A stretch of 64,000 bases of DNA from Gordius sp. MW1 (taxonomy: Eukaryota > Nematomorpha > Gordioida > Gordea > Gordiidae), in contig OZ038530.1 of the NCBI GenBank assembly GCA_964036665.1, positions 14,851,001 through 14,915,000 on the forward strand. Direction: 5' to 3'. Under the pieces are notes generated by a model. That model worked only from the letters and a program-made list of their open reading frames with translations, had not been told where the DNA came from and searched no databases. The translations under genes and the position numbers were made by a program. Positions 1-64,000 of the stretch are shown here, in pieces (the first letter of the stretch is position 1; each line of letters begins with the position of its first letter).

Positions 1-185
1 GTGCGTGACATTCGGAAAATGGAAAGTGAGCCCATAAATTTTTCTCTTTTTTTTTTTTTTATTGATAATGGTCGCTGGACGACCGAAATATCTAAACCCA
101 TTTCCACCCTCGCATTTTATCAATCCTAAACTACCATTATTGGAAACTAACTTTATAAACTTAATAGGTTTTCATGATATTTTAG

Positions 186-671
186 GTATGATTGCCACAC
201 GGAACGGCAAACGTTAGTAGGCGTGGAATTCAAATCTTTCTGTCAAACGTGAAAGTTAGAACGTGTGTTAATTTTCCCATCCAAGTTCCAATGGTCAAAT
301 TGAGCGGGTGTGCATTGTTAAAAAGTGGGCCATGGTGTTTGATTAACTAAACGTACAAAGCGGCACGTCATTATTTCCAAAATGTCTACATAGGAATGGA
401 ATTTTTGACTCTTGCATTTAAACGAAATATAATGTAGATGTGATGTAAAAAATAGCAGTGCCCTATTTGGTCGTTATTGCGGGTAGCAAAATTAATTAAG
501 AAGTGCGCATGTTGCATACTGATCTTAAAATACGCCGTTGCGAGCCAATGCCCTATCCTTTTAACGTTATATTATAGGTTCAGTTTAATTGGTAGCGAAG
601 GTGGCAAGTCCGTTCAATTTTTTCCTCATCTGGGCCAATCTGACCAAATTTCATTGCTACACGACCCTTAA
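186..671 (+). CDS. Possible 3' exons of an unrecognised gene
   Basis: Three open stretches follow AG acceptors: 186-248, 286-316 and 578-671. The first two join in frame through GT donors. The last encodes about 30 residues containing GSEGGKSVQFFPHLGQ and ends in TAA. I could not find an in-frame junction between the second and third piece and do not recognise the protein. It could be the tail of a gene that starts left of the window, or chance open frames in AT-rich DNA. Confidence 0.2.
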
Positions 672-2068
672 AAAAACTGGGTCCCCAACCGTATGAGAAA
701 ACGTATAACTGTAAAGGCTTTAGGAAGATTGTGCGGAGTTTGTAAGCGGTGGCATCTATTCCCTAAATGCGAATCTCAGCTAGATTCAGTCGTACAATGA
801 ATGATTTTCTAAATAGTATCTATGATGAGAATAGTCAGTACACCTACTCTACCACCATTTCATCTGATTCTCACTGCAACTCGTTTTTAATATTCATCTA
901 ATTTAATCAATTGCACTCATCGTTACTTGGATAACTTAAAACTTTTAATATTGATATTTTGCGAGAATATGGCTACTTAAAAGCTGTGAATATTCAAAAA
1001 ATTTAAAGCACAACTTAAGTATATACCTGCATTTTTGGTTGTCGTTAGCAATGGTTTATAGTCTCTTTGATTTAAAAATGAATCTACTTTTAAAACAAAT
1101 TATGATTTGACATGATTTAAAAAATTTAAAGAAAACGTAATTTAGAAACTAACATAGTGGGTGGTTAAATTCATCAACACATTTACCTTTTATACCACCT
1201 CCATTTAAAAATGTCCAATCCCTCCCGCGTTTTAAGCATTTAATTTAAATACGCGTCTCATGTAGTAAATTTAGGTATTATTAAAAGTTCCTAAATCCTG
1301 TTTTTAACTACGATTATACCAGGTTTGGCTAAAGGGCCACGACATAGACTTTTCGGATGTAATTTAAGAGCATGAAATATAACTTTTAGGTATTAGTAGT
1401 ATAGCAACTTGTTGGATTTCGCCAAATGCTATTAACTACATTTCATGATATAAATTCTGTTTTTCCATTGTCAAAAATGTCAGTGTTTATCATTTTAAGT
1501 CAGGGAACTTTCGGTTTTTATTCTTAGTTATTTCGCTGAAATCAAATCATTCCTGCAAGTTGAAATACTTTTCACACGCATTTGACTTAAATTAATAGCT
1601 TTTGATTTTATAATATCAACTACGACCTTGAGATTTTTGCCGTTGTTATTCCCAGTATTTCAACATGCCGAGATTAAGCTTTTAAAATTGTTAAACAAAT
1701 GTTTCTCATGCACGTTTTCTAATTAAAACACTTTGATAGTCTAAACCTTACATGTCGTACACTAAATCTATTCAAATTACACAACAGGGAAGAATGATTA
1801 CCATTGGCAAGTAAATAAACGACTCTAACCGTAACTTAACTATCCTTGACTAGCTTTGGCATTGACTTTTCATCCCTCCCATCTCCCCCCCCCTTCTCAT
1901 CATCTGATTTGTGCACTCAGAAAATTAGATAAATGTGAAAATGTTTCATAGAGGGATGACTCTAATTATTTTTTTAGCGCAATAAGACACAAACGCTGTC
2001 TTAGCTAATTATATCGTCAGTATTTAATCTTATAGTTTGAAATCTTAAATCTAGCTATAAAAAATTTT
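672..2068. other. No gene recognised
   Basis: AT-rich sequence between a doubtful upstream exon and the first HAL exon. I see no long open frame, no clear repeat and no transposon end. It must contain the HAL promoter, but no specific element can be supported. Confidence 0.5.
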
Positions 2069-5000
2069 ATGAATCACGTTGAATTATTGGAAAATTCAGT
2101 TGTGAACCCCGAGATTCATTCCATCAATGATCACGAGAAAGAGGTAAATTAAGGTATTATACAAAATTGTTGACAACAAACAACTTGAATTTATCGCACT
2201 TTATAAAAACCAAAACACTTATGTGTAGTTTTTAAGATCCTAACATTATTCGCCTTATTTTAACATTTGTTTGAAAAATTAAAGCACCTAAATTTTAAAT
2301 TTTGCTTTTAACATCGTATCTTAATAAATAATTAAAAATTATCTTTAAAATTAATGTTTTTATTAGTGTAAAACTGATATTTAATATTGTGCGTCCAACG
2401 TCAATCGCTTTAAATAAATAAATTTGACTTTATGGTGCAATAAATGTATCATCTTTATAAACAATTTTATTATGCATGCCATTTTAGTTTTATATATATT
2501 GTTAGATTTTGGTCGATGGTGATAGCTTAACTATTGAAGATCTCTACAAAATAGGTTACAATGACTATAAAATTCAGGTGAAAGAAAAGAATGTTTTTGA
2601 GCGTGTATTATTATCACTGTAAAATTTAGATTTTTAATAAAAACTAATTATTTTTCTTTAATATAGCTAACAGCCCTTTCCGAGATTAAAGTAAGAAAGG
2701 CACGAGATTTAGTCGAAAAAAATATTAAGGAGAATAAAGGTACATTGTAAACCCATAAATACCTTACAATTGCTAATTATACCTAAAGTTGTGTATGGAG
2801 TTAATACTGGATTTGGAAAATTTGCGAACACTATCATTCCGCATGACAAAATAAAGTAAGATATTTTAACTATGATAAAATGCATGGGCGGAGCCAGGTT
2901 TTGGATTAGGGGGGGGGGGCAAAACGTTTAAAAGTTTAATTAGGGAGGGGCGAAACATAAATTTTTTTAATTTTTAAGGGTTTTTGCATTGAATTAATTT
3001 TTTTTGCGTCACCCCCCTGGCTATGACCATGATAAAATTTATAAATAAATCTATTAAAATTTAATTGTTAAAGAGTAGGAGGATATAAACATAAAAGAAC
3101 GAACAGACGAGCATGTTAAATTTAGTCCTAAATTCTTTTTTTAATTTACAAAGAATGAGTTAAAAGTAGATGTTTTACATCACAGATATTCTCCGAAGGG
3201 CGGGGTTTTTAAAATCTTATAAAAACAAGGTGACAAGGGAATATTGATCTCTAAGTAAAGTTGTAGGCTTGATTACCTGGCGCGGATGTAATAAACATGC
3301 ATTTTGGAATATTTCTGTTTAAAGTCATCTATGTTTTTTTTAATTCGTCAGAATAAAATTTTATAGAGTAAGCTTATAATTTAGTAAACATCAATTGTAT
3401 ATAAAATTAAGCTTGCAAATTTCTAATGTCTTGAACATTGAATTATTTATGGTGTATTATGTTAAAAAATGTTATAAGTAATTATTTTAATTTTTTAAAT
3501 TAGAATTCTACAACGCAACATTATCCGCTCTCATTCCGTTGGTAAAACACATTTTTTAGCTAATAAATATATTCTTTAATCAATCATTGCTTGAATAAAC
3601 CCAATGTTAAGTATGGGCTTTTATATTTATACGGGCTTAGTCAGGGAAAGGTAGGGTGGGACGGCTCTTCCCTTCTAACAAATTAAATTTAAAAAATTTA
3701 TCCTCTCTTGATGATCTTAATTGCGAGTTTTTTGGATCTCTTTTTTTAATCCAAATATTGGCTACGCACAATAACGCATCAAAACTTTGAGATGATTATG
3801 GGTCTTGACAAAATTAAAAGTTAAGCCTGTAGCCGTCAAAATAAGATTCTGTCATATCACTGTGTTCTTTAAAAAATGTAGAGATCGCTTTCACAATAAT
3901 AGGTGTGGGTGACCCATTAACTTTACCGCACGTCAGGATGCTTTTTGCCTTGCGGATCAATGTGTTGGCTAAAGGTTATAGTGGAATCTCCTTGGAAACG
4001 TTACAAAAGTACACGGATGGATTTAATAGTACAAAACATTAAAAATATATTAAAAATATTATTACTTATATCCTATAAGCCTGAATAGTCAGGGTTAGGA
4101 CATATAGATTACTGATTCTAATTTCGTTCAAACATCGTTTTTAATTTAGACTCGGATTCTTAGCTTATTTCGTAAAAATAATACCTCTGTTTTCTAACTG
4201 TGTGAAATAAATATCTTTTAAATGATTTTCCAAACGAATAAACGGGAAAATTAAAAACTGTTTATAAACTTTTTTTTACATAATTGAATACTTCGATAGC
4301 TAAAATTAAAAACTCGGGCCTTCGGCCCTCGTGGGAAGGGGGAGAAGGGAAGGGAAGAGGGGAAGGGAAGGGGGGACGACTCATCTGTACTTCGTATATA
4401 TGTATCATATTTGCTATGCAATTTATGGGTGAGAAAGGTGGGAAGGGGCGAGAATGCCTACAGGGGGGTATTAAATGCCTAATGATTAATTAATTATTTA
4501 CACAAATTTTCCATTATAGGCAAAATGTAAGGCAAGGGTTAGGGTTAGATTTAGTGTTTGCATCTAGTTGCGTATTACATTAGTTTTTATGGCCTTTAGT
4601 GATTATGGGTCTAACAAACATTATATTATAAAACAACACAATGTTAAGAATTTGCAGAATAGTTGGGAGAAATTTTTTGTTGAATTTGAACAATTTTTAA
4701 TTAAAAAAATCAAAAATTTGGCCAATGGTCACTTTTTCTCTATTGGTCAGTACCAACAGATACTCTATAAGTCAATGATAGCCAAAAAAAACGAAAAAAA
4801 AAATTTTGATGCTCACTTTGGCCAATGGTCATTTTTTTCCATTGGTCAGCAGCCAGCACACGGTAAAAGTGGATATACATTCATAAGAGTAAAAAAAACG
4901 AAAAAAAAATTTTCGAATCACATTTTGGCCAATGGTCATTTTTTTCCATTGGTCAGCAGCCAGGACACGGTAAAAGCGGATATAAATTCATAATAGTCAA

Positions 5001-8000
5001 AAAAAAACGAAGAAAAAGTTTTCGAATCACATTTTGGCCAATGGTCATTTTATTCCATTGGTCAGCAGCCAGCGGACGGCCAAAAAGTCATAATAGCAAT
5101 GGTAGGAACAGGAACAATCATAATAGTAAAAAAAAACGAAAAAAATAATTTCGATTCACATTTTGGCCAATGGTCATTTTTTCCATCGGTCAGGAGCCAG
5201 CGGACGGCCAAAAAGTCATAATAGCAATGGTAGTAACAGGAACAATCATAATAGTCAAAAAAAAAACGAAAAAATAAACTCGGATTCACATTTTGGCCAA
5301 TGGTCATTTTTTTCATTGGTCAGCAGCCAACGGACGGCCAAAAAGTCTTATTATCAATGATAGTAACAAGAACAATCATAAGAGTCAAAATAACTCCGGG
5401 ATTCTAACCCAAAAACTAGTTAAATTGCATAGCAATTAGAAGTAAACAACTTTTATTTATGTTTATTATATAACATTGGTCAGCAGCCAGCGGACGGCCA
5501 AAAAGTCATAATAGCAATGGTAGAAACAGGAACAATCATAATAGTCAAAAAAAAACGAAAAAAATAATTTCGATTCACATTTTGGCCAATGGTCATTTTT
5601 TTCATTGGTCAGCAGCCAGCGGACGGCCAAAAATTCTTATTATCAATGATAGTAACAAGAACAATCATAAGAGTCAAAAAAACTCCGGGATTCTAACCCC
5701 AAAACTAGTTAAATTGCATAGCAATTAAAAGTAAACAACTTTTATTAATTGCTATGCAATTTATGGGCTCGTTTTTGGTTGTCCGTTGTCCGTCCGTTGT
5801 CCTCCCTATCTATTTGCATTGGGTATATTAGGTTATCGCTTTTTAATTGCTATGCATGAGAAAGAGGTGCCCCACCCCTCATCTCTATCTCATGCATAAG
5901 AGGTGCCCCACCCCTCATCTCTCTCTCCCCCTCGGTGTGTTATATATAAGATTTGTTAAATTATCTATTATATAATAAACATAAATAAAAGTTGTTTACT
6001 TTTAATTGCTATGCAATTTAACTAGTTATATAATAAACATAAATAAAAGTTGTTTACTTTTAATTGCTATGCAATTTAACTAGTTTTTGTTATATAATAA
6101 ACATAGATAAAAGTTGTTTACTTTTAATGCTATGCAATTTAACTAGTTATATAATAAACATAAATAAAAGTTGTTTACTTTTAATTGCTATGCAATTTAA
6201 CTAGTTTTGGGGTTAGAATCCCGGAGTTTTTTTGACTCTTATGATTGTTCTTGTTACTATCATTGATAATAAGAATTTTTGGCCGTCCGCTGGCTGCTGA
6301 CCAATGAAAAAAATGACCATTGGCCAAAATGTGAATCGAAATTATTTTTTTCGGTTTTTTTGATTATTATGATTGTTCCTGTTTCTACCATTGCTATTAT
6401 GACTTTTTGGCCGTCCGCTGGCTGCTGACCAATGTTATATAATAAACATAAATAAAAGTTGTTTACTTCTAATTGCTATGCAATTTAACTAGTTTTTGGG
6501 TTAGAATCCCGGAGTTTTTTTGACTCTTCTGATTGTTCTTGTTACTATCATTGATAATAAGACTTTTTGGCCGTCCGTTGGCTGCTGACCAATGAAAAAA
6601 ATGACCATTGGCCAAAATGTGAATCGAAATTATTTTTTTCGTTTTTTTGACTATTATGATTGTTCCTGTTACTACCATTGCTATTATGACTTTTTAGCCG
6701 TCCGCTGGCTCCTGACCGATGGAAAAAATGACCATTGGCCAAAATGTGAATCGAAATTATTTTTTTCGTTTTTTTTTGACTATTATGATTGTTCATGTTA
6801 CTACCATTGCTATTATGATTTTTGGCCGTCCGCTGGCTGCTGACCAATGGAATAAAATGACCATTGGCCAAAATGTGATTCGAAAACTTTTTTTTCGTTT
6901 TTTTTTGACTATTATGAATTTATATCCACTTTTACCGTGTCCTGGCTGCTGATCAATGGAAAAAAATGACCATTGGCCAAAATGTGATTCGAAAACTTTT
7001 TTTTCGTTTTTTTTACTCTTATGAATTTATATCCACTTTTACCGTGTGCTGGCTGCTGACCAATGGAAAAAAATGACCATTGGCCAAAGTGAGCATCAAA
7101 ATTTTTTTTTCCGTTTTTTTTGGCTATCATTGACTTATAGAGTATCTGTTGGTACTGACCAATAGAGAAAAAGTGACCATTGGCCAAATTTTTGATTTTT
7201 TTAATTAAAAATTGTTCAAATTCAACAAAAAATTTCTCCCAACAATTCTGCAAATTCTTAACATTGTGTTGTTTTATAATATAATGTTTGTTAGACCCAT
7301 AATCACTAAAGGCCATATAAACTAATGTAATACGCAACTAGAAGCAAACACTAAATCAAACCCTAACCCTTGCCTATATTACATTTTGCCTATATTACAT
7401 TTTGCCTATAATGGAAAATTTGTATAAATAATTAATTAATCATTAGGCATTTAATACCCCCCTATAGGCATTCTCGCCCCTTCCCACCTTTCTCGCCCAT
7501 AAATTGCATAGCAAATATGATGCATTTATACGAAGTACAGATGAGTCGTCCCCCCTTCCCTTCCCCTCTTCCCTTCCCCTCTTCCCTTCCCTTCTCCCCC
7601 TTCCCACGAGGGCCGAAGGCCCGAGTTTTATGTTTATTATATAACTAGTTAAATTGCATAGCACTAAAAGTAAACAACTTTTATCTATGTTTATTATATA
7701 ACAAAAACTAGTTAAATTGCATAGCAAATAAAAGTAAACAACTTTTTATTATATAACTAATTAAATTGCATAGCAATTAAGAGTAACCAACTTTTATTTA
7801 TGTTTATATAATAGATAATTTAACAAATCTTATATATAACACACCGAGGGAGATAGAGATGAGGGGTGGGGCACCTCTTATGCATAGCAATTAAAAATAA
7901 CACAGCGAGGGAGATAGAGATGAGGGGTGGGCACCTCTTTCTCATGCATTAATTTAAAAAAGCGATAACCTAATATACCCAATGCAAATAGATAGGGAGG

Positions 8001-11000
8001 GTAACGGACGGACGGACAGACAACGGACAACAAAAAACGAGCCCATAAATTGCATAGCAATAGTTATGAAACTAATATATATGCTAGTGCATGGGCGTAG
8101 CCAAAGGGGGGCAGAGAGGGGGGGGGGCTGCCCCCTCTAAATCCAAAAAACTGTTGAAGTTTTCTAAGATGTCTAAAATTTAAAAAAAAAGTTCATATTG
8201 CCCCTCCCCCCCTCTAATTTCAATGCCGGCTACGCCCATGTGATAGTGCTTGAGTGATTAGAAATTATTTTTAGTAAAATGACAATGGCATTCAATATAT
8301 ATTTATATAAATTCTAGCCTAATTTATGCTAGAAAGGATATACCCTTATATACCCGAGCAAGGAACCGTGGGCGCTAGTGGTGACTTGTGCCCTCTTGCT
8401 CACCTAGCGCTTGGATTGATAGGAGAAGGGCTCGTATGGGATTCTGATGGCAATAATTGGGCCAATTCACAACAAGTAAAATTGTAAAATTGTAACTACC
8501 ATTTTTATTAAAGGGGACCGGAGGTTTCCTTCCACTCTTGATAGTCCTAAAAATTTGCTAAATAATACTGCTTTATATATATATCTATATTTATCTCTCG
8601 AACAAAGAAAATCCAAGCCCGACTCGGTGATCATCTTTAATTTACTTTAATTTCCATTTTGGAGTATATATTTCGATGGACATTGTTGTAAAATAATAAA
8701 TAATTGAAAATATAGGAATGGAATTTAATTTATTAACCCCAGTAGTAGATTACTTTTTATTTGCAAAATTTCAGAGATTTATTAAAAAATCTTTGATAGA
8801 GGGGGTGTCTTAGTTAAACTCAAAATTATTACAAGTTTGATGAACTATCAATCCAGAATTTTAGTAAAAATTTAATAAAGTCAAAGTATAATTTCTTACT
8901 TTTACCACAAGTATATTGAATGTATTTATGTACTATCAATTAACTTTTGATTTACATTACGTAGGTTTTAGGGAAAAAGGGATACGAACCTATCGAATTG
9001 ATGCCCAAAGAAGTAATTATAATTTAAAATATATCGCATGTTTCAAATTTGTACATTCTCACTTGAGATTTAGGGAATCGCCTTGGTTAATGGTACGTGC
9101 TTCATTTCGGCCCTAGGTTGCGAAGGTAAATATGAGGGTCACTAGTTTGACTTTAACCCGAAAAAAAGTGAACATAATTCAGTTTAATATTTTTGCTTTA
9201 ACATAGATAATCGAATTGTTTTAGTTATATAATGAAATTTTTTTTATTATTAATTTAGCCATATATAGGGCTGAAAGACTGGCACTGCTGGGGACTATTA
9301 TATCTGCGATATCGTTGGAAGCTCTTAAAGGATCCTGCAAAGCATTCAAAAAAAGTAGGCCACAGCAAAATTTGTCTATGTATATTAATTGATTTTAACT
9401 GAATTTATGTTAATGTGCTCAGATATCCAAAATGTACGTCCACACAAAGGACAAGGCTACGTTGCGAGCATTTTGAGATCTTTAATAAATTCGGAATTAT
9501 ACCCTTCCGAAATCGGCAGTACAATTTCTTAATATTTATATCGTAAATGAAATGTTGTAATTTTAATGACTTAATAATCTTCAATCTTAATACGATATTA
9601 ACATTATAGTAAGCCATAAAGACTGCAAAAAAGTACAGGACTCTTACACGATACGATGCATCCCACAAGTATAAAATTTTAGAATCTGCAGTTAATTCCT
9701 TGTTTTTTGGGGTTGGGGGGAATAGTAAAGTAAGAAAATGATTTAGGGTTGAGCAAATTTATATTTTTTGCAATTTTTGATCAAAATTATATTTTTAGCA
9801 ATAAAAAAATCTATGTAGCGAAAGTTGACTCCTCCTAGCCAATTATATGTCTGATCGGCACATATAATAAAGTCGTTACTACTTAACGCATAATTTTTTT
9901 AGGCTGGATCCTTTATAAAATAAAAAGTATATTTTGATAATATTGTAACTTACTAGGTCCATGGAATTGTATTTGATACGATATCATTCGTTAAAGATTT
10001 AATGACAATCGAAATTAACAGTGCCACCGATAATCCAGTAAATTTCCTTACTTTTACATGTATATTTTGTTCTTATATACAAATTTAGTTATATTAACGG
10101 AATTTTTATATCTATACAAGGAAATTTGTTCTAAAAGGTATTTAAAACTCAATACTCTATGTTAATCATTAATAAATTGCTGGTTGTAATTTATTATAAA
10201 TCCTTATTTAGCTCGTTTTCGCGGATACGGAAGAAATTTTGTCCGGAGGAAATTTTCATGGCGAATACCCAGCTAAGGTAAAAATATTGATAATATAAGC
10301 TTGTTAGGCCTGGGCTTTGCAGCAAAAATTTTTATTATCAAAATTTTATGCTAAAATATATAAAACCTATTATTTTTTACGGAAATTATGAACAAGAAAT
10401 CTGAACTTTTAGATATATTGTATAGAAGGGCAAAGCAGGCTGGCCAAAAATCTGATTAGGGCGAGTAAAAAAGTTAAGGTTGCTTTTATAATATGCGCGA
10501 TGCGAAAATTTGAAATATGAATCAATAAAATGTGGAAGAAATAGTGCCCATATTTGGTTTTTCTCATAATTGACTTAATTGCACAAATTTTAACATAATT
10601 TATTATTTTATTAAATAAATACTAAGCATTAATTATTTTTAAAAAATACAAATTTTGTGAAAAAGAAAGAATGAAATATATATTAGCTCCTACAATTTGT
10701 AATTTCTGCTCAAATTTTGGCTTCGCATGGCGCTCATTATGAATGCAGCCCAAGTCAAAAACTGGTTGAAGCATTTAAGCCTCAAAATTGACATAAGCCG
10801 ACATTCATGGTGTTTTCACCAAATCTTGATCTGAAAGAGCTTTTTCAATTAAAGCGAACTTCCTTACAAATTTAGAGACCCCGTAACTCGATTTGAATAA
10901 AAATTTAAACCAAACCCGCTCCAAAGAGGTATTAATTCTTGATGGTGAGATATGTAAAACCTAAAAGCATTAATTAGCCAAATTTGATAAACAATCTTCT

Positions 11001-13449
11001 ATCGAACATCTGAAAAATGAATGTGAAGTTTTTTATATATAAATTCGAACCACAGCATATTTTTTTTGATTATTTACCCAAGCTTGACCCTATTTTAATC
11101 ATCGTGGGTTTTGGGTGACGCCTGTAGAACTATCTCGAATCGCTCTCATTCAGTATTAAATACCCACAGATTGCAAATTTCCCTAAGAAATAACCAATAT
11201 ATTTGAGGAAAAAAACTTAGTCTAAGATTTTTGGAGATAAAATCTGAATGCATGAATGGCTCATATTTCCTTGATACTTAAAAATCAAATGAATTAATTT
11301 CTAGTTGCTTTTGAAAATCGAATTTTCTTTCGTCATTACGTTCTTGCTCCGTCCATATAATGCTTAAATTTTTTTTAAATGCTTTACACAAAGTTTGCAT
11401 TAGACGACAGGTCTAAAAGAATTAAATTCTTTATCTCTTTTCACAAATTTATGATTTCTTCATTATAATCACTAGACTCTTTTCCCATAATAGGCTCTCG
11501 ATTACTTGGCTATCGCCATCCATGAAATGTCGAGCATCAGCGAACGTAGGATAGAACGCTTAGTTAATACAGGTACAATTTTATGTGAATTCATCATAAA
11601 ATTATTTTTCAAACACGAAAATAACTTTCATAACGATATAATTAGCAAAGAGTGCAATGTGTAATTTTAAAAATGTATAATTTAAATATTTATAGATTTA
11701 AGCCATTTGCCCCCTTTTCTAATTGAAGAGGGTGGTCTCAATAGTGGATTCATGATGGCACATGTGACCGCCGCTTCGCTAGGTATAATGAAAGTTTAAA
11801 TCTATGCCATATTACAATTTATACATCAAGTTGGTAATATTTATAGTTACCAAATTTCTTATTAATTATTTTAAAAAAAAAATATCACGATTTCCTATTT
11901 AAATAACGTTTAAATATAAAGACAATAAATGCATAATTGAAAAGAATTTAATTATAACTTTAGATTTATGTGCTCATTTAATTACTATTGAATGAAAAAG
12001 ATTTTGTAAACGGAAATAAATTGTGAAAATAGATATTTTGCCATACCTTTATAAAGCCACTTTCCTATGAATTTAATAAACTTAGGTAACCTTTCTATTT
12101 TACAATAATAAAGAACGTTATTAATAAGATAAACTGGGTTTCTAAGCTATTAAAATTAGTAATAAATAACTCATGAATTTAAATGGATATTAGTTTCGGA
12201 AAACAAGGTGTTGTGTCATCCGTCCTCCGTCGACTCCCTCCCAACCAGTGCCTCTAAAGAAGATCACGTTTCGATGGGCGGGTTCGCGGCCAGGAAGGCT
12301 CTTAAAATTGTTGCAAACGTCGAATATGGTACTTCCAGGCTATAAATTATATAAATTGCGAAATGGTCTCAAATATAATTTTAGATGCCATACGCCGTCC
12401 CCCTCCCAAAATTGTTATAAATTTGCTTAAAATGACAAAAAAATTCATATCCCCTGCTTCCTATATTAAATTAGCTTAGGGGCTATAATTTCGAAAAATC
12501 AAATTTTACTTCTCAGGAATATTTGGACATATATGCCCCCGATTTAGCCCTCGCACCCATTTAAAGTGTACTTTACAAGTTTGATGTACTCAAGATCAGA
12601 TATATTATTTTTCATTAAATTTTGCTAAATAAATAAAGGTAACACTTTTATTTAAACTCCGACATCGTAAGTAGACAAAATTAATTGTAATAATAACTAA
12701 TAGCCCGTATAAATAACATATTAACTTGTAATATATTCTATTATTTAAGGGACACTAATTGTCTTAATAATTCGATGTTTATCTTGTTTATTAGTATTGG
12801 CCATCGAATTATTGGCAAGTTGTCAGGCGCTAGAATTTTTAAGACCGTTGACCACGACCGAGCCCTTGGAAGCTGTTCATAAATTGATTAGACTCCACGT
12901 TCCGTAAGTTTGCAATAGTGTAATAAAATTAAATATCAACTATAATATAATCAAATCTAAAAAGCCACATAAAAAATAACTTAAAATTTTATTGAAATCG
13001 CAGACTGTGTAATTATAAGGAGTCAGTGACTTAAAACAGTATGTACCCTAGAAACTTGAAAATTTCAACAGGTACATAATATAAATAAAAAATCCTCATT
13101 AATAATAATAAGATCATAATTAAATGAAAGTTGTTGAAATTATTGCACCAAATAGCCCCGTTAGACAATAAACCATTATAGTGGCAAACTAATGAATCAC
13201 TAATCAAAGAAATCGATTAAATTTTGATAATAATTATTATTTTGCCATTTTTACGCAGAAAACTGACGGAAGATCGCTCAATGTGGAATGACATAAATGT
13301 AGTCAAAAAATTAATGGCCGATGGAAGCGTAATTTTAAAGGCAATCGATTAATGTTTTTTTTTAGATATTAGACGTCGTTAAACCGTATCTCAATTCAGA
13401 AAATAATTCGGCCTACAAACAGGAGGACACGCGGCAAAATGGTTTATAA
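2069..13449 (+). CDS. HAL: Histidine ammonia-lyase, 20 exons
   Basis: This enzyme removes ammonia from L-histidine to give urocanate, the first step of histidine breakdown. Exons: 2069-2143, 2506-2577, 2667-2739, 2789-2855, 3504-3541, 3903-4028, 8333-8475, 8965-9012, 9074-9125, 9259-9354, 9423-9518, 9610-9668, 9957-10037, 10212-10277, 11494-11572, 11696-11782, 12194-12328, 12795-12903, 13259-13328, 13366-13449. All introns are GT-AG and phases agree, giving about 551 residues. Family marks are [11 protein letters not shown] (about 98), the MIO cofactor triad Ala165-Ser166-Gly167 in [27 protein letters not shown], and [12 protein letters not shown] followed by EDHVSMGG. The protein lacks the N-terminal extension of vertebrate HAL, so an upstream exon is possible. 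Residue 170 is Cys, giving GDLCPL where GDLAPL is usual. Intron 6 (4.3 kb) hosts a palindromic repeat array; the other introns are mostly 49 bp to 1.2 kb. Confidence 0.95.
2883..3031. mobile_element. hAT MITE, family CATGGGCGTAGCC
   Basis: A short noncoding element in HAL intron 4. It begins CATGGGCGGAGCCAGG and ends CCTGGCTATGACCATG, with a poly-G run near the left end. The flanks ataaaatg (2875-2882) and ataaaatt (3032-3039) match in 7 of 8 positions, as expected for a hAT target duplication. Other copies are at 8090-8240, 40304-40469 and 41408-41831. Confidence 0.8.
4284..8060. repeat. 3.8 kb palindromic tandem-repeat array in HAL intron 6
   Basis: The array has two inverted arms, about 4310-5750 and 6195-7624, meeting in a spacer near 5.75-6.2 kb. 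Each arm carries seven copies of a 100-130 bp unit containing TTGGCCAATGGTCA and TTGGTCAGCAGCCAGCGGAC. Copies of the core sit near 4718, 4830, 4926, 5036, 5164, 5297 and 5582, mirrored near 6313, 6600, 6728, 6859, 6966, 7075 and 7172. The outer edges share a GGGCCTTCGGCCC hairpin next to a purine-rich GGGAAGGG tract. The spacer and the right flank repeat a motif built on AATTGCATAGCAATT. Open frames here are repeat translations, not genes. Diverged units occur again at about 51.87-53.16 kb, so this is a genome-wide family. Confidence 0.9.
8090..8240. mobile_element. hAT MITE, family CATGGGCGTAGCC
   Basis: Begins CATGGGCGTAGCC and ends GGCTACGCCCATG, a perfect 13-bp inverted repeat. Runs of G and C lie just inside each end. 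The flanks tgctagtg and tgatagtg match in 7 of 8 positions. It sits in HAL intron 6, just right of the palindromic array. Confidence 0.85.
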
Positions 13450-13558
13450 TTTGCTAAAACAAACGCGTTCATAACAATTTACGACATTTAGTGCGCTGAG
13501 ATAATTGAGATCGAAAAATGAAATATAAAAATGTGAAAATATTATTTTCGCAAACGTT
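13450..13558. other. Convergent intergenic gap, HAL / ataxin-10
   Basis: Only 109 bp separate the HAL stop (+) from the ataxin-10 stop (-). The 3' untranslated regions must be very short or overlap. The stretch is AT-rich and contains no other feature I can support. Confidence 0.7.
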
Positions 13559-16500
13559 TCAGGGATTAATCTTTAGCGTAGCGTCTATAATATCTTGAGC
13601 CGGTTTATTGTCCTGACAAATGTTGCGGATAGCGAAGATGCTACATTCTCTAATATCTTTATATGGAAATAATTAGTAGATTAGTTAAAATTTGGTTATT
13701 TTCATTTTTATAAGATATTTGAAAAATTAAATGAGAAGTTATGTAAATAAGCTTAACGTTAAGGTCTGATAACTAGTTTAAATACCGAAACTCATTTTCA
13801 TTCTACAGGTGTCATGCGCGTATGAGGAATTATGGAATTATTAACTAATCTAACAATTTACAAAGAATTTTAAGCACAGTGTTTTCAAAGGATAGTAGAA
13901 AAAAACTAACTTCATATAAACAAATCAGTCAAAAGGTAAAAAATAAAGATTATATATACATATACAAATAGCTTTTCATCAAAGATTGTTTAAAAAATTG
14001 TATACAAGGGTTCAAAGGATCCAATTGAGAACACTGCATGAGAGCTTGAACAACGCCGGCGTCTGTAAACTAGAAATTATTAATAGAACAAAAAATTGCT
14101 TAGTTATTATAAAACTACATTCAGATATATAAAAAGGCGTGGTCTGTTAACTTGAAAAAACAGAACATAATTAATTGATTAAGTAGAAAATTACCATGTA
14201 TTCGTAATTTCATGAATAAATCTTTGTATATTAAAATTAAAATTTGTAATATAGCCATTTAAAACTTGCAATATTAACGTAAAGGATTATTCAATTCCTG
14301 ATGCAAAAACGCTAGGTAAAAAAACTTTTAGTCAAGAATAGAAAAGTCCCTTAAATAATTTACTACAAAATCTTTAATAATACAAAATTTTATTAATATG
14401 ATCACTTTAATATGGATTTTACATTTCATTTCAAAAAATAAGGGCTTTTATAAAATTTAAGAAATGGCACTTCTTTTTTAATCAGATCATTGTTGAACAC
14501 CACATTTCCAATAAGCCTGACTAAGACATTTTTTATATTGTACAATTGCTTCTTTTGATTTTCTTTGTCATCTTTCATGCAATCTATAATTTCTAACTTT
14601 TTTATTGAAGTAGTAGCGGATTCCATATTGTGAGCATAGCAAAGTTTTTTGAGCAAATCTGCATAAAATAAAAATAATAGATTTTAGATTAATTATTGTT
14701 TTGGCTATAGTTGTTCAGTTTTTTTGTTATCTTATCACAAATGTAATTCTCAACAAAATGGAACTAGCTGCACGTAAAACTACAGCATGATGTTAGCAAT
14801 AAACAATTTCCAGACATTATATGCGAATATGAAAGTTGATATTGTTTTTTTTATTTACATTTTTTTTAAATTAAACAAAGATTCATATACATAATTATTA
14901 TTAAAATTTGATTAAGCCCTTAAAGTTAAAAATATACACTAAAAATAAATTCAACAGATAAATATTCATTTTACAGAAAAAAGTGCAATAACATAAAACA
15001 TTTGATTTACTATGAAAAATTAATAAAACTCACTAAATAAAACTGTACTGAACAATATCATCAGGAACTATATTGTGACATAGAAATAAAAAGACTAATA
15101 CAGTTTCTTTAACAAAAGTATGTTGTGTGACAACTCTAGTAATAGCATTATTAAAAAAAACTGATGTTTACAATTCCTTACACTATATGAAAAGGTATAA
15201 CAAAGCAAACAATAAATGGGTGTATGAAATTATAAAATATACAACCAAGGCTGTCCTTAATAAATAAGTTTCTCTTAACCCATTAAGACCGGACCATAGA
15301 AATCCTCAACAGATTTTCATAAAATTTGGAATTCCTAGGTGATTTTGCACCAATAAAATAAATTTAAAAAAAAATTGAAAAAAAAACTTGTTTACTGCCA
15401 TTTTTAAGGTGTCGTATATATCATACGGTAGGACATGCTGTCTTTATGGCTGTATAAAACGAACTTTTAACCCTATAACTACTCTACTTTCTGTAAAAGC
15501 ATAGCTGGAGATAAATTGTTTTAAAGTTTATTTCAACATTTATAAAAAATAATCACAGAAAATATGAAATAATATTGTAAAAGTTATAAAGTATGATATT
15601 GAATAAAACAATTTATGTGAAGTCCCACGTTGCATTTTGTGCATATAAATTTCACAGACTTGTGACAAACCCCACACCTCAACCCAAATCTTATGGGCTT
15701 ACCACGGATAAATTGTTTCAAATGAAATCTACCATAGTAGGGCTCCATGGCCTCATCTAAAGAATATATCATCGGATTAGGCGCACTATATTTTTCAAAA
15801 TTGTTGTTGATATGGTTCATTAAAACATTAACTTTTTTTATGCTTCCAAGTTCCCTGTTAATATTGTTATCAGAAAAGTGTAAATACTTAAAAATAGTAT
15901 TGAACCTATCTCTTGCCATACAATTAACAATAGCACTATTATTAACATCTGCCTGGGTCTGCCAATATAGTCGCTTTTGTGGCAACTTACAATACCCTGA
16001 TAATAACAACACACCTAGCAGTTTGTAAATTTCATCACATGAAACATTAAAAGTTTCATCACTATACTTATATTTAGCATATTTTTCACTTTCTCTACAT
16101 ATAATCTCCATTAAACTTGGATCCCAAAATAGGTGGAACACTTGTAAAGGTGTCAGGGCATCTTTTTGTATAAAAGTCAATATGTTTGGAACATTTTCTT
16201 TAATATTTTGAATTTTAAATTTTGTATGTTCATTAGTTTCTGGCATAAGATTTATTGGACTCCAAGATAAGAGTTTTTGTTTTTTTGAAGGATTGTCATT
16301 TTTATAATTTGGGATAGGAATTTCTAATAACATTTCTGTAGTTAATTGAATTACTTCATTATCTATATCTCTTATTAAAACTTCAGCTTTTCTTGATAGG
16401 ACCCCAGGTCCGAACTTATGAGGATCATTAATCAAAACTTCATTTTCATCCTCTGAAATTTCATCTTTATCAGGATCAAAATAGTCTGGAGGTGGAACCA

Positions 16501-19500
16501 AGGCCAGATCAATTTGTTGAACATTCAATAAGGTAGTATTAGATTCCAATAGAGTAAGCACTTGTTCTGTATTCAAAGGCCTACGGTATGATATATACGA
16601 CACTCAATTTTAAAGACATATTTTAATATTAAAGTCTTATAAATTTTATATAAAAAACATATCATTTTAAAGAGAAATTTTTATAATTTAATAATATATC
16701 AAATTAAATTAATTAAATATTGTTTATATAAAACTTTATTAACAAATACTTTCGGAAGGTTCTGTTTTTTCGAATTTCTAGAATTACACTTGCTTTTACG
16801 AGTTAAAGAAGGCATTGAATAAGGAAACACAATAAAAATGATCCACCAGGAAGGTAGATCACATTTTAAGCTTCAATAAAAACTATGTTTGATAATATCT
16901 AAGGGCCATTAAGTATTAAAATTTTTAGACTAAAAATGGTCTATTTTGCGTATGATAAATACGACGGTAGGTCTAAATGGGTTAATTTGTTCAGGTAACA
17001 AAGCAGTGAGGGTTTTAACCCAAAATCGATGCATTCATTTATAGAAATTTTTTTTAATGCAATAGGTTCAAGGCATTTTTAGAAAAAGAATTGCAAACAA
17101 GTTTTTCCATTAAAATTGTCGTGAATAAAAAATTAATTAAAATTATAACATGGTGGCCTCCAAAAATACATATATAATAGTGAGGTTTAAAACATCTTAC
17201 ACTTAAAAAAGCCATAAAACTGAATGAGGTTTAATTTCCCACCTTTAAAAAGTTAATAGATTATTTATTTCATCAATTTTAATTTAAATCTTGGTTACAG
17301 GACCTTTGAAAAATATTTGACCTACCACTTTTCTCCCAAAATATATTTTTCCAATCTTGGACAAAAGCCAAAGTCATGACTATGGGCAGTACCAAATATT
17401 CATAAATATTTTTAGGAGAGAAAATGTTACAAAACCTGATCATAAGCCTTAAATATAGCAAAATTTAATCATAAATGGGACTTGCCATTAGAGACCTGCA
17501 CGGGCCGGCCCGGCCCGCGGACGGGCCTAAAAGCCCGGCCCGCGGACGGGTACGGACGGGCTTTGTATCATAAAAAATTTAACGGGCCGGGCCCGGACGG
17601 GCCTAAAAATTAATGGAACGGGCTCGGGCGGGCCTGAGATTTTTTTAACGGGCTTGAACGGGCCTGAAGTTTTATAAACGGGCTTAAACGAACCAGAGAT
17701 TATATAAAAGGTCTTGGAGTTACAAAGGTACTTAAACATCAAACAATTAGAAAAAACAAAAAGCGAGCCAATAAATTGCATAACAATTAATATATTATTT
17801 TTATTAAATATTTAGGATTAATTTTTTAACTTCTAAATTTTGTATATCCTGTAGCATTCATTCATTTTTCAAGCGCTAAATTTGACCTTTTTTTAATTTG
17901 CTATTGATTTTTAAGACTATAACTTCATTCTTTTATAAGTAAGTTTAATTACACTTTTGTGATTAATTTTATCACAAATTACTATTATTATTAGTGCCAT
18001 ATAAATTCATAAATATTTTTGCTCTAATCTTTGAAATTAACTTTAATTACAAACTTAAATGTAACTTTTTGTTAGCTTTGTATTTTTTTGTTATTGATTA
18101 AGTTTAATTCCTTTGCCTTAAAATTCTAGTGCTTAAATATTTGACAAATTATTCTTGTTATATCATTTTAAATTTTTCTACATTAATTTTACAATATTAA
18201 CTAGATTTAGCTTGGTTGAATAAGGTATTTTTTCTGGATATTTTTATTAAATATTTGGCTTTATATCGCTTTGCTTTACTAATCCCTTTAATAATTGTAT
18301 TTTTTGTTTTGAAACTAACAGTTTAATATTAAAAGGCTTAATCTATAATTAATATATGCAACATAATAAAAGTTATTGATTTGATACATCCTTACTTTTT
18401 TATTAAATTTTATTATAGTGTCAAATAATTTGTCCACAATCATATCTAATTATGAAAAAGGTGTATATAAAATAAATTTAAATCACAAGCTTAAAAGTAA
18501 AGTTTGGGAACAATTTGATCCTTTAATGGATGTTAATTGTTGAATCATTAATTTTACAATATTAACTAGATTTAGCTTGGTTGAAAAAGGTATTTTTTCT
18601 GGATATTTTTATTAAATATTTGGCTTTATATCGCTTTGCTTTACTAATCCCTTTAATAATTGTATTTTTTGTTTTGAAACTAACAGTTTAATATTAAAAG
18701 GCTTAATCTATAATTAATATATGCAACATAATAAAAGTTATTGATTTGATACATCCTTACTTTTTTATTAAATTTTATTATAGTGTCAAATAATTTGTCC
18801 ACAATCATATCTAATTATGAAAAAGGTGTATTGTATATAAAATAAATTTAAATCACAAGCTTAAAAGTAAAGTTTGGGAACAATTTGATCCTTTAGGATG
18901 TTAATTGAATCATTAATTTTACAATATTAACTAGATTTAGCTTGGTTGAAAAAGGTATTTTTTCTGGATATTTTTATTAAATATTTGGCTTTATATCGCT
19001 TTGCTTTACTAATCCCTTTAATAATTGTATTTTTTGTTTTGAAACTAACAGTTTAATATTAAAAGGCTTAATCTATAATTAATATATGCAACATAATAAA
19101 AGTTATTGATTTGATACATCCTTACTTTTTTATTAAATTTTATTATAGTGTCAAATAATTTGTCCACAATCATATCTAATTATGAAAAAGGTGTATATAA
19201 AATAAATTTAAATCACAAGCTTAAAAGTAAAGTTTGGGAACAATTTGATCCTTTAATGGATGTTAATGGTGAATCAGTTAGTGCCTGCATATGCAAAAAT
19301 TGCAAAAAAATACTTTCATATAAATCAGCAGATGGTACATCACATTTAAAACGCCACAAATGTACAACCCAAAGACAAAATAGCCTAACACTAGATCATT
19401 ATATGAATAAAATAAACCCCTTAAAAGAAGAAAAAATTAAAAAATCAATCATAAATCAGGCTATAAAATTTTGCTCAAAAGATTTACGGCCATTCGAAAC

Positions 19501-22500
19501 TTTAGCAGGAGAAGGTTTTCTTGGGTTTTGCCAGTTTTTGGTAGATAGTTTGTCAACTAAGGGGTTAATAAATGTGCGACAAATTATGCCTCATCCATCA
19601 ACTATAAGCCGCCATGTGAAAGATGAGGCTGAAAGACTTCGACTTTCTATAATTCCAGATATAAAACATTACATTCAGAAAGGGCTTTGCGCGGCCACAA
19701 CAGACATGTGGACATGTGATTATACAAAAATCAGTTTTCTCACATTAAGTATTCATTATATAAATGTTAGCCTGAGAAAAAAAATATTATTTACAACTGC
19801 TTTTAAGCATGAAAAAAAATCAGGGGAGAATATTAGAAATGAATTATTAAACAAATTAATGACTTTTGGCATTACCAATGAAGAAGCCCGTAAATTAATA
19901 TTTGTCACTGATCAGGGTGCTAACATTGTCAATGCATTAACAAATTATAGTAGATTAAATTGCGCAGCCCACCTTATAAATAATATGATAAAAATGGCCT
20001 TTAATGATTCTTTCTTAAATCAAGAAGCCACGGTTATTTATAAACTCATGAATGCCTCTAAAGAATTAGTCAGGCATTTCAAACAAAGTGGACTCAATAG
20101 CAAGCTGTCCCATACCTTGCATCAAGATGTAATTGTAAGATGGAACTCAAAATTGACCCTTTTGAATTCTATTTATAAGGTCTATGACGAAGTTGAAGCT
20201 ATCTTGGAACAACGAAATGAACTTTCATATCTGGAATATATAGATAAAATGTTGTTGAAATCTTTAATAGACGTCTTGCAGCCGTTTAAAGAGGCTTCTC
20301 TTCAGTTGGAGGCTGATCTAGAACCAACCCTACCATATGTCTTCTTATGGAAAATTAAATTAATTAATGCGATGTCGGATTATGATTTATACGGCGGACA
20401 AGTCAACATAATAAAGAACCGTTTAAAAGAAGCTATTAAAGAAAAAATGGTAGTTCATCGGTATCACAAAATAGCTTCGGTCTTGCATCCGAAGTTTAGA
20501 CAAATGAAGATGATACCTGAAGCAGAAAAACTAGACATATATCAAGATATAAGAAATATTATAGAGCAAGAAGGGTTTGTCTATATAAGAAAATCTTCTG
20601 TTTTACTGGGCTCAAAGACATCTCTCGCAAGTACTTACAATTTTTTATTTATATATAATATATAAAAATATATAAGGTAAGAGACCGAAAACAATTTTTT
20701 CTGAATGGGAAGATAATGATCATAATCCTGTGGCGGATGAGTTTAGTCAATATTTAGATGAAACTATTGAGGCTGATTTCGATCTGTTAAAATGGTGGAA
20801 AGCCAAAGAGGACAAGTATTATATTTAAAATTAATCTTATCCTTTAATAGATATCCTAAATTAGCACATTTAGCACATATGATATTATGTATACCGGCTA
20901 CGAGTGCCACCAGCGAGCGAAATTTTTCTACGGCAGGAAGGCTTGTAGAAGAAAGGCGAACTCGCCTAAAACCAGACATTATTGATGATTTATTATTTTT
21001 ACATGATAATTATTGATATCTTTCTATGAATATGTCATAAAATTTAATAAAATTTTGTGAAATTTTTGATGAATTAGGCCGGACGCGGAGTTCGCTTAAA
21101 AAATATTTTAACGGGCTTGGACGGGCCTGAAAAATTTACGGACGGGCTCGGACGGGCCTAAAAAATTTACGGACGGGCTCGGACGGGCCTGAAGTGCTGA
21201 AAAAAAATTACGGGCGGGCCCGGACGGGCCTTGAAATTTTGAAAACGGGTACGGGCGGGCCGATCTTCTAAAAACGGCCCGTTGCAGATCTCTACTTGCC
21301 ATTACATCACGCCCATCAAATATGCATTGTGCAGTACAGTATTAGATCAGTGACAAATATTAATTTACGGGCTTCTTCATTGGTAATGCCAAAAGTCATT
21401 AATTTGTTTAATAATTCATTTCTAATATTCTCCCCTGATTTTTTTTTCATGCTTAAAAGCAGTTGTAAATAATATTTTTTTTCTCAGGCTAACATTTATA
21501 TAATGAATACTTAATGTGAGAAAACTGATTTTTGTATAATCACATGTCCACATGTCTGTTGTGGCCGCGCAAAGCCCTTTCTGAATGTAATGTTTTATAT
21601 CTGGAATTATAGAAAGTCGAAGTCTTTCAGCCTCATCTTTCACATGGCGGCTTATAGTTGATGGATGAGGCATAATTTGTCGCACATTTATTAACCCCTT
21701 AGTTGACAAACTATCTACCAAAAACTGGCAAAACCCAAGAAAACCTTCTCCTGCTAAAGTTTCGAATGGCCGTAAATCTTTTGAGCAAAATTTTATAGCC
21801 TGATTTATGATTGATTTTTTAATTTTTTCTTCTTTTAAGGGGTTTATTTTATTCATATAATGATCTAGTGTTAGGCTATTTTGTCTTTGGGTTGTACATT
21901 TGTGGCGTTTTAAATGTGATGTACCATCTGCTGATTTATATGAAAGTATTTTTTTGCAATTTTTGCATATGCAGGCACTAACTGATTCACCATTAACATC
22001 CATTAAAGGATCAAATTGTTCCCAAACTTTACTTTTAAGCTTGTGATTTAAATTTATTTTATATACACCTTTTTCATAATTAGATATGATTGTGGACAAA
22101 TTATTTGACACTATAATAAAATTTAATAAAAAAGTAAGGATGTATCAAATCAATAACTTTTATTATGTAGCATATATTAATTATAGATTAAGCCTTTTAA
22201 TATTAAACTGTTAGTTTCAAAACAAAAAATACAATTATTAAAGGGATTAGTAAAGCAAAGCGATATAAAGCCAAATATTTAATAAAAATATCCAGAAAAA
22301 ATACCTTTTTCAACCAAGCTAAATCTAGTTAATATTGTAAAATTAATGATTCAATTAACATCCATTAAAGGATCAAATTGTTCCCAAACTTTACTTTTAA
22401 GCTTGTGATTTAAATTTATTTTATATACAATACACCTTTTTCATAATTAGATATGATTGTGGACAAATTATTTGACACTATAATAAAATTTAATAATAAA

Positions 22501-25269
22501 GTAAGGATGTATCAAATCAATAACTTTTATTATGTTGCATATATTAATTATAGATTAAGCCTTTTAATATTAAACTGTTAGTTTCAAAACAAAAAATACA
22601 ATTATTAAAGGGATTAGTAAAGCAAAGCGATATAAAGCCAAATATTTAATAAAAATATCCAGAAAAAATACCTTTTTCAACCAAGCTAAATCTAGTTAAT
22701 ATTGTAAAATTAATGATTCAACAATTAACATCCATTAAAGGATCAAATTGTTCCCAAACTTTACTTTTAAGCTTGTGATTTAAATTTATTTTATATACAC
22801 CTTTTTCATAATTAGATATGATTGTGGACAAATTATTTGACACTATAATAAAATTTAATAAAAAAGTAAGGATGTATCAAATCAATAACTTTTATTATGT
22901 TGCATATATTAATTATAGATTAAGCCTTTTAATATTAAACTGTTAGTTTCAAAACAAAAAATACAATTATTAAAGGGATTAGTAAAGCAAAGCGATATAA
23001 AGCCAAATATTTAATAAAAATATCCAGAAAAAATACCTTATTCAACCAAGCTAAATCTAGTTAATATTGTAAAATTAATGTAGAAAAATTTAAAATAATA
23101 TAACAAGAATAATTTGTCAAATATTTAAGCACTAGAATTTTAAGGCAAAGGAATTAAACCTAATCAATAACAAAAAAATACAAAGCTAACAAAAAGTTAC
23201 ATTTAAGTTTGTAATTAAAGTTAATTTCAAAGATTAGAGCAAAAATATTTATGAATTTATATGGCACTAATAATAATAGTAATTTGTGATAAAATTAATC
23301 ACAAAAGTGTAATTAAACTTACTTATAAAAGAATGAAGTTATAGTCTTAAAAATCAATAGCAAATTAAAAAAAGGTCAAATTTAGCGCTTGAAAAATGAA
23401 TGAATGCTACAGGATATACAAAATTTAGAAGTTAAAAAATTAATCCTAAATATTTAATAAAAATAATATATTAATTGTTATGCAATTTATTGGCTCGCTT
23501 TTTGTTTTTTCTAATTGTTTGATGTTTAAGTACCTTTGTAACTCCAAGACCTTTTATATAATCTCTGGTTCGTTTAAGCCCGTTTATAAAACTTCAGGCC
23601 CGTTCAAGCCCGTTAAAAAAATCTCAGGCCCGCCCGAGCCCGTTCCATTAATTTTTAGGCCCGTCCAGGCCCGGCCCGTTAAATTTTTTATGATACAAAG
23701 CCCGTCCGTACCCGTCCGCGGGCCGGGCTTTTAGGCCCGTCCGCAGGCCGGGCCGGCCCGTGCAGGTCTCTATACAGTATATAGGACCTAACAATACAAA
23801 AACCCATTTCCCCTTTGAAGGTGATATTACTAATCAATGAGCATTAGTAATTGAATAATAAAGAAGATATAAGTATACGGAAACATTTTGGCGAAGAAAA
23901 TTACGTGACCATTAAAGCATGAAAAATTTCACAAAATATTAGAAAAAAATAACAAATTAAATTAATTATGAAATTTATAAGAAATATTTGAATAAAAAAA
24001 CAATCATCGTTAAAAACACTTTAAAAATAGAAAGTTGATATTAGACAGAATATGTGAAGGTAAAATTAACCCTTTAAAATTTATGATAAAAAACTTCTGA
24101 CAAATGAAAAATGAAGACAACTCTTTTTCCCAAACAAACAAACAAAGTTGATAAATAGGAACTCATTTGAAATATATTTATCTACCTGGTATCCATAATA
24201 GGGCAGATAAGTTATCCCAGGATTCAAAATGGTGTTTGGCAGATAAATTTATGAGGCATTCAATCATATTTTTGAAATAAGCCAATGGACCGGACTAAAC
24301 TATATAATTATATCAAATAAGTACCATACATCAAAATTGTCCTGTTGCAACATTTCAAACTGAATGATAATATCTGGACTTATATTTTTACAATCAATTA
24401 GAAGTAAAATAATAAATTGAGTAAAATCATTTGTAAAGTTATCATCGGCTTTTATTGCCTCACATGTTATTACCACAATATTTATCCTATAAATGAATAA
24501 AATAAATATTTAGCTTCCTTTATTTACCTTATAAAAATATTTAAGGATGGATAAATTGCATAAAACTTTTGATGCACAAGTAATTTCTCAATAAATCTAT
24601 ATCTAATAAAATATCACATTTAAATAAGGCTAATATAATTATAAAATCTTAAAATTTTTCTTTTATTAAAAATATTAAAATGGTTTTTATATTCATGTAT
24701 AACCTATGAATATGCTTATATCATTTACTTTTCAGTCACGTCATCTAAATGATATAGTACTAATTCAACAAACTCTACTAATCCATTGTCAACAACATTA
24801 GCATCTGAATAATTGTTAAAGTAATAATTGAATAATGTTGCAATAGAGTAGTTCTTAATTTTTTGAAATTTTGGATTAAATAGTGCAATAAATTGCCTAG
24901 AACATCAAATAATTCAATAAATAAAAGATTTTAACTTTGATATTTTGAAGAACTGATCATTAAAAAATTCTCTAACATCTATACATGTTAGGACATTGGC
25001 CAAATATTGATAGATTCTCTGTAAAATAATTATTTCCCTAGAATCTTTAAGAGAATTAAAATTGTGTAAAAAAGTTACCAATTTTAATTTTTTTTGCTGA
25101 GTAAAAAAAATGTTTCCAAACTTCTTGATAATTTTTGGTCCTATGAAAAAATAAAATAAGTTTAAATAGTAGTTTACCATAATTTTTTTAATTGGGTCTC
25201 ATCCAGGTTACAGCAATCATTACGAAGTGAGACTATTAAATCATCAAATGCAGTAGAACCAGAATTCAT
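13559..25269 (-). CDS. ATXN10: Ataxin-10 homologue, about 9 exons
   Basis: Ataxin-10 is a cytoplasmic armadillo-like repeat protein linked to cell survival and cytokinesis. Exons in transcript order: 25269-25178, 25140-24936, 24896-24729, 24486-24330, 24294-24186, 15160 to about 15034, 14658-14471, 14069-14006, 13656-13559. Diagnostic C-terminal marks are VLVRLIGNVVFNN and, across the last junction, NPYIRECSIFAIRN, equivalent to the family's NPF..EW...AIRN. IYQYLANVL and IPVFFNNAI also fit the family. Two junctions are unresolved. Exon 1 ends with two spare bases but exon 2 needs one, so there is a missed intron or a homopolymer error near the T-run at about 25.1 kb. The donor of exon 6 (possibly at 15034, followed by a micro-exon) is uncertain. 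Intron 5 spans 15161-24185 and holds three transposons. The start codon overlaps the PSMG3 stop. Confidence 0.82.
15275..16985 (-). mobile_element. Internally deleted piggyBac element
   Basis: The element is bounded by TTAA at 15275-15278 and 16982-16985, the piggyBac target site. The ends are inverted: TTAACCCATTAAGACC on the left and GGTCTAAATGGGTTAA on the right. A near-palindromic word resembling CGTATATATCATACG recurs at about 15411, 16590 and 16950, probably as subterminal repeats. It contains one minus-strand open frame, a shortened transposase. It lies in the large intron of ataxin-10. Confidence 0.92.
15584..16603 (-). CDS. Shortened piggyBac transposase (339 aa)
   Basis: The N-terminal half is typical of piggyBac: an acidic leader, LTPLQVFHLFWD (about 150), CDEIYKLLGVLLLSGY, then YSLDEAMEPYYGR, which carries the first catalytic Asp, and RGKPIRFG. 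There the usual protein would continue for more than 150 residues with the second and third catalytic Asp. Here it jumps straight to the C-terminal cysteine-rich finger (CGVCHKSVKFICTKC, then LHINCF and YH). The frame is open across this joint, so the product would keep DNA-binding parts but lack a complete active site. The first codons lie inside a subterminal palindromic repeat. It is unlikely to transpose alone; a repressor or titrating role is only a possibility. Confidence 0.88.
   Translation of the reverse strand: MSYISYRRPLNTEQVLTLLESNTTLLNVQQIDLALVPPPDYFDPDKDEISEDENEVLINDPHKFGPGVLSRKAEVLIRDIDNEVIQLTTEMLLEIPIPNYKNDNPSKKQKLLSWSPINLMPETNEHTKFKIQNIKENVPNILTFIQKDALTPLQVFHLFWDPSLMEIICRESEKYAKYKYSDETFNVSCDEIYKLLGVLLLSGYCKLPQKRLYWQTQADVNNSAIVNCMARDRFNTIFKYLHFSDNNINRELGSIKKVNVLMNHINNNFEKYSAPNPMIYSLDEAMEPYYGRFHLKQFIRGKPIRFGLRCGVCHKSVKFICTKCNVGLHINCFIQYHTL
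18181..19270 (+). repeat. Triplicated 365-bp segment upstream of the hAT transposase
   Basis: Near-identical units start at about 18181, 18545 and 18910. Each contains promoter-like AT-rich sequence, the splice-acceptor-like TTTTATTATAG and the first 30-40 codons of the transposase. Units 1 and 2 end in stops soon after DPLMDVN or a derivative of it; unit 3 runs on into the full gene. Copy 2 (about 22.35-23.08 kb, inverted) has the same arrangement, so the triplication predates the two insertions. Confidence 0.9.
19148..21016 (+). CDS. hAT transposase, three exons, apparently intact
   Basis: Exons are 19148-20630, 20677-20815 and 20851-21016, joined in frame through GT-AG sites to give about 595 residues. 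A BED-type zinc finger uses Cys49, Cys52, His66 and His70. The catalytic core shows ATTDMWT (Asp186) and FVTDQGAN (Asp255). The C-terminal dimerisation domain reads WWKAKEDKYPKLAHLAHM, then IPATSATSERNFSTAGR. The coding exon follows a TTATAG acceptor rather than an ATG, so an upstream exon probably supplies the A of ATG or a short leader. I see no internal stop or frameshift. This is a candidate autonomous source for copy 2. Confidence 0.9.
21343..22111 (-). pseudogene. hAT transposase fragment (copy 2)
   Basis: Residues 1-225 are identical by eye to copy 1, including the BED finger and the first catalytic Asp. One extra A in a poly-A run after FKHEKK shifts the frame, and the gene is cut at about residue 256. 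No C-terminal domain remains, so it cannot encode a working transposase. Confidence 0.92.
21343..23772 (-). mobile_element. Truncated hAT transposon, copy 2
   Basis: An inverted near-copy of the left two thirds of copy 1, 41 bp from its target duplication. It carries its own 8-bp duplication TACAGTAT (21335-21342 and 23773-23780). The right end is the normal TAGAGACCTGCACGGG (read on the minus strand). The left end reads TAGATCAGTGAC: only the first bases match the terminal repeat, then it runs directly into transposase sequence at the codons for VTDQ. Everything from there to the normal 3' end is missing. Confidence 0.92.
23781..24185. other. Rest of the large ataxin-10 intron
   Basis: AT-rich intron sequence between the truncated hAT and exon 5 of ataxin-10. 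No further element seen. Confidence 0.6.
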
Positions 25270-25625
25270 GATATTAGTGATTGGATTAGCTCAAGTGTTA
25301 GTGTTTGATATTGTTTAAGTTCCTCATTTGACAAATCATGCAATGCAAGGCTGATTATGATTTCTTTATTAATATTGCACAATTGATAGATTTTTTCACC
25401 CAAACTGCGACTTAATATGGCATATTTTGTGTTTGACATGCCAAATAAAAGTTGGGTATGAATAGTATCTAAATGCTCAATTCTAGGGCTACATTTGTAA
25501 ATGGTATGCATTTTTGCGAATTGAGATACAATAACAAATAATACATTTTCGTAATCACTAATCACAATATCGAGATATTTATTATTGGTGATAAAAGATT
25601 TTGAAATCACTTTAGGGAACGGCAT
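25266..25625 (-). CDS. PSMG3: Proteasome assembly chaperone 3 (PAC3), intronless
   Basis: PAC3 forms a heterodimer with PAC4 and guides assembly of the proteasome 20S alpha ring. The 119-residue frame matches the family's usual length of about 120. It shows the VISKS start, a hydrophobic strand followed by FVIVSQFAKMHTIY (compare the family's VVVTQFGKMGT), a middle LLFGMSN strand and a C-terminal region with IIISLALHDLS and a long helix. Starting at the first Met (25625) gives the expected length. The stop TGA (25266-25268) overlaps the ATG of ataxin-10 (25267-25269) as ATGA, so both proteins could come from one transcript. A MITE begins 85 bp upstream. Confidence 0.85.
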   Translation of the reverse strand: MPFPKVISKSFITNNKYLDIVISDYENVLFVIVSQFAKMHTIYKCSPRIEHLDTIHTQLLFGMSNTKYAILSRSLGEKIYQLCNINKEIIISLALHDLSNEELKQYQTLTLELIQSLIS

Positions 25626-25709
25626 TTTTAAAGCTTTCGCAATGAAATCGTACTTGGCATATTGATGATATTATAGAGCAAATATTTAAAAGTAAGTAAG
25701 TAAGGAACC

Positions 25710-25988
25710 AGGCTATGTATTCTCGATTTTGAGTGATAAATAACAAAACGTAGAACGCATTTCTTAAACGTTCCATTCCCGAGCGCAATCATCGCGTTCG
25801 AATTTGTGTGTTATTGTTTAAAAATAATCCTTTCAAGTCAAAATTATCTTTAAGGGACAGGGTTAAGGTTCGGGGTTAGGGTTTTAGGTCAGCGTTTTAG
25901 GTTAGGGTTAGGATTAGATGCAATGGAACGTTTAAGAAATGCGTTTACGTTTTGTTATTTACCACTCAAAATCGAGAATACATAGCCT
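25710..25988. mobile_element. 280-bp MITE with telomere-like core
   Basis: Inverted ends AGGCTATGTATTCTCG extend to about 70 bp per side with GATTTTGAGTGATAAATAAC. The core holds degenerate GGGTTAGG/TTAGGGTTAGG words. A near-identical copy is at 63005-63284, and a core fragment at about 32005-32092. It lies just upstream of PSMG3 and may overlap its promoter. Confidence 0.88.
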
Positions 25989-27741
25989 AGGCCGTAAGTA
26001 AGTTTGCCGCGAAGACGCCCAAGAGCTTAGTTAGTGCAATCTAAGGTTGAGCCCCTTCTAACGCCAAATGGCGCATCAGGCCACGTTAGTGATAACGTGT
26101 GTAAATATGCTGTAAAAAAATGGTTAACGTGCAGTGTAATTATGACATGTAAATATGTAATACCTATTGACTTGAAAGTAATGTAAAGCCTTTAATGGTA
26201 AGGTCGTAAATGAATAATGCGTGAGAAGATCCTTAATGGGGGAGCCGCAATAATTTGTTATTAGAGAAGTCTTTCCAAAGCTTCCTGTCTTGCATGATGG
26301 GTAGCAATGAATTCCAATCATTTAAAATCACAATATTCAGCAAAGTGGAACAAATGCAGAAAAGAAGATCAGTTTGCTAAGGAAACTAACGGAATGAAAT
26401 TATATTTGGAATCCAACTTAAGCGTTTTGATTTAGTCATGGTCTTCAAGGCAAAATCTTGCCACGCTTCGGTCTAAAAAATTCCGGTCCCGTCTCGAAGT
26501 GAATTTTTGACTTGTGTTTAAAAATTTTGAGATATAAACTTTTTTCAATGTGTTATATAAATAAAAGTTTAAAAAATATAAATGGCAGACCTTTTTTTAT
26601 TTGTTTTGAAACACAAGCTTAAAGTGAATCAAGCTATATATATTGCTTGTTTATTATTTCACCCCACTATAAAGATAGTTTACTGATTGGGATAAGTTAA
26701 AGTTTATTCATCAGATTTTTATTAACAAAGAATCTTTATTCTAAAGATACATATAAAAACGCGAGATTAAACATTTACAGCGAAGATGTAGTAATAAAAC
26801 ATATGGATATATATGTAACGAGAGTAAATGAGATGGAGTAAAATAATCCTGTAGTTGAGTTAGATCAGAAGAATGCCGGATCTCGTAATTCCAAATGCGG
26901 TGGCATTATATAGTTCATAATTTAGATCCTCGAATATTCTAGAAATGGTGTAGAATAAACTAGAACAAAAAAATCCGATTTTATCCAATTCGCTACTTAA
27001 TTCGATTTTATCCAATTAGCTACTTAATGTCGCCAATGTCTAAACACTACAATAGTTACCAATTAATGGATAAAACAGTTCCATAAAATGGCTACCTTGT
27101 CTGCCAGTTATTAATTGAAATGTTTATCTATAAGTTTACCTAAATTTAGCGTGATTACAAATTTTGTTAGGACTCTTAACCCTTTTTAAAATTAAAAATA
27201 ATGTCTTTAGTTATAAAATTTAAGGCTTATCGTTATTTATAAAATATGCAACTAGCTGCACACATTAGAATATTGTAAATCACTAATAAAAGTGACATTT
27301 TAAAAGTTGAGGTTTTAGTAAATTGCGATATAGATTACAAAAATATTGCATTCAAATAGTTAAGTGTAAGACATCATATTTGTTACAGAACATTTATTTA
27401 ATCCATTTTTTACTAAGTTAAATAAAATAATTATTTAATATTACTTCTTATTTTCATATATTTAAGTGTAAACAAATGCGGTCCTTATAATTTAAATTCC
27501 AACCCCACGTTTAAATTGTGAAAAGTACTGTGGATGGCAAAAGGAATGTCCAATTGGGATTCATGTTTTGACGATTTCAGAGGTGGAGTACAAGCTCAAC
27601 AAACTCCTAGCCTCACGATAGAGGCTTTTAATAAATCTCTAGCCATGTGATAATAATTTTGATTAATTAACCACCGATGGATTCAATTGTGGCAAAATAT
27701 GAAGATACCTTAGTAACATTTACTATTTGGTCTAAACTGTT
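25989..27741. other. No gene recognised
   Basis: AT-rich sequence with a fragment at about 26.03-26.10 kb resembling one near 30.32 kb and a decayed gtctcg-type hAT end at about 26.45 kb. Short open frames here look accidental. Confidence 0.5.
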
Positions 27742-27890
27742 TAGTGTTTCGATCTCGCCTCGGTCTCGAAAGCAAAATCTCCTCTCGTCTCAAGTGCTAA
27801 AATGAGAATTTCGTCTCGTCTCAGTCTAAAAAAATCTCGGTCTTGTTTCGACGAGAAATCTCGACTTGTCTCGACTTTTATAACTAATTT
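27742..27890. mobile_element. hAT end of the gagacgag family
   Basis: TAGTGTTTCGATCTCG followed by repeated gtctcg/ctcgtctc words. The same terminus, inverted, closes the element at 53857-56329. A matching inverted end occurs at about 31228-31336, so the two may bound one old 3.6 kb element, but I see no target duplication. Confidence 0.55.
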
Positions 27891-28599
27891 TTTAACTATT
27901 TAATTTTTCCCCTAATTTATTTGAATTTCTATACAATTTTTTTTTACGAAAATTAAAATAGCGCTTCATTTTTTATTCAAAAACCTGTATAAGCGTGTAG
28001 TTTGCATATATGAACTATCTGGCATTCTTAGATCACTAAAACTGATTCTGAGTCTATATTATAATCTAAAGGTATAAATATGTGATAAAAATACTATAAT
28101 TAATTTACATACCTAAGGGCCTCTCATACTTATTGAAAAGCAAAAACAATTAGAATTTACATTTTTCGCGACATTAGACTAAATATTTATCACTTGGGCG
28201 TTTAAAATATTTAATATTAAATGTACTTTATTCATATTGATTCATATTTAATTTCCTTAGGCACACAAAAATTGCACAACTAAATCTTAAATATTTTAGG
28301 ACAATGAGGGTAAATAAAAAAGCTTAAAGCTTAGGCCTTTATCGTCACGTCTATATATCAAAATACTCGTGTCGATATCGGTTAAATTTTTATATTCTTC
28401 TCCTAGCGTCCCAACCTAGATTTTTCTTGTTTTTTCGTATCATAATAAATACTTAGCAGAAGAGTACAAATATAGTGTAATAACATTTGTGCTATGAATT
28501 TTTTAATTATGATTATGTTTGGCACCCTAGTCGTGAATTATGTTTAGAAAAATTTCTTCCATCTAGATATGTAGAGCCATGTCCTGATTTAATTTTTTT

Positions 28600-29990
28600 A
28601 TTCACCATAGCTTTATTCATTCACCCTCTCCAGGTCATCGTCTTCCTCTATTTCTTGACACCATGTCCCACACTTTTCGATTTACATCATTCGTCTCCTT
28701 TTTTTCAAACTACGTTTGCCGATCTTCGCTAATCAAGTTCGCCATAGTTTTAATACCCATTTTTGCCCAGAGACAGTCATTTGCCGTATGGTCAAGCTTG
28801 TATACCCATAGCTTAACTGTATTCACAACTCGGTGCCATGTATTAACTTGTTTCAAGTGGCGCTTAATGACCATATTTGACCTCCATAGTGTAACACCAG
28901 CCTTAGTTTGGCTTGCTTTGCTCTTCAGCAATAATGGCCTTTTCTTGTCACACATTACACCGGATATACTTCGCCGGTTAAACCATCCTTTTTGGATGCG
29001 TGCATTGAATTCCTTTATTAACATCCTACATAGAGCCGAGGAATGTAAAGCTATCTACTTTTGGATGCTTTAGATGGTCATCTACTTAGGGTTTCTAACG
29101 TTTATCCTCATGTATAATGCTTTTCGATTGTAACCTTTAATCCAGCTAAAAGCTTAAGCCACTTTTCGACTTTTGGAATATTTGCAACTTTATCACTTCG
29201 CATAGTACAAAATTATCGGTATATAGCATACAAAAGTGGGGAAACATCTTTTCACGTTTTCCAGCGACAAACGTGAAGCATTTTTTATGAGGCAGAAAAT
29301 TGCAATTACCATTTGTAAATACAATTCAATCGCGATATATGAATGTTTTCCTGATATTTATAATATTGTATAATCAAATTTAATTTTATTAAGATGATTC
29401 AAAAATAAAGTATATTAATTAAAAAAAAAACAGGGAAATGGCTTTTAAATGTCTTGTTATTGTGTCCCCAATTATATTAAATAAAAACGGACATAGGGCG
29501 GATTCTTACAAATTCAATTTCAACCCAGAAAGGTTTGGAGTTTCAACTGTCGTTTTAACCCAAGAATTTGAGGATTCAAAAAAAAATTTATAAGCCGTAC
29601 ATAAGGGTCAAGGATGTTTTGTTTTTCCAAGCGCCATATTTTAAATCGCGAGGGACCGTGTCATAAGCTTTTTTCAGGTCGATAATCCGTATGTAGGTTT
29701 CTTCTCTTTTTCCCGTATTTGTCTCATTTGTCTTCGAGCGGAGATTGGGTCAATAAGGATTTGCCGGCCACAAATTCTATTAATTAGCCGATATTTCCAC
29801 CTCGTTTTTCAGCTGTTACTAAGATTCTCTCCATAAGTTTCAAGGAATGGCAAGTTAGCTTGATATCTCTAAAATTGCCACTCTTGAGGGTTATCTTTGC
29901 CTTTTAACAAGTGTATAATCGTGCATGCTACCATTGATTAGTAATTCGTTCTTCTATAGTATTTTGTTCACGAGGTTCGTCATGAGCGTG
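28600..29990 (-). pseudogene. Decayed non-LTR (LINE) reverse transcriptase
   Basis: Read on the minus strand, degenerate frames keep reverse transcriptase landmarks in the right order. These are FRDIKLTCHSLKLMERIL (about 29.85 kb), IIDLKKAYDTVPRDL with motif A (about 29.67 kb), SALCPFLFNII (about 29.48 kb), LYTDNFVLCE in place of Y/F-ADD (about 29.2 kb), and RIQKGWFNRRSISGVMCDKK (about 28.95 kb), typical of RTE-like elements. Frameshifts and stops separate them. The 136-aa plus-strand frame over 28663-29073 is only a shadow of this. Confidence 0.8.
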
Positions 29991-30774
29991 ACACTTTCTA
30001 TAAACTAACAAATAAACCCCTTAACTTAATATTAACAGAGATATATTCTGAATAAATTCTTTCAGAGTGAATAAACAAATGATTTTGGTTTTACACTAAA
30101 AGATAGATAAATTTGTGGTTTTTATGAATTTGAAGTCAGCTGCTTAATATTTATTTTTGCTTATGACATTTATCACAAATTATGAAATAATATAAACTCA
30201 CATAATAACGTATAATATTAGAATTCAAATTTCACTATATTAAAAATTCATGTTAAATCCTGATGTATCTAGGTGGCTAATTCAAACGGAACACCCGAAT
30301 ACTTATGGGATTTAAGGCTGAGCCCATTCTAAGGCCAAATGATAGATATCTTAGCTTATTACGATTTTAAATATAATACATTCTCTACTAAATTCTAAAA
30401 AAATAAACCTTCAAGAGTAAATATTATAAGCCCCGATGCGATATACGTCTTGAGACTAATCTGGAAATTCGAATAAATAAATGAAAAAGAGAGCAAAATA
30501 ATTCTAAATTATGTAACCAATTAAAGCTTAGTCTTAAATTATTTAGTGAACTTAGAATCCTCAGTATTTTTGGTGAATAATCACATAATTTTTTTCATTT
30601 CGCATGAGGCGATTCACATAATTAGGTTGTCTTGTCGCTATTTTTAAATGTTGACGCCCTTATTTTATAAATCCTTAAATTTTTTAATTAAAATACTCCC
30701 AGTGCTATCATATAATTTAAAGAATGTTAAGAATTATTTTTGATATTGAAAACAAAAATAATGATGGTATAGAC
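29991..30774. other. No gene recognised
   Basis: AT-rich sequence with no clear open frame or transposon end apart from a short fragment near 30.32 kb shared with about 26.05 kb. Confidence 0.5.
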
Positions 30775-31185
30775 CATGGTTATGGTGCCCTATCAACTCG
30801 CCGAAGACCATCTTGCCGAATTCACCTTGGGACATTAACGACCATCTCTCCATTATCATAAAGAAGTCCCTAAATTGAGTACCTTTTATGATAATTATCA
30901 ATTTTATTTCAATACCTAAGTTTTCACTTTAATCCAAAACGATTAATAGGCTTTATTGTTGGGGGACATTTTCAATTTGGGAAACATTTTTTAACCTTGG
31001 GACATTCACTTAGGCAAGATGGTTTTCGGCAAGTTGACGGGCCACCCATTATTATATAGTCCCCGTATGTCCCTCCAGTTTGGGGGACATTTTTTAACCT
31101 TGGGACATTCAATTCGGCAAGATGGTTTTCGGCAAGTTAACGGGCCACCCATTATTATATAGTCCCCGTATGTCCCTCCATTAAG
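30775..31185. mobile_element. MITE with TTGCCGAA-type inverted ends plus partial duplication
   Basis: The left end GTGCCCTATCAACTCGCCG with GACCATCTTGCCGAATTC is mirrored at the right by GGCAAGATGGTTTTCGGC and AGTTGACGGGCCACC, near 31.05 kb. The right end and its flank are then repeated once (about 31.08-31.18 kb). A second copy is at about 42010-42272. Target duplication unclear. Confidence 0.7.
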
Positions 31186-31227
31186 TATATATAATTATCG
31201 AATAACATTTCTAATTAAGTCATTCAT

Positions 31228-31336
31228 CGAGACGAGACCGAGATTTTACTATGCCAAGACGAGACGAGATCAAGAATTTGATAATCGCTCCCGAGACGAG
31301 AGTTTGCTTTCGATACCAAGACACGAGATCGAAATT
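31228..31336. mobile_element. Decayed gagacgag-family hAT end
   Basis: Words such as GAGACGAGACCGAGATTTT and GAGATCGAAATTTA match the terminus described at 27742, in inverted orientation. Similar fragments lie at about 37.88-38.00, 51.06-51.11 and 56.77-56.87 kb. Confidence 0.5.
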
Positions 31337-31997
31337 TAGATCTTTGAAATGTCTTTCTCTAGAGTCATAGTCACCTTTAAGCGGTGTCAGAGCAATTTGT
31401 TGGCAGTTCCTTTCCACTATAGAAGCTATTATTTGGTTAATGTAGGGCCGTAGGCAGTGGTGTAGCTAGCTTTTTTGCTTTGGGGGGGGGGGGGGGGGGG
31501 CGAGCTATGGTTTCACACAAGTGTGAAGGGGCCCCCCCCTAATTAAATTTGAAACATTTTTGCCCTTCTCCCTAATCCCAAACCTGGCTAAGCCCTTGGG
31601 TCTAAAAATTGTTTCTCTTATAAACGTTGGTCAAACTTAAAACTCCGCTACTACTTTGTGTTTTTTTTCTTATAACATCACACTGGTATTTATAGGTTAT
31701 AAAGTAAATAATTTATTCATAATTAAAATCATAGTTGAAAAGATTATATTAAAACACTATAGAAAATTTCACATAGTATAATAAGTTTGTGTACAAATGA
31801 ATTGTAAGAGCACAGAGTCGTACGGAGATATCGACAATAAAACTTTAAAATAATACAGATAGTAAAAAACTATACAACAAAGTTTTAATAAACATGTATT
31901 GCCACAACCGCAAAAAGGATTCCGGTACATAAGATAAAGTTGCAAAAGATAAAGGAATTGGGTTCAAAATGCAAAATGCCGAAAATTAAATCTCAAA

Positions 31998-32095
31998 TGG
32001 GGAGGGAATTTGATGTGCATGTAATCCTAACCCTAACCTAAAACGCTGACCTAAAACACTACCCTGAACCTTAACCCTGTCCCTTAAAGTTTTAG
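31998..32095. repeat. Fragment of the telomere-motif MITE core
   Basis: CTAACCCTAACC followed by AAACGCTGACC and CCTTAACCCTGTCCCTTAAAG matches the core of the MITEs at 25710 and 63005. The inverted ends are absent. Confidence 0.75.
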
Positions 32096-32604
32096 AGTGC
32101 AGCAATAATTGTTAAAAGCATACGCATGCGCATTATTAAAATGCGCAGCTATCTGATTGGTCTGTTAATTGCATACGCATGCGCATTAAAACGGACAAAT
32201 TTGAAATGGTGAGAAATGGTGAAGGTTTGGTGGCAATTGGTGAAGTTTATATTTTGAAAATTTACCTTTTGAATTGAAACGGCAAAAAGATCTTGGCCAT
32301 ATTTATAACATAACAAATATTAATTTTACATATGCGATATTGGCAACATTTTCCGTCAGCATTTATATCACGAAAACAATGACAACATTTAAAAGATTTT
32401 TTCGACGTTAGATCCTCAAAAGGCGAAATTATAACATAAAATATAAAACAAACTTTAAATTTATAAGTTATTGTCCCTGATGATATTATAGCTTTATTGG
32501 CACAAATCCCTTTACACCACCAAAAATTAAAATTGAACTAATAAATATAACGACTAAAATGATCCTTAAAAATATTCTGTCAAGAATTAAAATTTTATTT
32601 AATA

Positions 32605-33543
32605 ACACTGGTCTACAAAAAAAAATAACCGGAAAACGGTCAACATATTCCGATAGAGTTTTTTGTGGTGAACACAAATATGTTTTTCATTTTTTTCCTA
32701 TACGTCAAGTTTTTTAGATATTTCGATTCAAAGTTGCGAAAATGACCGTTTTTGACCCTTTTCGATGCTCAATAGAGCGATATTGAATGGCTTAAAAAAA
32801 TTTTAAACCTCTAAGCGGTAGAACCAACTTAGAGTAAAACATTGAAAAATGATTTTTATTCCTATTCTTTTTATTTTTTTCAATATATCGAATATTCAAT
32901 TAGTCCCTATGATAGCGGCATCCTTTGAGCCTCTCTCCCTCCCTCTCTATCTAATTGGGTTTATAACACTATACTCTTGGTGCATGTGAGTGATTGATGG
33001 ATGATGTGGGGGTGGGGGTGTGTAAAAGTAGTGGCGTAATACGAGCTATTCCTCTAGTAGAGAGGGAGGATGACAGGCGTAGTAATAGGAATAGTTCGTA
33101 TTAACCCACTACTCTTGCACCCACCACACTCATTAATCACTTACAGGCACTAAGGGTATAGTGTTATATAAGCATATAAGCCAATTAGATAAAGAGAGAG
33201 GGAGGCTCCAAGGATGCCGCGATTTCGCATAGAGACTAATTGCATTTTTTATATATTGGAAAAAGTAAAAACAATAGGGGAAAAAATCATTTTTGAATAT
33301 TTTACCCTAAGTTGGTTCTACCGCTTAGAGGTTTAAGATTTTTTTTAGCTATTCTATATCGCTCTATTGGGAGTCAAAAAGGATCAAAAACGGTCATTTT
33401 CGCAACTTTGAATCGAAATATCTAAAAAATGACGTATAGGAAAACAACGAAAAACATCTTTGTGTTCACCACAAAAAACTCTATCGTAATATGTTGACCG
33501 TTTCCCGGTTATTTACACAAGACCATTATTTGTTGTCCAGTGT
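32605..33543. repeat. Long inverted repeat (fold-back element)
   Basis: Two arms of roughly 450 bp face each other around 33.05 kb. The outer ends are ACACTGGTCTACAAA and CCAGTGT. Matching internal blocks include GTTTTTTGTGGTGAACAC, TTGCGAAAATGACCG, CCTCTAAGCGGTAGAACC, and a gctctct-rich block near the centre. The arms differ by scattered substitutions and small indels. No coding capacity. A transcript would form a long hairpin. Confidence 0.9.
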
Positions 33544-33907
33544 AATTTTAGATGAAATTAGAGATGTGAGATGCCCAGAACAACTTAGTGTTTGTGTACA
33601 TTTTGTTAAATCCGATGACATACTTAAAGAATTTTTTTGGTTTTATCCCTTAAAAGTTTTGATGCATTAAAAATTGTCGTTAGAATTCAGGAAATATGTG
33701 CTGCCCAAGCTTAGGATGGGGTATCACTAATAAAGGAGAAAAAATTGAGTGGAAGTTATTTTTTGAAAATTATTGGCTTTATATAATATTTTAATAAATT
33801 TTGAAAGTTTAAAAGTTATGACATGTTCAAAACGAGTTTCAAAGCCCAGTTATTTCTTCATTAAATATTAAAATTAGTCTTTAGATAATAGAAGTTCATT
33901 ACGCCTT

Positions 33908-34081
33908 TTATGTTGCAAATGAATTTAAAATATCATCCGGGGGAATAACATCTATAAAGTCATGTTCTGAGCTCAATAAAGCTATGGAAGATAACCTATC
34001 TTGTCCAATTGTGGAACGAAGTTAAGTTTTAATCCGTTTTAGCAATGAGAACAATCTTTCGCATGGACACGAAGTATTGGA
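33908..34081 (-). pseudogene. hAT (ZMYM1-like) transposase C-terminus
   Basis: On the minus strand the frame reads CPCERLFSLLKRIKT, a stop, then LRSTIGQDRLSSIALL, the usual order of the dimerisation domain in ZMYM1-like hAT transposases. One in-frame stop and no recognisable catalytic core nearby mark it as a remnant. Confidence 0.75.
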
Positions 34082-35562
34082 ATAGTTAAAATTATTTTAA
34101 TCAAAATAACAAAATTTGGAAACACTGTTGAGGGTAAAATTTTAGTAAGTGAAAAAATATCATTGCATTTCATTTAATTCGAAGTTAAACAATTATAATA
34201 TATTACATATTATTTTAATATCCTCCATAATATGGATTAAAGGATATATTGAAGTATTTCGTATTATTGTACCCATAACCTAATTTAATTATTTCTATAT
34301 TCGCGGAATATTTATTTTATTTAAACCGAAACCGCGAAATATCCGCGAGATAAATTTAACTTTTTGGTTTTACATCTCTTTCGATTTATTTTCTACTACA
34401 CCAAAAAAAAGAAATAATTAATAATTAACGAGTGATAGCGAAGTAATATAATATATCTATACGTAATGGTAATAAATAACGATCTATTTATATCATAGCG
34501 ATATTAACAATCTATTTATATCATAGAGATATTAACAATCTATTTTTATAGTAGAGGTATTAACAATCATGACTCATCAGTCATCCTAACTACGCGTAAA
34601 GTAAATTTGATCGTATGTGCACGAGTAAAAATAAGTACAAATAGATGAGTAAAACTAAGTAAGCAGGGGGAACACCACAATTATTGCCATTATTATTTGG
34701 GCATCTTGCAGTTCTAACTCATAATGCTTAACTAATTCTGATAAAAGAAATTTTTCTTAAAAAATAGGACGAAGGGTTTAAAATTTCGAATGACTTATAT
34801 AAATTACAATTAATTTCCGAAAGTCTTATGTTTATTTCTGCTATTATTCCATCGTAAATAGGATAATATAAATTAATTTTAAAATTAATTAATGAATTGG
34901 TAGATTTAAAATAGTAAAAATTGTATTTATTGATTTTCTACGTTTAGACGGTAATGATGAAATATCAAAATTTGACGCTAAATCTTTTGCCTTCTTATAT
35001 AGAATGGAATTATTTCGACTCAACAATTTTATAAATCTTGTATCCTTTGTTTTCTTATACAGCATCTTTATTTGTAATAATACAAATAAGAGTATTATTC
35101 AAAAACTAATAATTATAATCCACATATTGTTTCTTAATTAAAATAATATTCAACAATTCGCTTAAGGGGCCGATGAACCCAAAAATTTTTCCTTGAGTGG
35201 GAAGAGCCCTTGGAGCCTGATATTTGCTCTTGGGGGGGGGCCCTCGGCCCCTATTCTTCCCTAGCTACGCCACTGGCCCTATGGTTATATGGTATAACGG
35301 TATAGGAGCTAGCAAAGAAGTAAGCCGATCAAGGAAGTGTTGTATAATTTGATAAAAGCATAACAAACTTTTAAAAAACTTTTGTGAGTTTGACATTACA
35401 GGTTTCTTTTCAGATGCATTCTTATTAAGAAATGTTTATCAAAAGAAACCTGCCGGCTGATATGTTCCAAGTTGGCAAAGGTATAACGTTTTGCGTTTTG
35501 ATTGGTGCAGAGTTTTTATCTTATAGACTAAAATTGAGACACGACATTATTATTTTTATTTC

Positions 35563-37211
35563 ATGTCTTCTCACAAATTAACTTTAAAATCTCCAATCTA
35601 TGAAGATGAAACTATAGCGATTTCTCCCGAATGGACTGTTTCTGAATTAAAAAGCCATTTAGCTCATAAATACACCCCTAAACCAGTAATATCAATTAAA
35701 TTTATTTCTTTAATATATTTAGAAAGTGGAACACCAGAGACTTATATATTGTGGACGATTATTGAAGGATGAACATTTACTGAAAGATATATTAAAAAAG
35801 GTATAAAGGTCTTGAAGTTATAATTTTTTTAAAGGAAGAAAAAACTTACATTCATATAATATGCACATCATCACTAACAGAAATTAATAAGCCTAAAATT
35901 TTGCCTAAAGAAACATTGGTTGGCAAAATTCAAACTGAACAAAATACTAGGTAATTTTATGTAAGTATTTAATCAATTTTCATAGTCAAACTCCTACACT
36001 CCCAAATATAAATTATGGAAGTGACTTGTACAATGTTACATATAATAATACTTCTCTTCCTATGTATTCAAATGAATATATGCAGATATATCACCAAAGT
36101 TTAATGGATTCATGGAATTTATATTACTACAAGTAATTTTTATTATAAAAATCATTTATTTATACTATGTGCACATTTAAATTATTAGCATTAACCAATA
36201 CTATCAATCAATGTACAATCCAAATTTTTTAAACTTTTCACCATTGGCTCAGCATATACCCCCTACTAATCTCCCTTACTTAAATAACACTCCTGTTGTG
36301 GAAAACGAAAATAATCAAAATAATTTAATCAATGATCCCAATGTTGCTAATAATGCTGGGGCAAACAATATGATGGCAGCACCCGGTGGGATTGGTTTAG
36401 GTGCTGCTGAAGAACCAAATGGCAATGAAAGGGTGGATTTTGTTGATTGGATTTATGTGCTATTTCGTGTTGGCATTCTCTTTTCTATCCTTTACTTTTA
36501 TTCTTCCATCCATAGATTTATGGTTGTTTTGCTTTTTTCAACCCTCATATTTCTGTAAGTACATTTATAAAAACACGTTGATGATCTTAATTGATGAAAT
36601 GATTGGTAACTTTATAAAAAAATTTGTTATTGACAGTTATCAAGCTGGGTTTTTAGTTTATCCATTGAGAAGGAATAATCCTGCTGTACCACTTGAACAA
36701 GCCCCTACTTCTCCAGATGCGGCGAATGGTGCTAATAATTCTGACCAAACATTGGTTGAACCAACATTTCCAAGGGTAATTCTGATTTTAAGTTTCAATT
36801 ATTCATTAATGCATTCTGATAAAATTTCCAAACAAACCTGTGTAACAAAGTTTCATACACAAGTTAAAAGGGTTATTTTTTGATAGCTCATTGGTAGGCA
36901 ATTCAAATTAATGGCTCGAGGCAAAATAGTCACATTTTACCTAGACCCTTAAAGAATAAAATTGCAAAAAATTTGCATAGGGCTATAGCCCTGTTTAAGT
37001 TGGCCCTAAATTACCTTAACCATTTTATATGAATATTTTTCACACTCTTAATAAGGTTGAAGCGGAAAATGAAGTACAACCAGATCTCTCAAGTCGTGTA
37101 AAGGAAAAAATGTTGGTGGTATGGAATGGTACTAGGGCAGTTCTCATAGTGTTTGCAACCTTCTTTACATCCTTAATTCCTGATCGACCTCCACCAGTCA
37201 ACTTAAATTAA
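35563..37211 (+). CDS. HERPUD1: HERPUD-like ER ubiquitin-like-domain protein, 7 exons
   Basis: HERPUD proteins sit in the ER membrane and support ER-associated degradation by binding the HRD1 ubiquitin-ligase complex. Exons: 35563-35685, 35723-35800, 35835-35950, 35986-36132, 36189-36554, 36637-36775, 37056-37211, all GT-AG and in phase, giving 374 residues (human HERPUD1 has 391). The N-terminal ubiquitin-like domain shows WTVSELKSHLAHKY and HQRLIYCGRLLKDEHLLKDI. A long Asn/Pro/Tyr-rich linker follows. The membrane hairpin contains FSILYFYSSIHRFMVV, the most conserved part of the family. The tail WNGTRAVLIVFATFFTSLIP resembles the final helix of HERPUD. I cannot decide between a HERPUD1 and a HERPUD2 relationship; invertebrates often have one gene. 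A putative AATAAA is at 37330. Confidence 0.93.
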
Positions 37212-38148
37212 AAGTGTCTGTTTAAAACTTACTCAATATAAATTATTTATTTATCCTCATAAATAGATTTGTAATTTATGCTTTTGTTTTTCTTATTTAA
37301 TCGTCTCTTGTTTATTGCTATAAAGCTAGAATAAAATGATTTCATTATAATGCTCATCTCAGTACTCTTTAACTTTTTGTTATATTGATCAAAAGTCTTA
37401 TATGAATACTAATCTGTATATTTATTACATGTATCCTTCTATATTTATATCACTTTGAAATATGATCAGTAATTGATTTGCATAACCCCATATACATCCA
37501 ATAATTGTATCAGAATGATATATTTTAGGATAGTATGGCAATTATTAAACAAGGCAAATAATAAAGTAAAAAAAAGTTTTTATTTTTTGTGACTTTATCT
37601 TTTTTATTTTTATTTTTTCCCTTGATGAAGGGCTATAATAGCCCAAAATATCGCGTTCCATTTCTCTCTTTCTACGTTATCCGTCCAAACCCACCGATTT
37701 TATACAATGACATTCACATTAATGGATTGAATAGTTTAATATATAATAAGTTCTTTAATATCATACAACTTGACTCTTTTGGCTCTGCAAATTTCCTTGC
37801 TTTATGTTTTTACCCGTTTATATTTAGGCTAGTTATATATAGCACTTATTTGTGTCAAGGTTATGAATGAAGGTTATGGTGCATCAGACAAATTTTCGGT
37901 CTTGTCTGGTCTCAAAAAATTTAGCTGAGGCGAGAAATTAAGAAAATGAGCCGAGATCGAGACGAAAATTTTGACCTCGAGACGTAATGTTACGAGATTT
38001 CAAATTTAAGCTTTTTTCATTATAAACCCATAAATAGAGCCCTGCACGGGCAGTTGCCCACTCCCCGAGCTGATGACCTAATGAACAAGCCTGACCCGAG
38101 CACTGCCCGAAACAAGCTCTATTCAATAGACTTTTTTTAGATGCTAGG
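37212..38148. other. HERPUD 3' flank with transposon scraps
   Basis: Contains AATAAA at 37330-37335, a short hairpin GGGCTATAATAGCCC near 37.63 kb, a decayed gagacgag hAT end (about 37.88-38.00 kb), and a tiny GC-rich fragment beginning TAGAGCCCTGCACGGGCAG (about 38.036 kb). No gene supported. Confidence 0.6.
37330..37335 (+). promoter_or_regulatory. Putative HERPUD poly(A) signal
   Basis: AATAAA, 119 bp after the HERPUD stop codon, the first canonical hexamer downstream. AT-rich context makes chance matches common. Confidence 0.4.
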
Positions 38149-38689
38149 CAGTGGCATAGCTCCCCAAGAGCAAAATTCCAACCCCATCAAAAGGAAAATC
38201 TTGGCTCCATTGACTCTTTAAGCTAAAATGTTTGAATTGCTATGCAATTTATATAATTATAGTTTTATCTCTAAATTTTAAATTAAGCTAGCCTACCTTT
38301 TTGCAAAAAATTTATTCTTATTTTTTTCTCTTCGTTTTGCAATAGCATAAAATACGATTACCTAGCTCTAAAAAATAGCTTGGATCAAATAGGGAAGGTG
38401 TTTTATTATCCTTTTTGGGATTACCCATTGGTGGTAAAAAATCTCTTTTAAACTTTCTTTCGAATTTTTAAAATCTAAAATGGAACTTTTAAAATGCTTG
38501 CCCATTTACATAATTAAAAACTATTTCAACATTTCAAAAATTAATCATTGTTTCCGCTCTTTTGGTGCATTTTTACACTCAGACGTTTTAAAGTCGTACA
38601 AAGGCTTTTAATAATTTTATTAAAAAATTTAATACTTAATACCAATAATTGGCTTCAAGCATCCCTACCAGGAGAATTGGTCCTCCTGG

Positions 38690-39560
38690 CAGCATATCGC
38701 TAGCTGCTTTTATATCCTCTTTTTAATCGGTCGAAAATTTAATTTTTAATCTCACAACCCATGATTCCGACCCTCTGCTAACTCAAGCCTGGGAGCTTTG
38801 GAATTTGAATGTCACGCCCGAGGCCATTCAACCTCAAAGTACGAGACAGAATGGTCGGGGTTCTGGACTAGTATCGCTCTCCCTTGATAACCTTTTATCG
38901 AGGGGGATGATAGCTAGCATTACAACCGTAGGTCCCTCGCTTTTGATGGTTCCGGTCACGAGTGGCTTGAAGCCTGTCCCAGCTAACTTTTGGGAATGCT
39001 GCTTGACGACTTTGAGCTTTCATATTCCAGAGCTTTAAGGTTGGATTAGTTACACCAAAGGTTTTCTTGTCGGAATTGTCTTACCATAGTAGACGAATTT
39101 GTCAGGCACCCTCTACACTGCCTTGCTAATAAATTGAAATATATAGGCACAGAGAATCTATTGATTCAAGCTGCCCTTAAAAAGGCTAAAATCCCATCCT
39201 TGAGCCGTCGGATCCCTCTTTGGAAGGTAGGATGCGCCCTGGCGGCTCTTCTCTAGTCCTCTGCCAAAATCGCCTATCCCTTAAATGGGATTTAACTTGC
39301 ATTAACTTATTTGCCCCTTCCCATTTTAATTAAGACCCTATCGCTACCGCAGAAGGGCCTAAAACTACAAAATACTCTTGGCATCCAATATTTTTATCCC
39401 TGTTGCTTCGTGCTCTGGGTCCTTCGGTAAACAGGCGATGGAATTTTTTAAAGAAATCGGAAAACGCTCACCGAAATCTAAAATTTCCGCGTCCATGGCA
39501 AAAACTAGGGATTCTTGTACGATACAACTTTAAATTCTTTGTCGACTCAAGGCCTATTTA
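38690..39560. other. Less AT-rich block of unknown nature inside the hAT-like element
   Basis: This stretch is visibly richer in G and C than its surroundings and has a 77-residue open frame (38805-39038) that extends upstream without a Met. It is Ser/Leu-rich with no motif I recognise. The following 500 bp contain stops in all frames. It may be a captured fragment or an old retroelement piece. Confidence 0.3.
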
Positions 39561-40303
39561 GAAGATAATGATATTGATCTTTGTTATGTCTTTATTTTTG
39601 TATTACGCTTATGTATTTAACTTTGTTTTCGTGAAAATAAACTTTTTTACCAAAATTATCTTATATATATTTGTATATAATTCATTGTTTTTAGATTAAG
39701 TTAATAATAAGTATGCAAATATATGATGACTGATCCAATTTACATGCCATATTCAAGCATTTTTTTGTTATATACATTCAAAATTATTAACGTTAATTTT
39801 GAGGAATTATAAAACCTTTTTAAATAATTTTTAAAATTATTTTACAATGTTGTATTTATTTTAAAACATTAGAATTAAATATTAAGATTTTAAGCACAAA
39901 CAATAATTATATCATGGGAACGCTGTGGGAATACGTTATAATACGTTTTACATAATTTGTTGACTTGAGTTTGCTCCCGCCCAAGCGGTTTTGGGTTGTA
40001 CTTTAATTTTTGTCCAAGCCCTGCTCAATATCCCATCGGACCAGGCCGGGCTCTGTTGGACAAGATAGGTAAAAAAGAATGCAAAGTGAATATGAGAGGT
40101 AATTATGCATTTTCTTAGTATAACTAGTTTTACTTGTACGGATGAACCAATTTAATAAAAACTTCCATCCGTTTCCGTATATTGCATTTTACATTACATT
40201 TCATTAGTTTTATATAGATAGTCAAACTTCTAAACTATAATATGCAATCACGCTTTTCAAGTATCTCAGTTTTAAGGAGGACTTAAAATGTTGCCACGGT
40301 GTC

Positions 40304-40469
40304 CATGGGCTTAGCCAGTATTGGGATTAGAGGGGGGCAATAATGATTTAGTGAGGGGCAAAATGATCATTTTTTGAAATATGGCCATAATTTTAATAAA
40401 TTTGAATTAATTTTTGGATTTAGAGGGGGCAGCCGCCCCTCCCTGCACCCCCTCTTGGCTACGCCTATG
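40304..40469. mobile_element. hAT MITE, family CATGGGCGTAGCC
   Basis: Begins CATGGGCTTAGCC and ends GGCTACGCCTATG. The 8-bp duplication ACGGTGTC is perfect (40296-40303 and 40470-40477). Nested in the element at 38149. Confidence 0.9.
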
Positions 40470-40605
40470 ACGGTGTCCTTGATATAATTGCGACTCAATC
40501 ATAAGCATGCTGCCTTTAAGGGTATAAATTAGTGTGATAACTCTTATTATTAAGGCTAACTAGTTGTGGTTGTGGCTAAATGTTCCTAAGGAGTGATACA
40601 ACACC

Positions 40606-41268
40606 TAGAGCCCTGCACGGGTCGCCCGACCCGGCCCGAGCCCGACCCGATCAGGCTTCGGGCCGGGCTCGGGCAGAATTTAATAAAACAATTGGGCTCG
40701 GGTCGGGCCTGATGAGGCGGCCCGACTTAAGGCCCGAGCCCGGCCCGATATGACTTAAGCAAACCAATTTTTTTATAAAATATGATTTAATCAAACTCAA
40801 CTCGATATTAAAAAATTATCTTCGTACACCATACCAATATAGCTTCCAAGCTTCAGCTTTTTCCCCCTGTCTATAATATTTTGACTTAAATTTCAAATCT
40901 TATTCTAGTATTTAAATAAATTTTTAGTAGCTATTACTTTAGAAATTAAATAAGGAAATTTTTTAAAAAGTTTTTAATTTGGAATGTTAGGAAAAAAATA
41001 TTTTATAAAGTTAGATTTCCAGTTAAATTATTGGCTGAATAAATTGTAGCGAGTGAAAATGAAAATTTTATTTCAAATTTATCCTAGTTGTAAATTACGA
41101 TTAGTAACAATTTAATGCATTATGTATTTATTTGGTAAAAATTTTTTATTTGACAAATCGGGTCGGGCTCGGGTTGGGCTAAAAATAAAAAAGTCGCTCG
41201 GGCCGGGCTCGGGCAAAGAGACGTCAGGCCGGGCTCGGGCAGAAAAAAATTCATTTTGCAGCGCTCTA
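40606..41268. mobile_element. Nonautonomous hAT with GC-rich ends
   Basis: Begins TAGAGCCCTGCACGGGTC and ends TTGCAGCGCTCTA, with a perfect 8-bp duplication ACAACACC (40598-40605 and 41269-41276). Repeated CGGGCTCGGGC/GCCCGACCCG words crowd both ends; the interior is AT-rich and noncoding. The terminal layout closely matches the autonomous element at 17489. Confidence 0.93.
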
Positions 41269-41407
41269 ACAACACCCTATAGTTTCAAAACTCTTCGCTT
41301 TCTTAGTTTTATTATTTGTATAATTATCATCATGATTTCATAATTTTACAAATCATTTTTATAAACCTAATATACACTAAATTATGCTAATTGACCTTAA
41401 TATAGCC

Positions 41408-41831
41408 CATGGGCGTACGCAGGTTTTGAATTAGAGGGGGGCAGATTAATTTTTCTAAAATTTTCCTGAGAGCAAAAAAAAAAAAAAAAAGGTCTCGACT
41501 ATCCAAATCCAAAATTTTTCCTTACCAAAAATTTTACTGAGAGCAAACAAAAAAAAAAAAAATAAAAAAGGTCTCGACTATCCAAATCCAAAATTTTTCC
41601 TTACCAAAAATTTTACTGAGAGCAAAAAAAAAAAAAAAAAAGAGGTCTCGACTATTTGGAGGGGGGGGGGAGCCACATTAGGGTGGGGCAGAGCCTAATG
41701 AGGGTGGGGCAGAGCAAAATTAGGGGGGGGGCAAAACAAATTTTTTTTTATTCTTGAGGGTTTTTGTATTGAAAAAATCTTATTTTTAAAATTAGGGGGG
41801 GGGCAGCCGCCCCCCCCTGCGTACGCCCATG
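41408..41831. mobile_element. CATGGGCGTAGCC-family MITE with internal triplication
   Basis: Begins CATGGGCGTACGCAGG and ends CCTGCGTACGCCCATG. Only 6 bp (ATAGCC) are duplicated at the edges. About 41472-41660 holds three copies of a roughly 90-bp unit containing a long A-run and GGTCTCGACTATCC. Confidence 0.8.
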
Positions 41832-42009
41832 ATAGCCGTTTAACATATTGTCGTTTTTGTTTTACAATGTTTAATTTATTTAAAATAAAAAAGAAATTTC
41901 TGAGGATTTTTTGGTTTAATTAAGGTGAACGAAAATGGTTAAGCTGATTTAATGCATAGTATTAATTTGAGTCTAGCGAATTTGATGTCTTTATAGGTAT
42001 AAGGGGAGA

Positions 42010-42272
42010 AGGTTCCCTATCAACTCAAAAACCATCTTGTCGAATTCACCCTGGGACATAAGGAACATCTCCCCATTATCATAAAGTAGGCCCTAAATTG
42101 AGTACCTTTTATAATAATTATCAATTTTTTTTAAAAAAAATACATTAATTAACTTTAATCCGAAATTGAATGATTAATATGCTTAGTTGGGGACATTTTT
42201 TAATTGGGGGACATTTTTAACCTTGGGACATTCATTTCGGAAAGATGGTTTACGGCAAGTTGACGGGCCACC
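42010..42272. mobile_element. Second copy of the TTGCCGAA-type MITE
   Basis: Ends CCCTATCAACTC with AACCATCTTG, and GGCAAGTTGACGGGCCACC, match the element at 30775-31050. It is more decayed and has a small deletion at the left end. Confidence 0.7.
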
Positions 42273-42415
42273 AGGGGAGAAAATAAAAAACAGTTGCTTA
42301 AGTTTGACAAATAGGGGAAAAATTTAGCAGCCGTTTACCCCTCCTTACTAAAAAATTACTGCTCGCTTCCCCCCCCCCCCCAAGGTAAACCTCTAGCTAC
42401 GCCACAGATGCTAGG

Positions 42416-43406
42416 ATATTTAAACTATTAACAACTTTAATAAGATGTTTAAACATACTGTTAGGATCCGGCTCTATAGTCCAAATAAAGGTTGAGGTTT
42501 TTTATTTGTTTAACAGTTTTTAAAAATGATACCAAAAAATAGGTAAAACTATATCTAAAGATCGAAAAATAATCGTATGCTTAATACGTCATATAAAAGA
42601 TATTTAATGTTTCACATTCATTAGACAATTTCTTATTAGAATCTATATAAGCATTTGGGGGAAGAGAAATATTTATTAAAATAAAAGGTTGAAAAAAGAG
42701 GGAAACAAAGAAGACATGTGAATAGAAATTAATAGATATTAAAAAAATTATCTGAGTTTATAATCACGGGACTTCTTATGGTAGTACAAAGAAAATATTT
42801 AAATTTTTAATACGCCGCAATTACTCCAATTGGTAGAAGTTGAGAACTAATAGTAATTGAAAATATTCGACCAGTAATTTTCTAGGTCAGACTTGGTGGT
42901 AAATTGTGTGGAGTTGGGTCTGATTGGAGTAGGATGGATTGCTCTTCGATGTTAGGGTTGTATTTGTGGTATCCTCCACCCCCTTACGCCTCACCCCCTT
43001 ACGTGTGTGTATTAGATATTTTATATATTCGTCCCCCCCCCACACACATACACTTATACGCGTAAATTTTACTCTACTCCTGTTTATGATAAGATGTTTG
43101 TTAGTATCTCTATGATATAAATAGATACAATTTTAATTACCCTGCTTTAGCGATTATTATTTTCCCTCGCTTACACACAGATATATTTTTTTTGAGCAAA
43201 TATGATTCGGAAAAAGATGTAAAACAAAAATAATAATTAATATTATTGCGCGGATACTTTGGTAACGGTTAATAAATATAATAAAATAAATAGTATTCGT
43301 AGTTTAAAATTATAATAACAAAATTCCTTAAAATTCAATAAATCCTTTTAACCATTATTTTCGATGGATTTATATTATTATATAAAAGATAAGATTGTAG
43401 GTTTGG
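42416..43406. other. No gene recognised
   Basis: AT-rich sequence with C-rich and CA-rich simple stretches near 43.03 kb. No supported feature. Confidence 0.5.
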
Positions 43407-43763
43407 TTAAAGGATGATGATTTGTTTTGGTGTTTTTTGGCAGGGAGGTGTGAGTGAAAATTGCTGTATTAGCCCATTAGGATGTTTTTGATCGCCGTAG
43501 CTGCTATTTATGGTGGTCGATTGATTGTTGAATGGGATGTTGATATATATGATACATCCAATGTGTAAATAACATCTGTGTGATTGTCTTACTCGACTTA
43601 AATTGGAAATATAATCGACCATACGATCCTCGGTGGTGAGAACGAATGTTGTAGTAGAGGCTATCTGTTTAACAACCGTACCGTGAAACGTTATTTGATA
43701 TGTGTCATGCATTATCTTTCGTAATAGTCCTTGCTCATGGCCATGTAAATATTTAAATGTCAT
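43407..43763 (-). CDS. Unrecognised 118-aa open frame
   Basis: An ATG-started frame that is long for this AT-rich region and less biased than the surrounding noise. It contains ITFHGTVVKQI and TFVLTTEDRMVDYI, an alternation that could suit a small beta-barrel (OB-like) fold, but this is a guess. The C-terminal 30 residues are polar and look unstructured. An AG lies after codon RQSHR, so splicing is possible. No neighbour shares its strand. It may be a lone small gene or chance. Confidence 0.3.
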   Translation of the reverse strand: MTFKYLHGHEQGLLRKIMHDTYQITFHGTVVKQIASTTTFVLTTEDRMVDYISNLSRVRQSHRCYLHIGCIIYINIPFNNQSTTINSSYGDQKHPNGLIQQFSLTPPCQKTPKQIIIL

Positions 43764-44531
43764 GTTGTGGTTGCGTTAAATTATTGTTGTGATTGTGACC
43801 ATTTGCGGAGGAGTGGGCAATTTAAGTGATCGGCCAGAAGAATCGTTGAATAAGGCATGACTAAAGTAAGGCATCAAGGTTGCCATCGTATAAGCAACCG
43901 GTAGTAAGCAAGCTTATTTTGCTCACAAAATTTGGACACATATCACTTGAGGTTAGGTTAGTAAAGTTGATGTATATGATTCTATCACCTATAACGTATT
44001 TTTCCAGTGTTGTATTGTATGCTGGTTTGAAGTACAGCTAAAAATCTGAGTTTTACTATTTTATCTAAGATAATCAGAACGCTAATGCTAAAGGGAGTGT
44101 ATTGAAGGGAGGCGGAATGAAAAAAGGCGGCTTTCTTAAAAGCGGGGTCATTAATTTGGTGGAGAAAAAATATTTATCAAAATAAAAGATAGAAAGAAGT
44201 GGAAAAGAAACAAATTATGTGTTAAAATATATAAAAAAGTATAAATATTGTCTGCGTCTTATAATAATGTGAGTTTTTTTGTAGTACAACTACAAAAAAA
44301 TCAAATTTTAATAGCCAAAAGTGTCTGGGAGAATTTGTGCAGATCTCTTCCTACTAGTTTGATGAGTTTCCAACTCTATTTAAGTGCATTTTAAATGCCA
44401 ACATTCTGAAATAATTATTTTATGCAAGATAATAAAAATATTATATAAAAAGTTGTCAACCATAACCTAGGTGCGATGTAACAAAATTACTTGTACCAAA
44501 ATTAAGTATCTCAATATTTTATAAATTAAAT

Positions 44532-46136
44532 ATGTCATCATTAAAGAAAAAAACTTTGTTAAAAGTTATTATACTGGGTGATAGTGGGTAAGTTTAATCA
44601 TTTGGTAAATGCATGATAATTTATATCTATTTTTGTACTTTAGTGTTGGAAAAACATCTCTTATGAACCAATATGTCAATAAAAAATTTAGTAATCAATA
44701 TAAAGCTACAATAGGTGCTGATTTTTTGACAAAAGAACTCACAATAGATGATAAGCAAGTAACAATGCAGGTATGTAAATTTAATTATGACATCATTTCA
44801 ATGATATCTTTAAATCATATGATTTATTTGTAATGTAACCTTAGATTTCAATATTTTCACTGAGCATAGATTTCATTTTTTTGCTGTATACATTAATTAT
44901 CTGAAACAATTTAATACAGTTGTATGATTTTAAACTTGTCTAATTTATATTATCTGATTTTGCAAAATTAATTTTGTAGGGATTAGTTTAAAGCAATGAT
45001 TTAGAATAAGATGTGTTTCTGTTTCAACCCTAGATATGGGATACAGCGGGACAAGAACGTTTTCAAAGCTTAGGAGTAGCATTTTACAGGGGAGCTGATT
45101 GCTGTGTTCTTGTATTTGATGTTACTGCTCCTAATACATTTAAAGCTTTAGAGGGATGGAGGGATGAATTTCTTATTCAAGCTAGTCCTCAGGATGCTGA
45201 AAATTTCCCATTTGTAGTAGTTGGCAACAAAATTGACTTGGATAGTAGAGCTGTAAGTACGCTATATGGGATGAGTTAATAATTTTTAAAATCCTTGACT
45301 CATTTACATTGTCTAATCACTTTGCATCACATGCATATTTAAATAGTTTATTTTATATTTAAACAAGCAAAGATTCATACTACTCCTAAAATTATTTGTA
45401 AAGGCCTAAAAACTTTACCTTCATAAAAATTAAAAACTGGAAAATAGATGAATTAATACTAGAAATGTTTTTCTCAATATTAATATATGACTAAAATGAC
45501 TTTGCTAAATTGTTTGCTCTAATCAAGCTTGTAATTAGTTTTATTTAAATACCAGCATGTCTCCTAATTAGTGTTATAAAAATGGCTGGGGTTTGTTTGG
45601 TCAAACTTTGGTTTTAGTCAACTAAACATAAACAGACCAAAGATTTTTAGGTCTTTTCGTAGTGGCATAAAGAGTGGGTCTGTTTAAGTTTAGTCGACTA
45701 AAACCAAGGTCAACCAAGCAAAACCCAGCGGTTTTTACACTACTGCTAATAATGATAAAATTTGCAATACACACGTAAATCTTTTAAACCTCCCTTGAAA
45801 GTAACTTGCCAACTTATGATTATTCGTATCAAAATTTTGGATTAAATTTAGATAGCCACCAAGAGGGCTCAAACATGGTGTGCTTCCAAAAACAATATCC
45901 CATACTACGAGACGAGTGCTAAGGAAAGCACCAACGTAGAGCAAGCCTTCATAGCAGTAGCCCGAAGTGCTTTGGCCAGGGAAACTGAATCGTCCGCTGA
46001 CGTGTATTCCGATTTTCCCGACCAAATAAAACTCCGTTCGGGCCCTGAGGGAACCAATTTAGACACTAATTACTACGCTACTCGCAACAATAGACCTTCT
46101 GGTAGTGCTATGAGTAATATGTGTTCTTCCTGTTGA
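44532..46136 (+). CDS. RAB7A: RAB7 small GTPase, 4 exons
   Basis: RAB7 controls late endosome to lysosome and autophagosome fusion. Exons: 44532-44587, 44644-44770, 45034-45252, 45852-46136, all GT-AG and in phase, giving 228 residues. The P-loop GDSGVGKTS is at 16-24, switch [10 protein letters not shown] has Thr41, WDTAGQERF is at 63-71, NKID at 126-129 and ETSAK at 154-158. Sequence such as [17 protein letters not shown] and [20 protein letters not shown] is RAB7-specific. Human RAB7A has 207 residues; the extra 21 lie in the hypervariable tail, which is Asn/Ser-rich. It ends CSSC, so the last two cysteines are at 225 and 228 rather than in the usual CxC. Intron 3 hosts a MITE. AATAAA starts on the last base of the stop codon. 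Confidence 0.97.
45570..45742. mobile_element. MITE in RAB7 intron 3
   Basis: About 173 bp with roughly 45-bp inverted ends. The left has GCTGGGGTTTGTTTGGTC and TTTGGTTTTAGTC; the right mirrors them as GACTAAAACCAAGGTC and AAACCCAGCGG. No coding capacity; the exact ends and target duplication are uncertain. Confidence 0.75.
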
Positions 46137-46141
46137 ATAAA

Positions 46142-47691
46142 TGCCTTCTTCTCGAACCACTTACACACACCCACATACATCTTCATAGTTTATGCTATAC
46201 ATACATTCACCCCCCCCCCCTCCCTCATGCATCATACAATAGCATTCTATAGTATCTTGGTCGATAGAAAATCTCGAAAAAGACCAAACTTTCATGATTA
46301 ATTCAGTTTATCGTCGGCTCCAAGCTTTGTAAAGCTGTTTAAATGTTTATATGAAAGACCGAAGTGAAATTCAAGGTTTTGGCAAGAGGCCTTTTACATT
46401 AATTTATCTTCTTATCTAAGTTCAAAATGCGCAATTTGTTTAATATAGAGATCTTCTTTTATTATCGCGTACCTAAAGCTCGATTGTTTGAGAAGCGTTT
46501 ATCTAGTAATTATATCATAGACGCTAAAATGATAAATGCTGAAGATTACACTAACATGAGGTTTAGTGTTGTCTGCATGAATGCAAATTTTGTTTAAATA
46601 AAATATTAATCTCAATGACTGCGCTGAAATTTTGTTACGTATACATTTTATTTATCACCTTCTCTTATATATATATTTTTTTTATTTTATTTCGCTGATC
46701 ATTCGCGAGAATTATCAAATCCGCGACATTGTCAATGACGATTTTTATATTATAACATTATAAATAAAATATGTTTAAGATGCAATTGCTTAAATTTCTC
46801 TATATATTAAAATTTTTTAATTATTTGAAATAGTTTAATAACACATTTCGTAAAATCCCTAATATTACATTACCCGTTCTGGAGGCTATGGTTATCAGGT
46901 TAATTGCATTACATTTTTGTGTAAATTTGAGAAGTGTTATAATAATTTTTTGGATGGTAGCAGCAATTTTTTTCCATTTAATAAACATGGTTTAAAGTTA
47001 GTGTTAGCCTTAGAAATCTATTTGGATGAAATGTGTTTGCGCTTTTTTTATGCACATAACGATAATAGTACGTTTATAATATTTGATCACAATGTTATAA
47101 TGGTCTCTATTTTTTATAAGCTATTAAGCTAGTAGTTAAAAGATTTTCCAATGTCATTTAACAATTGGACGCCCACCTAAGTGCAGATACCTACATGTAA
47201 TATCTTAAATATTATAAAACTAAAAAAAAGAATCTGGTTCAAAATCTAATATAGGCAAAATGTAATAAGTAATACATATTATCAAATAAATCACTAAATC
47301 TAACCCTAACCCTTGCCTATATTACATTTAGCCTATATTACATGAAATTTACAAAATAAACGATAATAATATTTACAAAATAAAATAATAATATTAGAAA
47401 ACTTACCAAACGCGGAGGGTTATAACTGCGCATGCGCATAAGCAATTCTTGCCTGTATTACATTTTGATCATATTAGATTTTGAACAGAAGTGAAAAAAA
47501 ACGTTAAGATTATGGATTATGCAAGCAAGAAATATTTATAAGGTGTATATAAGTAATGGGCTCTCTCTAGGTAAACCTAAGCCAATTATGCCTAAAACAG
47601 GAAAATTATTGAGTCTAAGGTCAAAGTTGCTACACTGTCAAAAATATCCAGTAAAGTTGTTTAACTGAGTGCAAAAAAATCGAATTAGACT
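46142..47691. other. No gene recognised
   Basis: Contains a C-run with CA repeats near 46.2 kb and, near 47.25-47.34 kb, a fragment with CTAACCCTAACCCTTGCC also seen at the outer edges of the palindromic array (about 4.53 and 7.36 kb). Open frames here look accidental. Confidence 0.5.
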
Positions 47692-48139
47692 CATAGACTA
47701 GATAGACTGCTCGTGCCATATGTTGCATATGGTTAATTGTGTGTCAAATTTTCCTCCATTTTGAAGAGGGCAACTGGTGTATTTTAACCATGTAATTTTG
47801 CCCTATAACAGTCAATTTACCTTCCTCACTAGTTTATAAATTAAAACGAACGTCAATTAATTAATATTATACAAAATAGCAATTAATATTCATGGCGCTA
47901 TATTATTAAACAAACTTTTTTTACATTTTTAATTTTTATGTATTGTATGATATTTATTTTAAAATGCTGTTTTTGACATCTACACAATTCAATGTTTTTT
48001 TTAATTTACCTTTTAAGATTATTTAATTTGCGAAAATTACGAGTTTCCATATGATCATCACTTTACAATGTGCCTTTCAAAATGGTGGAAATAAGGGTAC
48101 ACATTTTGTGCGTTGATGAGCAGTCTATCTAGTCTATGA
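47692..48139. mobile_element. MITE with perfect 22-bp inverted ends
   Basis: The left end begins TCATAGACTAGATAGAC (47692-47713) and is exactly mirrored at 48118-48139. The interior is AT-rich and noncoding. The flanks share TTAGAC, suggesting a 6-bp target duplication. Superfamily not assigned. Confidence 0.8.
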
Positions 48140-49210
48140 TTAGACTATTATTTGGAGTTAGGAACGTGATATAAACAAGAAAGGTATAAAGCGAATAAAA
48201 GAAAAAGAAATAGTATTTTACGCGATAACATTACAACACAAGTATCGTTCACAAAAAGCAGTCATAGGTGGGGAATTCACGAAAGGCTTGTAAAATATTT
48301 TGACACCGATCTGTCTACCTTTGGCAATTTCTACAAAAAAATTATGAGTTTGTAAGCAAGTGATATTCGAAATATAAAATTTTTTCAAAGCATGTTATTT
48401 TTCTTTTATGATATTTGCGGGGATGTAATAGTTTTAGTTGTAAGCACCAAATCCTATTTAAGGGAATTCCCATCTAAAGGCCTGTCCGATTTTCGCTAGA
48501 GTGCCGTCGGGCCGCATTCTCCCTTCGAAGAAAGGTTTGAACGGCGTTTTAGCTCGGAGTGGCCCCTATGAGAAAATTTATTAATTTATATGCCTTATAT
48601 ATTTAAGTTTAAGAAAGTTGAATTTATTAACGATATAAACGCAATGATAAATTAAGTGGTTTATATTCAATCATTATTTACAAACATTCCTCTAAATTTT
48701 GCAACTGAATACTGAATTATCATTTATCCTAAAATATGTCTGAAGAAATGTTAGATTATTATTGTACAACAAACCGTTTTCAGTTTAATAACATTACTCT
48801 TTCTTTGTCAATCTGATTAACAATTAATAAAACCACCTTTCTAATGAAGTAACGAACAAAGGGTAGGGAAACCTTTCGATATTTTGCTGTCTTAGGTATA
48901 TAAAGTTAGAGAATTCGGGTTTGAATCATCTAATCATCCCAGAAACAACCCGGGAATACCTTTAAGCCATTCATAAACACTCTAACTGCATAGACTTTAT
49001 AAGAACTTTGATAAAAGTGGCCTTGTAGTGAATGCCTTTTAATTTTTATCCTTATGAATCTTTAATTACTATTAACAATTTTACATTAATTTTAATAAAA
49101 ATTTCAACGAAACTTATTAAAATTACTAAAACACTAGCTCTTATATATTTTTGTAAAGTGTTTACCGCCATCTAGATGAAAATACATATTTGGAGTAAGT
49201 AATTTTTATA
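48140..49210. other. No gene recognised
   Basis: AT-rich, except a short mixed-composition patch around 48.48-48.57 kb with no recognised content. Confidence 0.5.
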
Positions 49211-50295
49211 TCTTATATATAAAAATGAAACTATGTGTGTGTGTTTGTTTGTATGCCACCACCAAATTTGGAAAACTACCAGACCGATTTGGCTCAAAAT
49301 TTCACAGTTTATTCCCCATACTCCGGAGCATGTTTTAAGATTTATTTGAGCCAAATCGGTCCAGTAGTTTTCGAGGGGTCACGTTTTATTGTTTTATACG
49401 TTGTTTTATACGTTTTAGCACTTAATGACGTCATATGACGTATAGTATATGAAGCTTAAATGTTTTATTGCTGCATAAAAATTTTCTTTCATATTAAATC
49501 AGGTCAGACCCGTTACCATATGAATGAACCAGAGGAATATAAACATTAGATTCTACAATAAGTATTTATATGCTCTTCCCCAATTAATTACATATATGCT
49601 TTTTATTCCATATGGATTTATTTTCATCGTTTATGTAAGTGTCTAAAAATGTATAAAATAGACAAAATTTCTCCTGTTTGTAGACTATGATAATCTAAAT
49701 CCTCTAAATTATGTTTTTCCAGATCTTCCAACTGAAGGACGGTGGGGTGGAGAGGAGGAATGGCGGGCACATTACGGATTTATTTTCATCGTTTATGTAA
49801 GTGTCTAAAAATGTATAAAATAGACACAATTTCTCCTGTTTGTAGACTATGATAATCTAAATCCTCTAAATTATGTTTTTCCAGATCTTCCAATCGAAGG
49901 ACGGTGAGGTGGAGAGGAGGGATGCCAGGCGCATTACGGATTTATTTTCTTCGTTTATGTAAGTGTCTAAAAATGTATAAAATAGACAATATTTCTCCTG
50001 TTTATAGCCTATGATCCTCTAAATTATGTTTTTCCAGATCTTCCAATCGAAGGACGGTGGGGTGGAGAGGAGGGATGCCGTGTTATTTTAGGTAAGTATA
50101 TTAACACAGTATTTAATTATGTTTAATTATGTTGTTATCAATATAATAATTTTAAATTTATATTTTGGAAATTGCTGGCCAGCATTCCATTTTTTTTTTT
50201 AAATTATAGGATCCTGACTCGAAATTAGAAGATGTTATAAAATACATAACTAACGAATGTACATATAGCAAAACAACGTTTGCCGGGTCAGCTAG
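49211..50295 (+). mobile_element. Nonautonomous Helitron
   Basis: Starts TCTTATATATAAAAATG and ends GCCGGGTCAGCTAG, between A (49210) and T (50296), the insertion pattern of Helitrons. The GTGTGTGTTTGTTTGTATG block near the 5' end, followed by a segment on fields such as CAGACCGATTTGGCTC, is also typical. No Rep/helicase gene. The 3' hairpin is weak. The middle is a three-unit minisatellite. Confidence 0.75.
49600..50090 (+). repeat. Three-unit minisatellite inside the Helitron
   Basis: Units of about 140-180 bp contain GTTTATGTAAGTGTCTAAAA, TTCTCCTGTTTGTAGAC and GAAGGACGGTGGGGTGGAG. Each unit carries a GTAAGT donor-like and a TTTTTCCAG acceptor-like site, though no coding sequence is evident. 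Confidence 0.85.
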
Positions 50296-50624
50296 TTATT
50301 TGATATACATGACAAATCCAAGTCTTATAGCATATAAATAATAGATTATTTATTTCATATAATGAAAATATTCAATAATTACAGAATATGTAGACATATA
50401 AAACAAATATCTATAAAGTGATAAAAGTAATAAACTTGTTGAGGCGGATGAATATAATTTGCATGCGATTTTTGCGAGGTTTGTTAACTCGGTTTCAACG
50501 CAAAACGTATTTCGCCCTTTACTAAAGGTTTCCGTGCGGGGGAACAAATGAGCATTTAAAGCTTATTTTTCGAACCACTTTTTAGAGGCTTACAATTAAA
50601 CAATTTAGATTTCTAAGTAGGGTG

Positions 50625-51000
50625 CATGGGCTGAACCTTTCTTGAAAATGTAAAAGACGGTTTTTGAGTCTGTGTATATGACTGATGTCATGTTTAAATA
50701 TTCTACTAAGACTCTCTGGCTACGCCCATGCACACCGCAATTTTCTTACTCTCGCGTTGGATACCAAAATTTGAAACACGTTTGGAAGGGACTCGGTTAA
50801 AATTTTTTAACACTTTCGGGTCGGGCTGGGTCGGGTTCAGGTTGAAAATTTTAAAATGCATTCGGGTTCGGGTTAAAATTTTTGCAATGATTTCGGGTCG
50901 GGTTATGGCTGAGAAATTTAAAATGCTATCGGGTAGGGTTCGGGTTAAAATTAAAAAAAAAAATTTAGGTCGGGTTGGGTTCGGGTTGAAAAAAGGTTAA
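50625..51000. mobile_element. Small MITE followed by a cgggttcggg-type hAT end
   Basis: 50625-50730 runs from CATGGGCTGAACC to GGCTACGCCCATG, a short decayed member of the CATGGGCGTAGCC family without clear duplication. Next to it, 50800-51000 contains six or more GGGTCGGGTT/CGGGTTCGGG words separated by AAAATTT, the look of one hAT terminus. The 90-residue open frame here is a translation of these repeats. Confidence 0.5.
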
Positions 51001-51012
51001 TCTGCAGTTCAT

Positions 51013-51115
51013 CTAGTGCTGCGGAAAAACCGAGAAAATTCTCAATCTGAATTGAAAAAGTACCCGATATGGAGACCAGAATTTTGATGTCGAGACGAGA
51101 CGATCAGAGATTTTT
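51013..51115. mobile_element. hAT end, TAGTGCTGCGGAAAAACCG type
   Basis: Matches the left end of the element at 53857 (TAGTG.TG.GGAAAAACCG) and is followed by GTCGAGACGAGACGATC. The partner end was not found. Confidence 0.55.
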
Positions 51116-52063
51116 TTTTAGTTTTATTATAAGATTTATATAAAAAATGTATTACCAAGAAGGGCTGGGAAAAAGAGAGTGATTTGAGTTGGATTGCTGA
51201 AATAAGTAGAGGAAATGGATTTTAATTGCTATGCAATTTATGGGCCCACTTTTGGTTATCCGTCCGTTGTGTGTCCATCCGTCCAACTTGTAATTTTTTA
51301 ATAATTGTCGTAAAGATTTTTAATGGCTGTGGACCTATACTTCTGTAAAAGACTTTTATTTGGCTTTCGCAAATACACTAGCTTATGACCGCTGGTTGGC
51401 TTTAAATTTTGTACATCGCCCGAGCCCAAACTCCATTATTGTTTATCAGCTTGTCTAGGTTGTTGCTTTATAACAAATACTTGCTAAACTGGCTTAATAT
51501 TTCGCGGCAAATTAATGATGACCGTTGCTTACTTCTACTTTATCCAACCCCGGCCAAAGGCCAAAATTGTGGTTAATAGCTATTTATATTAGCTGTTTTG
51601 TAAATTTATTTTGACAATTTGTCTATTGTTGCTTTATAACGGATGACTGCAAAACTCTGACTAAAAAATTCCCTGCAAACTAATGATGACCGTTGCTTCC
51701 TTCTCATTTATCTGACCTCGGCCAAAGGCCAATATTATTCATTTGGTTAATTGCTATTTTAATTGTATATTTGTTGCTTTGTGAATTTTTTCTTCTTTTT
51801 GCAAGTAACCTAAATTTTGTATTGATACTATATTGTTCTTGTAAGATAAAACATATAGGCTTTTTGGCCGTCTGCTGGCTACTGACCAATGGAAAAAATG
51901 ACCACTGACTAAAGTGCGATTGCAAATTTTTGGCGTTTTTTAAATATTTGGCCCTAATGTATTTATACGCTTTTTGACTGACTGCTGACCATTAGAAAAA
52001 ATAACCACGGGCCAAAGTGTAAATCGAATTTTTTTTACATTATAATTATAGACTATTTAGTAG

Positions 52064-53050
52064 TGCAGTAAACATTTGTAAAAAAATCGAACGCGTTCGC
52101 GTTCAACGTTCATTGACAAAAATCGAACTTTTTTTTTAAACAAACGTGAACGCGAACGCGTTCACGTTCGTTCAAAATTTTATGATAATTTTTTTTAAAA
52201 TTTTATTTAATATAAATAAATGTCTTATATTTTTTAATACAATAAATAGCCATGATAAAAAATAATAGTTTTATTTCCACATTATAATTATAATTCAATA
52301 TAATCTATTTTCTTATTGATTTTTAATAATAATTGTTTTTCAAAATTGACGTCTGATGAGCAGGAACGCTTGACAGTTAATACAGCATTAGCAATACAAA
52401 AAACCCGCTCCACAGGGACAGATGAGGGGATTGGAGTATTATACTTAATAAACAAATTTTTTAAAGGAGGAAATTTATTAAAAACATTTAATGTTTTGTC
52501 CCTAGCTTCAAAAAATTGCGACAAGATATCATCCTCCAATCCGCCCCCTACTTCCTCAAAAAATGATATCTCGGAATTGACAACTCTTTCATTTTGGACA
52601 CATTTTACATTTGGTAATTATTGAATTCGATCCTTTATATGAAACGAATGAATAATATTTTTCATATTTTGGCCATGGCAATTTCAATTCATCTGCTGAT
52701 TTTGAATACTCAGAATCTGAAGATGACGACGATATAATATTATGATTGTCCATATTAATCTATAAATTAAACTATAAATTAATTAACTTTAATCTTATCT
52801 TCTTTTGCACGTTATAGTATGTTAAAAGTATTTCGGAATTGGTAATAGGAAACAGGAAAAACAGCTGATTAGAAATTATAAGACTTTTTTTTTAAAAATT
52901 CGGATTAACATTAATTTTTAAATAAATTAAAATAAAAAAGGGTTTTTAAAATTGAACGAACGTTAAATTCGAACGCGTTCATCAAAAAAAGGAACGCGTT
53001 CACGTTCAAAGTTCACCAAAAAATAAAAGAACGCCGTTGATGAACGCGTA
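52064..53050 (-). mobile_element. Internally deleted hAT with gaacgcgttc ends
   Basis: Both ends are crowded with GAACGCGTTC/AACGTGAACGCG words. On the minus strand a start region with a BED-like WPKYEKYYSFVSYKG and KCKMC (about 52620-52755) is joined out of frame to a C-terminal hAT domain. It lies inside the repeat at 51221-53160. Exact ends not fixed. Confidence 0.65.
52288..52590 (-). pseudogene. hAT transposase C-terminal domain
   Basis: The minus-strand frame carries NTPIPSSVPVERVFCIANAV and a lysine-rich helix, the order of the hAT dimerisation domain (I/P-S-S..ERVFS..G). The catalytic core is missing and the joint to the N-terminal piece is out of frame. Confidence 0.75.
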
Positions 53051-53277
53051 ATGGAAATAATGACCACTAATTAAAGTTTAAATTTTTTTCGTTTTTAAAT
53101 ATTTGACCCTTATGTATTTATACGATTTTTGACCGTCTACTGACCAATAGAAAAAATGATTCTTATAATTTTTTATGTTAAAAAATATTTTAAGACAAAG
53201 TCCCATAATTTGATTAAACAATAGAAAAAGGAAGCCAAGAGACAGCAACCTTTTAAGTTGTATCGTATGTTTAAATG

Positions 53278-53406
53278 GGGCCAATAAGCAATATTAAATC
53301 TTCTTTGTTTTGACTAATAGAAGAGATATAATCAAATTCTAAAGATTTAATCCACCTGCATAAACTATATTCTGCAAATAAAAATGGTTTAACTTTGTAT
53401 TATACG
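53278..53406. repeat. Dispersed 130-bp repeat, copy 1
   Basis: Very similar to 63438-63566; both contain TTTGTTTTGACTAATAGAAG and AATCCACCTGCATAAACTA (T/G variation). Flanks differ. No coding function seen. Confidence 0.75.
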
Positions 53407-54261
53407 AAAAGGTGGAATATCTAATTTAGGAAACGTTTTAGATTTCTTTAAAAATATTTAAGATATGTTTACCGAAGGTATTAGAGCATGAGGCAACAAC
53501 GGGATAAAAATATTTGATACCAATAGAGCAGAATATTAAGTCGTTTTAAGCTCTTCTAGGATGGCGAAGGCATGAAGAGTCAAAAATATCGATACATTTA
53601 AAATCCCATTTATGTGGCAAGTCATTTTGCCAAGGGACTAATGAGGAGCAGTTGAGACGCAGCTTAGAAAATGCCTTAACTTCCAACCTTGAAGCCGATG
53701 TAAACTGAAGCAACCTTCCTAAAAGTTTGCTGGGGTAGACTTCACGTCACTCGTGACTAGAACTTTGTGGTTGAATGGTCTCGTGTAGCTTTAAGTGAGT
53801 TAACAGAAGGTCGGAATTTTAAAAAGTCTAAAGTAAATTTAGATAAGCATGGTAAATAGTGATGAGGAAAAACCGAAAAAGTTGATATCGAGACGAGAAT
53901 TTTTACCTCAAGACGAGACGAGATTTTATCAGCGAGATCTCGGCTTTAATTTTATTTGTAACTATTGAGACTTAATTTATAATTAAGAATTTTTATTTTA
54001 TGAGCTTTACATTTAGGATATTAAATGCAAATTAATATGATTTTGAAACTTTTGTTACTAAATTACTTACGCTCCTAATTATCCGGTTAACGCAAATTTC
54101 AAATTTGTAATATAATCTTATTCAAAAGATAACATTAGTGATTAGTGGCCCTTAGAGTTTATGAACAATTATCTATGCATTTATTACTTATTTGTATTAC
54201 CATTATTATATTATATAAAAATTTCAGACATACAAGGAGTTTATGCGCAACAAGTTCTTCA

Positions 54262-54420
54262 TCCAACTGGAAAAAGAGCAAGCTATCAAATATTTTACAG
54301 AATCCAAGGATGAATCAAATAAAATGGGGAAGTGTAAATTTTGCTTTAAAGCAGTAAAAATGTATGATAGCCATACTTCAGGTCTTACGACATCTTAAAC
54401 GTTACCATCATAAGGATTAC
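54262..54420 (+). pseudogene. BED zinc-finger fragment of a hAT transposase
   Basis: The frame shows KCKFCFKAV, then a frameshift, then HLKRYHHKDY, the C-x2-C...H-L-x3-H pattern of a BED finger. It is cut by the nested element starting at 54424. Confidence 0.75.
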
Positions 54421-54423
54421 TAT

Positions 54424-55214
54424 CAGAGATCAGATTGCCCGGCCCGGGCCGCTGCCCGAACAGGCCCGGCCCGGCCCGTGGGCCGGGTCGGGCCGGGCAA
54501 CTGTCATAGATTTTTATTTTCGGGCGGGCTCGGGCGGGCACGAAGAAGATAGGATTCGGGCAATTCGGGCTTAATGAGATTTTTTAGATAGTGTATTTTT
54601 TTGTTACTATTCATTAAATTGCATATGAAAAAGCTAAAAAATCGCCATCCGTCCCCAAGTTATTTTTACAATTTTTGCCAGAACCCCTTTATTTCCATCA
54701 AGTCCCTAGCTAGGTTATGGAAAGGATTAAAATAAAAGATTTATATTTATGCAGCCCTTTCATTGTTCGTAATTCGCATGTGCCGTCTATACATAGTACA
54801 AAATCGTCACGGCCAAATTGATACAACGCCTGAAAGTGTTAAATTTCATTATAATATCATTTAATTTTTTTAAACAAATGATTTAACAAGGCTTCTCCAA
54901 TTCGCTCTTATTATTCCCTTATCACTCATCGATATCGCTAACCTCAAATATTTTAGAAAGACCAAATACTACGTTTTTTGACCAATTAGGATTAAAATTA
55001 AAGTACAAAAGTTTTATTTGAAAAAATCATTCGACTTTTAAATATTGAAAGAATTTGAGGTCGCAAAATTTCGAGCCTAACAGGCAGATTTAATATTTTG
55101 GGCCGGGCATTTCGGGCAGCATTAATGTTTCGGGCGGGCTCGGGCGGGCAATGAGGTTAGAGAATTGAACCGGGCCGGGTTCGGGCAGAAAATTTCTAAC
55201 AAATCTGACCTCTG
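54424..55214. mobile_element. Nested nonautonomous hAT with gcccgggc ends
   Basis: Begins CAGAGATCAGATTGCCCGG and ends ATCTGACCTCTG, with CCCGGCCCGGG and CGGGCGGGCTCGGGC words packed within about 120 bp of each end. The flanks attactat and agtactct agree in 6 of 8 positions. No coding content. Confidence 0.8.
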
Positions 55215-55385
55215 AGTACTCTAACCTTTACCCTACTCAAGTTAATAAGGAATTAAACTGCCCAAAAACTTTTTTTCAGCCAACTTAGATGCTTCAGAAA
55301 ATCTAAGCATTTAACAGTTATTAAATATCAACATATTCTTCAAAAAGGACTAAATAATTGTTTTTATTATATAATTAATTGATTA

Positions 55386-55500
55386 ACAAATAAATTATCC
55401 CAATCTAGCAGCACTGGCTAGATATTTTTTGAGCACCCCGGCGACCTCGGTGCCTGCCGAAAGATTGTTTTCGAAGGCGTCCCTGACTATTTGAAAATAT
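55386..55500 (+). pseudogene. hAT dimerisation-domain fragment
   Basis: One frame reads AALARYFLSTPATSVPAERL then FSKASLTI, the hallmark of the hAT C-terminal domain. It belongs to the element at 53857-56329. Confidence 0.75.
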
Positions 55501-56337
55501 CGTAATATATTAACTCATTAATCAGTCAGGAGCTTGTTATGCCTAAACTCATGGCACACCTCAACAATTTTCAACCCATCACATTCATAACATCTTACGA
55601 CAAAATGTAGGCTTGGCAGATGCATTCAAAATTCACTGAATTTTTTTGCAAAATGCTGCAATTTATCAATAAATTAAAATATATGAACATAAGCTTTATT
55701 AATACGTAATTGATTTATGCGAAAATTAATAATAAATGGATTAAGTCATTACTTTTTATATATAATGGGATGTCACACTATAATAGAATTGTTTAAATTT
55801 TATATTTAACAACTTTAATAAAATTATATATGAATATGTGCAATTAACGCAAGATCTCAAAACTTTTATGTTCTTACAACAATATTGCCTATTTTATTGT
55901 ATTTGCAATGTTCAGATAATTTAATATTTTTTCAAGTTTACTCTCGCATTTTTGTCATTATTTTAACGTTATTATATAAGATCTTAATAAATTCACTATG
56001 TTATATTAGGATGATATTATTAAACTTTATTCTTTTATTGAGCCTTAGCCAGGAAAGAAAAGTTATAAATTTTATACCCTCGAATCGAAGTCAAGTTGTA
56101 TATAACACCTGTATTAATGCTTCCTACCTGTTACCTACCTAGCTTGTGTTTTGGGGTTTGAGATAAAAAATTGGTTTCATTCTGACCAATTTCTATCCTA
56201 TATAATAATTTATAAGAGCCAGAAAAAAAATATATGGTATAATTATTTTTAAAAGTCGAGACGAGACAAGATGGAGATTATGCCGAGACGAGATTTTGCT
56301 TTCGAGACCGAGACGAGATCGAAACACTAATGGTAAA

Positions 56338-56941
56338 CCTTTAAAAGAATAAAACTATTAATTAGCCTTATAACCAAATTTTAGCTTGTATTAGCATCTT
56401 CTTCTTCTATTTTAAAAATTGAGATCGTTTTTTAAGAGATAATTAAGAATCAAATTTCTATTTATTTTAAAACATGCACTAGTGACGGAAAATGGTTATA
56501 TAGAGAGTCTAAAAGCGAGTTGATTATTATTTAAAATTAAATCTAAAATTACCTAATAAAATTAAATCTATAAACGCAACACTAACAGACTCCAATTAGT
56601 ATCAATGAGTTTTTCCATATGATTAGGGGGAAAAATGATTTTTTTGTTAACGAAAACCCCCTGCCTACGCCCCTGATTTGCCATTTTTAATTTTACTTAA
56701 TTTTTTTATAAAATCATATAAATTAATCAGGGAAATTATAGTGTGATCATTTATTAATGATTTGGGACAAGTCAAGAATTATGTTGAGACGACGACTATT
56801 CCGAAATTTTTCAAGGCCGAGACGAGGTAAGAGCGAGAGTTTCATAATCGCACCCGAGAGAAGATGAGATTATTATTGAGGAAGAAGGACAATTTATTTA
56901 TTAGGGAAGGAGGAATCGCAACGCAAACTGTACATCTCTAA
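56338..56941. other. No gene; decayed hAT scraps
   Basis: AT-rich, with gagacgag-like remnants at about 56.77-56.87 kb. Confidence 0.5.
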
Positions 56942-57412
56942 GGGGGCGTTCGTGATGACGCGCGAAGCGAAAAAAAACGAAGCGATTTTTTGGGCTAATT
57001 TATCAAACTCTTCATTCTTTTTCTTAATATCTTTTCCTTTATATCCATCGTGAAATTTATTATATCAATGGTATTGCACGAATATTATTGATAAGATCAT
57101 AATTATTCTATAAACATATAAAATTATATAATAAATACATAACATACCAAATTCCATTTCTTCAACATCGCGCGAAAAGTTCAAAATGATTTGTATCTTA
57201 TTTTCGTTCGCTTTTATCAGCGGGCAAAAATAATCGTCTGAGGTTTCACTATAAACGCCTACTATTTAATTAATACATTTGCTACTTTTGTGCGAATTAA
57301 ATCGCACGCAATATGAACAACGATCGCCTGCGAATGGCTTAAGCTTAAACATTTTTGCGAAACAAAATTCGCTTCGCTTTTTTTCGTTTCGCGCGTCATC
57401 ACGAACGCCCCG
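56942..57412. mobile_element. Harbinger-type MITE
   Basis: About 45-bp inverted ends: GGGGGCGTTCGTGATGACGC on the left and its near-exact mirror ending ATCACGAACGCCCCG on the right. The flanking TAA on both sides (56939-56941 and 57413-57415) is the expected 3-bp duplication. The interior is AT-rich and noncoding. Confidence 0.85.
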
Positions 57413-57491
57413 TAATTCAGCAAAGAACACGCGACGCGATACAACATAATTGGAACGTTCAAATTAACACTGAGAACAAATGTATATAACT

Positions 57492-58200
57492 TAGAGGTGT
57501 GCACAGATCAATCCGATCCGACAGCCGATCCGTCCGAAGTCGGATCGGATCAACATTTTAATTTTGGAAGTCGGATCGGATCGGATCAACATCTTATTTT
57601 AGTCGGATCGGATCGGATTTTCAAATTTAAAATAAACAATAATAAGTTCTAATTAATTAAATTAATAATTTTAGTATACCTTTTAATTTTCTTTAAAATG
57701 AAGATTGCAAATATGATTCAAAATAAGATTTGCTGAAATGGTGGGTTTCATATCAAACAGTCCTGCCAAGGCTTTATAAGCTGGCAAATAAAGTTTTAGC
57801 TATACCTGCTACTTCTACCACTTCGGAAAGAAATTTCTCGGTGGCTGGAAGAACATTAGAAGAAAGAAGAATGCGAATTAAACCAGAAAATTTAGATTCT
57901 TTATTATTTTTATATGATAATATGGAATTAGTTAAATAATTTTTTTTATTTATTTCGGGTCTATTAAAATTGCTATACCTTATTTTTATGTATTTTGAAT
58001 TTAATCATTAATAAAAAGTTCTCGTAAAATTTTTATTTAAAAATTTCGGATCGGATTGGATCGGATTTAGATTTTAAAAAAATCGGATCGGATCGGATTT
58101 AGATTTTAAAAAATTCGGATCGGATCGGATGGATATAAAATTTTTCAAAAACCCCTCGGATCGGATCGGGTCAAAAAAATTTGATCCGTGCACACCTCTA
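57492..58200 (+). mobile_element. Internally deleted hAT with ggatcggatc ends
   Basis: Begins TAGAGGTGTGCACAGATC and ends GATCCGTGCACACCTCTA. The flanks atataact and atataatt match in 7 of 8 positions. GGATCGGATC words form the bulk of both ends. It keeps only the transposase C-terminus. Confidence 0.92.
57730..57939 (+). pseudogene. hAT transposase C-terminal domain
   Basis: The 69-residue frame shows LPRLYKLANKVLAIPATSTT and SERNFSVAGRTLEERR, then LLFLYDN, the complete hAT dimerisation domain. The finger and catalytic core are deleted. Similarity to the domain at 20851-21016 places both in the same branch of hATs. Confidence 0.88.
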
Positions 58201-58290
58201 ATATAATTAAATCGTAAACGTTACACACTCGTTATCTCACTACTTTTCAACGCTTAAAAATCTTAGACCGAGACCTTATTAAAACACGAT

Positions 58291-58456
58291 AAATGATCGC
58301 TTTGTTTACATCTGGATGGCCAAATTATCTGGGCTTAATCTATACACGTAGAGAATTACGAATTAAACCCCAAGAAGAGTTAGACTTCATTCTTTTTGAT
58401 TCCTTTGACGCTTTCACCTATCCTTGTTTATCTATACCCCTTCGGTGCCGATGATA
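58291..58456 (+). CDS. Possible small exon or chance open frame
   Basis: An ATG-started 53-codon frame containing GWPNYLGLIYTRRELRIKP. It precedes the MULE-type gene on the same strand and could be an upstream exon of it, but no donor joining them in frame was found. Confidence 0.2.
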
Positions 58457-58674
58457 TGTCCCGAGTACATCACTTTTTCCGCAAAGCAAGAGATGTTATA
58501 TGAATGGAATCTGAGTAGAACTAAAAATGGAAAGTGGTTATGAAAATCTCGTTTTTTAAAAACATTAATAACAGAATTATGAAGCCAGATGTATCGAGCT
58601 AGAGTCTGTGGTGTTGCGTTTCTTAAATTGACGTATTAGCCGCCCAATTTGACAATTCATTATTTATCCCTTGG

Positions 58675-61035
58675 AATGTAGAAAACGCTTCTGTTCAAAA
58701 AGACAATCGTCCATAATGCCTATGCTTCAGAGTGCCAATGGCTAAACCAATCAAAAGTTACCAAACTTTTGGAGGTATGTGACATAACGTCTAATATTGA
58801 CAACCAATTAAATAGTGGCAAAATTCCAATTTGAACGTATCTCCCGCACAGATTTATCCTAAATCCTTAAAAAAACTCACCCATATTTTAAATAACTTCT
58901 AACTAAAAATTTACAGCTTTTCCGTCGTAATTTTTGAATTGTATAATTTAATTTTTAAGATCTAACTGCAAACTCTATTATGCCTGTTTTACCAACTTCT
59001 GAACCCATTTCTCAGTTTAGAATTATAAGGCCACCAAGTAGATTTCTAAAGTGTATACTAATTTTTTAGGTGTAACTGCAAACTCTATTTTGGGAACTTC
59101 TCAACCCATTCCTCAATTTAGAACTTCCCAACCCATTCCTCAATTTAGAATTATAAGGCCATCAAGTAGATTTCTGAAGTGTATACTAATTTTTTAGGTG
59201 TTACTGCAAACTCTATTTTAGAAACTTTTCTACCCATTCCTCAATTTAGAATTATAAGGCCATCAAGTAGATTTCTGAAGTGTATTTTAAATTTTTAGAC
59301 GAACCCGTTGATAATCTTCCTATAATTGTTCCAGAAATTAATTTAGGAGGCTCTGCCCCTTGTGGTAAAAAATAATAAGTTACTGTTACAATTTTAATTA
59401 CAGATAGTGCTTTTCGAGACGCTATGCTATTGGTAGATGCGACCCACCAGATAGAGGAAAATCATGAAGGTATTTATAATTAATCTTTTATATAATATTT
59501 CTAGGGGCATCTACAGAGTATTTAAAATTGCAAAAGGGTGGATTCATCTTGTATTTTTCTTTCTACCTTTATAGGGGAAAAAATTACAGTTAGAGGCAAA
59601 ACATATTTCTCGTGTAGAAACTCATCCTGCTCAGCAATTGCCTCGGAATTTAATGGACATGCTGTTGCAAAGCGACAACACAATCATTTACTACCAAGGG
59701 AAGAGTATGAGGCTTTGGTTACCAGGATGAGACTAAAAGATGCTGTAGCAGCGAATCCTGCTATCAAAACAGGATATATCATCAAACCATGGCGTCAAGA
59801 CTTCGTGAGGTCCCCGACCTACCGGAATTCCCATTGCAGCGCCATCCTTGAAATCCGTGAGGTTGACGCTAAAAACGGCCATTTAGGCAACTTGTTCCCA
59901 CGGACAGAAGCCAAATTCGTTTGACCGAAGTTCATTAACCCCAAATAATGAGTCGTTCTTGATGTGGAATAATGACAACAATCTCATTTTTTTGGGGACG
60001 CCTTCTATTTTAAGGATTTCGTGCCAGGTGCCATTCATTTACATGGATGGTATATTTAAAGTCTGCCCTACCTTATTTCATCAAGTAAATTATTTATTTT
60101 ATGTATTTATATATCGATAATTTTAGCTTGATACTATTAACGCCTACTACAGGGAACATATGATCCCCGCGGTCTATGTATTCATGCCTAATAGAAAGCG
60201 CGAAACATATTGTAGGGTCTTCCAAAAATTAAAGGACATATGTTTGGCTTTAGGTTTGCGATTGGACCTTATATCCAAATTGATTTTGAGCGCTCTTGCC
60301 GTAGTAAAAGGTAATAATTAATTTGTAGCGCTAATATGTTTTTAAGGATGTCTCTTCCATTTTTTGAAGGCTATTTTGAGACGGATTGATAAACTTGAAT
60401 TTAAAAAGGAATACTCTAGAAATCCCACCATACGGAAATTAATTCGAAGAGTCTCGGGTCTCCCTTTTTTGCGTTTTCAAGATGTTTTTACTGTTTGGAG
60501 AGCATGTTGGGACGACCCTTTTGTCTCCCAACATGCAAAACTACGATCTTTTTTTGATTATATTTTAAGTAGATGGATTAGCCCCTCTGCCACATTCCCT
60601 TATTCAATGTGGCAGAGGTACGAGGCTATTGGTCCTAGTACCAACAACCACCTCGAGGGCTACTACAATTCTTTAAAGTCCTTAATTGGGCAACCCCATC
60701 CAGATATTTATACGTGTGTAGCTTTTTTACTCGAAAATAATAAAAAGGAGATCAATCTCATGCAGATTGATCAAGGCCAGACTTTATATTCTATTAATAA
60801 ATGCGTTCGCATGAAAAATGCTCACATTAACACTTTACACGCTTTATATTCTGATACTTCGCGTTACACTGATATTTTAATTATGTAGATGACGTCGCGT
60901 AATTGATATCATTATGACTCGCGATTTCGGAATTATTCTAATACTGTTATATCGCATTCGTTTGCTAATAATGATTCGAATATTTCGGATGAAAGGGACA
61001 CTAGTGATTTTACAGACACTAGTGACCCTGAATAA
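58675..61035 (+). pseudogene. FLYWCH / MULE-type transposase gene, disrupted
   Basis: A multi-exon Mutator-like gene. Open pieces: about 58710-58775, duplicated exons 59071-59172 and 59197-59274, about 59297-59365, 59403-59470, 59504-59550, then the FLYWCH finger (from 59575; GKTYFSCRNSSCSA, then RQHNH). Next come FLMWNNDNNLIFLGTPSIL and FIYMDGIFKVCPTLFHQ with the first catalytic Asp (about 59.97-60.08 kb), 60127-60310, and 60347-60888 with GCLFHFLKAI and NNHLEGYYNSL (Glu of the triad). A one-base loss near 60.27 kb puts the IDFE motif (second Asp) in another frame. There is also a frame change near 59.88 kb, and TAG and TGA stops at about 60.89-60.91 kb, after which an acidic tail (ISDERDTSDFTDTSDPE) stays open to 61035. 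No terminal repeats were found. Confidence 0.78.
58960..59290 (+). repeat. Tandem exon duplication, about three units
   Basis: A 110-140 bp unit is repeated at about 58.96, 59.07 and 59.20 kb. Each unit holds an AATTTTT/TTTTTTAG acceptor, coding ACTGCAAACTCTATT, CCCATTCCTCAATTTAGAA and AGGCCATCAAGTAGATTTCT, then a GTGTATACTAA donor. The middle unit contains an extra small duplication of its PIPQFR segment. Confidence 0.85.
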
Positions 61036-63004
61036 AATTTATTATTAATTTTCTTGTGAATTGTGTAGAGGTTAAAACGTTTCAGCTTTATTTAGCGGTC
61101 TATCATTAATCTCTTATTTATACTAAGAGCAAAGGAAGGGGGAGAAAGTGTGTATGGGCAAACTTTAAGCAGGGGGTCAGAGAAACATGTACGTTTTTAA
61201 CCTAAAGCAACAAAATTGACAAATTTACAAAAAAAAAGTCTAATAATCAAGTGAGATTCAGAAAAAGAACAAAATGGTGGTTATTTGGTTGTAGAACAGT
61301 CATTATTTTTTTGATGGGAAAATGTATCTTTGAAATCAAGGTACCAAATGGTCAAAAGCTGCGGGCACAAATACTAAAATAGATTTTAGCCTCTGGCCGG
61401 GGTCCGACAAATTAAATGTATACATAGGTCATTAGTATGTATACAGCATATATTAAGGCAAAATCGTAGTCTGGCCTCAGGTTGGGGTTAGAAATAGTAA
61501 ATGTGGGACGAGTTTCAAGGTAAGATTTACCAAAATAAATAGCTAAGATAAAAGGCAATTAACAAGGATATTGACCTCGGTTAAGGGACAGAAAAATTAG
61601 GAGTAAGCAACGGTCATCATTGATTTGCAGGGAATTTTTTAGCCATTTTCCCAATTATTTGTTATAAAGTTATACGTAGACAAATCGCCAAAAGGAATTT
61701 TTAAATAACGGTAATCAATCGCGCCCATAAGCAATGGAATCTGAGCTCAGCCGAGGTCAAAGAACTTAAAACCAACCAACGGTAATGTCGTATATGTAAA
61801 TACGCGAAAGAAGAAGAGGTTAATTTTGTATAACTTTTATTAGTATAACATTTTCTACATATTATATTATTGCTATAATTATATGTTTTGATATAATAAG
61901 CCACAGGCGAGTTGTAAAAACCATATGTTTTACTTTTATTCTCTTTTGTTCGTTAGTAAGTAAATTTATTTATGTCTACACAATCTCCCCTCCCTGGCCC
62001 TACTATTTAATATGTGGTATAACACTTTTCCTTCCCATTTAATTTTCCTTACGTGTATGTTACTTTTCCTCCTCCCCCCCTTACGCGCTTGTACCTGATT
62101 TTATTTCTTTCCCCCATATATTATTATTGGTCAACTTCAACGAGCATCATTGAATTTTGTATACGCGTACACGACGCGTACTGTATCGATAACTTTTTAT
62201 ATATTCATTCTTTTTTAATATCTTTGTCTCCTTTGGACAATAAATAAATAAATAAACGTATAATGTAAGATAATAAACACTAATAAAAGGTTTCCCCTGC
62301 CGGCCCAATATTTCCCCCTATCCTCCTCATTTTGTTAAATTGCATCCTGTAAAAATATGAATTATCTTTTAACCATTGTTTAAAATAGAAATATATTTAG
62401 ACAATGTAATTAAATCCAAAAATGTACATTAATCAGATGGCAAACTTTGAAATTAGAATTAATTTGCTAATATCCAACTATATATGACTATCATTAACTT
62501 ATGCATTTTGTTATAAAGTAAATATATATTAGTCTATAACAACTCATAATTGTAATACATATGTAAATGTATTTATATACAAAATGCAAAATTAATTTAA
62601 AACATAGTCCTTATTCTACTGTTATTAAATAATATTATAAGTACACATAGATATAAGATAATTAATATAATAAAATTAACTGTATAATGAGCTATTACTT
62701 AAAAATAATAGCATATGGCTTATCATTTAAAATTGTACCTTACATTATAAAAGGTCGTGTGCACCTTAATCTCTATAAGTATTCATTAATTTATGTGCAA
62801 ATGAATACAAATTAAAAGCCTATGCATGTGTTATTTATTTTTTTATTAATGTCTTTATATTTAGGAATTTTTTAAATTTTATTGACATTTAAATTATAGT
62901 TTTTAGTTTTTGTGTCTAGTTTGTTACAGTCATTAACGTTGTGGATGATTGGCATGTAAAAATTTAGCCTAATCCTTTGTCAAACTTATATTAAATTATG
63001 GCCT
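61036..63004. other. Mostly AT-rich, with inverted scraps of the 51-kb repeat
   Basis: 61370-61740 carries inverted copies of the 51.4-51.74 kb unit (AGCAACGGTCATCATTGATT, GACCTCGGTTAAGG). 61.98-62.1 kb is C/T-rich. No gene recognised; short frames look accidental. Confidence 0.55.
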
Positions 63005-63284
63005 AGGCTATGTATTCTCGATTTTGAGTGATAAATAACAAAACGTAAAACGCATTTCTTAAACGTTCCATTGCATCTAATCCTAACCCTAACCTAAAAC
63101 GCTAACCTAAAACGCTGACCCCAAACCTTAACCCAGTCCCTTAAAGATGATTTTGACTTGAAAGGATTATTTTTAAACAATAACACACAAATTTGAACGC
63201 GATGATTGCGCTTGGGAATGGAACGTTTAAGAAATGCATTTTACGTTTTGTTATTTATCACTCAAAATCGAGAATACATAGCCT
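63005..63284. mobile_element. 280-bp MITE with telomere-like core, second copy
   Basis: AGGCTATGTATTCTCG at both ends, inverted. The core has CTAATCCTAACCCTAACC. Near-identical to 25710-25988 in the opposite core orientation. Confidence 0.9.
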
Positions 63285-64000
63285 GGTTCTTAAATTAGTA
63301 TTCAAATTAGTAAACATTTTTTGCTTTTATATGTGTTTGTGGTTATATATTTATCGAAATAGGCCCACATATTTTAGATAGTAATTGGGTAACATGGAAA
63401 CTCCTTAAATGCTACACTAAATTCAAATTATGTAAATGGGTCCAATATGCAATATTAGTAGATCCTCTTTGTTTTGACTAATAGAAGAGATATAATCAAA
63501 TTCTAAAGATTTGATCCACCTGCATAAACTAAATTCTGCAAATAAAAATGGGTTAACTTTGTATTCTAACTTTGATTATTAATCCTCTTACAACATTCTA
63601 GGCGTATATGGGGTTATTCCTTTTTTAATAACTAATTCTACCTAGGCAATATTATTAAAAAAAGTTTAATTTGTATGTTGCTAGAAGTTTTCATCTGTTG
63701 GTTTAACCATTTTACAGTTGAAAGTGTTATTTCAAAACATAACTATTACCCAATTCCTTGGTGTTGAATGTGGACATTGCCTGGGGATACATCACAATGA
63801 AAGGACCAGGAAATTATAACTACTGGACTTATCTGGTAAATAATGTAAATTATTTTCTATATGCTCTATAGTTTTTTTTAATAAACACTTCAAATAATAA
63901 TATAAAAAAACTATATTTTTGCCTGTATTTGGTGATCATGGTGGGAAACCAAAGAATAGCTGAATTTGGTTGGCATAAAATTTTAATCATTATGTCCTAG
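63285..64000. other. Right edge; dispersed repeat, no firm gene
   Basis: 63438-63566 is the second copy of the repeat at 53278-53406. A short open stretch (about 63.77-63.84 kb) lies before a GTAAAT, but it does not match anything I know. Confidence 0.4.

What the first reader, a model, noticed from the sequence alone, without database searches (positions are those of the whole stretch)
25266..25269. PSMG3 and ataxin-10 overlap by ATGA: a possible dicistronic unit
The PSMG3 stop (TGA) and the first in-frame Met of ataxin-10 share four bases on the minus strand. PSMG3 has no intron, and the only open leader that extends the ataxin-10 first exon starts at this ATG. In animals such an overlap implies one transcript with coupled reinitiation, or operon-type processing by spliced-leader trans-splicing (nematode, flatworm, tunicate, hydrozoan style). 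A proteasome chaperone paired with ataxin-10 is not a pairing I know of.
Basis: partly seen in the sequence, partly recalled or inferred. Interest (0 to 1): 0.8.

Follow-up and report, generated by a model that had tools for sequence, protein, structure and literature searches.

The report
Overlapping proteasome-chaperone and ataxin-10 genes
In what looks like a horsehair-worm genome, a small proteasome-assembly gene ends inside the first codons of the ataxin-10 gene, so the two may share one transcript, but how the second protein gets made cannot be settled from DNA alone.

Summary
The overlap is real by the best gene models. On the minus strand an intronless PSMG3 (PAC3) ORF of 119 codons ends in TGA (25268-25266). 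The ATG at 25269-25267 opens the best-supported first exon of ataxin-10. I rebuilt the whole ataxin-10 gene: 9 exons, 348 codons, in phase throughout, C-terminal Pfam E 6.9e-17. Its first three introns are 34-39 nt; similar ones appear elsewhere in this genome. A rival start at 25180 scores about 15 bits worse before splice costs, on a noisy codon score. The host is very probably a hairworm (Nematomorpha), from palindromes in its mitochondrial genes. Spliced-leader processing is not supported: the only AG just 5' of the ATG is a very poor acceptor, nematode SL1 was not found, and an SL-RNA pattern gave no excess over its control (its promoter part catches 8 of 17 known promoters). Leaky scanning is also unlikely. 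Two explanations remain close: one dicistronic RNA with AUGA-coupled reinitiation (my choice, 0.38), or an ataxin-10 promoter inside PSMG3 (0.30). An upstream ataxin-10 exon, with PSMG3 nested in its intron, is not excluded: about 75 residues of the human N-terminus have no counterpart. RNA data are decisive. Interest is moderate.

The parts
25266..25625 (-). PSMG3 (proteasome assembly chaperone 3) coding sequence, single exon, 119 codons plus TGA
   Evidence: Pfam PF10178 E 4.2e-9; phmmer to PAC3 chain 2z5e_A E 0.012; only PAC3 match listed in the genome
25266..25269 (-). ATGA: ataxin-10 ATG overlapping the PSMG3 TGA
   Evidence: sequence; A at -3 of the ATG
25178..25269 (-). ataxin-10 exon 1 (MNSGSTAFDDLIVSLRNDCCNLDETQLKKL..), 92 nt, ends in phase 2
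25141..25177 (-). intron 1, 37 nt, GTAAAC..TTCATAG
   Evidence: scores as non-coding
25079..25140 (-). ataxin-10 exon 2
25045..25078 (-). intron 2, 34 nt
24936..25044 (-). ataxin-10 exon 3
24897..24935 (-). intron 3, 39 nt
24729..24896 (-). ataxin-10 exon 4
24487..24728 (-). intron 4, 242 nt, with AATAAA at 24667 and 24524 (possible early polyadenylation for a PSMG3-only mRNA; AATAAA also occurs inside PSMG3 at 25583 and 25370, so the hexamer alone says little)
24330..24486 (-). ataxin-10 exon 5
24186..24294 (-). ataxin-10 exon 6 (after a 35-nt intron)
14659..24185 (-). intron 6, 9527 nt, holding hAT-like and piggyBac-like transposon copies
14471..14658 (-). ataxin-10 exon 7 (its donor GTGCCA is weak)
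   Evidence: part of the joined C-terminus with Pfam PF09759 E 6.9e-17
14006..14069 (-). ataxin-10 exon 8
13559..13656 (-). ataxin-10 exon 9 with stop TGA
25628..25660 (-). possible 10-codon uORF ending 2 nt before the PSMG3 ATG, if transcribed
25710..25988 (-). MITE-like element with inverted-repeat arms, 84 bp 5' of the PSMG3 ATG, limiting the promoter region
   Evidence: arm motif of a second copy at 63008-63281

Best explanation
PSMG3 and ataxin-10 form a tandem pair whose coding sequences overlap by four bases. The arrangement is shown by sequence and gene models. Inferred: both are transcribed as one unit from a promoter in the short stretch 5' of PSMG3. PSMG3 is read first, and a share of the ribosomes that stop at its UGA back up on AUGA and start ataxin-10, whose introns are spliced downstream as usual. 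No spliced leader is needed. A PSMG3-only RNA ending in ataxin-10 intron 4 could supply extra PSMG3.
For: Exact AUGA overlap, named in a review as one of the usual arrangements in coupled termination-reinitiation (PMC5972666, passages). Complete, in-phase ataxin-10 model beginning at this ATG. Exon 1 scores as coding and intron 1 as non-coding. In-frame leader of only 7 codons, with no other ATG and no usable acceptor there, which argues against another entry just 5'. No TATAAA between the PSMG3 ATG and the ataxin-10 ATG (other promoter elements were not scanned). A gene-sparse, transposon-rich surrounding makes a zero-gap pair unlikely by chance (inference).
Against: No RNA evidence of a joint transcript. 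No sequence element of the viral kind: no UGGGA or GGGA from 25700 to the overlap, one UGGGU about 130 nt 5'. The 100 nt up to and including the overlap are unusually unstructured (z +1.97; 199 of 200 shuffles fold at least as well). Reinitiation after long ORFs is inefficient in known cases: about 10% in influenza B, about 82-fold lower product in human CASQ2 (PMC5972666 section 16). The 7 codons 5' of the ATG in its frame score +3.5 bits, more per codon than the first 12 codons after it (+1.4), so the codon score does not mark this ATG as the start. No related genome could be compared.
Confidence: 0.38

Rival explanations
1. Two separate transcripts: ataxin-10 has its own promoter inside the PSMG3 coding sequence, and its 5' UTR is PSMG3 sequence. 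The overlap is compactness, not coupling.
For: Any start between 25326 and 25270 gives an mRNA whose first ATG is 25269, with A at -3. It needs no unusual translation.
Against: No TATAAA in the PSMG3 ORF, though many animal promoters lack one (recalled). PSMG3 would still need a 3' end inside ataxin-10. An exact 4-base overlap would be coincidence.
Confidence: 0.3
2. PSMG3 is nested in an ataxin-10 intron: an upstream ataxin-10 exon splices into 25232 (TTTAATAG), or into 25404 or 25410 inside PSMG3, to make an mRNA that skips the PSMG3 start.
For: About 75 residues of the recalled human N-terminus have no counterpart. The AGs at 25232 (0.67), 25404 (1.37) and 25410 (-1.6) score within the leave-one-out range of the 11 model acceptors, -1.6 to 6.55. 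On this strand at 25.7-28.6 kb several open stretches score as high as exon 1 (11.3 bits with its 7-codon leader) or higher, the best 16.0 at 27878-27756, so an upstream exon is not ruled out.
Against: None of those stretches has a known domain or a shown splice partner; one was run against Pfam, 26124-26321, with no match. The codon model is GC-biased. Splicing at 25232 would drop AFDDLI, which aligns with the family helix before LRN and scores weakly as coding (1.4 bits for MNSGSTAFDDLI). The protein is also short at its C-terminus, so a short N-terminus is not odd.
Confidence: 0.2
3. Operon with spliced-leader trans-splicing (tunicate or nematode style) resolving one pre-mRNA into two mRNAs.
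For: Abutting same-strand genes with a single-exon 5' gene resemble Ciona operons (PMC2760879 passages).
Against: The only AG between the in-frame stop and the ATG, TTGAG before 25289, scores -13.3, 4th percentile of AGs in the window. An acceptor inside PSMG3 would destroy its mRNA. Nematode SL1 with donor: 0 matches with up to 3 mismatches, and 0 SL1-family matches (50 of 63028 candidates scored). PSE+GT+Sm pattern: 29 matches against 56 for the backwards control; the 29 fall into 23 distinct sequences, three of them in 4, 3 and 2 copies, and folding showed no clear SL RNA, but none was excluded by experiment. No SL-like gene recognised by eye in the 5S repeat unit.
Confidence: 0.06
4. The overlap is a by-product: ataxin-10 really starts at ATG 25180 in one long frame (25198-24914) without introns 1 and 2, and MNSG.. 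is a chance uORF.
For: That frame is open for 88 codons from the ATG. Exon 2 scores slightly better in this frame (3.1) than in the spliced frame (2.4).
Against: Stretches read as introns score non-coding there (-6.7 and -3.1 bits), exon 1 scores coding (+6.3), and introns of this size occur elsewhere in the genome. The LRNxC motif lies in exon 1.
Confidence: 0.06

Closest known systems
AUGA/UAAUG coupled termination-reinitiation (influenza B segment 7, caliciviruses, SART1 retrotransposon, mouse GAD splice variant, human CASQ2; PMC5972666 passages and section 16)
   Same: Stop and start codons overlap or lie close; two long ORFs would lie on one RNA.
   Different: No TURBS-like motif or structure here; RNA and translation unproven; two full cellular genes of unrelated families.
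Ciona-type spliced-leader operons (PMC2760879 and PMC7986045, passages)
   Same: Same strand, no gap, single-exon first gene.
   Different: Coding sequences overlap, no acceptor before the second ATG, no spliced leader found.
Conserved bicistronic loci of green algae; plant CDC26-TTM3 (PMC11892635, passages)
   Same: Two unrelated ORFs in tandem; CDC26, like PSMG3, is a short first ORF.
   Different: Algal pairs work by leaky scanning past weak starts; here PSMG3 has A at -3 and seven further ATGs lie inside it.
Dicistronic genes of Drosophila (recalled, no call)
   Same: Animal nuclear gene pairs with very short spacing.
   Different: Those have cDNA support; this one has none.

Membership tests
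PSMG3 / PAC3 | PAC3 domain over the curated cut-off | tested here: met
   36.9 bits against cut-off 21.2
Ataxin-10 | Atx10homo_assoc domain (PF09759) over cut-off | tested here: met
   61.6 bits against 28.9 on joined exons; profile positions 2-69 of 99 only, so short at the C-terminus. The unspliced six-frame search of the genome gave 0, as the domain is split over exons.
Ataxin-10 | N-terminal ARM region as in human | tested here: inconclusive
   Global alignment starts near residue 75 of the recalled human sequence; BLASTP found only the C-terminus plus a chance 8-residue match; exons 1-5 alone matched no Pfam family
Coupled termination-reinitiation | overlapping stop and start codons | tested here: met
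Coupled termination-reinitiation | one mRNA carrying both ORFs | not testable with these tools
   no RNA data held
Coupled termination-reinitiation | TURBS-like motif or structure 5' of the overlap (viral examples; absent from five human transcripts said to use the mechanism) | tested here: not met
Spliced-leader operon | trans-splice acceptor just 5' of the downstream ATG | tested here: not met
Spliced-leader operon | SL RNA genes in the genome | tested here: inconclusive
   none recognised, but the promoter part of the pattern catches 8 of 17 U1/U2 promoters and a looser pattern did not complete
Leaky-scanning bicistronic gene | weak start context of ORF 1 and few ATGs within it | tested here: not met
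   A at -3 and 7 internal ATGs; the +4 base is C
Nematomorpha (host) | long perfect inverted repeats inside mitochondrial protein genes | tested here: met
   arms of 108, 95, 53 and 47 nt at 100% in the first 9.9 kb of contig C12; of the 9 longest pairs checked, 6 lie wholly inside an open frame of at least 150 codons; PMC6649704 abstract. No named relative was compared.

The most novel reading that the evidence does not exclude
A natural animal dicistronic gene in which a proteasome chaperone and ataxin-10 are translated from one mRNA by AUGA-coupled reinitiation, in a phylum without spliced-leader processing, so that two unrelated proteins are made at a fixed ratio.
Probability: 0.25. Interest if true: 0.7.

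Novelty: new member of a known kind. Interest (0 to 1): 0.4.

Why it matters
Overlapping stop-start pairs that serve two full cellular genes are rare in animals (recalled), and the best-studied coupled reinitiation is viral (PMC5972666 passages). A proven case would give a cellular model. It would also bear on whether hairworms, the sister group of nematodes (recalled), have operons or spliced leaders: the search for papers holding both 'Nematomorpha' and 'trans-splicing' in the held library found none.

Tried and rejected
Leaky scanning from the 5' end: rejected, since nine ATGs lie between 25710 and 25269 (the uORF ATG 25660, the PSMG3 ATG, and seven inside PSMG3) and PSMG3 has A at -3.

TURBS-type motif or structure: not seen.

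SL RNA in the 5S array: the 563-base unit shows no SL-like gene to the eye. A single odd locus with a U1-like promoter and an Sm-like site (L090) is read as a U1 relic. The repeated matches (4, 3 and 2 copies) fold without a clear SL RNA shape.

Protein homologs: PSMG3 gave 1 candidate and none significant; ataxin-10 gave 1790 candidates and none at E 0.01 or better; solved structures gave 15 weak armadillo-type matches to ataxin-10, best E 0.32. Gene order in relatives could not be compared: the tool says the genome has no relatives here.

Papers: two hold both PSMG3 and ATXN10, both on human cells by title (search listing and abstract starts only). A search for bicistronic + TAATG + fungi found none.

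Full report
What is there. On the minus strand the window holds an intronless PSMG3 gene (25625-25266; PAC3 domain; the only PAC3 match listed in the genome). Its stop codon TGA overlaps an ATG at 25269. One correction to the finding: the coding sequences overlap by four bases (ATGA), the two codons share two.

Is the downstream gene ataxin-10, and does it start there? From conserved C-terminal pieces and the local ORFs I built a complete model: nine exons, 348 codons, eight GT-AG introns of 37, 34, 39, 242, 35, 9527, 401 and 349 nt, every junction in phase. I chose the splice sites, so the phase fit is not independent evidence for each one. The joined C-terminus matches the ataxin-10 domain at E 6.9e-17. 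The 9.5-kb intron holds transposon copies. Exon 1 aligns, in a global alignment to human ataxin-10 recalled from memory, with the stretch around LRNxC near human residue 88. BLASTP alone aligned the C-terminus (22 of 66 identical) and, by chance, 8 residues of exon 1 elsewhere.

Exon 1 was tested by codon scores trained on 639 codons from Rab7, PSMG3 and the other ataxin-10 exons. It scores +6.3 bits; 35 of 2000 dinucleotide shuffles reach that. Intron 1 read as coding scores -6.7 and intron 2 -3.1, so the spliced reading beats the unspliced one (ATG 25180) by about 15 bits before any cost for splice sites. A smaller training set gave similar values for these stretches (6.6, -8.8, -3.9). The score is noisy: exon 3, which I take as coding, scored -3.9; GC-rich repeats rank high; and the seven codons before the ATG score +3.5, so the score does not fix the start.

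Tiny introns are not an oddity here. Of 76 Ras-family matches, five exceed their profile length by 39, 42, 42, 45 and 108 nt with stop codons inside, and three more by 36, 39 and 39 nt without stops (recounted). Three neighbouring exon pairs imply introns of about 35, 43 and 47 nt (my arithmetic from the table). No exon boundary was checked there.

The host. Contig C12 (14,798 bases) is a mitochondrial genome whose cox1 reads sensibly with AAA = Lys, ATA = Met and AGR = Ser (judged against recalled cox1). It carries long perfect inverted repeats, and 6 of the 9 longest lie wholly inside open frames of at least 150 codons. That is the feature described for Nematomorpha (PMC6649704, abstract). 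TTAGGG-type telomere repeats are at 10 of the 17 contig ends read. The assembly has eight contigs of 21-37 Mb.

How could ataxin-10 be expressed? The frame of its ATG is closed 7 codons upstream. Using 11 acceptors from this gene model and Rab7, the only AG between that stop and the ATG (before 25289) scores -13.3, at the 4th percentile of all AGs in the window. So neither cis- nor trans-splicing just before the ATG is likely. AGs before 25404 and 25410 (inside PSMG3) and 25232 (inside exon 1) fall in the range of the model acceptors and keep an alternative first exon possible. One search shows open stretches at 25.7-28.6 kb that score as high as exon 1, so it neither finds nor excludes such an exon.

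Spliced leader. The 24-base nematode SL1 plus donor has no match with up to three mismatches, and the Rfam SL1 search found none. From U1 and U2 genes I read a promoter element about 54 nt before the RNA start. A search for that element, a GT and an Sm-like site gave 29 matches against 56 for the backwards control; the 29 are 23 distinct sequences, three of them repeated (4, 3 and 2 copies), none with a clear SL RNA shape. The element part of the pattern recognises 8 of 17 distinct U1/U2 promoters. A spliced leader is made less likely but not excluded. For Rab7, no acceptor stands directly before the ATG (one gene, by eye).

Translation. Leaky scanning would have to pass nine ATGs. Coupled termination-reinitiation is described at AUGA and UAAUG overlaps (PMC5972666 passages), and in five human mRNAs without a viral-type motif (section 16). 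No such motif or structure is present here. In bicistronic green-algal loci leaky scanning is favoured (PMC11892635 passages), with weak starts, which does not fit here.

Judgement. Shown: the overlap, the identities, and the gene models as far as sequence can. Inferred: a shared transcript and reinitiation. I give 0.38 to the dicistronic-reinitiation reading, 0.30 to an internal promoter, 0.20 to a nested or alternative first exon, and 0.06 each to a spliced-leader operon and to the ATG 25180 reading. In a region where genes are far apart and transposons have landed 84 bp upstream of PSMG3 and inside ataxin-10 intron 6, an exact overlap hints at coupling, but one locus without RNA data or relatives cannot decide it.

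Noticed in passing
L014 (G000:C12:1-9900): Mitochondrial contig with many perfect inverted repeats (arms up to 108 nt), most of the long ones inside open frames, as described for hairworms.
   Followed up: partly
window 25710-25988 and 63008-63281: Two places with the same inverted-repeat arm motif: a MITE-like element. The first also carries telomere-like CCCTAA-type stretches in its middle.
   Followed up: partly
window 15584-16603 (-), 19115-20665 (+), 21422-22144 (-), 22718-22876 (-): piggyBac-type transposase (DDE_Tnp_1_7) and several copies or fragments of a BED/Hermes-like hAT transposase, inside ataxin-10 intron 6.
   Followed up: no
window 50485-50590 (+): U5 spliceosomal RNA gene.
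   Followed up: no
window 44544-46136 (+): Rab7-like gene in four exons, one intron about 56 nt.
   Followed up: partly
window 8332-8484 (+): Open frame resembling histidine ammonia-lyase ([23 protein letters not shown]), recognised by recall only.
   Followed up: no
L034-L042 (G000:C4:6.70-6.71 Mb): Tandem 5S rRNA array with a 563-base unit on the same contig as the window; more dispersed copies up to 7.01 Mb.
   Followed up: partly
L090 (G000:C6:20845402-20845508, -): A U1-like promoter followed by a non-U1 body with an AATTTTTGG Sm-like site and a small hairpin: U1 relic or an unknown small nuclear RNA.
   Followed up: partly
L005, L010, L019, L043: The start of contig C4, the start of C9 and the end of C8 carry GTCCGTCCGTT / ACGGACGGACA satellite instead of telomere repeats; the same satellite lies next to some U2 genes (L043).
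   Followed up: no
L073-L076 (G000:C1:10.09-10.18 Mb): A stretch with an snRNA-promoter-like element, GT and Sm-like site repeated four times about 29-35 kb apart; nature unknown.
   Followed up: partly
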